From positions 1 to 59,659 of the forward strand of contig JAFVEY010000026.1 in NCBI GenBank assembly GCA_017475765.1: 59,659 nt of DNA, read 5' to 3'. The notes under the pieces were generated by a model. The model was not told the DNA's origin, ran no database searches, and worked only from the letters and a program-made list of their open reading frames with translations. The stretch comes from Clostridia bacterium (GTDB taxonomy: Bacteria; Bacillota; Clostridia; Oscillospirales; Acutalibacteraceae). Positions 1-59,659 of this stretch are shown one piece after another. The translations under genes and the position numbers were made by a program. Numbering within the stretch: the stretch's first letter is position 1; each line of letters opens with the position of its first letter.

Positions 1-237
1 GAAACCGTTCATCCGAGTCAGGCAAATAATCACCAGTCCTCATCTCTATGCTTTTAAGGCTCATCCTTTATCACAGACCCGACAGGTGAGGTAATTGCCT
101 CTTCCGACAGGGAAAATGAAGGTATTATATCCGCTGAATTTGATCTTGATGCAATACATGAAATGCGATTCAGCTGGGGCGTATTCAGAGACCGCCGACC
201 CGATCTTTACACACCGATCACAAAAGCAGGAAAATGA
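1..237 (+). pseudogene. C-terminal part of a nitrilase-family amidohydrolase with an in-frame stop
   Basis: Frame 1 encodes the C-terminus of a carbon-nitrogen hydrolase, probably of the N-carbamoylputrescine amidase type. It reads GSSFITDPTGEVIASSDREN, then an FDLDAI segment, then SWGVFRDRRPDLYTPI before a TGA at 235-237. The WGVFRDRRP signature is typical of the end of these enzymes. The frame is open from base 1 except for a TAA at 55-57, in a context (SLCF-stop-GSSF) where relatives usually have F-Y-G-S-S-F, so TAC or TAT to TAA is the simplest explanation. The gene begins outside the window. It may be a polyamine-pathway gene inactivated by a nonsense mutation, or the stop may be a sequencing error. 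Confidence 0.7.
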
Positions 238-241
238 TTAT

Positions 242-397
242 ACCATCTGTATTATATACCGATTATATATAATACAGATGGTAATATTTATTTTTATATC
301 ACTTATTGTGTTTACTACAATAAGTGATTTTAGAGATGTTATATACCATCAGTATAATATTCTATTGGTATTTTTATAATAAAATATACAATAGGTA
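242..397. repeat. Three tandem AT-rich hairpins
   Basis: A perfect inverted repeat has 17-bp arms at 242-258 and 266-282. A second has 12-bp arms at 298-309 and 317-328. A third, imperfect, covers about 343-397. They directly follow the broken nitrilase gene. No open frame here looks coding; the short frame overlapping it is the shadow of the nitrilase end. The arms of the first hairpin contain ATCTGTAT/ATACAGAT, like the operator at 53136-53179. The role is unknown. Confidence 0.5.
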
Positions 398-415
398 TAA
401 TTAATATGCAAAACT

Positions 416-460
416 AACGGCTCAAAAGCTTTTCAAAATCTTTTGAGCCGTTGTTTTTTT
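416..460. terminator. Bidirectional intrinsic terminator
   Basis: 12-bp stem 416-427/441-452 (AACGGCTCAAAA and its complement) with a 13-base loop, followed on the + strand by G and seven T. It can end transcripts of the nitrilase region from the left and, with a weaker T tract, the amylase gene from the right. Confidence 0.8.
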
Positions 461-474
461 ATTGCTCTTTCCTA

Positions 475-2568
475 CTATGACCCGGACGGCGAATAGGTCT
501 TTCCTGCTTCCAAAAGCTCACCCGGCTCCATCGGCGCAGGATACTGATGATTACCGCCATCGCTGAAAATAACCAAAGCGGAATTCCATTGCTTTGTCAT
601 TTGATAGGTATAGCTGCTGCCGTTTTTAGTCATAGCCTCTCCCGGCCAATCAGCATTTACCGCAACCGGCTTTACCGTTTCGTCATAGATATAAACATAA
701 ACCGTATCGCCCCATGAGGACGGCTTTTCAAAGGTTATTTCAGCACCTTCGGACGCTGTGACCGCCTTCGTAAACCAATATGTCATGGTGCTTGTGATTC
801 CTGATGAGCCTACTGCACTCAGTTTCAAAGCCGCTTCGCCGTTATCGTCAGGCTTTACATCAATCACATCGCCGTCTGTATATTCTCCGCTTTCACCGTT
901 AACGGAATAGGTTCCTTTATCAGCTCCCGACACATGGAGAGTCACCTGAACAGAATCATCCGTTATCAGAAACGAATCCGTTTCTGCCCTGACTGCCGCT
1001 GCTTCAACAGGTGCGGTATAGCCCTCATTATAAAGCACAGCAACAGAATGGGACTTGATCGTACCGCTTAGCTTTCCGCCTGACACGACAAAATCGCCGT
1101 TGACACCCGTCCTGTCAGTATAGGTTCCGTCAGCAAGACTTGTTTCCGCATTGATATTTCCGTCACTTTTGGCACCGCTCACCAGCACAGCACCCTTTGT
1201 ACCTCTTGCAATCATCAGAAGATTGTTTTTCAGCTCCGCATCGGGATTTGTCATTTCCGTATCCTCGCCTGTCATTGCATTTCTGAAATGATTAACGGCT
1301 GTTACTGACGGATCCTTATACAGATCACTTCCCGCAGCGCCTATTCTGTTCATGCCCCATTGATTATCCTGTGACGCTCCGTAAGGGCGGTCAAAAAACA
1401 GAGGAGTTCCCTTGCCGTTTGCCGCAATGACTGCCCAGCCGAGAATAATTTCCTCGTCCGTATATTTAAGTGAGCTGGAATCAGTATAAGTATCATGAGA
1501 TTCAACCCATGTTACAACATTGTTGCTGCCTCCCACCTTGAAATCATCAAGACTTGACGCCTTGAATTTTCCTGTATCAAGGCAGGCACGAACAGACGAG
1601 CCGTAAGAGCTTGCGGTGGTATGTCCGATAGCTTTGATATAATCTTCGATCCTTTCACCCGAACCCTGAAGCACCTCTCCGTAATTGAATATAGAATCGG
1701 CATTGTCGGTTTTTGTCGTTACCTGTTCCCAGAAATTATTCGGCAGGCTGCTGTCCTCCTGCGGGTCATCGGGCAAGCCAATATGCTTCGCTGTATCATA
1801 TCTGAATCCGTCCGCACCATCAGCGATCAGCTTGTTCAGATAGCTGATAAAATATTCCTGAAATTGCGGATTTTCGGTATTGACATCGGGCAGCCCTGTC
1901 AGGGAGTAAGTCGTACATTCCAATCTGTCGCTGTAATTGTTGATACCCTTATCGGCATTTTTATGATAGAGTTTATCCTCTCCCCCAACTGCATCTATGA
2001 AGCTCTGCAAAACTGCACTTTTGTCAGCAGCCGTATGATTCGGCACGACATCTACAATGATCTTGATACCGTATTGATCGGCCTCCTCGCACATTGCCTT
2101 GAATTCGTCCTCTGTTCCGAGCTGATAGTTGCCGATCGTCCAATCTGTCGGCTGATACTGATAATACCATTTGCCTTTGCCCATCAGCTGCATTCCGCCG
2201 TCTCCGCCCTCAATCACCGCATTAGCCGGAGATGTCTGTATGCTTGTGTAGCCTGCTGCCGCAATATCGCCCATACTTTCTTTAATAGTGTTAAAATCCC
2301 AGCACCAGGCATGAAGAATGACTCCGTCCTCGATATTGTCAGCAAGATGAAAATCCGGATTTTCCGCAGCTGTACTGCTGTTGTTTCCGTCCGGCTGAGC
2401 TGTCTCCGCCGAGCTGCCCTCTGAGATGCCGCCGGAACATCCCGACATTAGTGCTGCCGGTGATAATGCAAGTGCAAGCGTAAGTGTCAGAGACGAAATT
2501 TTTCGTTTATTTATTATGATATCCTCCGTTAAGTGATACATTAATTTTATTATACACTTTACAGCCAT
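475..2568 (-). CDS. Alpha-amylase lipoprotein (GH13) with C-terminal CBM26-like starch-binding module
   Basis: Hydrolyses alpha-1,4 links of starch at the cell surface. The N-terminus is a lipoprotein signal (KRKISS, hydrophobic stretch, LMSGC lipobox with Cys44). The GH13 barrel motifs are present: DVVPNH near residue 173, GFRYDTAKH with nucleophile Asp258, NYGEVL with acid Glu298, and ESHD with Asp359. The C-terminal region from about 600 (VYVYIYDE, NADWPGEAM, VIFSDGG, QYPAP) resembles CBM26. Length about 680 fits a GH13_28-type bacterial amylase with an added module. The start is uncertain. The two upstream ATGs (2568, 2541) lack a ribosome site, whereas a good GGAGG at 2523-2527 precedes ATA codons at 2517 and 2514, exactly where MNKRKISS would begin. 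A TATAAT at 2549-2554 on this strand also lies inside the longer frame. It is divergent from the HAD gene. Confidence 0.9.
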   Translation of the reverse strand: MAVKCIIKLMYHLTEDIIINKRKISSLTLTLALALSPAALMSGCSGGISEGSSAETAQPDGNNSSTAAENPDFHLADNIEDGVILHAWCWDFNTIKESMGDIAAAGYTSIQTSPANAVIEGGDGGMQLMGKGKWYYQYQPTDWTIGNYQLGTEDEFKAMCEEADQYGIKIIVDVVPNHTAADKSAVLQSFIDAVGGEDKLYHKNADKGINNYSDRLECTTYSLTGLPDVNTENPQFQEYFISYLNKLIADGADGFRYDTAKHIGLPDDPQEDSSLPNNFWEQVTTKTDNADSIFNYGEVLQGSGERIEDYIKAIGHTTASSYGSSVRACLDTGKFKASSLDDFKVGGSNNVVTWVESHDTYTDSSSLKYTDEEIILGWAVIAANGKGTPLFFDRPYGASQDNQWGMNRIGAAGSDLYKDPSVTAVNHFRNAMTGEDTEMTNPDAELKNNLLMIARGTKGAVLVSGAKSDGNINAETSLADGTYTDRTGVNGDFVVSGGKLSGTIKSHSVAVLYNEGYTAPVEAAAVRAETDSFLITDDSVQVTLHVSGADKGTYSVNGESGEYTDGDVIDVKPDDNGEAALKLSAVGSSGITSTMTYWFTKAVTASEGAEITFEKPSSWGDTVYVYIYDETVKPVAVNADWPGEAMTKNGSSYTYQMTKQWNSALVIFSDGGNHQYPAPMEPGELLEAGKTYSPSGS

Positions 2569-2668
2569 TTTTTAAATACCTTTTATCGAAAATAATTACA
2601 ATTTTACTGTAAAAATTCTGTTATATGATTTTATTTATCCATACAGCAGTAATAATGCAGTAATAATA

Positions 2669-2697
2669 TTGACAAAAGTTTAACAATATGCTAAAAT
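2669..2697 (+). promoter_or_regulatory. Sigma-A promoter of the HAD gene
   Basis: TTGACA at 2669-2674, 17-bp spacer, TAAAAT at 2692-2697, followed by AAAGGAG just before the ATG at 2725. The 156-bp intergenic region serves this gene and the divergent amylase. Confidence 0.75.
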
Positions 2698-2724
2698 AAG
2701 CACCAAAGGAAAGGAGAAATCGAC

Positions 2725-3561
2725 ATGGATTATAAGATCATCGCTTTGGATATTGACGGAACTCTGACAAACTCGGATAAGATCATCACCGCTGAAACTC
2801 AGGAAAAGCTCATCGAATTTCAGAAAAACGGCGGAAAACTGATACTTGCTTCGGGCAGACCTACGATGGGCATTGTTCCCCATGCGCAGACACTTCGCCT
2901 TAAGGAATTCGGCGGATACATACTTGCCTATAACGGCGGCTGTGTGATCGACTGCAGCAGCGGCAAGATCGTATTTCAGGATAAGCTCCCCCTTTCCGTT
3001 GTTCCGGAAATATGCGATGTGATCAAAAACTATCCTGTCGGAATCAATACTTATGAAGGAAAGAATATCATTGTCGGCAACGACCTCAACAAATATACAA
3101 GGCTGGAAGCAAAAATAAACGGTATGGACATTCAATTTGTCGAAAATTTTACTGAATATGTCAACTTCGACATCAACAAGCTGCTGCTTCAGGGTGAACC
3201 TGAATATATACTGGAGCTTGAAAAGATCCTTTCTGAAAAATATAAAGGTCAGCTCGGTGTATTCAAATCAGAAGCATTTTTCCTTGAGATCGTTCCCAGC
3301 GGCATCGACAAGGCGATGTCTATTGACAGGCTTCTTAAGCTCATCGGCATAAAAACCGAGGAATGTATTGCCTGCGGAGACGGCTTCAATGATATATCCA
3401 TGATAAAATATGCCGGGTTGGGAGTTGCCATGTCAAATGCAAAAGAGCCTGTGAAGGAAGCTGCCGACTATATTACCCTCTCCAACGATGAGGACGGTAT
3501 CGCCCATCTTATCATGCACATCAGCAAGTCCCACAAAAACTCACCAATTCATGCAAGATAA
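2725..3561 (+). CDS. Cof-type HAD-IIB family phosphatase
   Basis: Cytoplasmic haloacid-dehalogenase phosphatase, probably acting on sugar or cofactor phosphates; the substrate cannot be read from sequence. Motif I is DIDGTLT with nucleophile Asp at residue 8, motif II is in LILASGRP, Lys195 of the GIDKA segment is motif III, and CGDGFNDISM (about 217-226) is motif IV. The C2-type cap lies between motifs II and III. The 278-aa length is normal for Cof/YidA proteins. AAAGGAG precedes the ATG at normal spacing. It runs head-on to replication and is a single-gene unit, with its own promoter and a terminator at 3571-3619. Confidence 0.9.
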   Translation: MDYKIIALDIDGTLTNSDKIITAETQEKLIEFQKNGGKLILASGRPTMGIVPHAQTLRLKEFGGYILAYNGGCVIDCSSGKIVFQDKLPLSVVPEICDVIKNYPVGINTYEGKNIIVGNDLNKYTRLEAKINGMDIQFVENFTEYVNFDINKLLLQGEPEYILELEKILSEKYKGQLGVFKSEAFFLEIVPSGIDKAMSIDRLLKLIGIKTEECIACGDGFNDISMIKYAGLGVAMSNAKEPVKEAADYITLSNDEDGIAHLIMHISKSHKNSPIHAR

Positions 3562-3570
3562 AAAGTATGT

Positions 3571-3619
3571 AACCCCCTTACTGCTGTCGGAATTTCAGCC
3601 GCAGCGGTGAGGGGGTTTT
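3571..3619 (+). terminator. Intrinsic terminator after the HAD gene
   Basis: An imperfect hairpin starting AACCCCCT and ending AGGGGGTTTT, with CTGCTG/GCAGCGG pairing in the upper stem. Confidence 0.75.
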
Positions 3620-3667
3620 GCTAAAGTCTGATTTATCAGACAGGAATTTTTCGCAGCAAAAAATCTG

Positions 3668-3696
3668 ATGACAAGCTATTTCATTTATGCTACAAT
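3668..3696 (+). promoter_or_regulatory. Promoter of the DUF4132 two-gene unit
   Basis: ATGACA at 3668-3673, 17-bp spacer, TACAAT at 3691-3696. A short palindrome, GTCTGA/TCAGAC, lies upstream at 3626-3641. Confidence 0.55.
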
Positions 3697-3733
3697 ATTA
3701 TCAGAAAAATTGATAACCTGATAAGGAGGAGCT

Positions 3734-4156
3734 ATGATCAATCTGAATGTAAATGTAAAATCAGTTTCAAACAGGCAGAACAGGATAAAAACCGTCATTA
3801 TCCCTTATGATGAAAACATTGACGATGTCAGAGGACTGATTGAAGCAACCGTCAGATTCTGTGTGGACGGATATAATGAACGCAGAGAAAATTCCGAACT
3901 GCTGAAAACACTCTCCGGCATTGAAATAGAGGATAAAGCCTCTCAGGGAAAGGTTTCATTCGGCGTCAATTACGGAGAGAAAAATGCCGATCCTGTCAAA
4001 GCGGCTAAAGACGCACTTGAAGCCTTTTCGGACGGTATCGTTGTCATTTTCGCTGACGAGGAAAAATTGGAGCATCCTGACGATAAAATTGAAATCAAAA
4101 AAATACAGAGTCTGACATTTATCAAGCTGACAATGCTTGCAGGCAGAATGTGGTAA
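3734..4156 (+). CDS. Small conserved-type protein upstream of the DUF4132 gene
   Basis: A 140-aa soluble protein of no family I recognise. AAGGAGG lies just before the ATG. It has no signal peptide or membrane segment. The N-terminus is polar and beta-like (INLNVNVKSV), followed by charged helical stretches. The segment VKAAKDALEAFSDGIVVIFADEEKLEHPDDKIEIKKIQSLTFIKL suggests a compact alpha/beta fold. The next gene starts 12 bases downstream with its own AAAGGAG, so the two are surely co-transcribed and probably act together. The acidic middle suggests a protein partner more than a nucleic-acid binder; that is inference only. Confidence 0.75.
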   Translation: MINLNVNVKSVSNRQNRIKTVIIPYDENIDDVRGLIEATVRFCVDGYNERRENSELLKTLSGIEIEDKASQGKVSFGVNYGEKNADPVKAAKDALEAFSDGIVVIFADEEKLEHPDDKIEIKKIQSLTFIKLTMLAGRMW

Positions 4157-4168
4157 AGGAGAATCAAA

Positions 4169-7100
4169 ATGGCAAGAGAATTTTACAATAAATTAATTGA
4201 ATTCGATTTTGAATTCAGTAAAGCACATGACAAAGAAATCTGTGCTATGTCCGATGATGAAAAACAGCTTTTCAATCATCTTATCACAGACAGATATCAC
4301 TATTCTTACGATATAAAATATCCTGTCGATATTGAGAAAAAACAGATCAAAAGTCTTTCAAACTTTTTCCGTCACAAATATTCCAAAGCGATCCATCTGA
4401 TGGTTCCTGCGGAGTTTATTGACGATTTTTATTATATACTTGAAAAGTTCAATCAGTTCCAGTATTCCCAGAGTTACAGCAGAAGAAGCTTCAGAAGCCC
4501 TGATTACTCACCGTTTGTAAACAGAGCCTTTGACCTTATGTATGCTTATTATCTTACAAGATTCAGAGGAACAGATATCAATGATATGGGGAAATATGTT
4601 TCCGAAAGGGACAACGAATTTTCTTCCGCACTAAGAAATTCCTATACATACGATGCTGATTCATATATTATCGCCGCAAGAATTGATAAAGGGGATAATA
4701 ATGTTATCAATATGATCAAGGAAATGATAACCAACGAAAACAACACCGAGATACTTACACCTCACGTGATTCGTGCCGTCATCCGAAGCGATAATGAAGA
4801 GCTTCACGAGCTGATGTGCAAACTCCTTGTTGCGGCAAGACTTTCCGAAGGACTCAGGCAGGCTATCTGCGAAAATGCGGACTGCGGAACAGCCGGGGCT
4901 TTCAAAAAACTGGTAAAGACCATCGAGGAAAATAATCTCGTACGCTTCTCTTCCATCAAAAGGGCAATAGGAACATGGACAGGTCTTGCAAGGTATGAGG
5001 ATCCCGACCGCCTTGCGGAAAAGATCCTGAGCGATATTCCCTATGTTCTTGAAAGCCGTGAAAATGCGGTGGAATATATTAAAACATCCGATGCTGTGCA
5101 TATTTATATGGGACTTTGGGGACTCGGCTTTTATGATATCGGGGATGCACTTGACGTGATTTTAAATCTTGCCGGCTGTCCCGAAAAGTATGACAAAAAA
5201 GATATGCGTCCGGAGCTGAAAGCCTTATTTGCAAAAAGTGACGGCGAAGCGGAATTTCAGGCAAGCGAAATACAGCTTCTGACCATCGGTTATTTCTGCA
5301 TAGGTCTTGAATATCCGGATGTTACGACTTTGATAACGCTTTCGGTTGTCGAGAACTTCCCCGAAAGCTATAAGCTGTTTTCTGTATATGACAGCTTTTA
5401 TCTGTACAGAAATTTCGATGAGAAAACAAGCACCTCTATGATAAGGGATATGCACCAGGATAAGGCACTTGCGGCAAAACACTATGAAATCATGAAAAAT
5501 ATGTGTGAACTTATGCCGAAAAAGAAGGTTATGTATGATCCCATGCTTTTCCCGTGGAACAGCAGCGGCACATCCACAAGCGTCATGTTAAGCGCTATGC
5601 TTGATTGTGCCTGTATACTTGATGATGACGAAAAGGTGGATGATATCTGCGGCAGGATCAATGAATTTGATGTCAACCACCGCTGGAATGCTGTCGGTAT
5701 AATAGGCGAAAGAAGAAATACCCCCAGACAAAGAGAGGTACTGATCAGAGCTGCCGCCGATAGGGAAAGCTATACCAGAAAAACCGCCATTGAAATAATG
5801 GAAAAGATTGAATTGGAAGAAAGCGATTACGAGGTTCTGGAGGGTTTTGCAAAATATAAAACAGCCGATCTCAGAGAGGGCATCATCAAGCTGATCAAAA
5901 ATCGTGATGCAGACGGACTCCATACAAGTATTATGCGAATGTTGCAGTCAAAAGATGAAAATATCCGCCTTGCCGCACTTGACCTGCTGCTGTTTGGCCT
6001 GTCACAGTACAAGGATAAGGACTTTGCCGAGGCAAAATCAGCCGCTTCTGCCATAGAATCACCGAGTGACCGTGAGCAGATACTCATCAATGAAATTATT
6101 GGTTCAGCAGAAAAAGAAGCAATAAGCGCTGAAAACGGTTACGGTCTTTATGACCCGAAAACCCGTCTGGAACCGGCAGATTTCAAGCCGGACGTAAGTG
6201 TTATCCGCAATTTCTTTAATGTCACAAGGGAAGAGATCACGGAAATGCACCTCGGTCTGATGAAGATGATCGACGAGAATGCGAATGTTGAATATAAGGA
6301 TGATCGGGGCGAAGAGAGAATTTTAGGCAACTTCGGTGCATTATATCACCAATGGATCCATCATGATGAAGATCAAACACTTCGTGATTTAATACCGCTG
6401 ACTGAAATATGGGACAGATTCTATCAGGAAGTCGTAAAAACGCCGCAGCGTTTTATCGCACTAAAATTGGAAAAGCATGAACGCAATGAGCAGGATCTGA
6501 CCCCTGATGCCCGGAAGCTGTTACAGAAAAACAGGAAAATGCTGTTCGGTGAGCTTGCAGATTATAATTATGCCGAAGAACTCGGCAAAAAGGATGAACG
6601 ATTTACCAATTCTGAGTATTACTCCATGCGCCATGATATCTTTTTCTATATTGAAAAGCAGTTTGATATAAAATTTCCTCTTCATGTTCTCCAGCATCTT
6701 GCGGCATATATTGCAAAAGAATTGTCCGAAGAGGAGCTTTGGCTTGAACGGCAGAAAAAAGAAGAGTCGAGATATTATTTTTGGGGTGATCAACGCTATT
6801 GCTTCCGCAATACTGCTATCGTCCAGGATATGATCAATGAACTTCGGGGAAGAATCAATGAGGATTTTGAAACCAATTTCCATATCTTACATGAGCTGTC
6901 TGTAAGGATAGACAAACTCAGACATTATGAAAACGGTGATATAAGATATTTCTCTTCCGGTTCTGAAATACCGGTCGAATATTATCTGAAAGCATACAGG
7001 CTCGGCATCATAAGCAAGGACACGGTTTTGAAAACGATGTTTGAAACCTTCGGCATTGAGGATGCCATAAGGAATCTCAATCAGTTTGTTGAACTGCGGC

Positions 7101-9334
7101 AATATAATCAATATAACGCAATCATCGTAAATTTGCTTGCCGAGGAAGGAAAAAAACTGAATGACGACAATACCATCCCGACAGACAGCCGGCTTTATCA
7201 GAACGGCAATATGTTCGCACAGACCATACTCGACAAAATACTGGATGTTGAGTTAAAGCGTGGCGACAGCGAAACAGTATTTTCAGGCGTTATCAAGCGC
7301 ATTGACAGGATCTTCGGTATGGACAGGCTTATGGAAATTCTGAAAGCCATCGGCAATGACACCATCAGCCGTGCTTCCTATTATTACGGAAACAATATGT
7401 CGAAAAAGGATTCTCTCAGCCATCTCCTGAATGTATGCTATCCTGCTGCTGATGATAATGCACAGAAGCTGGCAGAATATCTGAAAAAATCCAAAATTAA
7501 AAATGACAGACTGATTGAGGTTGCCATGTTTGCGCCGCAGTGGATAGACATCATTCAAGATTATCTGCAAATAGACGGTATGAAATCGGGCTGCTATTAC
7601 TTTATGGCACATACTGCCGATCACATAGACAACAAGCGTGAAGCAATCATTGCCAAATATACCCCGCTTACAAAAGAAGAGCTTAACGGCGGCTGCTTTG
7701 ATATCAATTGGTTCAGGGAAGCCTACGAAATTCTCGGAGAAAAAATGTTTGACAAGCTCTACAAAAGTGCAAAGTATATCTCCTCCAGCAATATGCACAC
7801 AAGAGCAAGAAAATATGCAGACGCTGCTCTCGGAAAAATGGATATTGCCGAGACAGAAGCCGCCATTGAAGATAAGCGCAATAAAGACCTTCTTATGAGC
7901 CTTGCCATTATCCCTTCAAAGAATCAGGAGGATATTCTACAAAGATACGAATTTATTCAGAAATTCCTCAAGGAAAGCAAACAATTCGGCGCACAGCGCC
8001 GTGCAAGCGAAGGCTCTGCCGCACAGTTTGCGCTGAAAAATCTTGCCGTCACAGCCGGATATTCCGATGAAACAAGGCTTACCCTTTCGATGGAAACGGA
8101 ACTTGTAAAGGGAAATCAGAAATATTTCTCCCCGAACAGGATAGGCGAATATGATGTCATGATAGAAATTGATATCAGCGGCAAGGCGTCAATGAAATTT
8201 GAAAAGGGCGGAAAAGTCCTGAAATCTGCACCTGCCGCCATCAAAAAGAACGAGGAATTCATTGAGATAAAGAGCTTCTGCGACAAGCTCAGACAACAAT
8301 ACAGCAGAACTGTTAAAATGCTGGAGCTTGCCATGGAGGAAAGAGATACCTTCCGCTTCGGAGAGCTTCTTATGCTTTGCGAAAACCCCGTTACAAAAGC
8401 CATTGTTGAAAATCTCGTCTTTGTTTCTGCTGACGGCGAATGGATCAGCGGATCAATCGCAAACGGCAGTATTGTTGACCAGAACGGTGAAGCTCATTAT
8501 CCTGACAATGATTTTATGCTTCGAGTGGCTCATCCGTATGATCTGTACAAGCATCAGGTATGGGCACAGTATCAGCAGAGATTTCTGGAGCTTGGCGAAA
8601 GGGAAGGCAGAAAACAGCCGTTCAGACAGATATTCCGTGAGCTTTATGTCAAGCTGTCTGAGGAGCTTGACAAGGATAAATCGCTGATGTTTGCCGGCAA
8701 TCAGATACAGACCATGAGAACAGTTGGCGCACTCAAAAACCGCCGCTGGGTGGCAGACTATGAGGACGGACTGCAGAAGGTTTATTATAAGGATAATATC
8801 ATTGCAGGAATCTATGCCGTTGCGGACTGGTTCTCGCCGAGCGATATCGAAGCGCCGACATTGGAGGGCGTTACCTTTGCCGACAGAAAAACCTATCAGT
8901 CGCTGAAAATCGGAGACATTCCTGACATACTCTATTCCGAAGTAATGCGTGATGTTGACCTTGCTGTCAGCGTTGCACACGCTGGAGGAGTCGATCCCGA
9001 AACAAGCCATTCTACGGTTGAGATGCGCAAAGTCATTCTTGCATTCAACCTTAAGCTGTTCGGCATCAAAAATGTCACGCTTGAAAAGAATCATGCTTTG
9101 ATTGACGGAAAGCACGGCAAATATACCATTCATCTCGGCAGCGGAGTGATCCATAAGACAGGTGGTCATCAGATCAATGTCGTTTCTGTTTCGGACGGAA
9201 AGAAAAGCAAACTATTCCTTCCGTTCATTGACGAGGATCCGAAAACCGCTGAGATCATGACAAAGGTTCTTACCTTTGCACAGGATGATAAAATCAAAGA
9301 TCCCTATATCATGGATCAGATAAAACAAATCTGA
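4169..9334 (+). CDS. Giant DUF4132 (YehI/MolR-like) protein
   Basis: 1721-aa cytoplasmic protein without signal peptide or membrane segments. The N-terminal two thirds is almost all helical and shows HEAT-like repeats (for example about 520-620, with pairs such as RQREVLIRAAADRESYTRKT). Around residues 1484-1572 is the DUF4132 signature (FRQIFRELY, GNQIQTMRTVGALKNRRW, DWFSPSDIEAPTLEGV). The last 100 residues (ILAFNLKLFG, HLGSGVIHKTGGHQIN, LFLPFIDEDPKTAEIMTKVL) match the C-terminal DUF7737-type domain seen in these proteins. No WGR domain is visible, unlike MolR. Function is unknown in the whole family. It follows the 140-aa gene by 12 bases (AAAGGAG before the ATG) and reads against the direction of replication. 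Confidence 0.85.
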   Translation: MAREFYNKLIEFDFEFSKAHDKEICAMSDDEKQLFNHLITDRYHYSYDIKYPVDIEKKQIKSLSNFFRHKYSKAIHLMVPAEFIDDFYYILEKFNQFQYSQSYSRRSFRSPDYSPFVNRAFDLMYAYYLTRFRGTDINDMGKYVSERDNEFSSALRNSYTYDADSYIIAARIDKGDNNVINMIKEMITNENNTEILTPHVIRAVIRSDNEELHELMCKLLVAARLSEGLRQAICENADCGTAGAFKKLVKTIEENNLVRFSSIKRAIGTWTGLARYEDPDRLAEKILSDIPYVLESRENAVEYIKTSDAVHIYMGLWGLGFYDIGDALDVILNLAGCPEKYDKKDMRPELKALFAKSDGEAEFQASEIQLLTIGYFCIGLEYPDVTTLITLSVVENFPESYKLFSVYDSFYLYRNFDEKTSTSMIRDMHQDKALAAKHYEIMKNMCELMPKKKVMYDPMLFPWNSSGTSTSVMLSAMLDCACILDDDEKVDDICGRINEFDVNHRWNAVGIIGERRNTPRQREVLIRAAADRESYTRKTAIEIMEKIELEESDYEVLEGFAKYKTADLREGIIKLIKNRDADGLHTSIMRMLQSKDENIRLAALDLLLFGLSQYKDKDFAEAKSAASAIESPSDREQILINEIIGSAEKEAISAENGYGLYDPKTRLEPADFKPDVSVIRNFFNVTREEITEMHLGLMKMIDENANVEYKDDRGEERILGNFGALYHQWIHHDEDQTLRDLIPLTEIWDRFYQEVVKTPQRFIALKLEKHERNEQDLTPDARKLLQKNRKMLFGELADYNYAEELGKKDERFTNSEYYSMRHDIFFYIEKQFDIKFPLHVLQHLAAYIAKELSEEELWLERQKKEESRYYFWGDQRYCFRNTAIVQDMINELRGRINEDFETNFHILHELSVRIDKLRHYENGDIRYFSSGSEIPVEYYLKAYRLGIISKDTVLKTMFETFGIEDAIRNLNQFVELRQYNQYNAIIVNLLAEEGKKLNDDNTIPTDSRLYQNGNMFAQTILDKILDVELKRGDSETVFSGVIKRIDRIFGMDRLMEILKAIGNDTISRASYYYGNNMSKKDSLSHLLNVCYPAADDNAQKLAEYLKKSKIKNDRLIEVAMFAPQWIDIIQDYLQIDGMKSGCYYFMAHTADHIDNKREAIIAKYTPLTKEELNGGCFDINWFREAYEILGEKMFDKLYKSAKYISSSNMHTRARKYADAALGKMDIAETEAAIEDKRNKDLLMSLAIIPSKNQEDILQRYEFIQKFLKESKQFGAQRRASEGSAAQFALKNLAVTAGYSDETRLTLSMETELVKGNQKYFSPNRIGEYDVMIEIDISGKASMKFEKGGKVLKSAPAAIKKNEEFIEIKSFCDKLRQQYSRTVKMLELAMEERDTFRFGELLMLCENPVTKAIVENLVFVSADGEWISGSIANGSIVDQNGEAHYPDNDFMLRVAHPYDLYKHQVWAQYQQRFLELGEREGRKQPFRQIFRELYVKLSEELDKDKSLMFAGNQIQTMRTVGALKNRRWVADYEDGLQKVYYKDNIIAGIYAVADWFSPSDIEAPTLEGVTFADRKTYQSLKIGDIPDILYSEVMRDVDLAVSVAHAGGVDPETSHSTVEMRKVILAFNLKLFGIKNVTLEKNHALIDGKHGKYTIHLGSGVIHKTGGHQINVVSVSDGKKSKLFLPFIDEDPKTAEIMTKVLTFAQDDKIKDPYIMDQIKQI

Positions 9335-9344
9335 AAAAATAATC

Positions 9345-9392
9345 GGGACAGTTATGCTTTTGCTGAGCATAGCTGTCCCTGAGCTTTTATAA
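9345..9392. terminator. Bidirectional terminator between DUF4132 and Nudix genes
   Basis: 14-bp stem with one G-T pair, 9345-9358/9366-9379 (GGGACAG... ...CTGTCCC). On the minus strand it is followed by GATTATTTTTT, on the plus strand by a weaker T run. Confidence 0.75.
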
Positions 9393-9402
9393 TACTGTCT
9401 GA

Positions 9403-10041
9403 TTATTTATTTTTTGCCATATATAAACCAAAGGCTGAAAGGGTGAAGCCGTCATTTATTTTGTCTTGCCTGATAAGCTCTGTCAGTTCTGAGAAGCTGA
9501 CAAGCTCTATATTTTTGATTCCCTCATAATCAATCTTCAAAACAGGCTTTGTTATTCTGCAAAGACAGATGGATACCTTTTCTCCGCACATACCGCTGTC
9601 AGCAACCGTTTTGCCGATGATCTCACAGGAAATAACCGAACAACCCAGTTCTTCACCGATTTCTTTGCAGGCATTTTCCGCTGTCGAAATATCAGGCTCT
9701 CCGAAACCTCTGGGAAAACAAAGCTGAACATCCCTCATGGAGTGTCTGAATTGCTTTAAAAGAACGAAGTTATCTTCATAGATCGGTATGACAACGACCG
9801 CATTGCCCGTGTGTTGCTTCAATATTCTTTCATAGGCGAAAATTCTGTTTTCGCTGCGAACAAGATCTTTTAGTAAAATATGATAAGGACTTTCATACAA
9901 AAAGCCTAAATCACATTGATGCTCTTTTTCAAATTCAAGCATAGTTTGTTTGTCGGTGATGATCTCAATATCACCGGCAACAAACTCTTCCGGACGTGCT
10001 TTGATAAAATCAAGATATCTGCTGACAGTAGCTAAAGACAT
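9403..10041 (-). CDS. Nudix hydrolase, ADP-ribose pyrophosphatase-like, with a degenerate Nudix box
   Basis: 212-aa soluble enzyme expected to cleave a nucleoside diphosphate linked to another group. The Nudix helix reads GEPDISTAENACKEIGEELG. The KEIGEE core keeps the glutamates that bind Mg, but the usual Arg is Lys, and the Glu seven residues before it is Ile. The segment VVVIPIYEDNFVLLKQFRHS resembles the AdpP beta strands before the box. The N-terminal 70 residues are not typical of short Nudix enzymes. Start: GGAGG lies 10 bases before the ATG. Activity on ADP-ribose is likely but not certain given the altered box. Confidence 0.8.
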   Translation of the reverse strand: MSLATVSRYLDFIKARPEEFVAGDIEIITDKQTMLEFEKEHQCDLGFLYESPYHILLKDLVRSENRIFAYERILKQHTGNAVVVIPIYEDNFVLLKQFRHSMRDVQLCFPRGFGEPDISTAENACKEIGEELGCSVISCEIIGKTVADSGMCGEKVSICLCRITKPVLKIDYEGIKNIELVSFSELTELIRQDKINDGFTLSAFGLYMAKNK

Positions 10042-10150
10042 AATATTTCAACCTCCAAATGATAAGTCCTGTTAAATGGCTGTATTATTTTGATTATATC
10101 ATAAAAGAATAAAATGTAAATATGAGGTCAGAATATTTTTGTCGTTATGA

Positions 10151-11488
10151 TTATATGGTCTGAATCCAGGTTTTTCTTCTGAATATGACAAAGGAAATCA
10201 GCAAACGGATGCACTCCTCTAGTGATAATATAAAATATACAAACGGAATGGACAGACCAAATATATAAGCGCTCAGCAGTCCGAGAGGAACGCCGAATAT
10301 CCATGTTCCTATCAGATCAATACACATGATGATCCTCGTTTTTCCGCCGCTTCTCAGAATACCGCCGCCAAGGATCATATTCAGCACCTTCACCGGAGCA
10401 ATGACTGCAAAAGCAATCAGGATCTGCTGTGCCGTTGTCTTTACGCTGTCTTCAACATTATATATATCCGTGTATGGTCCCTTGATAAAGAATAACACAA
10501 CGGAAAGCAGGATTGACCCTGCCAGACCGTACAAAATCAATTTCTTTGATTTGCTGTATGCCGATTCGTGGTCTTTTTTGCCCAGCTCTTTTCCTATCAA
10601 TATGCCGGCAGCCTGAGCAATTCCGCTCAAAGCGCCGATCATCAGTCCCTGAACAGGGTATGTCAGCGTCATTGCCGCACAGTCCTGCGTACCGAGATGA
10701 CCGTATATGGAAGCATAGACATTTTCTCCCAAACTCCACATAAATTCATTGATAAATATCGGCAGCAATATGAACAGATACTGACGGTATGTCATTTTTG
10801 TAAGACGCATTGAAAACAGAAACTTCTTTTTCTTTTTTGCATATACACAGATCATCACAGTCAGCAGCAACAGAATATTGACCGCCTGTGCAATGACTGT
10901 GGCAAAGGCTGCACCATTTACTCCCATAGCGCTGAATCCGAACTTGCCGAAAATCAGTATATAATTCAGACCTGTGTTGAATACAGCCGCAATGATACTG
11001 ACATAAAGCGGCAAGGATGCCTTTTCCATACAGCGAAGCATTGTTGATATCATTGTACTGAGAGCCAATGGGATAAATGTAAAGGAAATAATTCTCAAAT
11101 AATCTGCCGCAATCATTATTGTATTATTATCATCGGTATAAATTCCCATGATTCTGTCGGGAATGAAAATACACACAGCAGTAAAAGCTACGGCAATTGC
11201 CGCTGCAATAACTGTGCTGAGCGAAAAGCTGCGGTCAGCTTCCTTTTCATCCTTTGCTCCCATATACTGAGCGATCAGTATTCCTGCAACTGCTCCAACG
11301 GCACTTACAACAACGGAAAATATCGAAGAAAACTTGCCTGCACGACCGACAGCAGCCACGCTCACACTACCGAGTCTGCCGATCATTATCTGATCGACAA
11401 TGCTGAATGACGACTGCAGCATACACTGAAGCGCCACGGGTATGGAAATTTTAATGACAGAGCTTAAAAATGATGATTTTTCTTTCAT
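10151..11488 (-). CDS. MATE-family multidrug efflux protein
   Basis: 445-aa inner-membrane transporter with about 12 hydrophobic segments in two homologous halves. The motif QCMLQSSFSIVDQIMIGRLG at the N-terminus is the usual MATE beginning. It probably exports cationic drugs or metabolites using Na+ or H+. The start is taken at the ATG at 11488, preceded by GAGGAGG; a longer open frame upstream is not supported. The LacI-type regulator gene lies 85 bases upstream on the same strand and may control it. Confidence 0.9.
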   Translation of the reverse strand: MKEKSSFLSSVIKISIPVALQCMLQSSFSIVDQIMIGRLGSVSVAAVGRAGKFSSIFSVVVSAVGAVAGILIAQYMGAKDEKEADRSFSLSTVIAAAIAVAFTAVCIFIPDRIMGIYTDDNNTIMIAADYLRIISFTFIPLALSTMISTMLRCMEKASLPLYVSIIAAVFNTGLNYILIFGKFGFSAMGVNGAAFATVIAQAVNILLLLTVMICVYAKKKKKFLFSMRLTKMTYRQYLFILLPIFINEFMWSLGENVYASIYGHLGTQDCAAMTLTYPVQGLMIGALSGIAQAAGILIGKELGKKDHESAYSKSKKLILYGLAGSILLSVVLFFIKGPYTDIYNVEDSVKTTAQQILIAFAVIAPVKVLNMILGGGILRSGGKTRIIMCIDLIGTWIFGVPLGLLSAYIFGLSIPFVYFILSLEECIRLLISFVIFRRKTWIQTI

Positions 11489-11573
11489 ATAAAAGACCTC
11501 CTCCTCTAACCTGATTATAAAGGAGAAGGCGCATTTCGGCAAGAGGTTAAACGCATAACCTCTGCCAAATATA

Positions 11574-12599
11574 CTATTTTGATTTTGTGCATTCTGCGGT
11601 ACTGCTGCGTATCTTCAGTTCGACAGGAAGCGTTATCACCGTTCCTTCCTCTTCGCCGTTTCCCAACTTTTGCAGAATAGTTACTGCCTTTTCTGCCCTC
11701 AGACGGCAGTCCTGACGAACCGATGTCAGTCCGGGAACGGTTTGTCTGCATACAGGCGTATCATCAAAGCCGGCTATTGAGATATCATCAGGAACCCTGA
11801 GTCCCTGCTTCATCAGAAACTGCATAAGCTCTGCCGCATAGAAATCCGATACAGCAAATATGGCGGTATACTCTTTCAGCTTTCCGAGATGCTCCTTATA
11901 GAATTTCTGTCTGCTCTCATAATCAAGAGGTATTACCATAAAATCAGCACCAATGCCGGATTCCAATGCCGCCTTCTGAAATCCCTTATACCTTTCAAGA
12001 TCCATACATATATCGTTATCCGAAATGCACAGCATTTTTTTGTGACCAAGTTCCGAAAAATATCTGCCGACCTGATAACCTCCGTCAAAGTTATTGATCA
12101 CGATATTGCATATTCGTCCGGGAACGTCAAAAAAACCGTCATACACAACAAACGGTATCCTTATCCTGTCTCTGAGGTTTCTGTAATCCTGTTCACAGAA
12201 GCCGATCAGTACCATTCCTGACAGATTCCACATTGACGCAAACCTTATAATATCCTGGATTTCAGTTGTTGTCTTTATCATCATAAAATATCCGTTTTTA
12301 TCTATCTCATACGACAAAAAATTTAAAGCGGATGAAATAAATGGATCCTCCAGCAGATGCCCCTCATATTTCGGATGATCATGGATGATGACTCCAATGA
12401 TTTTTGAATCGTTCTGAGCAAGGAGAATTCCTGCCATACTGGGGATATATTCCCTTTCCTCCAAAAGCTGTTGAACTCTTTTGACAGTTGCATCAGAGAT
12501 TTTCTTTGTTTTTCCATGAATAACATTGGAAACGGTTGCTGTGCTTACGCCTAATTCCTCCGCTATGTCTGCAATTCTGACTCTTTCTTTTTCAATCAT
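11574..12599 (-). CDS. LacI/GalR-family transcriptional regulator
   Basis: 341-aa repressor-type protein. The N-terminal helix-turn-helix and hinge are clear: RIADIAEELGVSTATVSNVI, then a hinge helix with ISDATVKRV. From about residue 60 it has a periplasmic-binding-protein-like sensor domain (IIGVIIHDHP, MVLIGF, FVVYDGFF, DDISIAGFDDTPV). The ATG at 12599 follows AGGTG at good spacing and is preferred to an in-frame GTG at 12608. The ligand, normally a sugar, cannot be told. A TATAAT on this strand sits in the short gap after the SOD gene. The MATE gene downstream is an unusual target for LacI and could just be a neighbour. Confidence 0.9.
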   Translation of the reverse strand: MIEKERVRIADIAEELGVSTATVSNVIHGKTKKISDATVKRVQQLLEEREYIPSMAGILLAQNDSKIIGVIIHDHPKYEGHLLEDPFISSALNFLSYEIDKNGYFMMIKTTTEIQDIIRFASMWNLSGMVLIGFCEQDYRNLRDRIRIPFVVYDGFFDVPGRICNIVINNFDGGYQVGRYFSELGHKKMLCISDNDICMDLERYKGFQKAALESGIGADFMVIPLDYESRQKFYKEHLGKLKEYTAIFAVSDFYAAELMQFLMKQGLRVPDDISIAGFDDTPVCRQTVPGLTSVRQDCRLRAEKAVTILQKLGNGEEEGTVITLPVELKIRSSTAECTKSK

Positions 12600-12640
12600 T
12601 CCGATCACCTGAACAAATTATTTTATTTGATTATACCATA

Positions 12641-13087
12641 TTATGCCCTTCTTATGACACCACAGGCAATTTTATTTCCGGCATTTCCGGACGGCTGTGT
12701 TTTAAAATCATCGGTATTGGCATGTATTACAACGGTTTTTCCTATGATGTCTTTGATATTGAAGCGATCCGTCCTTACCTGCATATAGGCATTTCCTCCG
12801 CTGGACAGAAGCGGCGGCAGATCGCCGGCATGCTCAGGATGGGGCATGGATTCCGGATTATAATGTCCTCCTGTATTGGCAAAGCCTTTGCCCGTACAGC
12901 TTCCGCCCTCGTGAATATGGAAAGCAAAAAATCCTGATTCATTATCGGGCAAGCCCGAAATACGTGCTGTCACCAGCACCGCACACCTTTCACGGAAAAA
13001 CAGCACCTGTCCGCATATATGAGGATATTCATCTCCTCCTTTAATATATGCTTTTGCATCAGGCTGTCTGTAATTATTAATGCTCAT
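12641..13087 (-). CDS. Cu/Zn superoxide dismutase-like protein, no signal peptide
   Basis: 148-aa SodC-family protein. Metal-ligand pattern: FAFHIHEGG gives two Cu His, GGHYNP the bridging His, HPEHAGDLPPL two more His and the Zn Asp, and VVIHANTDD the last Cu His. A Cys in GSCTGKG and one in IACGVIRRA match the conserved disulfide. Classical bacterial SodC is exported, but here no signal peptide is present, so the protein appears cytoplasmic. Related SOD-like proteins without activity exist, so dismutase function is likely but not proven. SD GGGGAGG is 10-11 bases before the ATG. Confidence 0.85.
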   Translation of the reverse strand: MSINNYRQPDAKAYIKGGDEYPHICGQVLFFRERCAVLVTARISGLPDNESGFFAFHIHEGGSCTGKGFANTGGHYNPESMPHPEHAGDLPPLLSSGGNAYMQVRTDRFNIKDIIGKTVVIHANTDDFKTQPSGNAGNKIACGVIRRA

Positions 13088-13155
13088 TATCCTATCGCCT
13101 CCCCTTCATTTTATGCAAAGGTTCGGCAAGATATCCGTAAAAATATCAGTCTGTA

Positions 13156-13944
13156 TTATTTTTTATGTTGGTGATTTTTCAGAACAGATGACCGCAGCAG
13201 CTTCAAAGCGCCATCATATTTGATAGATCTTAAAGTCGGGAAGGCTCTGAGTATACGCTTTTGCTGCCAGTTAAATGCCTTTGAAATCTGCTCACGAATT
13301 CTATCTCCGCTTATCTCAGGCAGTCTGCTTCGGATATCCTCTTTGCTGATATCGGGCAGCTTGCTTTGTATGACAGCCGTAATCTTTTCTTTTTGCTCTT
13401 CAAGTGAATCGGAAAATTCCTTCAGTCTGCCGTCAAATCCGCTGAAGCCTGTAAAGGTTATGATATTATCCGCCATAAACAGCACAGCCGCAGCAGCAGC
13501 TATAATATTCATTGCCATGGGACTAAGCCTGTTGATATGCGATACCACAAACGGGTCAATATATTCAATCAGTACAATGGAAAACAAGCCGAATGCGATA
13601 AAACCAAGCAGACAGACTCTTCCCTGTATATTGAATTTCATATCGGAATAGTCCCACCACCTTGTGGCGAACATCTTTTCCATTATGACAGAAGTAAAAT
13701 ATTCCAAAACACAGGTAAGCACACCGCTGATAAAAAATAATGAAAAAATATTGTCTATTCTCCCCAGCATCAGAAGATCCAGAATGGCGCCCCAGCCATA
13801 TATCGGACAATAAGGACCGTTGAGAAATCCTCTATTAATCAGACGTTTATGCTTCCAAAGAGAACAGAAAACACTTTCCCACACCCAGCCGAAAAAGCTA
13901 TAAACAAGAAATGAAATAAAATAGGTTTCAACCACTCTCAGCAT
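13156..13944 (-). CDS. CmpB-like membrane protein (putative ABC-transporter type IV family)
   Basis: 262-aa protein with about four to five membrane segments in the first 170 residues and a charged amphipathic C-terminal tail (SDSLEEQKEKITAVIQSKL, RSRLPEISGDRIREQISK). The segments FFGWVWESVF, RGFLNGPYCPIYGWGA and WWDYSDMKFNIQGRVCL are the family signature. Despite the family name, no ATPase or binding protein is nearby, so transport is unproven. The ATG at 13944 follows AGGGG and is preferred to the upstream GTG. Confidence 0.8.
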   Translation of the reverse strand: MLRVVETYFISFLVYSFFGWVWESVFCSLWKHKRLINRGFLNGPYCPIYGWGAILDLLMLGRIDNIFSLFFISGVLTCVLEYFTSVIMEKMFATRWWDYSDMKFNIQGRVCLLGFIAFGLFSIVLIEYIDPFVVSHINRLSPMAMNIIAAAAAVLFMADNIITFTGFSGFDGRLKEFSDSLEEQKEKITAVIQSKLPDISKEDIRSRLPEISGDRIREQISKAFNWQQKRILRAFPTLRSIKYDGALKLLRSSVLKNHQHKK

Positions 13945-14073
13945 TGTTCCCACCCCTGAAATATGATCTGCTTGATATCTTTATAATCTATTATAATCAA
14001 ATTACATCCGAAATGAAACCTACATTATTGCAAATAAGTCTGTATTACAACATAAAAAAATAAACAGCAAAAC

Positions 14074-14113
14074 TTTCCCCCGAAGGATCCGCTCTGAACT
14101 CCTTCGGGGGAAA
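14074..14113 (-). terminator. Terminator of the spore-coat gene pair
   Basis: A perfect 14-bp stem, 14074-14087/14100-14113 (TTTCCCCCGAAGGA arms), with a T-rich minus-strand tail. Confidence 0.85.
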
Positions 14114-14134
14114 TAGTGATCAATAGCAATACTA

Positions 14135-14377
14135 TCAGCTGCTGTATTTCATTTTCAGAGAATTCATTTTGCTCTGATCAGCCTGCTGGGTCTGATACCA
14201 GCCTCTTGCTTCCATTTTACTGTATATCTGCTCCTGCATTCTGAGCGCTGTATTCAGCGAATCAGAAAATGTCTGATGAACATTTGCTGTGGAGGATTCT
14301 ATTGCTCCGTGCATAAAAAGATCGCATACTCCCTTTTCAAGAAGCAGCATATTTTCCATAAGATCTCTGTCGTCCAT
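14135..14377 (-). CDS. CotF-like spore coat protein
   Basis: 80-aa helical protein. The pattern MENMLLLEKGVCDLFMHGAIESSTANVHQ followed by FSDSLNTALRMQEQIYSKMEARGWY is that of the C-terminal half of CotF-family coat proteins, a ferritin-like two-helix unit. It points to endospore formation. It starts at an ATG 12 bases after the stop of the 57-aa gene and has its SD (AGGAGG) within that junction. Terminator at 14074-14113. Confidence 0.8.
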   Translation of the reverse strand: MDDRDLMENMLLLEKGVCDLFMHGAIESSTANVHQTFSDSLNTALRMQEQIYSKMEARGWYQTQQADQSKMNSLKMKYSS

Positions 14378-14389
14378 TGTGCTTCCTCC

Positions 14390-14563
14390 TTAAAGAAGAT
14401 TATAAAAATTCTGAAAGATGATTCTGTGCTGTCTTTCCACTTCCTGAGCAAAGGATTTAAGCTCGCTGTCCTGAATCTGACCTGCTGCCTCGCAGCACTG
14501 CGTCTGGAAATACTGCTCGTGACCGAGAGCGTCCTCAACATATAAGAGTTCTTTTTCTGTCAT
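14390..14563 (-). CDS. 57-aa helical protein, CotF-pair partner
   Basis: A short gene just upstream of and coupled to the CotF-like gene. The sequence starts MTEKELLYVEDALGHEQYF and ends with a helix up to FYNLL. GAGGAGG precedes the ATG at good spacing. It holds a CC pair (QTQCCEAAGQ) and a predicted two-helix fold with ALGHEQ, typical of the N-terminal half of CotF-like coat proteins. Together the two small genes look like one CotF unit split into two polypeptides. Function in the spore coat is inferred from the neighbour. Confidence 0.75.
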   Translation of the reverse strand: MTEKELLYVEDALGHEQYFQTQCCEAAGQIQDSELKSFAQEVERQHRIIFQNFYNLL

Positions 14564-14644
14564 AAATCATACCTCCTCTGTTTGGTTACGATATTATTAT
14601 TGTCAGACAAAAGAATATTATACAGCAAATCAAAAAATCAAGCC

Positions 14645-15373
14645 TTATTCTTTTTTAAACGCTTCAAGCTCTTCCGGTGTTCCGAGAACATGAACCTTAT
14701 TGTAATCTACAAGGCTGATCGTCACCTGTCTGTTTTTCTGAATCATATAATTATAAAGCGGAGCAATATATTTTTCATTTTTCTCTAAATTTGATGAATC
14801 GGAATAATACTCGTTATAAAGCTCTTTATACAGTCTTGCAGACGAAAAGTAGTAGGCTCCCAACGTACAGTTATCCGATATACGCTGCTTTTCCCGTACC
14901 TCAACGGCCTTACCGTTTTCATCTGTCCGTACAAAGCTCCAATGCGTTCCCTCGGCTTTAAAGCAGGGAATATAGCCATCTCCGGCAATATCGCTGTATT
15001 TCAGCTCGTTCGGCTCGATATAGGTGTCAATATTATAAATCATGATCTCATCCTCTTCATCACACTCATCCAGCGCCAGCATACAGGTTGTTGCCTGACC
15101 GTCGGTAAGATAATTGATCTCTATGATTCTGACATCATTGATTCCGTAATTCCTGCACTTTGTTCTGATAAATTCTTCTGCTTCATCTTCTTTGCGCACA
15201 ACAAAGATATATTTTGATACATACGCATTATATCCGACAAGACTTTCCATCGACCACTCAAACAGCGTTTTCCCTTTGACGCTGATCATATATTTTGGGC
15301 AGTCATAGCCTGCCTTCCTGAATCTGGAGCCTAATCCTGCCATTGTTATAATAACCGTCATCTTCTTATCCAT
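14645..15373 (-). CDS. Nucleotidyltransferase for surface-glycan precursors
   Basis: 242-aa NTP-transferase fold enzyme. The N-terminus TVIITMAGLGSRF has the G-x-G-x-R-x nucleotide loop, followed by PKYMISVKGKTLFEW with the conserved Pro-Lys. IMIYNIDTYI supplies a metal-binding Asp. It should couple a phosphorylated sugar, alcohol or amine to CMP, UDP or dTDP; the substrate is not determinable. The start is the ATG at 15373 behind AAAGGGTG. It is the last gene of the four-gene glycan operon, 13 bases after the kinase-like gene, and the pairing kinase plus nucleotidyltransferase recalls LicA-LicC or Cj1415-Cj1416. Confidence 0.8.
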   Translation of the reverse strand: MDKKMTVIITMAGLGSRFRKAGYDCPKYMISVKGKTLFEWSMESLVGYNAYVSKYIFVVRKEDEAEEFIRTKCRNYGINDVRIIEINYLTDGQATTCMLALDECDEEDEIMIYNIDTYIEPNELKYSDIAGDGYIPCFKAEGTHWSFVRTDENGKAVEVREKQRISDNCTLGAYYFSSARLYKELYNEYYSDSSNLEKNEKYIAPLYNYMIQKNRQVTISLVDYNKVHVLGTPEELEAFKKE

Positions 15374-15386
15374 ATTAATCACCCTT

Positions 15387-16856
15387 TTATTTGTGTTTTT
15401 TATCAAGTTCATTTTCTATCTCGTTAAGAATGTCAACAGCATTCAGTATAAAACCGTAGACCTTATGCGGATAATCTATATGAAGCGGAAGCATCGACAA
15501 AAACAAGGAAGCCTCATAAAGTCTCACCGCAAGATAATCATAACCGTTTTCCGTCAGCTTTTCCTTAAATATTTCAACATACTCGGAATTATCAAAATCA
15601 ATTGTCAGTCTGCTTGTAAAATCCTCATATATTTTGATTTCAAAGAGGGCGTTATTAAAGAAATCATATCTTCCGCAGACAGAATGACTGAGCTTTGCAA
15701 CATCGTAATACGGATCTGTCCAAAGCTCCTCTTCGCTGAGTGCTCCTTTAGGATCAATGAATTTAAGTGTTTTCGTGGCTTTATTGTACATGGTGTTTGC
15801 AAAGCAGGGATCTCCGTGTCCGATAACCGCCTCATGCCGGAACCTGACTGTCTTTTCAACACGCTTTTTCAGTTCCAGATATCTGTTCACCAGATCATCA
15901 ATATCAAGTGAATTACAGGAAGACAGCACCTGCTGTATTTTTTGGAAGGCATCTTTCTTTTTCAGGGTGCTGATCCTGCTCTTTACCTTGTCTATATACA
16001 GCGCATCGGCGGTTTTTTGATACTGACCGGCGGATACAGACTTTTTATGGCGGCTGCTAAGAAAATAAAAATACTTATCCATAATATCCGAAAATTCATC
16101 CTTGTCGATCGAACCGTGTACCCATTTGATTGCCAGATCGGTAATATGAAGCCGTTCCATCGTGTAGCTTGCCTTTTCAGAATCCTCTGTGTAATTGAAC
16201 GGCATAACAAACCACATTTTCATTTCATCGGGCAAAAGATGATAGTAGGTATATTCACTTTTGATTTTTGTTTTGTTGGTGGAGCTTTTGACAAGTGTAT
16301 ATTCATCTCCGCCGAGCGAATTGAAATATCTTGAATCAAAATTGCCTGATATACATTGTATGAAATTTTCCACCTTTGCTATATTGGTAAGTCCGTTTAT
16401 TCTGAAGCTGTCCTTTATCTCCTTTGCTGCGCTGACAGAATTACTGAGTCGGCACACTCTTTTCAGATATACTTTATAATCATCTGTATTGGCAAAAAAC
16501 AGCGCTGCTGTATATTTTCCGCAGCATACCTTGTAGGTATGTTTGATAAATTCGAGCTTTTTAAAAGAAAGCTCTGCTTCCCCGAAATCCGAAAAAATAA
16601 AGTTGGAGAAGCAATGGATAATTCTGTAATCATTGGCATAGTCAAGCTCTATTTTTTCGGCAAGTCCGTTAAATTCAAAAGCGGAACGAACTGTAATCCA
16701 GCTCATCTCCGGATAGATTCTTGATACATTTTCTTTATAATATGACTCAATACGTCTTCTTTTCACAATAACATCAGAAAAGCCCTTATTGCCGACGATA
16801 TCATTAATAAGCTCACTTTTCAAAACCGTATCATCATATATGACCAAAACCTTCAT
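15387..16856 (-). CDS. APH/choline-kinase-fold phosphotransferase with an extra N-terminal domain
   Basis: 489-aa soluble protein. The C-terminal half carries the aminoglycoside/choline kinase catalytic signature: VIGHGDPCFANTMYN near residue 345-360 (catalytic Asp and Asn) and KFIDPKGA near 370 (metal Asp). The first about 200 residues, beginning MKVLVIYDDTVLKSELI, form a separate alpha/beta region that I cannot assign. It probably phosphorylates a small alcohol, amine or sugar used to decorate surface glycan. It overlaps the upstream UPF0104 gene by 4 bases (ATGA), so translation is coupled. The downstream nucleotidyltransferase would activate its product. Confidence 0.75.
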   Translation of the reverse strand: MKVLVIYDDTVLKSELINDIVGNKGFSDVIVKRRRIESYYKENVSRIYPEMSWITVRSAFEFNGLAEKIELDYANDYRIIHCFSNFIFSDFGEAELSFKKLEFIKHTYKVCCGKYTAALFFANTDDYKVYLKRVCRLSNSVSAAKEIKDSFRINGLTNIAKVENFIQCISGNFDSRYFNSLGGDEYTLVKSSTNKTKIKSEYTYYHLLPDEMKMWFVMPFNYTEDSEKASYTMERLHITDLAIKWVHGSIDKDEFSDIMDKYFYFLSSRHKKSVSAGQYQKTADALYIDKVKSRISTLKKKDAFQKIQQVLSSCNSLDIDDLVNRYLELKKRVEKTVRFRHEAVIGHGDPCFANTMYNKATKTLKFIDPKGALSEEELWTDPYYDVAKLSHSVCGRYDFFNNALFEIKIYEDFTSRLTIDFDNSEYVEIFKEKLTENGYDYLAVRLYEASLFLSMLPLHIDYPHKVYGFILNAVDILNEIENELDKKHK

Positions 16857-17725
16857 CGCCTATTTTCATCTGCCCTTCTGATTATTTTTCCGGTGCATAA
16901 AGCGGCAATATATGCCAGCAATGTGATTGCCACTCCGACCAGTACAAACAATTTCTGATAATCTGTGCTGCCAAAGCCTAACGCCGCTTCAAGATAACTG
17001 ACAAGGTCAACAGGAGAGGAATCGTGCATTTCAAAGATATTAACAATATAAAAGCCTGCTGCTTCAATCATCCATGCAGCAATGGAAATAATATAAAGTA
17101 TGATACCCTTGCCGTGAATAATTTCCTGTATGCCAGCATAAATATCATTCATGGAATTGATCAATTTCAATACTTTATATTTAAATCTGCCTGCGTCCGA
17201 TTTAATCAGGTATGAATTCCAGTATTTGTAAAGTCCGGGAAAAGTGAAGTATAACACGATCACGCAGGACAAAAACAGGATCAGAAAGCAAAACAAAAAT
17301 GTATAATTGACATCCGTAAAGATATCGAAGTACAGGATCAGCGTCACCAGTGCCAACGTATCCATAAACCTGTCAAGAAGGATATAACACAACCCATTCA
17401 GAAGATTTTTAACGGTATAGCCATAACAATATATCCTGAAAACATCGCCCAGCTTCAGCGGTATCAGCAGATTGACGGCTGAGGTCTTGGCAAACTGTGT
17501 CAGATTGGAAAGTTTTGTAAGTTTATTGCCGTACCATATAATAAACAGTCTTATGAATTTGATAAAATAAACGGCGCCGGATATCACACAGACCGCAGCA
17601 ATGCTTTTTATGGAATATGCCACATCCGTTGCTTCAATAATACACCGCTGAAAGAGAAAAAAACCTGCCGCCAAAAACATAAATACATTTATCAACAGAT
17701 AGATTCTTTTATTCAATAACATCAT
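16853..17725 (-). CDS. UPF0104 / LPG-synthase-TM-like membrane protein
   Basis: 290-aa integral membrane protein with seven or eight hydrophobic segments. The signature of the PF03706 family is visible: AKTSAVNLLIPLKLGDVFRIYCYG followed by LLDRFMDTLALV. Family members include AglD-like proteins and the flippase domain of MprF, and they often sit with polyprenyl-glycan enzymes. It is likely to move or help make a lipid-linked precursor. It overlaps both neighbours by 4 bases, so GT2, this protein and the kinase are one translational unit. Confidence 0.8.
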   Translation of the reverse strand: MMLLNKRIYLLINVFMFLAAGFFLFQRCIIEATDVAYSIKSIAAVCVISGAVYFIKFIRLFIIWYGNKLTKLSNLTQFAKTSAVNLLIPLKLGDVFRIYCYGYTVKNLLNGLCYILLDRFMDTLALVTLILYFDIFTDVNYTFLFCFLILFLSCVIVLYFTFPGLYKYWNSYLIKSDAGRFKYKVLKLINSMNDIYAGIQEIIHGKGIILYIISIAAWMIEAAGFYIVNIFEMHDSSPVDLVSYLEAALGFGSTDYQKLFVLVGVAITLLAYIAALCTGKIIRRADENRR

Positions 17726-18528
17726 TTATCACCATCAGATGCAAAAATCTCCTTTGCGGAATAATTTTCTATGATTTTATCACGGAATTCCGCAGCCATA
17801 AATTTCTTTTTATTGAAGGCATAAGCGGCAAGCATTTTCAGAACAACAAAAGCCTGATTAACCATTTTCACATTGGAAACCTGATCATCCTCGCTCCAGC
17901 GGATCGGAAAATAAAAGATATCCAATTTTTTGTAATAGCTTCCCAGTATCATGCAGTAATTGAACATGAGATTGTCTTTATATTTTTGATAGAAATCATC
18001 TTTAATCATATTAACAGAATACATATTCAGTCCTGAACCAAGATCGTATATTCTTTTATGAACCACCATGGAAAAAAGCAAATTATATACCTTATTTCCG
18101 ACCGTTCTGAACGCAGAATAGCCATCAAGCACAGAACCTTTCATAAACCTTGCACCGAGAATACAGTCATGCTTTTTATACTCTCCGCTTTTAAGATAAG
18201 GAAGTATATTGTCGATATGTCCCTGATCATCCCCATGAAGCACAATAACATAATCAAAATAATTTTCCGCCGCATAAGAAAATGCAACCTTATGCGAACC
18301 GCCCAAACCGTAATTCTCATCATTTCTCAAAAGAGAAATCGGGACAGAGGGATTTTTATCTTTAATATAATTCTGCACCGCTTCTTCACCGTTATCGGTG
18401 CTGCGGTTATTGACAACAATTACCCTGCTGATATAGTTTTGAATCTCTCCGTTCAGCTGGTCAAGTACACGGACAATTTGTTTTTCACAGTTATACATAG
18501 GTATAAATACCAATATTTTATCTTTCAT
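17722..18528 (-). CDS. Glycosyltransferase family 2, DPM1/Ppm1-like
   Basis: 268-aa GT-A enzyme. The N-terminus ILVFIPMYNCEKQI and VVNNRSTDNGEE bind the nucleotide sugar, and VLHGDDQGH contains the DxD-like metal site. RTVGNKVYNLLFS and YDLGSGLNMYS are typical of polyprenyl-phosphate mannosyl/glucosyl synthases. No C-terminal membrane helix is present; the adjacent UPF0104 protein could supply the membrane part. It is the first gene of the operon, with AGGTGAGG before the ATG and a strong promoter at 18589-18617. Confidence 0.85.
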   Translation of the reverse strand: MKDKILVFIPMYNCEKQIVRVLDQLNGEIQNYISRVIVVNNRSTDNGEEAVQNYIKDKNPSVPISLLRNDENYGLGGSHKVAFSYAAENYFDYVIVLHGDDQGHIDNILPYLKSGEYKKHDCILGARFMKGSVLDGYSAFRTVGNKVYNLLFSMVVHKRIYDLGSGLNMYSVNMIKDDFYQKYKDNLMFNYCMILGSYYKKLDIFYFPIRWSEDDQVSNVKMVNQAFVVLKMLAAYAFNKKKFMAAEFRDKIIENYSAKEIFASDGDK

Positions 18529-18588
18529 ATATCCTCACCTTTATTTTTAGGCAACACAGCCAATAATAATCATCTATTTTCTTAATAA

Positions 18589-18617
18589 ATTATATACTAT
18601 ATACATCTGATTGTCAA
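18589..18617 (-). promoter_or_regulatory. Promoter of the surface-glycan operon
   Basis: Minus strand: TTGACA at 18617-18612, 17-bp spacer, TATAAT at 18594-18589. This is a perfect sigma-A consensus. The leader is about 55 bases. Confidence 0.85.
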
Positions 18618-18660
18618 TCAATATAAATTCATATTTACTTATACTCCCTATTACAAAACA

Positions 18661-18700
18661 AAACCCTTCCTGACAGCTTCAAATGCTGCCGGGAAAGGTT
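18661..18700 (-). terminator. Terminator of the 85-aa gene
   Basis: An imperfect hairpin (AAACCTTTCCC... pairing with ...GGAAGGGTTTT, read on the minus strand), followed by a GTTTTGTTTT-like tail. It separates the 85-aa gene from the glycan operon. Confidence 0.7.
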
Positions 18701-18761
18701 TATGCTGTTATTTCCTAACCTTAATTCCGTATTTCATTGTCTGATCAATTCTGATCTCCCC

Positions 18762-19019
18762 TCACCTTGAAATAAAATCTTCTGCAATATCGCATAAATG
18801 TTCAGGAAAAACCTTCTCCTCGACAATAAGCGCAAAAAGATGTTTTACTTCTTCCAACTCGCAGGATATATCCTCTACGCAGCTTTTTTCATTGACTCCG
18901 CAGATCTCTATTCCATAAACGGGGATCCTGCCTGCCTCCTGAATGTCGGCTGTTGTTTCAATCATTGAATATGTGTAATCTTCTGTGCTTATTTCAAGCA
19001 ATTTTTTCTTGTTTTCCAT
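18762..19019 (-). CDS. Small DUF6514-like protein
   Basis: 85-aa acidic soluble protein with YGIEICGVNEKSCVEDISCELEEVKHLF in the middle and a helical end (PEHLCDIAEDFIS). It resembles the DUF6514 family common in Ruminococcus relatives; that assignment is from memory of the pattern. AGAGGG precedes the ATG. It is monocistronic, with its own terminator. Function unknown. Confidence 0.65.
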   Translation of the reverse strand: MENKKKLLEISTEDYTYSMIETTADIQEAGRIPVYGIEICGVNEKSCVEDISCELEEVKHLFALIVEEKVFPEHLCDIAEDFISR

Positions 19020-19338
19020 TTTTTGTACCCTCTTGTATCGTTTTATTTTGTTAACACCGGCATTACTCGGCTATTATACAATATATACCGAGAAAATTCA
19101 ATACAACTAAAGTTGATTTTTTAAATCATACAATTTTTTGAAATTTGTAAATTTAATTCTTAATACTAATGCAATTTTAATACAAATTTACAAAAAATAA
19201 AAATATTATTTGTTTAATTTTAATAAAATTTACACTTTAAGGATACTTCTATTATATCGCCAATTATTGCTGTAATTTGCCTGAATTAGTCGATTTTGAT
19301 GTTCGGACAGAGTTGTTTTTTTATAACCGTTTTCAGCC

Positions 19339-19367
19339 TTGCTATAAAGATTTGTATATGATAAAAT
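19339..19367 (+). promoter_or_regulatory. Promoter of the AAA-ATPase gene within an AT-rich gap
   Basis: TTGCTA at 19339-19344, 17-bp spacer, TAAAAT at 19362-19367. The gap 19020-19407 is otherwise very AT-rich (notably 19090-19240). I see no gene in it; a short minus-strand frame there overlaps the ATPase start and is unconvincing. Confidence 0.55.
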
Positions 19368-19407
19368 AATAACAAAATCTGTATTGTATGATGAAGGGAG
19401 AGGCACC

Positions 19408-21111
19408 ATGTCAAAACTGAAAATGCCCGTAGGCAATACAAATTTTGCCGAAATCAGAGAAAGCGGGTACTATTATGTAGATAAAACGGAGCTGATAGAT
19501 CAGCTTATTAATAATATTCATGCAAAGGTTACACTTATCACCCGCCCAAGACGCTTCGGTAAAACACTTAACATGAGTATGCTTGACTGCTTTTTTGATA
19601 TACGTAAGGACAGTAAAAAATTATTTGAAGGACTCAAAATATCAGACAAAATAAAACTTTGTAATGAGTGGATGAATCAGTATCCGACAATCTTTGTTTC
19701 ATTGAAAGATGTCGGAGGAAGCACTTATGTTCAGGCTTTTGATCAACTGAAGGCAATTATTTCCGAGCTGTATAAAAATTACTTGTACATTTCAGAAAAA
19801 ATACCGGATTCCGATGATATGAAAAAATATACAATGATCAAATCTGAAACAGCAGGTGAAGCTGAACTGACAAATTCTTTACTTTTCCTGTCAAAGCTAA
19901 TGTATGAATATTATAAAAAACCTGTCATAGTACTGATAGATGAATACGATGTTCCGATGGCAAAGGGCAGCTCAAACGATTATTACAGACAAATAACGGA
20001 CATCATGCGTTCCATGTTAAGCAAGGTGCTTAAGGATAATCCCTATCTCAAAATAGCAGTTCTTACCGGCTGTCTCAGAATCGCTAAAGAAAGTATTTTT
20101 ACAGGTTTAAATAATCCATACGTTGACTCCACAGCAAGTATCAGTCTTTATGAATATTTTGGTTTTACAGATGAGGAAATGGACAAGCTGCTGCATGACA
20201 CAAAACTCAGCGATTATAAGCGAATATTAAAAAAATGGTATGACGGCTATCGCTTTGGAGATAAGGACATTTACTGTCCTTGGGATGTTTTGAATTATAT
20301 CTCTGATCTGCAGAATAAACCCGGAATTGCTCCAAAAAATTATTGGGCAAATACAAGCGGAAATGAAATCATTAAAGAGTATCTAGACAGCGGCATGGAT
20401 CTGTCCGATGATTTGGAAAAGCTGCTCAGAGGTGAATATATAGAAAAAACAATAAACGAAGAGATCACTTATGAAAATCTCACCAGTACGGAGGAGAATT
20501 TCTGGTCTGTTTTATATATGACCGGATATCTGACATCCGTTCCGGAAGAACATTTTGTAAGCATACTTGACTTATCTGAAGAGGACGAAAATAAGGTAGG
20601 CATCAAAACAACAAAACTCCGTCTTGTCAATTTGGAGATAAAGGATTTGTTTGCAAGTACTATCGCCAAATGGTTTAATGAGAGCATCGTTAAAGATGAA
20701 AGAACCGAGCTGATCAATGCACTTTGGAGCGGTGATGCCGACAAACTTACAAAAATCATCACATCATATCTTGCCTGTACAATCAGCTATTATGATTATA
20801 ATGAAAATTTTTATCATGCGTTTTTAGCCGGTATGTTTTCCGGAATTAAGTTTTATATGGTCAAATCCAACACAGAGAGCGGTAACGGCAGAGCTGATAT
20901 CATCATTAAAAACAAACGAAATCTTCGTGCTGCAATTTTTGAAGTCAAGGCAGTAAAAAATTTGGCAGACATAAGTTCAAAATGTGATGAAGCATTAAAA
21001 CAGATAGAAGAAAATCAATATGCACAGCCCTTAATTGATGAAGAAGGTCTTGATGTTATCAGCTATGGTATAACATTTTATAAAAAAAGGTGTTTAGTAA
21101 AAAAAGCATAA
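19408..21111 (+). CDS. AAA-ATPase-like protein with C-terminal PD-(D/E)XK nuclease-like domain
   Basis: 567-aa protein of the AAA-ATPase_like plus PDDEXK_9 architecture. N-terminal MPVGNTNFAEIRESGYYYVDKT is the family start. RPRRFGKTLNMSM is the Walker A loop, VIVLIDEYDVPM Walker B, and LTGCLRIAKESIFTGLNN the sensor region. The C-terminus has GRADIIIKN and AIFEVKAVK, the D and E-x-K of a PD-(D/E)XK site. These proteins occur in many copies in gut anaerobes, and their role is unknown; mobile or defence functions are suspected. The ATG at 19408 follows AAGGGAG and is preferred to an upstream TTG. It is transcribed head-on to replication. Confidence 0.85.
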   Translation: MSKLKMPVGNTNFAEIRESGYYYVDKTELIDQLINNIHAKVTLITRPRRFGKTLNMSMLDCFFDIRKDSKKLFEGLKISDKIKLCNEWMNQYPTIFVSLKDVGGSTYVQAFDQLKAIISELYKNYLYISEKIPDSDDMKKYTMIKSETAGEAELTNSLLFLSKLMYEYYKKPVIVLIDEYDVPMAKGSSNDYYRQITDIMRSMLSKVLKDNPYLKIAVLTGCLRIAKESIFTGLNNPYVDSTASISLYEYFGFTDEEMDKLLHDTKLSDYKRILKKWYDGYRFGDKDIYCPWDVLNYISDLQNKPGIAPKNYWANTSGNEIIKEYLDSGMDLSDDLEKLLRGEYIEKTINEEITYENLTSTEENFWSVLYMTGYLTSVPEEHFVSILDLSEEDENKVGIKTTKLRLVNLEIKDLFASTIAKWFNESIVKDERTELINALWSGDADKLTKIITSYLACTISYYDYNENFYHAFLAGMFSGIKFYMVKSNTESGNGRADIIIKNKRNLRAAIFEVKAVKNLADISSKCDEALKQIEENQYAQPLIDEEGLDVISYGITFYKKRCLVKKA

Positions 21112-21173
21112 TAGTTGATCCTGCCGGCAAGATCTTTATTATCTGTTTTAATTTTATATGTTTTCACAATTTT

Positions 21174-21358
21174 TTAATTTTCTCTCTGTTTTTCCTGCTC
21201 TTTGCTCATCAGCTTCATTTCATAGATGATAAATATCTGATCCACACATTATAAAGCGAGCTTACAAGCATAGCAATAATACTCGGCACCGCAAAGCCCG
21301 CAAGAAGAGATGAAATACTTTTATACCCCATCGGATTATCCGTTCTTTTTTCATTAGT
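21174..21358 (-). pseudogene. Collapsed MATE transporter relic
   Basis: One minus-strand frame reads DNPMGYKSISSLLAGFAVPS followed by IIAMLVSSLYN, the classic N-terminus of a MATE protein. A one-base shift then gives VDQIFI, and this joins directly to IYEMKLMSKEQEKQREN-stop, which looks like a MATE C-terminal tail. About 400 codons between the two ends are missing and no proper start codon remains. It is the scar of a deleted efflux gene between the ATPase and guaB. Confidence 0.75.
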
Positions 21359-21397
21359 TTTTTATTCATATCAATAATGTAATTTCTGTAAACCAAA

Positions 21398-21437
21398 AGC
21401 AGAAGCAGCTCCGAAATTTCTCAAAGCTGCTTCTGCT
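21398..21437. terminator. Bidirectional terminator downstream of guaB
   Basis: A perfect 13-bp stem, 21398-21410/21425-21437 (AGCAGAAGCAGCT and complement), 14-base loop, T-rich on both sides. It ends guaB (minus) and transcripts arriving from the ATPase gene. Confidence 0.85.
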
Positions 21438-21458
21438 TTATTTTCTGAATTTACTGTA

Positions 21459-22967
<1,509 letters not shown>

Positions 22968-23142
22968 TTATTTATATAGTATTAAATTATACAACATTTC
23001 AAGAAAATTATCATTCCTATAAAGAATAATAACTTTTGATTTTGATGAATTTTATTAATAAGTCCTTGCAATCTGCCTGTATTCATAATCATAATTTCTT
23101 ATAAAAATACCTCTTGTCAGTTTATCTGTATTCACCATATAA

Positions 23143-23165
23143 ACACAATATTTACAATATTGTGT
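23143..23165. promoter_or_regulatory. Perfect palindrome upstream of guaB
   Basis: ACACAATATT, then TAC, then AATATTGTGT: 10-bp arms. It lies 206 bases before guaB in a 333-base non-coding stretch (22938-23270) that otherwise holds only the serS terminator and AT-rich sequence. It could be a regulator site; no riboswitch is evident. Confidence 0.4.
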
Positions 23166-23196
23166 CTGATTGATTTTTGGGTTTCCATAATGAATC

Positions 23197-23240
23197 AAAA
23201 ACGGTTGAAAACTCTGTTTTGTGTTTTCAACCGTTTTTTA
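23197..23240 (-). terminator. Terminator of serS
   Basis: Stem AAAACGGTTGAAAAC with complement GTTTTCAACCGTTTT around a 10-base loop, with T/A-rich flanks on both strands. Confidence 0.8.
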
Positions 23241-23270
23241 TTTTCTGTCACGAAAAATTGTTAAATCCAA

Positions 23271-24554
23271 TTATTCTTTTGTAATGACATCAATTCCCAT
23301 ATAGGGGCGGAGTACCTCCGGTACGGTTACGCTGCCGTCCGCATTCTGATACTGCTCGACAATTGCCGGAATGACACGGCTTGTTGCAAGACCCGAAGCA
23401 TTCAGCGTATGGGCAAAGTGCATTTTTTTGTCGTCACCTCTGTAACGGATATTTCCTCTTCTTGCCTGATAATCCCTTGCATTGGAAGCAGAGCTTACCT
23501 CTTTATAGATCTCCATGCTCGGAATCCATACTTCAATATCATAAGTACGTGCCATTGAGAATGAGCAGTCACCTGCTGCCAGCTTGCTGAGTCTGTAATG
23601 CAGACCAAGCTCACGGACAAGGCGCTCTGCCTTTTCTACAAGCTCCTCAAATGCTGCATCGGACTTGTCATCCTCTGTATACTGCACCATTTCCACCTTA
23701 TTGAACTGGTGTCCTCTGATCATACCTCTTTCCTCGCTGCGGTAGCTGCCTGCTTCACGGCGGTAGCAAGGTGTATAGGCGATATATTTTCTCGGAAGCT
23801 CATCCTTTGTAAGCACTTCATCTCTGTGGATATTGACAAGAGCCGTTTCCGCTGTCGGGAGCATAAATCTCTTATCGCTGCTTGTCGGATTGGCGATCCA
23901 ATATACCTCATCCTCAAATTTCGGAAACTGACCTGCCACATATCCGCACTGATAACCAAGCATATGAGGAGGAAGGATAAATTCAAAACCGTCATTAATA
24001 TGTTCGTTGATAAAGAAATTCAGCAGTGCCCATTCAAGTCTTGAACCCCAACCTCTGTAAAGCCAGCTGCCGGCGCCTGCGATCTTTGCACCTCTTTCAT
24101 AATCTATCAGTCCCAGGCCCTCGCAAAGCTCAACATGATTTTTCATCTTGAAATCAAACTGCGGCTTTTCTCCGAAATAGCGTACAGGCTCATTCTGCTC
24201 CTTGCCGCCTGCTGCAACATCATCATCCGGAAGGTTCGGCAGAGAAAGAAGAAGGGTTTTCTGCTTTTCTTCCAGCTCTGAAACCTTAGCATCGCCCTCT
24301 TTGATCTGAGCGACAAGCTCCTTCATTTTTGCCATAATTTCAGAAGCGTCTCCGCCTGCTTTTTTGATCTGCGGAATCTGCTTGCTTGCAGCATTCTGCT
24401 CTGCCTTCATCGCTTCGACCTTGCCCAGCTGCTCACGCTTTGCCGCATCAACCTCTCTGATCTCGTCAACAATGCTGTCAAGATCCATTTCTCTCTTTTT
24501 GATTTTTGCCTTGACCTCATCGGGGTTATCTCTGATAAGCTTAATGTCTATCAT
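23271..24554 (-). CDS. serS: Seryl-tRNA synthetase
   Basis: Class II synthetase charging tRNA-Ser. 427 aa from the ATG at 24554, which follows AAAGGAG; a longer in-frame start is not needed. The N-terminal antiparallel coiled coil spans about 30-110 (DAAKREQLGKVEAMKAEQ, ELVAQIKEGDAKVSELEEK). Motif 2 is CYRREAGSYRSEERGMIRGH with QFNKVEM following, and motif 3 is in NASGLATSRVIPAI. It follows parB by about 100 bases with only a weak hairpin (24589-24608) between, so partial co-transcription with the par genes is possible. No T-box fits in that gap. Confidence 0.97.
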   Translation of the reverse strand: MIDIKLIRDNPDEVKAKIKKREMDLDSIVDEIREVDAAKREQLGKVEAMKAEQNAASKQIPQIKKAGGDASEIMAKMKELVAQIKEGDAKVSELEEKQKTLLLSLPNLPDDDVAAGGKEQNEPVRYFGEKPQFDFKMKNHVELCEGLGLIDYERGAKIAGAGSWLYRGWGSRLEWALLNFFINEHINDGFEFILPPHMLGYQCGYVAGQFPKFEDEVYWIANPTSSDKRFMLPTAETALVNIHRDEVLTKDELPRKYIAYTPCYRREAGSYRSEERGMIRGHQFNKVEMVQYTEDDKSDAAFEELVEKAERLVRELGLHYRLSKLAAGDCSFSMARTYDIEVWIPSMEIYKEVSSASNARDYQARRGNIRYRGDDKKMHFAHTLNASGLATSRVIPAIVEQYQNADGSVTVPEVLRPYMGIDVITKE

Positions 24555-24653
24555 TTTGAATTTCTCCTTTAAAAATCTTTTTATAATGATCCGCATATAG
24601 CTGCGGATGGTATACTGTTTTCAAAAAAATTAATATATATGATTTTTCCTGAT

Positions 24654-25514
24654 TTATTCTCTGTCAAACAGCTTTGCAAGCTCGCCAAGGTCGTCCTCGC
24701 TGTAAAATTCAATTTCGAGTATGCCGCCGTTTCCGTCCTTGCCGTTTCTGACCTTGACCTTGCGGCTGAGATGCTCATTTAGTGCAAGCTCGACCTCGTC
24801 ATAAAAGGAATTCCTGCTGTGTGTCGAAGGTACTATCTCCTTTTTCTGTTCATTTGCCTTTTTTGCAAACTTTTCCACATCACGCACAGTCAGATCGTTT
24901 GCTTTTATCATTTCTGCTGTTTTCAGCAAAAGCTCCTCATCTTCAAAGCCTAAAAGCGCTCTTGCATGACCTGCTGATATATCTCCTGCGGATACCATAT
25001 CAAGAACCGACTGAGGAAGTTTCAGAAGTCTCATAGCATTTGCTATGACTGGTCTGCTTTTTCCGACAGATTTTGATATTTCCTCCTGAGTAAGCCCATA
25101 TTCCTCCGAAAGCACTCTGTAACCGAGAGCTTCTTCGACAGGCGTCAGATTTTCTCTCTGCAGATTTTCTATCATTGATATCTGCATCATTTCGGAATCT
25201 GTCATTTCCCTTATTATGACAGGAACCTCCGTCAGCCCTGCCATACGGCTTGCTCTCCATCTTCTCTCGCCTGCAACAAGCTGATATCCCCCATCTGCAA
25301 GCGGCCGGACAAGAAGCGGCTGCAGAACTCCGTGTACTGCAATGGAATCTGCAAGCTCCCTGAGCGCTTCCTCGTCAAAATCATGTCTCGGCTGACTCCT
25401 GTTAGGCTCAATATCGTTGATTTTAAGTGCTACTGCTCCGCTGTTGTCATCCGTTTCATTTTCCATAAAGATAAGGTCCAGACCCTTTCCGAGTCCTCCT
25501 TTTTTTGCTGCCAT
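24654..25514 (-). CDS. parB: Chromosome-partitioning CTPase ParB (Spo0J)
   Basis: Binds parS sites, slides as a CTP-dependent clamp and loads SMC near the origin. 286 aa. After a charged GLGKGLD leader, the CTP-binding N-terminal domain has PNRSQPRHDFDEEALRELA and the GERRWRA loop. The central HTH is EISKSVGKSRPVIANAMRLLKLP, followed by GDISAGHARALLGF. The C-terminal dimerisation domain follows. The second of two adjacent ATGs (25514) has the better distance from GAGGTG. It lies in the operon parA - small tail-anchored gene - parB. Confidence 0.96.
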   Translation of the reverse strand: MAAKKGGLGKGLDLIFMENETDDNSGAVALKINDIEPNRSQPRHDFDEEALRELADSIAVHGVLQPLLVRPLADGGYQLVAGERRWRASRMAGLTEVPVIIREMTDSEMMQISMIENLQRENLTPVEEALGYRVLSEEYGLTQEEISKSVGKSRPVIANAMRLLKLPQSVLDMVSAGDISAGHARALLGFEDEELLLKTAEMIKANDLTVRDVEKFAKKANEQKKEIVPSTHSRNSFYDEVELALNEHLSRKVKVRNGKDGNGGILEIEFYSEDDLGELAKLFDRE

Positions 25515-25551
25515 CATCTCACCTCTGATTTTTCATAATATGGTACAGTAA

Positions 25552-25836
25552 TTATACGATACCCTTTGATTTCATATAAATATAAGCAATTACAATAACA
25601 ATGACCATGACTGCCGTTATAAGCTTGGAAAGAGGACTTTCAGGCTGTCTTGGAGGCGGAGGGGGCGGCGGCGAATGTCTGCCGTGATCTCCTCTGAAAT
25701 CTCTCCTGTCAGACTCTCTTCTGTCATATCCCCGATCCCTTCCTCCGACAATTCTGTGCGAAGGCGGTTCAGGTCTTCCTCCCCTTTGGTTTCTTCCGCC
25801 CTTTTCGGGATCTTTTCCGTTAAATCCTCTGTTCAA
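25552..25836 (-). CDS. Proline/arginine/glycine-rich tail-anchored small protein between parA and parB
   Basis: 94-aa protein. The N-terminal 60 residues are strongly basic and disordered (GGRNQRGGRPEPP, GGRDRGYDRRESDRRDFRGDHG), then a run of seven prolines, then a single C-terminal hydrophobic helix (LITAVMVIVIVIAYIYM) ending KSKGIV. The start is taken as the TTG at 25836, because GAGGTG overlapping the parA stop is placed correctly for it. It fits no family I know. Its place between parA and parB, with tight spacing, suggests a role at the membrane linked to nucleoid or division; that is inference. The basic tail could bind DNA, RNA or lipid. Confidence 0.75.
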   Translation of the reverse strand: MNRGFNGKDPEKGGRNQRGGRPEPPSHRIVGGRDRGYDRRESDRRDFRGDHGRHSPPPPPPPRQPESPLSKLITAVMVIVIVIAYIYMKSKGIV

Positions 25837-25846
25837 AGCAATCACC

Positions 25847-26611
25847 TCATTGATTGTTGTTTATGATTTCCTTTGATAACTCTATGTATGAAGCTGAACC
25901 CTTGCAGCTTTTATCAAAATACATAATAGGCATTCCGAAGCTCGGTGCTTCTGAAAGGCGTACTCCTCTCGGAATAACTGCCGAAAATACCTTTCTCGGA
26001 AAAAACTTCTTTACCTCCTGAACTACCTGCTGAGTAAGATTCAGTCTGCCGTCATACATTGTCAGCAGAACGCCCTCAATATCCAGATAGCTGTTGTATC
26101 GGCGCTTGATGATCCTCACGCTGTTCATCAGCTGGGAAAGTCCTTCCAGCGCATAGTATTCGGGCTGTATTGGAACAAGAAGAGTATTGGCAGCACAAAG
26201 CGCATTGGTTGTGATCAGTCCAAGAGAAGGCGGACAGTCAATAAAGATAAAATCATATTGATCCTTGACAAGTGCCAGCGCATTTTTCAGCTTTGATTCC
26301 CTATGTTCAATCTCAACAAGCTCGATATCTGCAGCCGCAAGTTCAATGCTTGAGGGTATGATATCAAGATTATCAAAATTCGTTTTGACGATTGTTTCTT
26401 CAGCCTTGACCCCCTCAATCATAATATTATAAGCTGAATATTTAACAGAGCGTTTATCGACACCAACGCCGCTTGTCGCATTCCCCTGCGGATCAACATC
26501 GACCAGAAGGCATTTTTTGCCGAGCATTCCTATGCCGGCGCTGACATTGACAGCCGTTGTTGTCTTGCCGACGCCGCCCTTCTGATTGGTTACTGCAATA
26601 ATCTTTCCCAA
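25847..26611 (-). CDS. parA: Chromosome-partitioning ATPase ParA (Soj)
   Basis: 254-aa deviant Walker ATPase that cycles on DNA with ParB, and in Bacillus relatives also regulates DnaA. GKIIAVTNQKGGVGKTTTAV holds the deviant Walker A (KGGVGKTT), FIFIDCPPSLG Walker B, and VLLTMYDGRLNLTQQV the switch region. The start is a TTG at 26611 behind GGGAGGG with 7 bases between. This gives the usual Soj length, and a longer in-frame ATG would add 19 unlikely residues. Noc lies upstream, separated by a terminator and a near-parS palindrome. Confidence 0.96.
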   Translation of the reverse strand: MGKIIAVTNQKGGVGKTTTAVNVSAGIGMLGKKCLLVDVDPQGNATSGVGVDKRSVKYSAYNIMIEGVKAEETIVKTNFDNLDIIPSSIELAAADIELVEIEHRESKLKNALALVKDQYDFIFIDCPPSLGLITTNALCAANTLLVPIQPEYYALEGLSQLMNSVRIIKRRYNSYLDIEGVLLTMYDGRLNLTQQVVQEVKKFFPRKVFSAVIPRGVRLSEAPSFGMPIMYFDKSCKGSASYIELSKEIINNNQ

Positions 26612-26710
26612 ATTTTTTCCCTCCCGCCAAGTCCTGAAGGCTTGGAAATAAGAAATTGATCTTTTCATCTTTTACTGTATTATCGGTTGTTCAGCAAATA
26701 CATTGAACAA

Positions 26711-26726
26711 TGTTTCACATGAAACA
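26711..26726. promoter_or_regulatory. parS-like site
   Basis: TGTTTCACATGAAACA, one base away from the consensus TGTTTCACGTGAAACA, in the parA leader. ParB binding here could autoregulate parA-parB. Confidence 0.7.
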
Positions 26727-26814
26727 TTTCCCAAAACATTTCTGCTGTATTTTTTATTATAGCAGATTATATCCTAAAATTAAACACCTAACTTAAAATA
26801 TTTTTTATTTTCCG

Positions 26815-26857
26815 AAAAAGCACAGAAAGCCGGGCATCAACTGCTCGGCTTTCTGCA
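26815..26857 (-). terminator. Terminator of noc
   Basis: 10-bp stem, 26823-26832/26846-26855 (CAGAAAGCCG and complement), with GTGCTTTTT on the minus strand. Confidence 0.75.
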
Positions 26858-26894
26858 CTATGTTAGGGGGCAAATAGGATTTTACTCCAAACTT

Positions 26895-27731
26895 TTATGC
26901 TGTCATTGTTTTTTGCTCGTCCGTTTTTGGCTTATTCTTTGGGATACGCACGGTATATTCAATGAAATCTTCGGTTTCTTTCTGACCGGCAACCGCCTCA
27001 ATACCTGATGAACGCATTGTATCAACGGCTCTGTTAATTGTATTTTCAAAAATCTTTATATTCTTGATCACTAATCTGTTTTTCTGTTTTTTTCTGTGCT
27101 GTCTGCTTTTTTCCGCCAGCATCTCTTCTATGTATTTTTCCGACTGCGTCACATTCATACCTTCCTCTATGATCTCACTTAAAATGATTCTTCTCATTAT
27201 CTGATCCGATATTCTGAGCAAAGCTCTTGCATGGCGCTCCGTCAGATCATATTTTATGATAATTTCTTTTTCTTCTTCAGTCAATTTCAATATTCGCAGC
27301 TTATTTGATACTGCTGTAAGTTTTTTTCCGAGCTTCTGGGAGATTTCCTGACGGCTCATTCCGTAGTCCGTCATTAATCTGTTAATTCCTTCCGCTTCTT
27401 CAAAAAAATTCAGATCGCATCTCTGCAGATTTTCCACAAGCGACAATATGCCTGCCTGTCTGTCATCACACTCCAAAACAACGCAAGGTACTTTTTTTCT
27501 TCCACATATAACTGCAGCTCTCAGACGTCTTTCCCCAGATATAATCTCATATTCGATCGTACTGATTTTTCTTACAGCAAGTGGCTGTAAGATTCCGTTG
27601 CGGCTGATGCTTTGTGCAAGCTCTCTCATTTTCTCATGGGAAAATGCTTTCCTCGCCTGAGTTCGGCAGGGTCTGATCTGTACGATAGGGATCTCCGTTA
27701 CTTTTTTGTCACTACCAATACTCAACAGCAC
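26895..27731 (-). CDS. noc: Nucleoid occlusion protein Noc (ParB paralogue)
   Basis: 278-aa ParB-family CTPase. In Bacilli, Noc binds its own sites and blocks division over the chromosome. N-terminal domain: IPIVQIRPCRTQARKAFSHE and SGERRLRAAVICGRKKVP, with an R in place of the PNRxQPR-type motif. HTH: EISQKLGKKLTAVSNKLRIL. Its C-terminus ends in a charged tail. Position next to rsmG supports Noc rather than a second Spo0J. The start is the GTG at 27731, eight bases after AAGGAG; an earlier GTG overlaps the SD. The classical N-terminal membrane helix of Noc (a short amphipathic start) is hinted at by VLLSIGS but not certain. Confidence 0.85.
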   Translation of the reverse strand: MLLSIGSDKKVTEIPIVQIRPCRTQARKAFSHEKMRELAQSISRNGILQPLAVRKISTIEYEIISGERRLRAAVICGRKKVPCVVLECDDRQAGILSLVENLQRCDLNFFEEAEGINRLMTDYGMSRQEISQKLGKKLTAVSNKLRILKLTEEEKEIIIKYDLTERHARALLRISDQIMRRIILSEIIEEGMNVTQSEKYIEEMLAEKSRQHRKKQKNRLVIKNIKIFENTINRAVDTMRSSGIEAVAGQKETEDFIEYTVRIPKNKPKTDEQKTMTA

Positions 27732-27844
27732 CTTTGTCACTCCTTTCCTGCTTCATATCATACCATACAATCAATGTATCTTTTGTCAAAGTTTGTATCA
27801 TTTCAAATTTCACAATGTGATAGTTTTACCTGACTTTTATATGG

Positions 27845-27883
27845 TTTTCAACAAGTTTTCAATATCATTGTTGAAAACTTGTT
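27845..27883. repeat. Inverted repeat with TTTTCAACA arms before noc
   Basis: Arms AACAAGTTTTCAA (27850-27862) and TTGAAAACTTGTT (27871-27883). They include 9-mers TTTTCAACA at 27845 and TGTTGAAAA at 27869, the same motif as at the origin. The gap 27741-28038 holds only this repeat and the rsmG terminator. Confidence 0.5.
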
Positions 27884-27972
27884 TATCATTCAAAATAGTC
27901 TGAATATTGCCTGTCAGCGCCGATAAAATCTATATTTTTTGTATACAACAAATCAACTTGTCCTAAAAAGAA

Positions 27973-28022
27973 AACACAAGGTTTTCAACGTCTGTTAAAA
28001 ACAATGTTGAAAACCTTGTGTT
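27973..28022 (-). terminator. Terminator of mnmG-rsmG
   Basis: A perfect 17-bp stem, 27973-27989/28006-28022 (AACACAAGGTTTTCAAC arms). The minus-strand tail is TTTTCTTTTT. Confidence 0.85.
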
Positions 28023-28038
28023 GAATCCTGTTGAAATA

Positions 28039-28746
28039 TCAGAGAGGATTTTTGTTGATTTTCTGCCCTCTTCTCGGATATTTGGAAGGGGTATTTCCTG
28101 TCTTTTTGATTATGATCACCGTTCTGCTGCTTTCATCGGGGAGTGTCATTTTGAAGATCCGATCGGTTTTTGCACCCAGTAATCTGATGGCATTTTCAGC
28201 CGCTTTAAGCTCATTTTCTCCGTCCGGTCCCTTCATAGAAATAAAAACGCCTCCGCATTTGACATAGGGTATACAGTATTCGCAAAGGGCAGGAAGATTG
28301 GCAACAGCACGGGAAACAACTGCATCATATTTTTCTCTGTACTGCTCCTTTTGTGCGCTCTCCTCCGCTCTGCTGTGAACCAGCAGAGCTTCCATTCCAA
28401 GCTGCCTGCCAACCTCATCAAGAAACACCAATCTTTTATTCAGACTGTCCAGCAGAGTCAGATTTATATCGGGACGCATAATTTTAATCGGTATTCCCGG
28501 AAATCCTGCGCCTGTGCCGATATCAATCAATTGCAGATGCTTGTCAGGTGTCAGGCATTTTAGAATTGAAATACTATCGATAAAATGCTTGACCGCTATT
28601 CCCTCATCATCCGTTATTGCTGTCAGATTCATTTTTTTGTTCCATTCTCTGAGAAGCTCCGCATATTGTTCAAATTGAGCAAGCTGCTGTGCGGATATCG
28701 GTATTTCATTTTCGGCACACCATTTTTTCAGAATTTCAGATATCAT
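28039..28746 (-). CDS. rsmG: 16S rRNA (guanine527-N7)-methyltransferase
   Basis: 235-aa SAM-dependent methyltransferase acting on the 530 loop of 16S rRNA. The SAM site is IDIGTGAGFPGIPIKIM. VSRAVANLPALCEY and the KG(P)DGENEL segment are typical of GidB. Overlaps mnmG by 4 bases (ATGA). Confidence 0.96.
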   Translation of the reverse strand: MISEILKKWCAENEIPISAQQLAQFEQYAELLREWNKKMNLTAITDDEGIAVKHFIDSISILKCLTPDKHLQLIDIGTGAGFPGIPIKIMRPDINLTLLDSLNKRLVFLDEVGRQLGMEALLVHSRAEESAQKEQYREKYDAVVSRAVANLPALCEYCIPYVKCGGVFISMKGPDGENELKAAENAIRLLGAKTDRIFKMTLPDESSRTVIIIKKTGNTPSKYPRRGQKINKNPL

Positions 28747-30635
28747 ACCGTTTCCTCCGTACCTTTATTTTTAATAGCGGAAAGATAGATCACCAACACC
28801 GAAATATCAGCAGGACTGACACCAGAAATCCGGCTTGCCTGTCCTATGCTTTCGGGACGAACCTTATTCAGCTTTTCTCTTGCTTCAAGGCGCAGTCCTT
28901 CTATCGTGCTGTAATCCGTATCGGCAGGAAGTCTTTTTGATTCCAGCTTTCTTACCTGCTCAATGATAAGCAGCTGCCGTTTGATATAGCCCTCATATTT
29001 TATCTCAATCTCAACCTGCTCCAATACATTTCTGTCTGTTTCCGTTCTTGTTTTGTCTATGGTTTCTAGAACATCATAATTCAGCTCAGGACGCTTAAGA
29101 AGGTCAACAAGTCTGATACCTGTATTGACCTCTGAGGTATTTCTTTCTTTCAGAATGTCATTCAGTTCCTTGCTCGGAGAGATGACGGTTTTTCTGACTC
29201 TTTCCAGCTCTGCCCTCATTCTTTCCTGCTTTGCACAGTAGCGCTCCCACCTGTTGTCGGTGATAAGACCGATTTTCCTTCCGATGGGGGTCAGCCTTGT
29301 ATCGGCATTATCCTGACGAAGTATCAGCCTGTATTCGCTTCTGGAGGTCATCATTCTGTACGGGTCGCTGCAGCCTTTGGTAACAAGATCATCGACAAGC
29401 GTTCCGATATAGGAGCTTGCCCTGTCAAGAAGCATCGGATCTTTTCCCTGTATCTTAAGAGCGGCATTGACTCCGGCAACCAGTCCCTGTGCGGCAGCCT
29501 CCTCATAGCCTGAGCTTCCGTTGAATTGTCCTGCACCGTACAGACCAGGAAAATCTCTGAATTCAAGTGTTGAATTCATCTGTATCGGGTCGGCACAGAA
29601 ATATTCGATTGCATAGGCAGGACGCATGACTGTACAGTTTTCCAGTCCCTTGATCGTATGATAGAATGACAGCTGAACATCCTCCGGCAGAGATGATGAC
29701 ATTCCCTGAATATACATCTCCTCCGTGTCGAGACCACAAGGCTCAATAAAAAGCTGGTGCCTCGGCTTATCGGAGAAACGCACGATCTTATCCTCGATGC
29801 TCGGACAGTAACGGGGACCTACTCCCTCAATCCTGCCGCTGTACATGGGGGAACGTGATATATTATCCAGTATGACCTTTTTGGTATTTTCGTTTGTCCA
29901 GCTTACATAACACTTTACCCTGTTCTCTCCGGGAGTCTCTGTGTCATAAGAAAACGGAACGACAGGATCATCTCCGCTCTGTTCCTCAAGCTCTGTAAAA
30001 TCAATGCTGGAACGCAGAACCCTTGCCGGTGTACCTGTTTTGAAGCGGCGGATCGTCATTCCGATTTTTTCCAGAGAGTCGGGCAAAAACTTTGACGGGA
30101 ACATTCCGTCTGGTCCGCTTTCATAGGAAACGTCACCGACATATATCTTTCCTCCAAGATAGGTGCCTGTCGCCAATATCACAGCCTTTGCCTTATACTG
30201 AGCCTCCAGCCTTGTAGTCAGAAGCCACAAGCCGTCCTCTGCTTTTTCAAGCTCCGTGATTTCAGCCTGTCTGAGTTCAAGATTTTCCTGCAGCTCAAGC
30301 GTATGCTTCATTCTTGTGCTGTATGCTCTTCTGTCAATCTGTGCCCTGAGAGAATGAACAGCCGGACCTTTTCCCTTGTTGAGCATTCTGCTCTGAAGAA
30401 AACATTCATCCGCTGCCTTTCCCATTTCTCCTCCGAGAGCATCTATCTCACGGACAAGATGTCCCTTTGCCGTGCCGCCTATGGATGGATTGCACGGGCA
30501 ATTGCCGACAGCATCCATATTGATCGTAAAAACGCCTGTTTTGCAGCCGAGTCTGGCTGCTGCAAGTCCTGCTTCGATACCGGCGTGTCCTGCACCGATC
30601 ACAGCCACATCAAATTCTCCTGCAATAAATTTCAT
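28743..30635 (-). CDS. mnmG: tRNA uridine-5-carboxymethylaminomethyl modification enzyme MnmG (GidA)
   Basis: FAD- and NADH-using partner of MnmE that makes cmnm5 at U34 of tRNAs. 630 aa, normal length. FAD loop: VAVIGAGHAGIEAGLAAARLG is the Rossmann glycine motif. NCPCNPSIGGTAKGH contains the catalytic Cys, and RPAYAIEYFC a conserved substrate-binding patch. The C-terminal helical domain (ISGVSPADISVL) binds MnmE. SD AAAGGA lies before the ATG. Its partner gene mnmE lies about 19 kb away on the other side of the origin. Confidence 0.97.
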   Translation of the reverse strand: MKFIAGEFDVAVIGAGHAGIEAGLAAARLGCKTGVFTINMDAVGNCPCNPSIGGTAKGHLVREIDALGGEMGKAADECFLQSRMLNKGKGPAVHSLRAQIDRRAYSTRMKHTLELQENLELRQAEITELEKAEDGLWLLTTRLEAQYKAKAVILATGTYLGGKIYVGDVSYESGPDGMFPSKFLPDSLEKIGMTIRRFKTGTPARVLRSSIDFTELEEQSGDDPVVPFSYDTETPGENRVKCYVSWTNENTKKVILDNISRSPMYSGRIEGVGPRYCPSIEDKIVRFSDKPRHQLFIEPCGLDTEEMYIQGMSSSLPEDVQLSFYHTIKGLENCTVMRPAYAIEYFCADPIQMNSTLEFRDFPGLYGAGQFNGSSGYEEAAAQGLVAGVNAALKIQGKDPMLLDRASSYIGTLVDDLVTKGCSDPYRMMTSRSEYRLILRQDNADTRLTPIGRKIGLITDNRWERYCAKQERMRAELERVRKTVISPSKELNDILKERNTSEVNTGIRLVDLLKRPELNYDVLETIDKTRTETDRNVLEQVEIEIKYEGYIKRQLLIIEQVRKLESKRLPADTDYSTIEGLRLEAREKLNKVRPESIGQASRISGVSPADISVLVIYLSAIKNKGTEETV

Positions 30636-30730
30636 AAAAACTGTCCTTTACATAAATAATATAACATATCTATTATAAATCAAATTTGCGTAATTGTACA
30701 GTACATTTTACCATGTAAAAACATTACTAA

Positions 30731-30746
30731 TGTTTCACGTGAAACA
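30731..30746. promoter_or_regulatory. parS site
   Basis: TGTTTCACGTGAAACA, the exact ParB consensus, upstream of mnmG. A GC-rich hairpin (30752-30758/30766-30772) sits beside it and may end the 139-aa gene. Confidence 0.9.
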
Positions 30747-30781
30747 CAGGCGGCACAGCCTGAAACTGTGCCCGCAGCATT

Positions 30782-31201
30782 TTAATGATTCTGATAAACC
30801 TTAACCCCATTGATGAATACCTCATCAATATTATTTATATCAATAACATATACTGTTTTGTCATTGCTGTATGAAGTATAGTAATGATTTTTTGAATATG
30901 AAAGACTGATTAATGTATCACGGCAACTGGAATTTCCATTTGCTTTTGAACCGCACAGATAATAAATATCGCCGCCCACTTTTACGGAGTCAATATTTAA
31001 ATTCGGGTCGCTGACTTTGATGTTCATATCCTTGGCATTTTCAAATTCTGCCGCATAAGTATATCCGGCAAGATTTTCATAAACCGCATACAAATTTTCC
31101 GCAACCACGGGCAGACTAAAAATAAAAACGCTGATAAGCGTTGCCGCTGCTATGATTAATATTCTTTTGGCAAGTCTTTTTCTTTTTATAGTCAACGTCA
31201 T
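30782..31201 (-). CDS. Secreted or membrane-anchored protein related to the C-terminus of the DUF4179 protein
   Basis: 139-aa protein with a basic start (KRKRLAKR), one hydrophobic segment (ILIIAAATLISVFIFSLPVV) and an extracytoplasmic remainder. Its end, VYVIDINNIDEVFINGVKVYQ, matches the end of the DUF4179 anti-sigma-like protein upstream (VNMIDINRIEKVIIGGKEIY). It therefore looks like a truncated or specialised paralogue with only the final domain. The ATG at 31201 follows TTAGGA. It probably belonged to the sigma/anti-sigma operon, now separated by a 400-base gap with a GC-rich element. Confidence 0.7.
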   Translation of the reverse strand: MTLTIKRKRLAKRILIIAAATLISVFIFSLPVVAENLYAVYENLAGYTYAAEFENAKDMNIKVSDPNLNIDSVKVGGDIYYLCGSKANGNSSCRDTLISLSYSKNHYYTSYSNDKTVYVIDINNIDEVFINGVKVYQNH

Positions 31202-31227
31202 TAATTTATTCCTAATCACTAATAATT

Positions 31228-31372
31228 GGGGCTTTGAGTCTCACCTGCCGGTTCGGTCGGTGCTTGTGCTTCGCAGAGGTGTCCACTGGACACCCGCACC
31301 CCCAAACCCCACCAGGGCTGCTCGCCCTGGACCTTGGCAGGAGCTGAAACCCCTGCACCCGCATGCTTTAAT
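31228..31372. repeat. GC-rich hairpin element, probable dispersed intergenic repeat
   Basis: A 145-base island of much higher GC than its AT-rich flanks. It contains the palindrome GGTGTCC-ACT-GGACACC (31278-31294), CCAGGGC-TGCTC-GCCCTGG (31312-31330) and a third pairing GCAGG/CCTGC (31337-31341 with 31352-31356). It has no convincing coding frame. The look is that of a REP/MITE-like or structured-RNA element inserted in the operon. Confidence 0.6.
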
Positions 31373-31409
31373 GGGATAATTTAAATGTCGTTTACTATAA
31401 ATTTATTTT

Positions 31410-31425
31410 TGTTTCATATGAAACA
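31410..31425. promoter_or_regulatory. Degenerate parS-like palindrome
   Basis: TGTTTCATATGAAACA, a perfect palindrome with two differences from parS, 680 bases from an exact parS. Confidence 0.5.
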
Positions 31426-31455
31426 ATTATACAGAATTATCCAGTTTCATACAAA

Positions 31456-31498
31456 ATAAGAAGCCCTCCGAACAATTTCTGTCCAAAAGGCTTCCATT
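31456..31498 (-). terminator. Terminator of the sigma/anti-sigma operon
   Basis: Minus strand: GGAAGCC... pairs with ...GGGCTTC, with partial pairing in the loop, followed by TTATTTTG. The stretch to the stop codon at 31602 (about 100 bases) holds nothing I can name. Confidence 0.6.
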
Positions 31499-31601
31499 TC
31501 TTTATCAATATTCAGATTGGTCAGTCAGCGTTAAACATCGTCCGGAATTTCAATCCGCTTTCTTCTGCCCTCGACAGCCGGATATTCTGTTCCTGTTTAT
31601 A

Positions 31602-33008
31602 TTATTTTTCCAAAGTCAGATATATTTCCTTTCCCCCGATGATGACCTTTTCAATACGATTGATATCAATCATATTGACCTTATAATGATCAAAATTCTC
31701 ATCAACGGTTTCTAAGTCTGATTCATTCATATTGCTGTGTATAAGATAATGATAATTGATATCATCCTTCGGAAAGTATTCAGTTGAAACATAGATATTG
31801 TCATTGCTGATTTCATCTGCGACCGGAGCAACGCCATATTCCTTGCCGTCCTTGGTGACAACCGTAATATTGCTTGTATCAGCATACACATCTGTTTCGC
31901 CGTTTTTGCTGGCTCTGATACTGATACCGAAAGCCGTTGTACTAATGGATGCTCTGCTGATATTTCCGCCGGCATTTTTGAATAAGCTGTTGGCAGTTTC
32001 ATCATCAATGGATGCTGTTTTGACATCTGACTTATAATTCAGCTTGAGAGAAAGACTGAAATTGACATCTGTTTTCTTATTTTCAATTTGCCATATATCA
32101 TAGCCGTTTTTATCATTTTTAATATAGCTGACGTCAATATCATTATCATAATACTGATTTTTTACCTGATCATAAACCTCATCGGTGATCTCCTCACAGC
32201 TTCCAAGATATTTTACAGGAACATATTCCGAAAGACTCTTAAAGGATACATAAAGCATATTGCCTTTGAGTGTATTGGTTTTGTTCAATACTTTAATATA
32301 CATAATGAGCTTTTTACCGTTATCGTCAACATCAACTTTTGTAAGATAATGCTCCTCATAGACATTATTTGCATCAAGCATCTCCCATCCGCCTATCAGC
32401 GAATAAGCTCCTCCCCCCGAAGAAGGTTTTGCATTGAATTGCTGCCACAGATTTTTGTCTACATACACCGAAAATTCATCATCACATTCAATGTAGCTGA
32501 CAGGGGATTCGTAATCATTATCAGAATGAACAAATTCCGTTTTTGTCGGCAGTCCTACCGTACTAAGGTCGCTGTGTGTAAATGCACTTCCGTCCTTATG
32601 GGTAAGCTCGATAGCCGCATAAACCGTTTCATCATCTCCGGCAATACCGAGAGGTTTCACCTCCAGATTCTCATCATCCGTATTTACACTCACATTGCCG
32701 CCGCTGTAAAGACCTGCTGCATTCATATCACCGCTGAATATATTTCCGAAAGCGCTGTCAAGTCCTCCAAAAGCCGCAAATACTGTTGTGCCTATAATAC
32801 CTGCCGAAAGTACTGCCGCTGCCAAAATGACTGCCGTCTTTTTTCCTTTTCCCATTTTCTTTCTTCCTTTCGTTTTAGCTGCCATTACTCCGTCTTTTAT
32901 TTTTTCAATATCTATCTCCATATCCATTTCATCAATGATTGACTGATCATCTATGCTGTCAAAGTTTTCTTTAATATCATCAAATGCTTCATATATCTCT
33001 GTTTTCAT
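31602..33008 (-). CDS. DUF4179-type membrane protein, probable anti-sigma factor
   Basis: 468-aa protein. Cytoplasmic N-terminus about 1-55 is acidic (IYEAFDDIKENFDSIDD, IDEMDMEIDIEKIKDGV), then a KGRKKMGKGKK basic patch and one membrane helix (TAVILAAAVLSAGIIGTTVF). A large extracytoplasmic beta-rich domain follows (VKPLGIAGDDETVYAAIELTHKDGS, FSLSLKLNYKSD). It overlaps the ECF sigma gene by 4 bases, which is how anti-sigma genes are usually placed. The expected job is to hold the sigma factor at the membrane until an envelope signal arrives. The signal is unknown. Confidence 0.8.
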   Translation of the reverse strand: MKTEIYEAFDDIKENFDSIDDQSIIDEMDMEIDIEKIKDGVMAAKTKGRKKMGKGKKTAVILAAAVLSAGIIGTTVFAAFGGLDSAFGNIFSGDMNAAGLYSGGNVSVNTDDENLEVKPLGIAGDDETVYAAIELTHKDGSAFTHSDLSTVGLPTKTEFVHSDNDYESPVSYIECDDEFSVYVDKNLWQQFNAKPSSGGGAYSLIGGWEMLDANNVYEEHYLTKVDVDDNGKKLIMYIKVLNKTNTLKGNMLYVSFKSLSEYVPVKYLGSCEEITDEVYDQVKNQYYDNDIDVSYIKNDKNGYDIWQIENKKTDVNFSLSLKLNYKSDVKTASIDDETANSLFKNAGGNISRASISTTAFGISIRASKNGETDVYADTSNITVVTKDGKEYGVAPVADEISNDNIYVSTEYFPKDDINYHYLIHSNMNESDLETVDENFDHYKVNMIDINRIEKVIIGGKEIYLTLEK

Positions 33009-33553
33009 AAGGAATATCCCCTTTCTGTCAGCAGCTTTTTAAGTTTATTTCTGGTTCTGTGAAGTCTGACCTTTACATTTTCGGATCTCATCCCCAAAGC
33101 CTGTGCGATGGAATTAATTTTTTGATAATAAAAATAATGTCTGATAATGATTTCCCTATCAGGTTCATCTATTGTATCTATGATTTTAGTCAATTCACGG
33201 CAAAGCTCCTTCTTTTCGGTTTCAGCCGATATGCTGAAGCTGTCCTCCGGATCAAGCTCGTCTATATCAATCATGACTGCCTTTTTTAATGTCGGCAGCT
33301 TATTCTTTGCTCTTGTTTTAGCAATACAGGCAATGTAGCCCTTGAGCTTATCCTTCTGAATTTTTTCGGCATTGTTCCAAAGGGTGATAAACGTGTCCAT
33401 TGTTACCTCTTCAATATCCTCCTTCGTCATAGCACCCTTGGAAACGTGATAGATGACAGCTGCGGCATATTTGGCGAATTTATCAATCGTTTCTTCCAGA
33501 GCCTTCTCTTCTTTTCTGATAAGCCTTTCAGCCAGCCTTATATTTTCATCCAC
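33005..33553 (-). CDS. ECF-type RNA polymerase sigma factor
   Basis: 182 aa. Region 2 covers about 10-85 (DIEEVTMDTFITLWNNAEKI, KLKGYIACIAKTRAKNKL), and region 4 covers about 125-178 (EPDREIIIRHYFYYQKINSIAQALG, NVKVRLHRTRNKLKKLL). The start is GTG at 33553, seven bases after AAGGAGGT. It is followed by its anti-sigma candidate with a 4-base overlap. An ECF-like promoter lies upstream and suggests autoregulation. Confidence 0.9.
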   Translation of the reverse strand: MDENIRLAERLIRKEEKALEETIDKFAKYAAAVIYHVSKGAMTKEDIEEVTMDTFITLWNNAEKIQKDKLKGYIACIAKTRAKNKLPTLKKAVMIDIDELDPEDSFSISAETEKKELCRELTKIIDTIDEPDREIIIRHYFYYQKINSIAQALGMRSENVKVRLHRTRNKLKKLLTERGYSL

Positions 33554-33601
33554 AGGTCAGACCTCCTTTTCGTTTGCATTTTGAAGCACTTCTATTGATA
33601 A

Positions 33602-33627
33602 GAACAAGTGTTTTTAAAAAAGGTTAC
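33602..33627 (-). promoter_or_regulatory. Candidate autoregulated ECF promoter
   Basis: Minus strand: GTAACC (33627-33622) followed by TTTTTTAAAAA, 16 bases, then GTTC (33605-33602). The AACC and a T-run are characteristic of ECF -35 elements. No sigma-A promoter is obvious here. Confidence 0.5.
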
Positions 33628-33664
33628 ACTAAAGAATTATTATTTCAAAAAAATTCTGCTGTTA

Positions 33665-33680
33665 TGTTTCACGTGAAACA
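33665..33680. promoter_or_regulatory. parS site
   Basis: An exact TGTTTCACGTGAAACA between the sigma gene and gyrA, directly beside the gyrA terminator tail. Confidence 0.9.
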
Positions 33681-33683
33681 TAA

Positions 33684-33728
33684 AAAAACAATACCCTAAG
33701 AATACTCGAAAGCATTTCTTAGGGTATT
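33684..33728 (-). terminator. Terminator of gyrA
   Basis: A perfect 13-bp stem, 33690-33702/33716-33728 (AATACCCTAAGAA), with GTTTTTTTA on the minus strand. Confidence 0.85.
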
Positions 33729-33776
33729 ATATGACAGATCATTAATCAATCAAAGCTTTATACCTGTTGATAATCA

Positions 33777-36308
33777 TCATTCCTCGCTGTTTTCGGACAG
33801 TTCCGTTTCTGTATCTGATTCTGTATTTTTAGCATCTTCTGTATCTTCCGGCTGCTCATCGCTGTCATTCGGGTCATCGTGCGGTGCTCTTGCAATTGTG
33901 GCAACCTTGCTGCCGTCAATCGTTTTCATAACGATAACGCCCTTTGAAGGTCTTGCACAGATCCTGACGGATGCTGCCTCGATCCTGATAATAACGCCGT
34001 TGTCCGAAATAATGATGATATCATCATCAAGATCGACAGCTTTAATGGCGGCAACCTTGCCGTATTTGTCAGTATGGTAATTCAGCAGACCAAAACCGCC
34101 CCTGCTCTGAATACGGTAATCTTCAATGCTTGAAAGCCTTCCGTATCCTGTTTCAGAAACAGTCAGTATGAATGCACCTTCACGAAGAACAGACAGACCG
34201 ATCACGCTGTCGCCCTCTCGAAGAGTCAGCGCCTTGACACCTCTTGCCGACCTTCCCATCGCTCTTACATCTGTTTCCTTGAAACGAATAGCCATACCGT
34301 TTCTTGTTGCGGCAAGAAGCTCGCTGTGACCGTCCGTAAGGCGAACCCATACAAGCTCGTCATCATCGTCCAGATCAATTGCAATCAGACCGCCTTTGCG
34401 GTTCGTATAAAAATCCTTTGTTGCGGTACGCTTGATGATACCCTTTTTGGTTATCATCACAAGGTACATATCCTCGTCGCCCTTTTCGGGAACACGGATC
34501 ATGGATGTTACCTTTTCATCGCTGCCCAAAGGAAGCAGATTATTAATATTCATGCCCTTAGAGGTTCTCGATCCTTCAGGTATCTCATAGCATTTGAGCC
34601 TGTATATCTTTCCGATATTGGAGAAGAACAGCACATAATCATGGGTGCCGCTGACAAACATATCGGTCGCAACATCCTCTTCTCTTCGGTTCATTCCGCT
34701 GATACCTCTGCCGCCCCTGCGCTGAGTATGATAGGTATCCATTTTCTGACGCTTGACATATCCGAGATTTGTCATGGTAAGGACACAATCCTCATGCGGA
34801 ATCAAATCCTCAATATCCACCTCGCCGCTGACAACTGCAATTTCTGTCCGGCGTGGGTCGCTGAATTTTCTCTTGATCTCATTAAGCTCGCTTTTGATAA
34901 TACCAAGAAGTCTTTCGCCGTTGCTGAGAATGTCTTTATAGTCATTAATTTTCTCGATCAGTCCTGCCAGCTCTGCTTCTATCTTTTCTCTTTCCAGACC
35001 TGAAAGCTGTCCGAGACGCATAGAAACAATAGCCTGTGTCTGCGGTTCATCAAGACCAAAGCGTTCTGAAAGTTTTTGCTTTGCTGTCGGCTGATCCTTA
35101 GAAGAGCGGATGATTTTAATAACCTCATCAATAAAATCTATGGCAATTTTCAAGCCTTCCAGAATATGCGCTCTTTCCTCTGCCTTTTTGAGATCAAAAA
35201 TCGTTCTTCTTGTAATAACATCAACCTGAAAATCAATATAATTCTGAATAATGTCCTTAAGATTCAGAACCTTCGGAATACCATTTACGATGGCAAGCAT
35301 AATGATACCGAAAGTCACCTGCATCTGTGAATATTTAAAAAGGTTATTAAGAACGATCTGCGGAGATGCCTCACGCTTCACGGTAATTTCAATGTGCATT
35401 CCGTTTCTGTCGGAATGATCCTCAATATTGGTAATGCCCTCGATTTTCTTGTTCTTTACCATTTCAGCAATACTAAGAACAAGCTCTGCCTTATTTACCT
35501 GATAGGGCAGTTCTGTTACAACGATCTTGAATCTGCCGTTTTTCTCTTCGGCTATTTCAGCTCTTGCACGGACGGTGATTTTCGCCCTGCCGGTCGCATA
35601 AGCTGCACGGATACCGCTTTTTCCCATGATAATGCCGCCTGTGGGGAAATCAGGACCCTTGATATGCTGCATGATATCGTCAAGTGTGGCATCCGGGTCG
35701 TCAATAATACAGCTTACTGCATCAATTACCTCTCCCAGATTGTGCGGAGGGATGTTGGTAGCCATTCCGACAGCAATACCCTTTGAGCCGTTTACCAGAA
35801 GATTTGGAAATCTGGAAGGAAGGACAGAGGGTTCCTTTCTGCTGTCGTCATAGTTAGGGATAAAATCAACGGTTTCTTTATCAATATCGGTAAGCATCTC
35901 AACAGAGATCTTACTCATTTTAGACTCGGTATAACGGTAAGCAGCCGGCGGGTCGCCGTCCACCGAACCGAAGTTTCCGTGACCGTCAACAAGCGTATAT
36001 CTCATTGAGAAATCCTGTGCAAGACGCACAAGCGCATCATAAACCGAGCTGTCACCATGCGGATGATATCTACCGAGCACATTACCTACGGTAGTAGCGC
36101 ATTTTTTATACGGTTTTTCGGGGGTAAGACCGTCCTCATACTGTGAATAGAGTATTCTTCTGTGGACAGGCTTCAGACCGTCACGAACATCGGGCAGCGC
36201 TCTTGAAACGATTACCGACATGGAGTAGTCAAGAAATGACTGCTTCATTTCCCTCTCAATATCGACATCTATAATTTTGGATTGAGCCAAGCTTTCTTGT
36301 ATATCCAA
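33777..36308 (-). CDS. gyrA: DNA gyrase subunit A
   Basis: 843-aa breakage-reunion subunit of gyrase. N-terminal [23 protein letters not shown]. The QRDR region is [26 protein letters not shown] with the usual Ser at the quinolone-sensitive position, and the catalytic Tyr is in [11 protein letters not shown]. The C-terminal beta-pinwheel carries the GyrA box QRRGGRG. It ends in an acidic tail ([20 protein letters not shown]). The start is TTG at 36308 behind GAGGTG. It lies downstream of gyrB with four small genes in between. Confidence 0.97.
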
Positions 36309-36329
36309 ATTTTACACCTCTTTCGGTAA

Positions 36330-36863
36330 TTATACATTCTTATACTTATTGATCTCCTCAAAAAATTCTCTCACCAGCTTAAGCTGTTCTTCCGAAAGAA
36401 CTCTTTTCGGGACGAAACCGAATTCCTCTTTATCAAAAAATATCAGTACAGTTGAGCTTGTTTCCGCTATCTGATAAATATATTGAACAGGGAGCTTTAT
36501 GGTATGCTCCTCATCGGTCATTGAAAATTCCTGATGATCCAGTCTGATCGTTTTTGAATTAATTGCTTTCTGATTAAAATGATAGAATTTACCTGCCTGT
36601 TTCCTTATTATCACCGGATTGATAACATCATAATACGAAAGGCAGAACAATCCTATTGCTATCAGTAAAAACCAGCAGATGATCTGATATATATTGCCCC
36701 TCACATTGATAAATGCAGCTGTGCCGCACAGTATTGCTATGATTCCCATGATCCTGAGAATGAGGATGTTTTCCTTCGGAGTCAGATATTTTGTTTTTGA
36801 AAGCTGCATATTGATGAAATCTTCCTCCGTCACCAGAAAGGTTTCCTCGATCCTGATATTCAT
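36330..36863 (-). CDS. YcxB-like membrane protein
   Basis: 177 aa. A short N-terminal segment (FLVTEEDFINMQLSK), two adjacent membrane helices (ILILRIMGIIAILCGTAAF; IICWFLLIAIGLFCLSY), then a cytoplasmic beta-rich domain ending DKEEFGFVPKRVLSEEQL. This is the YcxB architecture. Starts inside the end of the upstream gene (4-base overlap). Function unknown; it is one of three similar proteins between gyrB and gyrA. Confidence 0.7.
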   Translation of the reverse strand: MNIRIEETFLVTEEDFINMQLSKTKYLTPKENILILRIMGIIAILCGTAAFINVRGNIYQIICWFLLIAIGLFCLSYYDVINPVIIRKQAGKFYHFNQKAINSKTIRLDHQEFSMTDEEHTIKLPVQYIYQIAETSSTVLIFFDKEEFGFVPKRVLSEEQLKLVREFFEEINKYKNV

Positions 36864-37462
36864 TTTGCATTTCTTCCTTTGTTTTTGCTTCTTGTTGTGC
36901 GGTATTGTCTGATCATTTCCTTTTGAAAGTACTGCGAAAGCCGTTCAGATTTCTTTTCGCTCAGACATCTTTTTGATATGACTGTTATACGTTTTTCAAT
37001 GCCTCCGATCAGAAGAAAGATATTGTCTGTTTCAAGGCAGTCTGTGATATCCGTATAATATCTTTTCAGATATTCATACTCATTTTTCATCACAAAGTAT
37101 TCTTTGTATATCTCAAATTCATACTCCTTTGAAAGCAGCTTTGAGCTTTTAAATATATGCTCTCCTTTCAGCTTTGCCTTTTTCGGCAGCATATAAACAT
37201 AATGCGTACACATATAGGCGCTGATCAGAAGCACTATCGCACACACAGGCAGCTTTACGATATTGAATCTCTGCATCATCAGAATAAATAGCATCGCCAG
37301 ACCCAGAAAGAAGAAAACAGAGGATTTCCATTCTCTTCCGGAAGAGGAACCTCTTCTGAGGTCAAAAAGCCGGTAGCCTTCAGAATATTCTCTTATTTTC
37401 AGTTTATTTTTAAAGCTCATCACAGGATTACCTGCCGCAGCTGCTGCCATCCATATCACCAT
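36860..37462 (-). CDS. YcxB-like membrane protein, divergent
   Basis: Up to 200 aa with two membrane helices (VFFFLGLAMLFILMM; LPVCAIVLLISAYMCTHYVY) and a cytoplasmic domain (EFEIYKEYFVMKNEYEYLKRYYTDI, NIFLLIGGIEKRITVI) of YcxB type with a strongly basic C-terminus. The true start is uncertain: the ATG at 37462 lies in the end of the thioesterase gene, and MSFKNKL at 37420 is an alternative. Overlaps both neighbours, so it is part of one operon. Confidence 0.65.
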   Translation of the reverse strand: MVIWMAAAAAGNPVMSFKNKLKIREYSEGYRLFDLRRGSSSGREWKSSVFFFLGLAMLFILMMQRFNIVKLPVCAIVLLISAYMCTHYVYMLPKKAKLKGEHIFKSSKLLSKEYEFEIYKEYFVMKNEYEYLKRYYTDITDCLETDNIFLLIGGIEKRITVISKRCLSEKKSERLSQYFQKEMIRQYRTTRSKNKGRNAK

Positions 37463-37881
37463 CCCGGTGTCGTTATACTTTTCAGAATTTCATAAAGCTC
37501 AGGCTTTGCCTTTTTGAGATTCAGCGGTCTGAAGGTTTTTGCATCCACAAAACCATGAACGGTATTTCCTTCAGACATGACTTCTCCGTTCAATACCACT
37601 CTGTATTCAAACTCTATTTTCGCAAAACTGAGCTTTGCCAGCCTTGTTTCTATCGTTACACTATCTTCATAGTGAACAGGGCGCAGATATTTACACCCAA
37701 GCTCTGCCAGCGGAAGCATGATTCCCTGCTTTTCAAGCTCGGAATAGGTGATTCCCGTCATTTTAATAAATTCGGTTCTTGCTGCCTCAAACCACACAGG
37801 GTAGACCGAATGGTGTATAATTCCCATCATATCCGTTTCGGCATAGCGGGCGGTAAGCTCCAGTCTGTTGATTTTTTCCAT
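37456..37881 (-). CDS. Acyl-CoA thioesterase (YbgC/FadM-type hotdog fold)
   Basis: 141-aa hotdog enzyme expected to hydrolyse acyl-CoA. The catalytic patch AETDMMGIIHHSVYPVWFEAARTEF has the Asp and following GxxH of the YbgC family. The ATG at 37881 has GGAGA six bases upstream and is preferred to the earlier ATG. It sits among the YcxB-like genes in the gyrB-gyrA interval. The reason for the linkage is unknown. Confidence 0.88.
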   Translation of the reverse strand: MEKINRLELTARYAETDMMGIIHHSVYPVWFEAARTEFIKMTGITYSELEKQGIMLPLAELGCKYLRPVHYEDSVTIETRLAKLSFAKIEFEYRVVLNGEVMSEGNTVHGFVDAKTFRPLNLKKAKPELYEILKSITTPGW

Positions 37882-37894
37882 AGTCATTCTCCGA

Positions 37895-38587
37895 TCATTT
37901 CGGTTCAGCGCCCGAAAGAAGTATTGCTCTTATTTCGTTATATACCTCAGGCTCGATCACTCTTTCGGGAATGGCGAAAGCCCTGTCCTTTGCCGTATAG
38001 ATCATAATGATATTGTCAAATTCTTCTATCTGTGATGTACCGTCAAGCTCGATTGACCATTCCCCATCATCTCTTCCGATATCAATATGAGTCGGATATA
38101 TTTCAGCCTCTATATTTCTGCCGTCTGCAAGCATTTTTGCCATACTTTTCAGATAGATATGCGGTACGATCCATATTGCCCCAATCATTAGAAGACAGAA
38201 TATCCCGAAGAAAAGATTATAGCCCTTGAATTCTGTTTCAGCTGTAAAATACACAAAAAAGAACACAACCGAAGCAATCGCCAGTATGATGCTTTCTATC
38301 ACCGCTCTTGCGCCTTTTGTTTTGATCATATTGCTGTGATACAGACATTTGTACATTTCATCCTGTGTCAGAACATACGAAAGCCTGATACCTGTTTCGG
38401 GAATTTCATATTCCTCTGCATCGTCATCCCTGACAAATTCAGCCTCCGAGCCGTCCCATTCGGGATTCTCTTCATTTTCCAGTTCCTTCAGCTCTGCTGC
38501 GATTTCTCTCACACGCTGTTCGTTATTTTCCTGCCCTGCCTTCAAATTATCATCATTTGAAGGCTTATTAGAGTCATGGTCGCTCAT
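37895..38587 (-). CDS. YcxB-like membrane protein with acidic N-terminal extension
   Basis: 230 aa. The first 65 residues are polar and acidic (NNEQRVREIAAELKELENEENPEWD), then YVLTQDEMYKCLYHSN, two membrane helices (AVIESIILAIASVVFFFVYF; LFFGIFCLLMIGAIWIVP), then a domain with SIELDGTSQIEEFDNIIMIYTAKDRAFAIPERVI, the YcxB signature. SD AAAGGA precedes the ATG. It is the first of the small genes following gyrB. Confidence 0.7.
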   Translation of the reverse strand: MSDHDSNKPSNDDNLKAGQENNEQRVREIAAELKELENEENPEWDGSEAEFVRDDDAEEYEIPETGIRLSYVLTQDEMYKCLYHSNMIKTKGARAVIESIILAIASVVFFFVYFTAETEFKGYNLFFGIFCLLMIGAIWIVPHIYLKSMAKMLADGRNIEAEIYPTHIDIGRDDGEWSIELDGTSQIEEFDNIIMIYTAKDRAFAIPERVIEPEVYNEIRAILLSGAEPK

Positions 38588-38650
38588 TATTTGTTAATTC
38601 CTTTCCTCATTTCCTGATACCGACAATTCCCTGTCATGCCATGAATTTAA

Positions 38651-40995
<2,345 letters not shown>

Positions 40996-41014
40996 TAAAT
41001 CACACCTCTTTTGT

Positions 41015-41830
41015 TCATTCCGGTTTTTTGCCGAACAGGAATGAAACATCATGGTTTTCTGTGTCTTCTATGATTTCTTCTTCATCACTCACAATACCAA
41101 AGGTGTTTGTGATGTTTCCGGCAAGAAATGATACTTCTCTTTTGGGAGCTGTCTCAAAAACAGCATCTTTTTCGTCATTTTCAGGCTGAACATCAGCTTC
41201 ATCGGGTTCGGTCTGTTTTTCCTCTCCGGAAATGACTGCTTCTTCATCAGGTATTTTCAACGGCTCCTCCTGATTCATACCTGCCGAAATGTCGATATCT
41301 ATTCCCGATGTGATATCCTCTTTTACCGCATCGTCATAAATAATTCTGTCGTCATCTTCTTCCGATTCCGCTTCTGTCGGTTTTGTACTGCTTTTAGCCT
41401 TCAGAAAACTTGCGCTGAAATCATCTCCGACATTAAGCTCTATCGGCTTTTCCTGTTTTCTGACAGGTCTTGGTGCCGCAGGTATGGGATTCAATTTTCT
41501 GTGCAGCTTGTTAACGGCGGATTTGTCTGCACATGGTTCGAGTCTTACGAAAAACGGCACGAGAATGTAAAAAATCAGAAACGGTAAAAAAACAAATAAA
41601 ACACCTTTGATATCTCCATGATCTCCGAAAGCCGAATACAGCACAAGTATCAGAAGGGATAAAACTGTTACGCCGCTTGCAATACCATAAAGCGCTCTGT
41701 GTATAACAACATTTGAGATACATTTACAGCCCTTGCAGATATGTTCTCCCTTTGTTTTCAGAACCGATGCTCCGATGAATGATACCTTTCTGTGACAATA
41801 AGGACATTCCGTAAGCAATCTTTTAGCCAT
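41015..41830 (-). CDS. Zinc-ribbon membrane protein with long acidic tail
   Basis: 271 aa. N-terminal zinc ribbon (CPYCHRKVSF and CKGC), two membrane helices (ASGVTVLSLLILVLYSAF; VLFVFLPFLIFYILVPFFV), then about 150 disordered, strongly acidic residues (EAESEEDDDRIIYDDAVKEDI, EEKQTEPDEADVQPENDEKD). Near the end are two similar short motifs, REVSFLAGN and HDVSFLFGKKPE, that could be docking peptides. ATG at 41830 behind AAAGGG. Same layout as the next gene. I know no family with a function. Confidence 0.7.
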   Translation of the reverse strand: MAKRLLTECPYCHRKVSFIGASVLKTKGEHICKGCKCISNVVIHRALYGIASGVTVLSLLILVLYSAFGDHGDIKGVLFVFLPFLIFYILVPFFVRLEPCADKSAVNKLHRKLNPIPAAPRPVRKQEKPIELNVGDDFSASFLKAKSSTKPTEAESEEDDDRIIYDDAVKEDITSGIDIDISAGMNQEEPLKIPDEEAVISGEEKQTEPDEADVQPENDEKDAVFETAPKREVSFLAGNITNTFGIVSDEEEIIEDTENHDVSFLFGKKPE

Positions 41831-41847
41831 ATAATCAACCCTTTCGT

Positions 41848-42114
41848 TTAGTCGCCTGTTTTGCTGATATGACCAGCTCTCTTGATAAGGGTCAGGGGCG
41901 AGAGCTGGCATATATATATATAATACTTATTTTTTTTCCGGCACAGCACAAATGATTTCGGAAGTTCAGTTGAAACATTGATCACTCTTCCTTCTTTTTC
42001 AGCACGGAATAAAAATTCTCTTGTTTTATAGGATAATGTCGAATTATCAAGGTCAAATATCCCGATAATATCGTCCGTTCTGACGGCAGTATCTCCTCCC
42101 AGATGGATATACAC
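41848..42114 (-). CDS. remB: RemB/YaaB-like DUF370 protein
   Basis: 88 aa. MYIHLGGDTAVRTDDIIGIFDLD and RVINVSTELPKSFVLC are the YaaB/RemB signature; in Bacillus this gene also follows recF, and RemA/RemB influence matrix genes. GTG start at 42114 with GGAGG inside the end of recF. The C-terminal about 20 residues are less conserved. The specific role here is inferred by synteny. Confidence 0.85.
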   Translation of the reverse strand: MYIHLGGDTAVRTDDIIGIFDLDNSTLSYKTREFLFRAEKEGRVINVSTELPKSFVLCRKKNKYYIYICQLSPLTLIKRAGHISKTGD

Positions 42115-42115
42115 C

Positions 42116-43216
42116 CTACTTTTCCTCCGCTTCTGTGATTCTTCCGGAGTTCATCCGTATCACATTTTCTGCATCCACAGAAATTTCGCAGCAGGTGATG
42201 AATACCTGCATTCCCTCAAGTTTTCTCAGAAGATAATTCTGTCTTGAAGCATCAAGCTCGCTCAGAACATCGTCAAGAAGTATGACAGGTGCTTCTCCTT
42301 TTTCATTTCCGAGGACAGCTGCTTCGGCGAGTTTCATTGAAAGCACCGCCGACCTTTGCTGCCCCTGAGAGCCGAAATTTCTCGCTTCTTTGTTGTTTAT
42401 CTTTACAATCAGGTCGTCTCTGTGAATTCCTACTGTTGTAAATCCGCAGTATATATCGTCATTCTGCCGGCTTCTTAAGCTCTCCAGCATTTTTTCCTCG
42501 ATTTCTTTTCTGCTCATATCGGAGTTGCCGCCGCAGTTCATTTTATATTGCAGACTCAGAACTTCCTTGCCGTCCGAAATACCTTCATAAAACGCAGCCG
42601 CATAGGGGGTCAGTTTTTTCAGATATTCAAATCTCATCATGGCAGCGGCAGCACCTTCAGCTGCAAGACGTTCGTTCCAGATATCCAGCGTATCCTCCAG
42701 TTCTCTGTGACGGGGAATATCTTTCAGGAGTGCATTTCTTTCGTTAAGAACCTTTTTATATCTTGTCAGCATACCGGCATAAGCAGGTTTTATCTGACAG
42801 ATAGCTCCGTCTATAAAGCCTCTTCTTTCATCGGGACCGTTTTTTATCAGCGTAAGATGATCCGGAGAAAATACGACTGCACAGAAACTCCCGACAATTT
42901 GTGAAATGTAAGTTTTTGGAACGTCATTAAGGACAGCTTTTCTTTTGCCGCCTTTTATGGTCAGTCCGATGGTCTGATCTCTTCGCATGGAATTAAAGCA
43001 TAAATTGATTTTTGCTTCATTTTTTCCAAAAAGGATCATTTCATTTTCTTTTGAACCCCTGAAAGAACGTCCTCCTGTGAAAAGCCACAGACATTCTATC
43101 AGATTCGTCTTTCCCTGGGCATTGTTACCGCATATAACATTGATTCCGCTTTTGGGATATATTGTCGTATGTTCGAGATTTCTGTAATTTTCAAATTCCA
43201 GGCTTTTTACAAACAA
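42116..43216 (-). CDS. recF: DNA replication/repair protein RecF
   Basis: 366-aa SMC-like ATPase of recombinational repair. Walker A: CGNNAQGKTNLIECLW. ABC signature in NFGSQGQQRSAVLSMKLAEA. Walker B: PVILLDDVLSELDASRQ. TTG start behind AGAGGTG, one base after the yaaA stop region. Co-operonic with dnaN and yaaA. Confidence 0.96.
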   Translation of the reverse strand: MFVKSLEFENYRNLEHTTIYPKSGINVICGNNAQGKTNLIECLWLFTGGRSFRGSKENEMILFGKNEAKINLCFNSMRRDQTIGLTIKGGKRKAVLNDVPKTYISQIVGSFCAVVFSPDHLTLIKNGPDERRGFIDGAICQIKPAYAGMLTRYKKVLNERNALLKDIPRHRELEDTLDIWNERLAAEGAAAAMMRFEYLKKLTPYAAAFYEGISDGKEVLSLQYKMNCGGNSDMSRKEIEEKMLESLRSRQNDDIYCGFTTVGIHRDDLIVKINNKEARNFGSQGQQRSAVLSMKLAEAAVLGNEKGEAPVILLDDVLSELDASRQNYLLRKLEGMQVFITCCEISVDAENVIRMNSGRITEAEEK

Positions 43217-43217
43217 A

Positions 43218-43436
43218 TCAATACACCTCTAAGCAGGTATCGTCAAATTGCACCCTGTCTCCATGATGCAGCTTTTTTCCCCGCATCAGGCAGACTTCGC
43301 CGTTCAGGAGGACTTTCCCGCTTTGTATGGCGATTTTTGCCTGTCCTCCGGTTTCCGTACAGCCTGACAGCTTCAGGGCATTATCAAGACGAATAAATTC
43401 TTCACCGGGTTCGAGTGTTATTTTTTCTTTTTTCAT
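43218..43436 (-). CDS. yaaA: S4-domain RNA-binding protein YaaA
   Basis: 72-aa S4 protein conserved between dnaN and recF. The S4 fold reads RLDNALKLSGCTETGGQAKIAIQSGKVLLNGE and then RGKKLHHGDRV. Overlaps dnaN by 4 bases. Probably RNA/ribosome-binding. Confidence 0.92.
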   Translation of the reverse strand: MKKEKITLEPGEEFIRLDNALKLSGCTETGGQAKIAIQSGKVLLNGEVCLMRGKKLHHGDRVQFDDTCLEVY

Positions 43437-44533
43437 TTTGTTAACCTCATCGGCAGAAGTAAAAACAGGAAGCTGTCGCCTTCTGTGGGTGTGATAGTCA
43501 TCGGACTGAGCGCTCCTGTCAGTTTAAGGCAAACCTCGTCAGTTTCGCTGTATCGGAATGCGTCAAGAAGGAATTTATTGTTAAAGCCGATCTCGACATT
43601 TTCTCCTTCCATAATGACTTCCAGCTGATCGTTTGCTCTGCCGAGAGGTGTTTCACATGATGCTTTTATGAGATTATTGTCGATATAGCATCTGATCGGG
43701 CTTTTCATTTTGTCTGTCAGCAGAAGTGACATTCTTTCTATGGTTTTGATAAAGCTGTTTGTTTTTACCCTGAGTGTTGTCATGCAGGCTGTCGGTATTG
43801 AGGTTTTATAGTTCATAAATTCTCCTTCGATCAGTCTGGAAATGATCGAATAGTTTCCGATCCTGAATATGATATGTCTGCCGCTTGCAACTATATCAAT
43901 TGTTTCGGTATTGTCATCTATCAGTTTTGTTACTTCAAGAAGTGATTTTCCCGGAACAATAAAGTTTTTTTCTCCGTCATAGTCCACTTTTTCTGTTCTG
44001 ATGGCAAGTCTGTATCCGTCAACTGAAACAATTCTTATTGTTTTGTCTGCAATTTCAAACAGAGAACCCTTATGTGCGGGTTTGGTATCCTTGTCGGATA
44101 CAGCATAAATGGTCTGTCTGATCATGCTGGCAAGGGTTTCGCCGTCTATTTTGATGGTATCTTCACTTCTGATGATCGGTATTTCCGGATAATCGGATGC
44201 AGGCAGACCTATAATTTTATAATCTGCATTGCCGCTTGAAATATAAACAATATTTTTTTCGTCAACATTAATGCTGATAATATCTTCGGGCATTTTTCTG
44301 ATAATTTCCGAAAACAGCTTGGCAGGTATGACAGCGTTGCCGTTTTCTCTTACAGAAGCCTCAATTGCTGTTGTGATACATATATCAAGATCATAGCCAT
44401 AAAGTGTAATCGTATTGTCAGCTGCCTTGATGAGTATACCTTCAAGAGCGGGTATGGTTGATTTTGAAGATACTGCTCTTTGAACATTTGTAACGGCGTC
44501 TGTGAGTTTTGAGCGGTTACATTCAAATTTCAT
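43433..44533 (-). CDS. dnaN: DNA polymerase III beta clamp
   Basis: 366-aa sliding clamp of three domains. N-terminus MKFECNRSKLTDAVTNVQRAVSSKSTIP; YDLDICI; the last domain ends with the conserved hydrophobic-pocket region SPMTITPTEGDSFLFLLLPMRL. Good AAGGA SD. Its promoter must lie in the origin gap. Confidence 0.97.
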   Translation of the reverse strand: MKFECNRSKLTDAVTNVQRAVSSKSTIPALEGILIKAADNTITLYGYDLDICITTAIEASVRENGNAVIPAKLFSEIIRKMPEDIISINVDEKNIVYISSGNADYKIIGLPASDYPEIPIIRSEDTIKIDGETLASMIRQTIYAVSDKDTKPAHKGSLFEIADKTIRIVSVDGYRLAIRTEKVDYDGEKNFIVPGKSLLEVTKLIDDNTETIDIVASGRHIIFRIGNYSIISRLIEGEFMNYKTSIPTACMTTLRVKTNSFIKTIERMSLLLTDKMKSPIRCYIDNNLIKASCETPLGRANDQLEVIMEGENVEIGFNNKFLLDAFRYSETDEVCLKLTGALSPMTITPTEGDSFLFLLLPMRLTK

Positions 44534-44831
44534 CGGTAATCCTTCCTTTTCCGTAAAAATTAAATAAGAAATAGATATAATTTTAGTAGTAAGAAGTAGG
44601 GGCGGTTGAAAAGTTAAATTCTTCCGTTTTTTCAGACTTCATGCTGAAATCACGTATTTTTTCCTTGTTGAAAGTCTGTTTGAGAAATGTTATGAAATTT
44701 TTGCCCTTTTTTTATTTTTAACTTTGCTGTTGAATCATGTTGGTGAAATGTTGAGTATTTGTTGAAATTCCGAAGCATGAAAAATTTTGTTCTTCAACAG
44801 GAAATGTTGAAATGTTAAAAAGTTATCAACA
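44534..44831. other. oriC: Candidate replication origin (oriC) between dnaA and dnaN
   Basis: 298 bases without a gene. TGTTGAA motifs occur at 44666, 44728, 44760 and 44805, with variants at 44604 (GGTTGAA) and 44749 (TGTTGAG), inverted copies at 44793 and 44825, and TTATCAACA at 44823-44831. Read on the dnaA-to-dnaN strand, TTTTCAACC (44612-44604) is followed by a GC block, then CTACTTCTTACTACTA (44599-44584), then an AT-rich stretch. That order, DnaA-box-like site, GC, DnaA-trio, AT, is the basal unwinding layout described for Bacillus subtilis. The boxes differ from TTATCCACA at two positions, so they are candidates only. Confidence 0.75.
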
Positions 44832-46145
44832 TCATCTGTCCCTGATATTTTTGATAATGTCGTCCACTGTGGATTTCAGCTTCGGGTCCTTTTCCATATT
44901 TTTTTCTATCTGTTTGAGGGCATATACAATGGTGGAGTGGTCTCTTCCGCCGAACTCATCTCCTATGAGGTTCATAGACATTCCTGTGATTTCCCTGACC
45001 GCATATACGGCAATCTGTCTTGCGTTTGAGATGTTGGAATTTCTTTTGGAGGAGCGTATGTCATCGCTTGTCAGTCCGAAATTCCTTGCCACCTCTTCAA
45101 TGATCATTTCCACAGTAAGTGGCGGCGGCTGATCGTTATTGAGGATCTCAGAGATGGTTTTCTGTGCGACATTGATCGTCACCTTATCTCCGTAAAGCTG
45201 GTTTTTAGCTTTGAGCTTTTTGACAACGCCTTCAAGCTGCCTGATATTTGTTTTGAGTCTGGTTGCGATATATTCTATGACATCGTCAGGCAGGTCTATC
45301 TGCAGAAGTTCTGCTTTTCTTCTGATGATGGCGATTCTTGTCTCAAAATCCGGCGGCTGTATATCGGCGATCAGTCCGGATTCAAAACGGCTGCGGAGTC
45401 TGTCCTCCAAAGTTTTGATTTCCTTCGGCGGACGGTCAGATGTCAGCACGATCTGACTTTTTGCTTCATACAGCGTATTGAAGGTATGGAAAAATTCTTC
45501 CTGAGTGGCGTCCTTTCCTCCGATAAACTGGATATCATCGACAAGGAGAACATCGGATTTTCTGTATTTCTGTCTGAATTCGATATTCGATTTTTTCATC
45601 AGGGCTTCGATCAGCTCGTTAGTAAAATCTTCGCCCTTTACATACACGATATCCTTTTCGGGATTGTTTTTGTGTATTTCATTCCTGATGGCATACAGCA
45701 GATGAGTTTTGCCGAGTCCCGAATTTCCGTAAATAAAAAGAGGATTATAGGCTCTTCCGGGATTGGTGGCAACGGCAAGGGAAGCGGCGTGTGCAAATTT
45801 ATTTGACGATCCTACGATAAAGGTGTCGAATGTAAATTCGTAATCCGCATCCACAATACTGTCTGTTATATCCTGTTCTTTTGATATGATCTCATCGGGA
45901 ACTGTAAATACGATCTCTATTCCCTCGCCGAATACGCTTGAAAATGCAGCGTTAAGAAGCTCCATATAGCATCTGATAAGCGTTTGTCGGTGGAAATCAC
46001 CCGGTACCATAAGTATGGCCTTTCCCTCGGCGAAATCCAATTTGATAGGTTCAATTTTACTTATCCACGTTTTATAAGCAACACCTGAAATATGCTGCTT
46101 GCAGTATTCGCAGACAATATCCCAAGCTTCGTTAAATGAATCCAT
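44832..46145 (-). CDS. dnaA: Chromosomal replication initiator DnaA
   Basis: 437-aa AAA+ initiator. Domain I: FNEAWDIVCEYCKQHISGVAYKTWISKI. Domain III: YNPLFIYGNSGLGKTHLL (Walker A), VLLVDDIQFIGGKDATQEEFFHTF (Walker B), LRSRFESGLIADIQPPD (sensor/arginine finger). Domain IV: GRDHSTIVYALKQI, the DNA-binding signature. The start is the ATG at 46145 (MDSFNEAW) behind AGGAG; a longer frame starting MNEVAG has no SD. The promoter is at 46268-46296. Confidence 0.97.
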   Translation of the reverse strand: MDSFNEAWDIVCEYCKQHISGVAYKTWISKIEPIKLDFAEGKAILMVPGDFHRQTLIRCYMELLNAAFSSVFGEGIEIVFTVPDEIISKEQDITDSIVDADYEFTFDTFIVGSSNKFAHAASLAVATNPGRAYNPLFIYGNSGLGKTHLLYAIRNEIHKNNPEKDIVYVKGEDFTNELIEALMKKSNIEFRQKYRKSDVLLVDDIQFIGGKDATQEEFFHTFNTLYEAKSQIVLTSDRPPKEIKTLEDRLRSRFESGLIADIQPPDFETRIAIIRRKAELLQIDLPDDVIEYIATRLKTNIRQLEGVVKKLKAKNQLYGDKVTINVAQKTISEILNNDQPPPLTVEMIIEEVARNFGLTSDDIRSSKRNSNISNARQIAVYAVREITGMSMNLIGDEFGGRDHSTIVYALKQIEKNMEKDPKLKSTVDDIIKNIRDR

Positions 46146-46267
46146 AAACGTAATTTCTCCTATTTCTGTAATATTCCCTGCCGTTTTTCCGGCAACTTCA
46201 TTCAATTTGTTTCATCAATCAAGGCTGTTAAAAATCATTCTGATCAGAAAACACTTATACAAGAATA

Positions 46268-46296
46268 ATTATAACATAATACTTTTTATATTTCAA
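46268..46296 (-). promoter_or_regulatory. Promoter of dnaA
   Basis: Minus strand TTGAAA (46296-46291), 17-bp spacer, TATAAT (46273-46268), 122 bases before the ATG. TTTTCAACA (46321-46329) and GGTTGAAAA (46344-46352) lie just upstream and could be initiator binding sites for autoregulation. Confidence 0.75.
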
Positions 46297-46407
46297 ATAC
46301 TTTTTGCTTTCCTGGATAAATTTTCAACATTTGAAGCGCAGACGGTTGAAAACTTGATATTTTTTTCAAAATTCCGCTTAAATACACAGAAAAATTAAAA
46401 GTTTTAG

Positions 46408-46437
46408 TTGACAGAACTATGATTCATAGGTTATAAT
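46408..46437 (+). promoter_or_regulatory. Promoter of rpmH-rnpA operon
   Basis: TTGACA at 46408-46413, 18-bp spacer, TATAAT at 46432-46437, 71 bases before rpmH. Confidence 0.8.
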
Positions 46438-46508
46438 TTTACGGTGCAAGGTTATATCTTGAACATTTTCCGGTACTTTTTGTATCATTATTGAAAGGAG
46501 GAATTTTA

Positions 46509-46643
46509 GTGCTGAGAACATATCAGCCCAAGAAGCTCCACAGAAAGAAGGAGCATGGCTTCAGAAAGAGAATGGCTACTGCTAATGGCCGCAAGGTGCT
46601 TGCCCGCCGCAGAGCAAAGGGCAGAAAAAGACTCACATACTGA
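46509..46643 (+). CDS. rpmH: 50S ribosomal protein L34
   Basis: 44 aa, [20 protein letters not shown] through [18 protein letters not shown], the invariant L34 sequence. GTG start with GAAAGGAGG nine bases upstream. Confidence 0.97.
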
Positions 46644-46701
46644 TCCGTGAGATTGCAGTCCTCATTTGCAGACGGTCCGGTTTGAGTGAGCAGAAGGTTG
46701 G

Positions 46702-47046
46702 TTGATTATTTTGGGTGAGATCATCACTTTGAAGAGAAATAATGACTTTCGCAGACTTTACTCCAAAGGACGATCCTGTTTGTCGCCGGTGCTTGTAACC
46801 TACGTTATGAAAAATCGCTGCGGCTTTGTCAGGATCGGCATTACGACAAGTAAAAAGATTGGAAAGGCCGTTATGCGCAACAGGTCCCGCAGAATTATCC
46901 GTGAGGCTTACCGGATGATTTCGGATCAGGTGAAGCCGGGTTATGATCTGGTTTTTGTGGCCAGAGGGAAAACTCCGTATGTCAAAAGCTGTGATATTCT
47001 GCGTGCCATGAAAAAAGAGCTGAAAGAGGCGGGTGTTTTAGAATGA
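46702..47046 (+). CDS. rnpA: Ribonuclease P protein component
   Basis: Protein subunit of RNase P, about 110 aa. [20 protein letters not shown], then [28 protein letters not shown] is the RNR motif. No ATG exists upstream; TTG codons at 46702, 46711 and 46729 are all possible. AGAAGG at 46692-46697 is close to the first, GGGTGAG fits the last. I list the longest form. The 57-base gap after rpmH has no terminator. Confidence 0.93.
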
Positions 47047-47297
47047 AGCGCCCGCTTATTTGGCTTATACGCTTTTATCAGAAAAATATTTCATCAAGAA
47101 CTCCTCCACGCTGTAAATACTATCCCACCTGTTCTTCATACGGTATAGAAGCGATCACACGTTTTGGGGCATTCAAGGGAACTGCCCTCACTTTTTGGAG
47201 GATACTGCGCTGCAATCCTTTTTCACGGGGTGGGTATGATCCTGTTCCGGGAACCGGGAATCAGCCAAAGCGCATAGATTATTTTAAAAGAAAATGA
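47043..47297 (+). CDS. yidD: Membrane protein insertion efficiency factor YidD
   Basis: 84 aa; [20 protein letters not shown] and [18 protein letters not shown] are the family signature. Overlaps rnpA by 4 bases. Confidence 0.95.
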
Positions 47298-47348
47298 CAT
47301 ATCGTTTCTGCTCTGTTAGGAAAAGTGTGAAGGGAATGATTTGAATTA

Positions 47349-48416
47349 ATGGAATTTTTGTTTAATGTTTTGGGAGGTATTTTCGGCTATATTTTATGGT
47401 TTGCGTTCTACCTCGTAAAAAACTTCGGCGTGGCTATTATCATATTCACGTTTATTGTTAAAATTTTGCTGTTTCCTTTTTCCATTAAACAGCAGAAATC
47501 AATGGCTTCCAATGCCCGTTTTCAGGAAAAACAAAGAGAAATTATGGAAAAATATAAAGGGGACAGAACGAAAGCTAATGAAGAGCTTTCAAAGCTGATG
47601 GAAAAGGAAAATATCAGTCCGACTGCAGGCTGTTTTCCTATGATTGCGCCGATGATAGTGATGTTCGGCGTGTGGTATGCGGTCAGGAATCCTCTTTCCA
47701 ATGTTCTTCATATTGCTTCCGATAAGGTGACAACGGCTATGAACAGCATTGCGACTCTTCCTGGCATAGGTACAAGTATCAACAGTCAGTATGGAGAAAT
47801 CAGCATTGTAAAATATTTTAGTGCGCTGCAGAAGTATTTTGTTGACGGCAGCGGCAATGCTTTGTTTAATACAACCGAATCCGCCAATATCAATGAATTC
47901 AGCAAGGGCTTTGATTTTCTCGGTCTTGACCTTCTTGCCACTCCGAGCCAAAGCTCGTTTTCATCAATGATGTGGCTGATTCCCGTCCTTTGCTTTGCCA
48001 CTTATGTTCTGAGTATGCTGTTCATGCAGAAGATGAATGGAACAAAAATGCAGGGATGTATGCTTGTCATGATATTCGGTATGCCGCTTTTCTCGGCATG
48101 GATCGCATACAGCGTTCCGGGAGCTGTGGGTTTTTATTGGATATCGTCAACCGTGCTGGGTTTTGTACAGTCGCTGATCATGAATAAATTTTACAGTCCC
48201 AGCATTATGGAGGCAAAAGCAGAGGCTGAAAGAGTCGTTCTCAGGAGAGAGCAGGAAGCCGGATATGAATTTATAGATGTACCTGATGAGGCTGTTCAAT
48301 CGGAAGTGAAGCAGTTATCCGACGGCCGGGACAGACAGAAAGGTAAGTCAAGCGGAAAAAAGAAATCTAAAAAATCGTCTAATAATAACAGCAGTTATCA
48401 GGGTAAGAAAAAATAA
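47349..48416 (+). CDS. yidC: Membrane protein insertase YidC/SpoIIIJ
   Basis: 355 aa, five membrane segments. FGVAIIIFTFIVKILLFPFS includes the positively charged groove region, QQKSMASNARFQEKQREIMEKYKGDRTKANEEL the cytoplasmic coiled-coil loop, and PMIAPMIVMFGVWYAVRNPL TM3. There is no lipobox Cys. A lysine/serine-rich tail (GKKKSKKSSNNNSSYQGKKK) may contact the ribosome. AAGGG lies 13 bases before the ATG. Confidence 0.95.
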   Translation: MEFLFNVLGGIFGYILWFAFYLVKNFGVAIIIFTFIVKILLFPFSIKQQKSMASNARFQEKQREIMEKYKGDRTKANEELSKLMEKENISPTAGCFPMIAPMIVMFGVWYAVRNPLSNVLHIASDKVTTAMNSIATLPGIGTSINSQYGEISIVKYFSALQKYFVDGSGNALFNTTESANINEFSKGFDFLGLDLLATPSQSSFSSMMWLIPVLCFATYVLSMLFMQKMNGTKMQGCMLVMIFGMPLFSAWIAYSVPGAVGFYWISSTVLGFVQSLIMNKFYSPSIMEAKAEAERVVLRREQEAGYEFIDVPDEAVQSEVKQLSDGRDRQKGKSSGKKKSKKSSNNNSSYQGKKK

Positions 48417-48434
48417 AGGGAGGAAAGATCAATA

Positions 48435-49331
48435 ATGATAAAAGAGGTTACAATTACAGCCGATACGATTGAAGAGGCTGAACAGAAAGCCCGTCAGGAG
48501 CTTGGAACGGATGAAATACAGGTTGAGGTGCTTCAGCAGCCCGAAAAGAAGAAATTCGGTCTTTTCGGAGGAAGTCCGGCAAAGATCAGGGCATATATTG
48601 AGCTTACGCCGCTTGACTCTGCCAAGAGCTATCTGAATAATATTCTTGATAACTTGGGCATAGTGAATTATACAATGACTGCCGAAGAGGTGGAAGGCGG
48701 AGCAATCATCAATATTGAGGGTGAGGATGTAGGCTTTATTATTGGTCATAGAGGAGAAACCCTTGACGCTCTCCAGTATCTCACAGGTCTGATTGCCAAT
48801 CATGTTGACAACGAATATTACAGAATATCCATCAATATAGGCAATTACCGTGAAAAAAGAGAAAAAACCCTTGAAATACTCGGCAGAAAGCTTGCATTCA
48901 AGGCTTGCAAGACAGGTGCCAAAACTTCTCTGGAGCCTATGAATCCCTATGAAAGAAGAATTATCCATACAGCTGTTCAAAAGGTAAGAGGAGCGATCTC
49001 CTGGAGTGAGGGAGAAAGCCTTCAGCGTCATGTTGTCATAGGTCCTGACCCTGACTACAAGCCGAGCTACAACAGAGACAGGGGCAGTTACAGAGGAAAG
49101 CGCAGCAGCAGCTTCAGCAGGGACGGTTCCTATACACGCAGACCCCGTTCGGGCGGCTATCAGCGCAGACAGTACAGCGAGGCAGAGTCTCATCCGCAGG
49201 ACAGTATGTTCAGCACATTTGAGCATGACAGCGCTTCTGAAAAGGTAAGGGAAAGCATCAATGAGCGCCCGGATACATCGCTTTACGGAAGAATTGATGT
49301 CAAAAAGCCTTCTGACGAAACAATCAACTGA
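48435..49331 (+). CDS. jag: RNA-binding protein Jag/KhpB with a long Arg/Ser-rich tail
   Basis: 298 aa. Jag-N domain (ADTIEEAEQKARQELG, EKKKFGLFGGSPAKIRAYIE), KH domain (GEDVGFIIGHRGETLDALQYL), R3H domain (MNPYERRIIHTAVQ, SEGESLQRHVVIGP). About 95 residues follow, rich in Arg, Ser, Tyr and Gly (NRDRGSYRGKRSSSFSRDG, RRPRSGGYQRRQY), beyond the usual end of Jag (about 205 aa). The tail should be disordered and RNA-binding. Starts 18 bases after yidC with GGGAGG. Confidence 0.95.
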   Translation: MIKEVTITADTIEEAEQKARQELGTDEIQVEVLQQPEKKKFGLFGGSPAKIRAYIELTPLDSAKSYLNNILDNLGIVNYTMTAEEVEGGAIINIEGEDVGFIIGHRGETLDALQYLTGLIANHVDNEYYRISINIGNYREKREKTLEILGRKLAFKACKTGAKTSLEPMNPYERRIIHTAVQKVRGAISWSEGESLQRHVVIGPDPDYKPSYNRDRGSYRGKRSSSFSRDGSYTRRPRSGGYQRRQYSEAESHPQDSMFSTFEHDSASEKVRESINERPDTSLYGRIDVKKPSDETIN

Positions 49332-49341
49332 TATTGTGTAT

Positions 49342-49375
49342 ACAGCGTGTCAAAATGAGTGACACGCTGTTTTTA
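49342..49375 (+). terminator. Terminator of rpmH-jag operon
   Basis: 11-bp stem, ACAGCGTGTCA/TGACACGCTGT, with TTTTTAT tail. Confidence 0.9.
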
Positions 49376-49447
49376 TAAGCATATTCCATTTTATAAAGTT
49401 TTCAACATTAAAATAAAAAATGTTGAAAAGTGATTGGAGATAGGATG

Positions 49448-50812
49448 ATGGAGAAAACGGTGGCTGCTATATCTACCCCAAACGGACCGGGAGGTATGGG
49501 AGTAATAAGAATATCGGGAGAAAAGGCGCTGTATATTGCAGAAAAGATATTTTACTCTGTTTCTGGCAAAAAAATATCGGAAATGAAGGGTTATACCGCC
49601 GCTTACGGAAAAATAACGGATAACGGAGAGATTATAGACGAAGCGGTGGTTCTTGTTTTCAGGGCGCCGCACAGCTATACGGGGGAGGATGTTGTCGAAA
49701 TATCCTGTCACGGGGGATTATATGTGACAAAAAGAGTTCTCAGGGCAGTTCTTGCCGGGGGCGCCGAGCCTGCACCTGCCGGAGAATTTACTAAAAGAGC
49801 ATTTCTTAATGGAAAAATGGGACTGACTGAAGCGGAGTCGGTAATGGATATCATATCGGCACAGGGTTCCCAGTCAGCAAGAGCGGCATTATCCGCAATG
49901 GAGGGAAAGCTCAGAAAAAGAATTGACGGGGTTCGTGATGAACTTGTCAGTCTGGCGGCTCATCTTTCAGCATGGGCAGATTACCCTGAGGATGAGATAC
50001 CCGAAATAGATGATGAACAGCTCAGGGAAGGTCTGACAAAATGCAGCAATGAACTGAAATCACTTCTGGCAGGTTATGATGCCGGAAAAGTAATGCGTGA
50101 GGGGGTTGATACGGTGATTGCCGGCAGACCCAATGTCGGAAAATCAACCCTGATGAATCTTCTTTCGGGATGTGAAAGGTCTATTGTTACGAATATTCCC
50201 GGAACAACGAGAGATATCATTGAAGAAACTGTGCTGCTCGGCAATGTCCCTCTCAGGCTTTCGGATACTGCCGGCATACGCTCAACAGATGATCCGGTTG
50301 AAAGCATAGGAGTGAAAAGAGCAAAGGAAAGGCTGCTGAATGCAGGACTTGTCTTTGCCGTATTTGATGCTTCCATGCCGCTTTCGGATGATGACAGGGA
50401 GCTTCTGGAGCTGCTTAAGGATGCTCCGGCGGTTGCAGTTGTCAATAAGACCGATCTTGAAAACAGGATCGAAAATGAAGTGATCAAAGAAAAGGTGGAT
50501 CACATTGTGTATATTTCCGCCAAAAACGGGAGCGGTACACAAGAGCTTGAAAAAGCAGTTGCCGACATAGCAGGCACCGCAGAGCTTGACCCGTCACAGG
50601 GAATATTGGCAAACGAAAGACAAAGAGCCGATGCCGAAAATGCCCTGCGCTCGGTGGAGGAGGCGCTTTCGGCGCTGGAAGCAGGAATTACCTTTGACGC
50701 TGTAACGGTAGTGATAGAGGATGCGATCAACAGTCTTTTGGAGCTTACGGGCGAAAGAGTGACGGAAGCGGTCGTCAATAAGGTGTTTTCCCATTTCTGT
50801 GTCGGTAAATGA
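49448..50812 (+). CDS. mnmE: tRNA modification GTPase MnmE (TrmE)
   Basis: 454 aa. N-terminal folate-binding domain (TVAAISTPNGPGGMGVIRISG, FTKRAFLNGKMGLTEAESVMDII). G domain: GRPNVGKSTLMN (G1), IPGTTRDIIEE (G2), DTAGIR (G3), NKTD (G4), SAKN (G5). The C-terminal CVGK is the zinc/formyl site. GGAG precedes two adjacent ATGs; the second (49448) has the better spacing. Works with MnmG at U34. A TTTTCAACA inverted repeat (49399-49407/49421-49429) lies in its leader. Confidence 0.97.
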   Translation: MEKTVAAISTPNGPGGMGVIRISGEKALYIAEKIFYSVSGKKISEMKGYTAAYGKITDNGEIIDEAVVLVFRAPHSYTGEDVVEISCHGGLYVTKRVLRAVLAGGAEPAPAGEFTKRAFLNGKMGLTEAESVMDIISAQGSQSARAALSAMEGKLRKRIDGVRDELVSLAAHLSAWADYPEDEIPEIDDEQLREGLTKCSNELKSLLAGYDAGKVMREGVDTVIAGRPNVGKSTLMNLLSGCERSIVTNIPGTTRDIIEETVLLGNVPLRLSDTAGIRSTDDPVESIGVKRAKERLLNAGLVFAVFDASMPLSDDDRELLELLKDAPAVAVVNKTDLENRIENEVIKEKVDHIVYISAKNGSGTQELEKAVADIAGTAELDPSQGILANERQRADAENALRSVEEALSALEAGITFDAVTVVIEDAINSLLELTGERVTEAVVNKVFSHFCVGK

Positions 50813-50849
50813 GAAAGTATCATACAGATAATAACAATACAGAAAACTG

Positions 50850-50896
50850 CCGCAGAGCGGAAATCAATTTAGATTCTGCTCTGCGGTCAATTTTTG
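50850..50896 (+). terminator. Terminator of mnmE
   Basis: 9-bp stem, CCGCAGAGC/GCTCTGCGG (50850-50858/50878-50886), with TCAATTTTTG tail. Confidence 0.85.
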
Positions 50897-50926
50897 TTAG
50901 ATAAATTAAAAAATCACAAAAATATC

Positions 50927-50956
50927 TTGACATTGGAATAAAATTATATATACAAT
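50927..50956 (+). promoter_or_regulatory. Promoter of the diguanylate cyclase gene
   Basis: TTGACA at 50927-50932, 18-bp spacer, TACAAT at 50951-50956. Confidence 0.7.
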
Positions 50957-50992
50957 ATTATATAGAGGTGTCATATAAAGGAGTATATTGTC

Positions 50993-52684
50993 TTGAATGT
51001 TTCAGATAAATCATTTGGCAAAAAGGTATGGTTGATCCTTTTGGATGTAATGTTGGTATATGCTGTCCTGAGTGTGGGTCTGAGCCTTTTTTGCGGTCTT
51101 AGGGAATATAAACAGCATTGTATTGATGATGATGTTACAGCTGTTGTGTATAAATCTGATGGAAGCGTACTTGAATATGCTGAAAATAAATTTGATGAGG
51201 CAATAACAGGAGATGTCGTCTGTCTTAATATTAAACTGCCCGAAAAAGCACCCTATAAAAGTACAACACTATGCACGATCATATATAACTGTGCGGTAGA
51301 GGCGGAATGTGACGGAAAGGTCTTTTATGAATACGGTAAGGATATAATTCAGAATGACGGCGAACTTGGAAATATCTTTGTTTCGGCGGATATACCCGAC
51401 TATGCTTGGGGAAAAACGGTAACAATAAAATGTACCATACCCATCGGAGATTCTCTTAATAGTGTTAATAATGTCATTCTTATGCCGTCACGCTATGCGC
51501 TGAGGTATGTTCTGATCAATCATGAATTTGACTTTATCTTTTGTATCACGCTTGTCGGATTTTCAATATTTGCACTGCTGATATTTATCACAACAGGCAA
51601 AATGAAAAATATTGATCGTGAGGGTATCTATCTGTTTATTTTTCTTGCTTCTGTGGGAATATGGCAGCTCGGATATTACAGCACAATGTATATATTTATA
51701 AATAATCCTGTCATATGTGCCAATATAGAATATACGGCAATGTTTTTCTTTGGCATACCGCTTGGAGTATTTCTTTCGGCAGGATATAACAGGCGTTTTA
51801 AAAAGGTATTCCTGATAATGGCATCGGTATATGCAGTCGTATTTATTGTATCAACTATATTGAATTATACGACCACTTATCATTATTACAGGCTTGTTCA
51901 TTTTGAAAGATACCTGATCGCCGCAGGAATGGTTGCTATTTTTGTGATAGTTATATTAAACCGAAAAACCAATAACATGAGCGAAAAAATTCTTGGAACA
52001 GGAGTTTTCGGCTCAATGTTTATTATGCTGCTTGAAGTCATGAGGTATGAAATTCGTGATAATTTTCACGAATTGAACGATATTACTTCTGTATCACTTG
52101 CTTCATTCGGAATCATGATATTTGCATTTTCACTCTTGTATGAATATTACAACAAACTTTATACCGAAATGCTTATGCGGAAACATCTGGAGCAGGTGGC
52201 ATATACCGATGGTATGACAGGGATTGCAAACAGAACTGCTGTCGATAATTTTATGAATGATCTGGACAGCAAATCGGATTACGGAATTGTATTTTTTGAT
52301 GTAAACGGGCTTAAAAAAGCAAATGATGTATATGGACACGAAACGGGAGATAAATTGATAACCGTTGTGGCGGCTGCACTTAAGGAAAGTTTTGAAAACA
52401 GCGGAGGATTTTACGGACGCTATGGCGGAGATGAATTTGTTGCAGGATATAATGGTGACGGCAAAAGAGGGATAGAAGAGAGCCTGAGTATATTCAATGA
52501 AATGATAGAAAATGCAAACAAGGCACATGAATTGCCGTTTGAAGTCGGAGTGGCTTACGGCAGCTATGTCAACGATCCCGAAAGTCCGATGCTTATTGAA
52601 GATGCTGTCAAAAAAGCGGATTCTGCCATGTATGCCATGAAGAAAGAAATGAAAAAGAAAATTTTTGCCGGCATTGAAAGATAG
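50993..52684 (+). CDS. Membrane-bound diguanylate cyclase (GGDEF)
   Basis: 563 aa. One N-terminal helix (VWLILLDVMLVYAVLSVGL), an extracytoplasmic domain to about residue 175, then seven hydrophobic segments (about 180-390) in a 7TMR-DISM-like arrangement, then a GGDEF domain from about 400 (DGMTGIANRTAVDNFMND, FFDVNGLKKANDVYGHETGDKL, GRYGGDEFVAGY). The exact GGDEF and the other catalytic residues suggest active c-di-GMP synthesis. No RxxD inhibitory site precedes GGDEF (NSGG at that place), so product inhibition is probably absent. TTG start, nine bases after AAAGGAG. Monocistronic. Confidence 0.88.
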   Translation: MNVSDKSFGKKVWLILLDVMLVYAVLSVGLSLFCGLREYKQHCIDDDVTAVVYKSDGSVLEYAENKFDEAITGDVVCLNIKLPEKAPYKSTTLCTIIYNCAVEAECDGKVFYEYGKDIIQNDGELGNIFVSADIPDYAWGKTVTIKCTIPIGDSLNSVNNVILMPSRYALRYVLINHEFDFIFCITLVGFSIFALLIFITTGKMKNIDREGIYLFIFLASVGIWQLGYYSTMYIFINNPVICANIEYTAMFFFGIPLGVFLSAGYNRRFKKVFLIMASVYAVVFIVSTILNYTTTYHYYRLVHFERYLIAAGMVAIFVIVILNRKTNNMSEKILGTGVFGSMFIMLLEVMRYEIRDNFHELNDITSVSLASFGIMIFAFSLLYEYYNKLYTEMLMRKHLEQVAYTDGMTGIANRTAVDNFMNDLDSKSDYGIVFFDVNGLKKANDVYGHETGDKLITVVAAALKESFENSGGFYGRYGGDEFVAGYNGDGKRGIEESLSIFNEMIENANKAHELPFEVGVAYGSYVNDPESPMLIEDAVKKADSAMYAMKKEMKKKIFAGIER

Positions 52685-52759
52685 AAGTGATTTCAAAAAA
52701 TAAAAATATTTTCCTGCATTTAAGAAGATGGCAAAGTGATAAAATTAAGTAAAGAAAAA

Positions 52760-52793
52760 ATCCCATTGTTAAGGTATGTCTTAGCAATGGGGT
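52760..52793. terminator. Bidirectional terminator between convergent genes
   Basis: Hairpin TCCCATTG/CAATGGGG with an extra TTA/TAA pairing (52761-52791), A-rich before and T-rich after. Confidence 0.7.
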
Positions 52794-52887
52794 TGATTTA
52801 TTTTGACATAAATTTTACATCGTTCTTTTTTTCACCTGATAAGCACAGCACCGGATTGTTTTCAGATAAGAAATAAACAAAGTTACT

Positions 52888-53109
52888 TTATGACAAATAA
52901 TACCTTTTGGGATCGTTGGTTCTGTCAAGCAGAAAATCAATACTGACTTCATAATAATCCGACAGCTTGATCAGTATTTCGGCAGTTAGTGCAATAATAC
53001 CGGTTTCGTACTGTGAATAGGTATTTTGTGAAACATTAAGATATTTTGCAATTTCTCTTTGTTTGATATCCCGGTCTACCCTGATATCCTTTAAATTTTT
53101 GAACTGCAT
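52888..53109 (-). CDS. XRE-family HTH regulator, divergent from the LRR surface protein
   Basis: 73 aa, a single HTH domain: LKDIRVDRDIKQREIAKYLNVSQNTYSQYETG is the complete helix-turn-helix, and YYEVSIDFLLDRTND ends it, so no effector domain exists. ATG at 53109 (MQFKNL) is best spaced from GGGG. The intergenic region to 53226 holds two operator-like palindromes on the opposing promoter, so it probably represses both itself and the surface gene. Confidence 0.88.
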   Translation of the reverse strand: MQFKNLKDIRVDRDIKQREIAKYLNVSQNTYSQYETGIIALTAEILIKLSDYYEVSIDFLLDRTNDPKRYYLS

Positions 53110-53135
53110 AATCATCACCCCAAAAAATATTATGT

Positions 53136-53183
53136 AATATCTGTATTACAGATATTGACTTTTATCTGAAATACAGATATAAT
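53136..53183. promoter_or_regulatory. Two operators overlapping the LRR-gene promoter
   Basis: Perfect 21-bp palindrome AATATCTGT-ATT-ACAGATATT at 53136-53156, and TATCTG-AAATA-CAGATA at 53163-53179, centres 25 bases apart. Promoter: TTGACT at 53155-53160, 17-bp spacer, TATAAT at 53178-53183. The first operator overlaps the -35 and the second fills the spacer. This is a typical repressor arrangement for the divergent XRE protein. Confidence 0.8.
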
Positions 53184-53225
53184 ATACGCAGTAATCTTAA
53201 TATTTTATACGAGGAGGATTTTAAA

Positions 53226-55160
53226 ATGAAAAAAACACCAAAAATTCTTGGCGTTACTTTGACAGCTGCTATGATTTCTTCAATCGCAGCAACAGCTGCT
53301 ATTACTGCTCAGGCATCTGCTATTGCTTCAAGAGATGAACTGGCTGGGCACTCAGTTGGTATCGTAGGTTCTTTCAACGGTTGGGGTACAACCGGTTCTG
53401 ATGTTGTTATGACAGGCAACAACGGTGTCTATACAGGTACTGTTCAGATCGACAGCGTTACTGATGATATGATCAGCGAGCTTGAAAGCGACGGCACAAA
53501 GACAGGTAAGTATGGTCTCCAGTTCAAGATTCGTCTTGATGAAAGCTGGGACAGCAACTGGGGTGATTATGAAGAGGATGTTGAGCGTACAGACAACAGC
53601 CAGACAAACCTTCTTATTCCAAAGGAGGATATCACAATAGGTGAACCGCTTGCATTTGTTGTAACATTCGATACAACAAAAGTTCATCCGGATGCGGATC
53701 AGGACAATGATCCTAGTGATCCTACTTTATGGCCTGTCAGCTATGAGCTGATTGATCTGAGTCTGGATTACAAAGACAATGATGATGGAACAATCACACT
53801 TACGGGTTTCAAATCTGCGTATGCAGCACAATATTATGCGCAAAACAACGACGTATTTGTTTTTCCTGATACTGTTGACGGAAAAACTGTTACTAAGATA
53901 GGATATGTCAATGATCTGAGCGGGGTGGATTTCGCTTCTCTTGGTTGGAATGAGGAATCTGACAGAAGTTTCCGAGTTCTACGACAGATACAGCTTCCTG
54001 ATACTATTAAGGAGATAGATGACGGTGCATTTTTCCGCCCGAAATTTGTTGACGATAAGCTCCCCGAAGGATTGGAAAGAATCGGCAGAGGTGCTATAAC
54101 ACATATTGTTGTTGATGGAAAGCTGGTTATGCCGTCTACCCTCAAATACATTGGTGAATCTGCTTTCTATGAATCAAATTTCTCTGGATCAAACATAGAT
54201 GAGATCGTTTTGAATGAAGGACTTGAATATATCGGAGCCGAGGCATTTTTATTTGCCAGCAAATCTCCGAAGGAAATAACTATTCCAAAAAGTGTAAAAT
54301 ATATTGGTTGGGATGCCTTCGGAACATGGGCATGGACGGAATCCGGCGATGTAGTTCAAAGAGATTGCCACTTCAGCATCTATGGCGGCGGTTATGTTGA
54401 AAGTTATATCAGCACCTATCAGCCATTCCATACAGAAACCGCACCCAAGGGATATAACTACACCATTATCGGTCAGATAGACCCCGAACCCTCACAGACA
54501 GAGGAAGAAAACGGACTGTCTGTCAGCGGTGCAATTCCGGAGGGTGCTGTGTTTAAGGCAGTTGCCACAACTACAAAATGGCTGGAAAATCCACTTTTCT
54601 GTTATGAGATCACACTCAACAAGGGCGATGAAACCGTTCAGCCTGACGGCTATATTACCATCTCTATCCCCTGCGAATACGGCAACGGCTATGTTGTTTA
54701 CATTGATGAAGAGACAGGCAAAATGGAAAACCTTAATTCCATCTATGTGGACGGAAAATATGTTTTCGTAACGGATCATCTTTCAGAGTACGGCATTAAA
54801 TTTGATGAAGAACCTGTAAAGTATGATGATAGCGGCAAAAAGGATGATACGAAAGAGGGCGGCTCTGAAACAGATAACACCAAAACAGATGACACTCAGC
54901 CGGATAACACCCAAACAGAAAATACTAAGTCAGATAATACTAAGACAGACAACACTAAGACAAATAATTCTCAGACGGTTAACACTCAGCCGGATAATAC
55001 TAAGACAGATAACACTCAGACAGACGGCAATCCGTCTGCTATTGACACAACCTCTCCCAGTACCGGAGATAATCCGTTTGTAGTATTCAGTCTTGTTCTG
55101 ATGGCATCAATTGCCGCTTTGTCTGCGGTTGTTCTCGGACGCAAAAGAAAAACAAATTAA
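53226..55160 (+). CDS. Secreted surface protein: carbohydrate-binding-like N-domain, LRR_5 repeats, Thr/Asp repeat stalk, sortase-type end
   Basis: 644 aa. Signal peptide (KKTPKILGVTLTAAMISSIAATAAITAQASA). Residues about 40-160 (VGIVGSFNGWGTTGSDVVM, YTGTVQI, WDSNWGDYE) resemble CBM48/starch-binding immunoglobulin-like modules. Residues about 245-395 contain BspA-like leucine-rich repeats (LPDTIKEIDDGAF, LPEGLERIGRGA, MPSTLKYIGESAF, LNEGLEYIGAEAF, IPKSVKYIGWDAF). After a further domain, a TDNTKTDNTQ-type repeat (about 545-605) forms a stalk. The end SPSTGDNPF, hydrophobic helix, GRKRKTN is a sortase-type sorting signal with SPSTG in place of LPXTG. It is probably a cell-wall adhesin for glucan. 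Its expression seems controlled by the divergent XRE. Confidence 0.85.
   Translation: MKKTPKILGVTLTAAMISSIAATAAITAQASAIASRDELAGHSVGIVGSFNGWGTTGSDVVMTGNNGVYTGTVQIDSVTDDMISELESDGTKTGKYGLQFKIRLDESWDSNWGDYEEDVERTDNSQTNLLIPKEDITIGEPLAFVVTFDTTKVHPDADQDNDPSDPTLWPVSYELIDLSLDYKDNDDGTITLTGFKSAYAAQYYAQNNDVFVFPDTVDGKTVTKIGYVNDLSGVDFASLGWNEESDRSFRVLRQIQLPDTIKEIDDGAFFRPKFVDDKLPEGLERIGRGAITHIVVDGKLVMPSTLKYIGESAFYESNFSGSNIDEIVLNEGLEYIGAEAFLFASKSPKEITIPKSVKYIGWDAFGTWAWTESGDVVQRDCHFSIYGGGYVESYISTYQPFHTETAPKGYNYTIIGQIDPEPSQTEEENGLSVSGAIPEGAVFKAVATTTKWLENPLFCYEITLNKGDETVQPDGYITISIPCEYGNGYVVYIDEETGKMENLNSIYVDGKYVFVTDHLSEYGIKFDEEPVKYDDSGKKDDTKEGGSETDNTKTDDTQPDNTQTENTKSDNTKTDNTKTNNSQTVNTQPDNTKTDNTQTDGNPSAIDTTSPSTGDNPFVVFSLVLMASIAALSAVVLGRKRKTN
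54862..55035 (+). repeat. Coding repeat (about 15-base unit) in the LRR protein stalk
   Basis: Repeated units like ACAGATAACACT with AAG or CAG ends encode TDNTK/TDNTQ. Because of the repeat, false open frames appear in other frames. Unit number may vary between strains. Confidence 0.8.
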
Positions 55161-55169
55161 TTGATTTCA

Positions 55170-55205
55170 GCCCTTCGGATAATGTGAGATCATTATCCGG
55201 AGGGC
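55170..55205. terminator. Hairpin after the LRR gene
   Basis: 15-bp stem with one G-T pair, GCCCTTCGGATAATG/CATTATCCGGAGGGC; the T tract is weak. Confidence 0.6.
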
Positions 55206-55210
55206 AATAA

Positions 55211-55321
55211 CATTTATATCATACTGATAATGATGATATTATACACATATGTCTGTCTGATGCAGACGATTCTGTGAAATATGAAGATCTGCTCGATTGG
55301 ATCTGTAAACACAGAATATAA
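55211..55321 (+). other. Short open frame without start, possible gene remnant
   Basis: Encodes DNDDIIHICLSDADDSVKYE followed by DLLDWICKHRI before TAA at 55319-55321. The composition looks coding, but there is no start codon or SD. It may be the last trace of a deleted gene in the 55161-55500 gap, which otherwise holds terminators and the pdxS promoter. Confidence 0.3.
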
Positions 55322-55330
55322 TTTTCAACT

Positions 55331-55377
55331 AAAAAACCTCCGCATAGTGGAAAATCTGCAGAGGGGTTTTTGCTTTT
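55331..55377 (+). terminator. Intrinsic terminator before pdxS
   Basis: Stem AAAACCTC-CGCA with TGC-GAGGGGTTTT, T-rich tail. Confidence 0.75.
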
Positions 55378-55413
55378 TAAAACTGTACATTTAAAATTTT
55401 CTTATTCTGGACA

Positions 55414-55441
55414 TTTACTTATATACAGTTTGTGCTATAAT
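55414..55441 (+). promoter_or_regulatory. Promoter of pdxS-pdxT
   Basis: TTTACT at 55414-55419, 16-bp spacer, extended TGCTATAAT with TATAAT at 55436-55441. Confidence 0.65.
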
Positions 55442-55500
55442 CATATTAAACATATAGGCTATATCGTTATTAAAATTATTATATAAAAGAAGGTTTGATT

Positions 55501-56376
55501 ATGTCGGAAAACAGATATGAATTGAATAAGGATCTTGCACAAATGCTTAAGGGCGGAGTAATTATGGATGTTACAACTCCCGAACAGGCTAAAATCGCAG
55601 AAGCAGCCGGTGCCTGCGCAGTTATGGCGCTCGAAAGAATCCCGGCTGATATCCGTGCAGCAGGCGGCGTTTCAAGAATGAGCGACCCGAAAATGATAAA
55701 AGGCATACAAAATGCCGTTTCTATTCCCGTAATGGCAAAGGCAAGAATAGGTCATTTTGTTGAAGCTCAGATACTGGAAGCACTTGAAATAGATTACATA
55801 GACGAAAGCGAGGTTCTTTCCCCCGCTGACGATACCTATCATATCGACAAAACAAAATTTAAAGTTCCGTTCGTTTGCGGAGCAAGAAATCTTGGCGAGG
55901 CACTCAGAAGAATTGCAGAGGGTGCATCAATGATCCGCACAAAGGGAGAAGCCGGAACAGGCGATGTGATTCAGGCTGTGCGCCATCTGAGAGAAATTCA
56001 GAAGGGAATCAGACAGATAACCTCTCTTCGTGAGGATGAGCTTTATAATACAGCAAAGGAGCTTGGCGTTCCTTATCATCTTGTTCAGTATGTGCATGAA
56101 AACGGAAAACTCCCGGTTGTTAATTTTTCTGCCGGTGGAGTTGCCACTCCGGCGGACGCAGCTCTGATGATGCAGCTCGGAGCAGAGGGCGTATTTGTAG
56201 GTTCGGGCATCTTCAAATCAGGAGACCCCGAAAAGAGAGCAAGAGCCATTGTCAAGGCTGTTACCAATTATAATGATCCTAAGATACTTGCTGAGCTTTC
56301 CGAAGATCTTGGTGAAGCAATGGTCGGAATCAATGCTGACGAGATTGAAATTCTTCTGGCGGAGCGTGGTGTTTAA
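55501..56376 (+). CDS. pdxS: Pyridoxal 5'-phosphate synthase subunit PdxS
   Basis: 291-aa lyase barrel making PLP from ribose 5-phosphate, glyceraldehyde 3-phosphate and ammonia. [35 protein letters not shown] has the first catalytic Lys/Asp region; [28 protein letters not shown] and [20 protein letters not shown] are other signature parts. ATG at 55501 with AAGG. It feeds from PdxT ammonia, whose gene starts 2 bases after its stop. Confidence 0.97.
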
Positions 56377-56378
56377 AA

Positions 56379-56954
56379 ATGGTCATAGCGGTAGCCGCAT
56401 TGCAGGGAGCCTTTGCGGAGCATGAAAAAATACTGGATAAGCTGGGAGCGGACTATTTTGAAATCAGAAAAAAAGAGGATGTACAAAGGCATTTTGACGG
56501 TCTGATTCTTCCCGGCGGAGAAAGCACGACAATGGGCAAGCTGCTGAAGGATCTGGAGCTGTTCGATATCCTTAAAGAAAAAATCGAAAACGGACTGCCT
56601 GTTTTCGGAACCTGTGCAGGACTGATTCTTCTGGCAAAGGAAATTTCCAACGACACCACAAGGCATTTTGCCGCCATGGATATAACCGTCCGCCGTAATG
56701 CCTACGGCAGACAGCTCGGCAGCTTTGAAGCTGTCGGCAGGTTTGGTGACTTGAAGGATGTTCCTATGGTATTTATCAGAGCGCCATATATTGAAAGTGC
56801 AGGAGAAGGAGTGGAGATATTATCTGTTGTTGACGGTAATATTGTTGCAGCAAGGCAGAATAATATGCTTGTAACGGCATTTCATCCTGAACTTTCTGAA
56901 GGCTATACGGATATTCATCGGTATTTTCTTGATGAGATCGTAAATATACACTAA
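56379..56954 (+). CDS. pdxT: Pyridoxal 5'-phosphate synthase glutaminase subunit PdxT
   Basis: 191-aa glutaminase that supplies NH3 to PdxS. VAALQGAFAEHEKIL, LPGGESTTMGKLL, catalytic Cys in FGTCAGLILLAK, and FHPELSEG with His-x-Glu of the triad. Confidence 0.96.
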   Translation: MVIAVAALQGAFAEHEKILDKLGADYFEIRKKEDVQRHFDGLILPGGESTTMGKLLKDLELFDILKEKIENGLPVFGTCAGLILLAKEISNDTTRHFAAMDITVRRNAYGRQLGSFEAVGRFGDLKDVPMVFIRAPYIESAGEGVEILSVVDGNIVAARQNNMLVTAFHPELSEGYTDIHRYFLDEIVNIH

Positions 56955-56995
56955 AACGCATTTTACAGAAATATTAGCATGAAGCAAAGTTAAAG

Positions 56996-57032
56996 ATTCC
57001 TCTGTTTTACCCCCGACAGAGGAATTTTTTAT
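56996..57032 (+). terminator. Terminator of pdxS-pdxT
   Basis: 10-bp stem ATTCCTCTGT/ACAGAGGAAT followed by TTTTTAT. Confidence 0.85.
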
Positions 57033-57061
57033 TTGACACGTGACGATCCGGAGATTATACT
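57033..57061 (+). promoter_or_regulatory. Promoter of the GNAT-NADAR operon
   Basis: TTGACA at 57033-57038, 17-bp spacer, TATACT at 57056-57061. It lies next to the upstream terminator, and it excludes starts before about 57068. Confidence 0.8.
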
Positions 57062-57125
57062 ATAAGTGGACAAATTCCGGAATATATATATAGAAATGAT
57101 TGCTGAAAACGGCGGTGGTGGCAAA

Positions 57126-57737
57126 ATGAGCATTGAGATTCGACCTTTACGGAAAAAAGATCATGAAAAAATATTGAAATATGCGGCGGAAGGAATGGGT
57201 GTGAGGAATTATACCGATAAGCCTGATGAAATCAATCTGTACAGTAAATATTTCTGGTATATGGAGCTGTCAAGGTCAACTCAGATCATTGCAGCTTATG
57301 AAGGCGATGATCCTGTGGGAGTGCTGCTTGCCGATATGAAGGGAGAAAAAAAGGCATATACGTCTGTCAGGGCAAAAATTTTTATCAAAACAGCGGAGCT
57401 GCTCATGGCCGTCATGTTCAGAGGAGGCGCCAATACTTATAGTGAAACGAATGAAAGTATGCTGTCGGAATTTATAAAGAACAATCATCCTGACGGAGAG
57501 ATGGGATTTCTGGCAGTTGAGCCGGGGCATAACGGGAAAGGCATCGGAACAATACTGTTAAATGAGCTTGCGGAAAGAGAGAAGGGAAAGCAGATATATC
57601 TTTTTACTGATTCGGGCTGCACCTATCAGTTTTATGATAAAAGAGGATTTACCAAAGAAGCCGAAAGAGATATTGTTTTGAATCTTCATGAAAAGAAGAT
57701 TCCGCTGAAATGTTTTTTATATAGTAAAATATTATAA
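57126..57737 (+). CDS. GNAT-family N-acetyltransferase
   Basis: 203 aa. EIRPLRKKDHEKILKYAAEG at the start, and the acetyl-CoA loop FLAVEPGHNGKGIGTILLNEL (motif Q/R-x-x-G-x-G/A variant NGKGIG) about residue 140-160, then FTDSGCTYQFYDKRGF. Substrate unknown. ATG at 57126 follows GGTGG; an in-frame GTG at 57066 lies at the transcription start and is excluded. The NADAR gene follows 15 bases after its stop. Confidence 0.85.
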   Translation: MSIEIRPLRKKDHEKILKYAAEGMGVRNYTDKPDEINLYSKYFWYMELSRSTQIIAAYEGDDPVGVLLADMKGEKKAYTSVRAKIFIKTAELLMAVMFRGGANTYSETNESMLSEFIKNNHPDGEMGFLAVEPGHNGKGIGTILLNELAEREKGKQIYLFTDSGCTYQFYDKRGFTKEAERDIVLNLHEKKIPLKCFLYSKIL

Positions 57738-57752
57738 TTGGGAGGAAATTTT

Positions 57753-58247
57753 GTGCGTAAAATAATTTGTTTTCACAATCCTGATGAAAGTTATGGCTGG
57801 CTGAGTAACTGGTATCTGTCGGATTTTACGGTTGGTGGTATCAGGTTTTCGTCAATGGAGCAGTATATGATGTATCAGAAGGCAGAACTTTTCCATGACG
57901 GGGAAATCAAAAAGGAAATTATGAGTACGGATAATGTCGGAAAAATCAAGGCGCTCGGCAGAGCAGTCAGAAATTATGATGAAGTTATATGGAACGGTAT
58001 GCGGCAGGTAATCGTATATAACGGACTGTATGCCAAATTCAGCTGTAATGAGGAGCTCAAGGAAAAACTGCTTGCGACAGGAAATCATATTCTTGCAGAA
58101 TGTGCCGTTCAGGACAGAATATGGGGAAATGGTATTTCTATGAAGGATGACAAAAGATTTGATATGAAAAACTGGAAAGGACAGAATCTTCTCGGTTTTT
58201 CGATCATGCTTGTCCGTGAAAGGCTGAGGGAGGAACAAAAACGGTAA
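57753..58247 (+). CDS. NADAR-family protein (YbiA-like ADP-ribose/N-glycosidase fold)
   Basis: 164 aa. ICFHNPDESYGWLSNWYLSD at the start, FSSMEQYMMYQKAELFHD, and later GNHILAECAVQDRIWGNGIS are the NADAR (DUF1768) signature, with the catalytic E-x-x-Y patch SMEQYMMYQK. Such proteins act on N-glycosidic bonds of ribosides, or remove ADP-ribose from guanine in toxin-antitoxin systems. GTG at 57753, seven bases after GGGAGG. Located in an operon with GNAT. Confidence 0.88.
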   Translation: MRKIICFHNPDESYGWLSNWYLSDFTVGGIRFSSMEQYMMYQKAELFHDGEIKKEIMSTDNVGKIKALGRAVRNYDEVIWNGMRQVIVYNGLYAKFSCNEELKEKLLATGNHILAECAVQDRIWGNGISMKDDKRFDMKNWKGQNLLGFSIMLVRERLREEQKR

Positions 58248-58316
58248 TGATAACGAAAACAGATTTTAATGATGTTTTGAATATATGACCGCAGCAGAAT
58301 TAAAAATGTAAACATA

Positions 58317-58365
58317 AAAGACTGCCGAACGAGAACACTCAATGATTCGGCAGTCTTTATTTTTT
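58317..58365. terminator. Bidirectional terminator between NADAR and XRE genes
   Basis: Stem AAAGACTGCCGAA/TCGGCAGTCTTT with T tails on both sides. It overlaps the end of the XRE gene. Confidence 0.85.
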
Positions 58366-58698
58366 AAATAATTCTATACATTCATCTATTATATTTTCAA
58401 TAAGCCTTACCTGAGAGGGTGTCAGCTTACTCAGCTTTTCCGAAAGAATAAGAAGATCTTTGTCTATAATATCTCCTGTCAGAAGATAATCGGTGCTGAC
58501 CTCTAAGGCATTGGCAATTTTCAGAAGATTTTCAGGTCGCATGGCTCTTTTACCAGATTCAGCGTATGAAACGAATTGAGTTGTGAGGTTGCTTTTTTCT
58601 GCAAGAGCTTCCTGAGTAAGTCCGAGTTTTTTTCTCCTGTCAATAATTCTTTGTCCGATTTCCGGTAGAAATATTTCCCTGTCCAAATCCCTTTTCAC
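58357..58698 (-). CDS. XRE-family HTH regulator, divergent from the SLOG-like gene
   Basis: About 110 aa. HTH: RIIDRRKKLGLTQEALAEKSNLTTQFVSYAESGKRAMRPENLLKIANAL, then VSTDYLLTG, and a C-terminal helical tail (LSEKLSKLTPSQVRLIENIIDECIELF) probably for dimerisation. Start unclear: GTG at 58698 is very close to GAGGA; a TTG at 58686 (MDREIFLP) would be 11 bases away. The intergenic palindromes suggest control of both genes. Confidence 0.87.
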   Translation of the reverse strand: MKRDLDREIFLPEIGQRIIDRRKKLGLTQEALAEKSNLTTQFVSYAESGKRAMRPENLLKIANALEVSTDYLLTGDIIDKDLLILSEKLSKLTPSQVRLIENIIDECIELFKK

Positions 58699-58710
58699 TC
58701 CTCATTTTAT

Positions 58711-58790
58711 TGTTATGGTTAATTATATCAACATAACAATAAAAAATTAATCGCCTGTTGTTGACAAAATTTAACAACAGGCGATATAAT
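58711..58790. promoter_or_regulatory. Operators and promoter between XRE and SLOG-like genes
   Basis: Palindrome CGCCTGTTGTT (58752-58762)/AACAACAGGCG (58773-58783) overlaps TTGACA (58761-58766); an 18-bp spacer leads to TATAAT (58785-58790) for the + gene. A second inverted repeat, TGTTATG/CATAACA (58711-58717/58732-58738), flanks a TATAAT of the minus-strand promoter. Confidence 0.75.
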
Positions 58791-58806
58791 AATAGAGGGT
58801 GATTTT

Positions 58807-59235
58807 ATGATATGTTGTTTTTTTGGACATAGTGATACACCGGATAAAATGAAACCTATACTGAAATGTAAAATCGAGGAATTGATATTAAGTAGAAATA
58901 TAGATAGATTTTATGTTGGTAATACTGGAAATTTTGATATTATGACTGCATCCATTTTAAATGAGCTAAAAGAGAAATATGAAATTAAATTTGATATAAT
59001 TTTGGCTTATATGCCATCTGGATTAAATAGTGATGATTATTCAAATGCTTTATATCCTGATGTTATTGAAAGTGTCCCAAAAAGATTTGCTATTTCTTGG
59101 AGAAATAAATGGATGGTAGATAATTCAGATATAGTTATTTGTTATATTAATAAAAAACCGAGCAAGGCTGCAAAATATGTTGAGCTGGCTTGTAAAAAAG
59201 GGTTAAAAATTATTAATCTCGTTGATTTTATATAA
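58807..59235 (+). CDS. SLOG-like (DUF1273-type) nucleotide-binding-fold protein
   Basis: 142 aa. CCFFGHSDTPDKMKPIL at the start, FYVGNTGNFDIMTASILNELK is a glycine-rich nucleotide loop typical of the SLOG superfamily, then IILAYMP, and near the end NKWMVDNSDIVICYINK and AAKYVELACKKGLKIINL. That order matches small SLOG/YpsA-like proteins, some of which sense nucleotides in defence or stress. AGAGGGTGA before the ATG. Base composition is more AT-rich than its neighbours, which suggests transfer. Exact ligand unknown. Confidence 0.7.
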   Translation: MICCFFGHSDTPDKMKPILKCKIEELILSRNIDRFYVGNTGNFDIMTASILNELKEKYEIKFDIILAYMPSGLNSDDYSNALYPDVIESVPKRFAISWRNKWMVDNSDIVICYINKKPSKAAKYVELACKKGLKIINLVDFI

Positions 59236-59335
59236 ATCATACTTTGAAACTATAAGTGAGTAAATTTAAAAACTGCACAAATATAGTTATAGCAATTCAT
59301 TTTGCTCATATCACAGCAAAAATTTGATAACGGTG

Positions 59336-59364
59336 TTGAAATAAACGGAGAATCATACTATAAT
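59336..59364 (+). promoter_or_regulatory. Promoter of the last gene
   Basis: TTGAAA at 59336-59341, 17-bp spacer, TATAAT at 59359-59364. Confidence 0.7.
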
Positions 59365-59385
59365 AGTGTCAAGAGGGTGATACCG

Positions 59386-59659
59386 ATGGAAGATATAACA
59401 TTAACAGATGACAGAACCGCCAGACACAAAACTAAAGACAGCGTTTTTACAAGGCTTTTTAAAGATGTGAATAACGTGTTTGACCTGTATAAAGAGCTTC
59501 ATCCCGAAGATACAGACACAACCGTCAATGATATTCAGCTTGAAACATTACAGACGGTGCTGGTCAATGATATTTACAACGATCTTGGCTTTATCGTAAA
59601 CGCCAACGGCAAAGCAAAGTATATTCTTCTTTTTGAAGCACAAAGCAGATGGACGGAAA
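59386..59659 (+). CDS. Rpn-like PD-(D/E)XK nuclease/transposase-family protein, N-terminal part
   Basis: 91 codons visible; the gene continues past the window. DSVFTRLFKDVNNVFDLYKE at the start, then NDIYNDLGFIVNANGKAKYILLFEAQSRW, where the D and the E-x-Q are the usual PD-(D/E)XK residues of Rpn-type proteins. AGAGGGTG SD before the ATG at 59386. These proteins are usually dispersed and multi-copy in gut Firmicutes. Confidence 0.75.
   Translation, partial: MEDITLTDDRTARHKTKDSVFTRLFKDVNNVFDLYKELHPEDTDTTVNDIQLETLQTVLVNDIYNDLGFIVNANGKAKYILLFEAQSRWTE

What the first reader, a model, noticed from the sequence alone, without database searches (positions are those of the whole stretch)
44534..44831. 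Origin with DnaA-trio-like element and non-canonical boxes
Box, GC block, CTACTTCTTACTACTA and AT tract follow in the order of the Bacillus basal unwinding system, but the boxes are TTTTCAACC/TTCAACA instead of TTATCCACA. It may be a divergent initiator-recognition code.
Basis: partly seen in the sequence, partly recalled or inferred. Interest (0 to 1): 0.75.

Follow-up and report, generated by a model that had tools for sequence, protein, structure and literature searches.

The report
Replication origin with altered DnaA boxes
This is the chromosome replication start site of a gut Clostridia bacterium; it has the usual Bacillus-like opening element, but the short DNA words that the starter protein DnaA should read differ from the textbook word across much of this bacterial family, whose DnaA also differs at residues that touch those bases.

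Summary
The dnaA-dnaN gap (44534-44831, minus strand) holds TTTTCAACC, GCCC, CTACTTCTTACTACTA and an AT tract in the order of the Bacillus basal unwinding system (BUS), plus five TTCAACA repeats and no TTATCCACA. GC skew and gene strands switch here; in a one-contig relative the skew flips at dnaA. The BUS is ordinary: strong trios occur in 100 of 238 dnaA-dnaN gaps (0.4 expected). The boxes are less so. In 51 more distant loci the enriched word is TTATCCACA; in the window's family it is TTTTC(A/C)ACA. Three of six base-contact residues of DnaA domain IV differ in the window (P423N, T435S, H439Y). Across 263 loci, A at box position 6 rises from 17% with T435 to 53% with S435 and 89% with A435. 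In S435/Y439 genomes the A/C choice follows GC content; in T435/H439 genomes it does not. Corrected for phylogeny, the residue link is not significant (p 0.05 to 0.6, by test). Best reading: a normal BUS origin with a shifted, partly relaxed DnaA-box code, a new variant of a known kind. No binding was tested.

The parts
44832..46145 (-). dnaA (437 aa from the ATG at 46145; a TTG start at 46205 is possible)
   Evidence: Pfam Bac_DnaA 1e-69, Bac_DnaA_C 7e-26, DnaA_N 3.5e-8; domain IV signature GGRDHSTIVYA
43433..44533 (-). dnaN, sliding clamp
   Evidence: Pfam DNA_pol3_beta N, central and C domains
44534..44831 (-). dnaA-dnaN gap: oriC part with the unwinding element and box cluster
44604..44612 (-). 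trio-proximal DnaA box TTTTCAACC (place of BUS box 7)
   Evidence: 8 of 9 match to TTWTCMACA; it starts 13 bp before CTACTTCTTACTACTA as read on the sequence (one search prints -17 because its score picks the trio 4 bp further on)
44612..44620 (-). place of BUS box 6 (21 bp before the trio): AATTTAACT, a poor match here; the main box in most relatives
   Evidence: read; boxes start 21-22 bp before the trio in 55 of 77 S435/Y439 and 37 of 46 T435/H439 loci that have a box
44600..44603 (-). GCCC block
   Evidence: a CCC-like block stands at the same place in most of the relatives printed
44584..44599 (-). DnaA-trio element CTACTTCTTACTACTA
   Evidence: only copy in the window; trio score >=22 in 100 of 238 gaps against 0.4 expected. 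The window's own score is 18, reached by 187 of 238 gaps and by 42 of 238 shuffled ones
44556..44583 (-). AT-rich tract, presumed unwinding region
   Evidence: sequence
44666..44674 (-). DnaA-box-like CTTTCAACA
44728..44734 (-). TTCAACA repeat
44760..44768 (-). DnaA-box-like ATTTCAACA
44791..44799 (+). DnaA-box-like TCTTCAACA
44805..44813 (-). DnaA-box-like ATTTCAACA
44823..44831 (+). DnaA box TTATCAACA
46321..46352 (.). inverted box pair upstream of dnaA: TTTTCAACA on plus, TTTTCAACC on minus; 24 bp upstream of the promoter
   Evidence: in L001 TGTTGAAAA and in L085 TGTGGAAAA (TTTTCCACA) stand directly before the presumed -35 (by eye)
46268..46296 (-). dnaA promoter TTGAAA-17-TATAAT
   Evidence: 11 of 12 matches with TG before the second hexamer
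49399..49429 (.). inverted box pair TTTTCAACA-N13-TGTTGAAAA upstream of mnmE
   Evidence: L004 has GTTTTCAACA and GGTTGAAAG there, and L049, L054 and L075 (Viridibacillus, Lysinibacillus) have TTATCCACATGTGGATAA; seven other near relatives have no such pair

Best explanation
This is the chromosomal oriC. DnaA binds box clusters on both sides of dnaA. From the trio-proximal box it loads through the GCCC block onto the DnaA-trio strand and melts the AT tract, as in the Bacillus BUS. In this family DnaA reads TTTTC(A/C)ACA instead of TTATCCACA, because domain IV has lost P423, T435 and H439. The contact at position 6 now tolerates either amino base (A or C), so the letter drifts with genome GC content; position 3 has moved from A to T. 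Shown: anatomy, family-wide box words, residue changes, their raw association, skew. Inferred: binding, use of both box clusters, unwinding, and that the residue changes cause the box shift.
For: Gene order, strand switch and skew (G054). Trio >=22 in 100 of 238 gaps against 0.4 expected, with boxes at a fixed distance. Unbiased 8-mers: TATCCACA 242 copies in 46 of 51 distant loci; TTTTCAAC 23 in 7 of 7 nearest loci; TTTCAACA 62 in 23 of 27 loci at 65-79% DnaA identity. The word also differs at the dnaA promoter and, in the window and L004, upstream of mnmE. Window DnaA has R, N, D, H, S, Y at positions R399, P423, D433, H434, T435, H439 (list from a passage of PMC7561715; alignment to 1j1v and 8btg, which I recall as E. 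coli and B. subtilis). A6 share: T435 59/339, S435 174/327, A435 16/18. G or T at position 6 is rare (16, against 327 A or C, in S435 loci), which simple AT-ward decay would not give. A6 share falls with GC3 in S435/Y439 loci (rho -0.44, p 5e-5, n=78) and not in T435/H439 loci (rho 0.02, n=56).
Against: No binding or unwinding data. With phylogeny taken into account the residue link is not significant: independent pairs 2.3 same way, 0.7 opposite, 8.1 no difference, of 11, median p 0.63; contrasts p=0.10 for A6 on residue 435; families as units p=0.054. TTATCAACA is found at the BUS of T435/H439 loci (6 of 46). GC-rich T435/H439 genomes also use T3 (61% at GC3 above 0.65), and there the A6 difference is small (25 of 75 against 8 of 41). 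Agreement of the A/C letter up and down of dnaA within a genome is weak (rho 0.29, p 0.14, n=26). T435 persists in 21 of 124 f1 loci; loci without P423 but with T435 and Y439 have A6 in 11 of 29 words. f2 runs the other way (mostly T435, A6 2 of 3); f3, f7 and f26 are mainly C6 with S435 present. TTTTCCACA is also above its control in the window's genome (68 against 31).
Confidence: 0.72

Rival explanations
1. Ordinary BUS origin whose boxes are low-affinity variants of the canonical code; DnaA specificity is unchanged and still prefers TTATCCACA, the strong boxes having been lost.
For: R399, D433 and H434 are kept. TTATCAACA occurs at BUS sites of T435/H439 loci. The DnaA chain 3pvp (Mycobacterium tuberculosis, as I recall) also has Tyr at 439, while the M. 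tuberculosis box keeps C6 (YWRTCCACA, passage of PMC5043019).
Against: TTATCCACA is not among the top origin words of the family and is near its reversed-pattern control in the window's genome (32 against 17; TTTTCAACA 126 against 20). The pair upstream of mnmE has the new word too. Low-affinity decay should also give G and T at position 6, and these are rare.
Confidence: 0.2
2. Composition drift alone: AT-rich genomes turn C into A in boxes that stay under weak selection, without a protein change.
For: A6 share follows GC3 in the S435/Y439 loci.
Against: Equally AT-rich T435/H439 genomes keep C6: 108 C against 27 A at GC3 below 0.35. The usual C-to-T route is not seen.
Confidence: 0.12
3. The TTCAACA repeats are sites of another regulator, or hairpins, and not DnaA boxes.
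For: Some TTTTCAAC pairs elsewhere in the window (23203-23232, 27982-28013) lie in palindromes that look like terminators by eye.
Against: Words of this form sit at the fixed BUS box positions in most loci with a box, at the dnaA promoter and upstream of mnmE, where other lineages have TTATCCACA-type words.
Confidence: 0.05

Closest known systems
Bacillus subtilis basal unwinding system (BUS; passages of PMC8287927 read)
   Same: dnaA-dnaN gap, box next to a GC block, DnaA-trio repeats, AT tract; boxes also upstream of dnaA
   Different: boxes TTTTCAACC/TTCAACA instead of TTATCCACA; the trio-proximal box is the better one; DnaA contact residues N423, S435, Y439
Clostridioides difficile oriC1/oriC2 (passages of PMC7561715 read)
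   Same: bipartite layout, trio in oriC2, DnaA-dependent unwinding shown there
   Different: C. difficile DnaA keeps all six contact residues; boxes were sought with TTWTNCACA
Epsilonproteobacterial DnaA-box code, core TTCAC (passages of PMC5043019 read)
   Different: there position 5 is fixed as T; here position 6 is A or C and position 3 is T
Thermotoga maritima 12-bp DnaA motif (stated in a passage of PMC7561715)
   Same: divergent box together with divergent contact residues
   Different: an extended 12-bp word; here the 9-mer frame is kept

Membership tests
BUS-type oriC | DnaA box within 16 bp of the trio (criterion read in PMC8287927) | tested here: met
   TTTTCAACC ends 4 bp before CTACTTCTTACTACTA; it has 3 mismatches to TTATCCACA, so that paper's default rule (at most 2) would miss it unless a species box were given
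BUS-type oriC | at least three trios with a middle A on the bound strand | tested here: met
   CTACTTCTTACTACTA on the minus strand, with one phase slip
BUS-type oriC | DnaA- and trio-dependent strand opening | not testable with these tools
   needs a strand-separation assay
Bacterial oriC | GC-skew switch at the locus | tested here: met
   locally in the window; over the chromosome only in the one-contig relative G054
Canonical DnaA box code TTWTNCACA | C at position 6 | tested here: not met
   0 matches to TTWTNCACA in the 298 bp gap
Canonical DnaA domain IV | R399, P423, D433, H434, T435, H439 | tested here: not met
   R, N, D, H, S, Y: three of six differ

The most novel reading that the evidence does not exclude
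In the order of the window the DnaA recognition code has been rewritten several times. Residue 435 acts as a graded selector of box position 6 (T reads C, S reads A or C, A reads A), and lineages with H or T at 433 read other words such as TTATGCACA. This would be a natural series of initiator-origin co-evolution.
Probability: 0.33. Interest if true: 0.72.

Novelty: new variant of a known kind. Interest (0 to 1): 0.5.

Why it matters
The DnaA box is usually treated as nearly fixed, and by default oriC searches use TTATCCACA-like words. A gut-bacterial family with TTTTC(A/C)ACA boxes and altered contact residues would be mis-scored by such searches. It also offers a ready series of natural DnaA variants for testing how an essential initiator and its many sites change together.

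Tried and rejected
Inverted TTTTCAAC pairs at 23203-23232 and 27982-28013 were first taken as distant DnaA boxes. By eye they are palindromes with T-rich stretches after them, although the consensus terminator scan did not list them; I left them out of the parts.

Genome-wide counts use a reversed pattern as control, which does not allow for codon use; I give them little weight.

A concerted A/C letter within genomes (up against down of dnaA) was tested and not supported (rho 0.29, p 0.14; n=26 of 153 loci had enough boxes).

Residues 423 and 439 as causes of A6: no signal in contrasts (p 0.89 and 0.93). Independent pairs for residue 439: A6 0.8 same way against 0.4 opposite of 8; T3 1.9 against 0.0 of 7; for low GC3: A6 4.1 against 3.0, T3 0.2 against 3.1, of 13; none significant (part of that output was cut).

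Rows dropped before counts: of 150 family genomes 5 had no DnaA match and 15 partial or low-ranked ones were not fetched, leaving 130, one of which (L081) is the window's own locus. At order level 182 of 197 genomes matched; I chose 60 outside f1 by hand for spread over families, from a list that was cut. 271 rows became 263 after removing identical C-termini; 25 of 263 had no usable dnaN in reach. Loci with fewer than 2 scored boxes, or a tie, were left out of the pair tests (146 and 147 of 263 scored). The genome-contig search kept the best 80 of at least 592 relatives.

Literature: searches (43 papers hold 'DnaA-trio', 30 listed) showed no report of TTTTCAACA boxes or of DnaA boxes of this order. 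One search listed three oriC-finder papers that hold 'species-specific DnaA box' but not TTTTCAACA; I saw them in the listing only. Only open-licence papers are searched, so this is weak. Fujikawa 2003 was not held, so which base residue 435 touches was not read.

Full report
What is there. The finding covers exactly the gap between dnaA and dnaN, both on the minus strand. Reading along the genes, the gap holds a TTCAACA-rich stretch, then TTTTCAACC, GCCC, CTACTTCTTACTACTA and an AT tract. The trio word is unique in the window, and five TTCAACA in 298 bp is far above shuffles (mean 0.19, maximum 3 of 2,000). There is no TTATCCACA and no TTWTNCACA in the gap.

It is the origin. The window runs gyrB-...-recF-dnaN-dnaA on minus and rpmH-...-yidC-...-mnmE on plus (rpmH read by eye; recF named from its RecF/SMC-type Pfam match and its place). 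Cumulative GC skew is lowest at about 42-44 kb. The genome itself is in 81 contigs. In relative G054, one contig of 2.34 Mb, 20 stretches show one minus-to-plus change, at dnaA, and one change back, between 1.80 and 1.99 Mb.

The unwinding element is ordinary. I collected 271 dnaA rows: 80 loci from genome contigs, 130 from the window's family f1 (one is the window's own), 60 from other families of the order and the window; 263 are distinct. Trios with score 22 or more stand in 100 of 238 gaps with dnaN in reach, against 0.4 expected from shuffles. At the lower score of 18, which is the window's, it is 187 of 238 gaps and 42 of 238 shuffled gaps; the window's trio has one phase slip. Boxes start 21-22 bp before the trio in 37 of 46 T435/H439 and 55 of 77 S435/Y439 loci that have a box (50 and 98 loci with a trio were looked at). 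In the window the better box is the trio-proximal one.

The box word is shifted across the family. Without any prior motif, the enriched 8-mers beside dnaA are TATCCACA/TTATCCAC in 51 more distant loci, and, besides trio words, TTTCAACA, TTTTCAAC, TTTTCCAC and TTTCCACA in the family and its nearest relatives. At position 3, A is 75% in the distant set and T is 75% in the set of 153 family and near-family loci; at position 6, C is 66% and A 19% in the distant set, against A 52% and C 35% in the family set. The new word is also seen at the dnaA promoter and at mnmE: three loci (L049, L054, L075) carry TTATCCACATGTGGATAA upstream of mnmE, and the window carries TTTTCAACA-N13-TGTTGAAAA. Of eight near relatives whose mnmE start lay in reach, L004 has a similar pair; L006, L007, L011, L012, L013, L014 and L018 do not, so this third site is not a family-wide feature.

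DnaA is altered where it touches the box. Base-contact positions, as listed in PMC7561715 (passage read), are R399, P423, D433, H434, T435, H439. The window has R, N, D, H, S, Y (alignment to 1j1v and 8btg). PMC5742627 (passage read) says that helix 434-451 reads TnCACA in the major groove, that Arg399 reads TTA in the minor groove, and that T435M and R399A are defective in box binding.

Residue and box go together, with limits. Over TTWTC(A/C)ACA words, the A6 share is 59/339 with T435, 174/327 with S435 and 16/18 with A435; the T3 share is 0.22 with H439 and 0.88 with Y439. At GC3 below 0.35, S435/Y439 loci have 45 A to 13 C, and T435/H439 loci 27 A to 108 C; above 0.65 it is 25 to 50 and 8 to 33. 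Within S435/Y439 loci the A share falls with GC3 (rho -0.44, p 5e-5, n=78); within T435/H439 loci there is no trend (rho 0.02, n=56). This is what a site would do if A and C had become equivalent to the protein. But the residues are clustered on the tree. Independent pairs are few and not significant. Contrasts give p=0.10 for A6 on residue 435, 0.93 on 439, 0.89 on 423, 0.077 on GC3, and p=0.037 for T3 on residue 435 (0.11 with the other terms). Families as units give p=0.054. Causation is therefore inferred, not shown.

Known or new. The BUS and its spread are known (PMC8287927, passages read: 1,755 of 2,070 origins). Clade-specific boxes with changed DnaA motifs are known in Epsilonproteobacteria (PMC5043019, passages read). 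I found no report for this order. I rate it a new variant of a known kind.

Noticed in passing
window 49399-49429: Inverted DnaA-box-like pair upstream of mnmE; L049, L054 and L075 have TTATCCACATGTGGATAA upstream of their mnmE, hinting at DnaA control of mnmE in some lineages.
   Followed up: partly
window 27845-27877 and 27982-28037: Second cluster of TTTTCAACA/TTCAACA words, partly in long palindromes, in an intergenic stretch 16 kb from oriC; it could be an operator, a terminator or distal boxes.
   Followed up: partly
window 23203-23232: Palindrome GGTTGAAAAC...GTTTTCAACC followed by a T run on the minus strand; terminator-like by eye, not listed by the scan.
   Followed up: no
L072 and L219: dnaA-dnaN gaps with TTATGCAC-type words, DnaA with T or H at 433 and P423 kept: a possible second code change (word in 2 of 5 loci of this group; 3 of the 5 had no usable dnaA-dnaN gap).
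   Followed up: partly
many loci of the order: The DnaA signature is very variable in this order: HYS, NYS, HHS, HYT and NHA forms, one-residue shortening (FGRDHST), and K, Q or H in place of R399 in 26, 20 and 8 of 263 loci.
   Followed up: partly
window 44720-44755 (minus strand), L001-L005: Variants of a block like TTCACCAACANNNTTCAAC recur in the dnaA-dnaN gap of the nearest relatives (by eye); meaning unknown.
   Followed up: no
window 46408-46437: Perfect TTGACA-18-TATAAT promoter-like site facing rpmH, divergent from the dnaA promoter.
   Followed up: no
window 53226-55160: Protein with BspA-type leucine-rich repeats (Pfam LRR_5).
   Followed up: no
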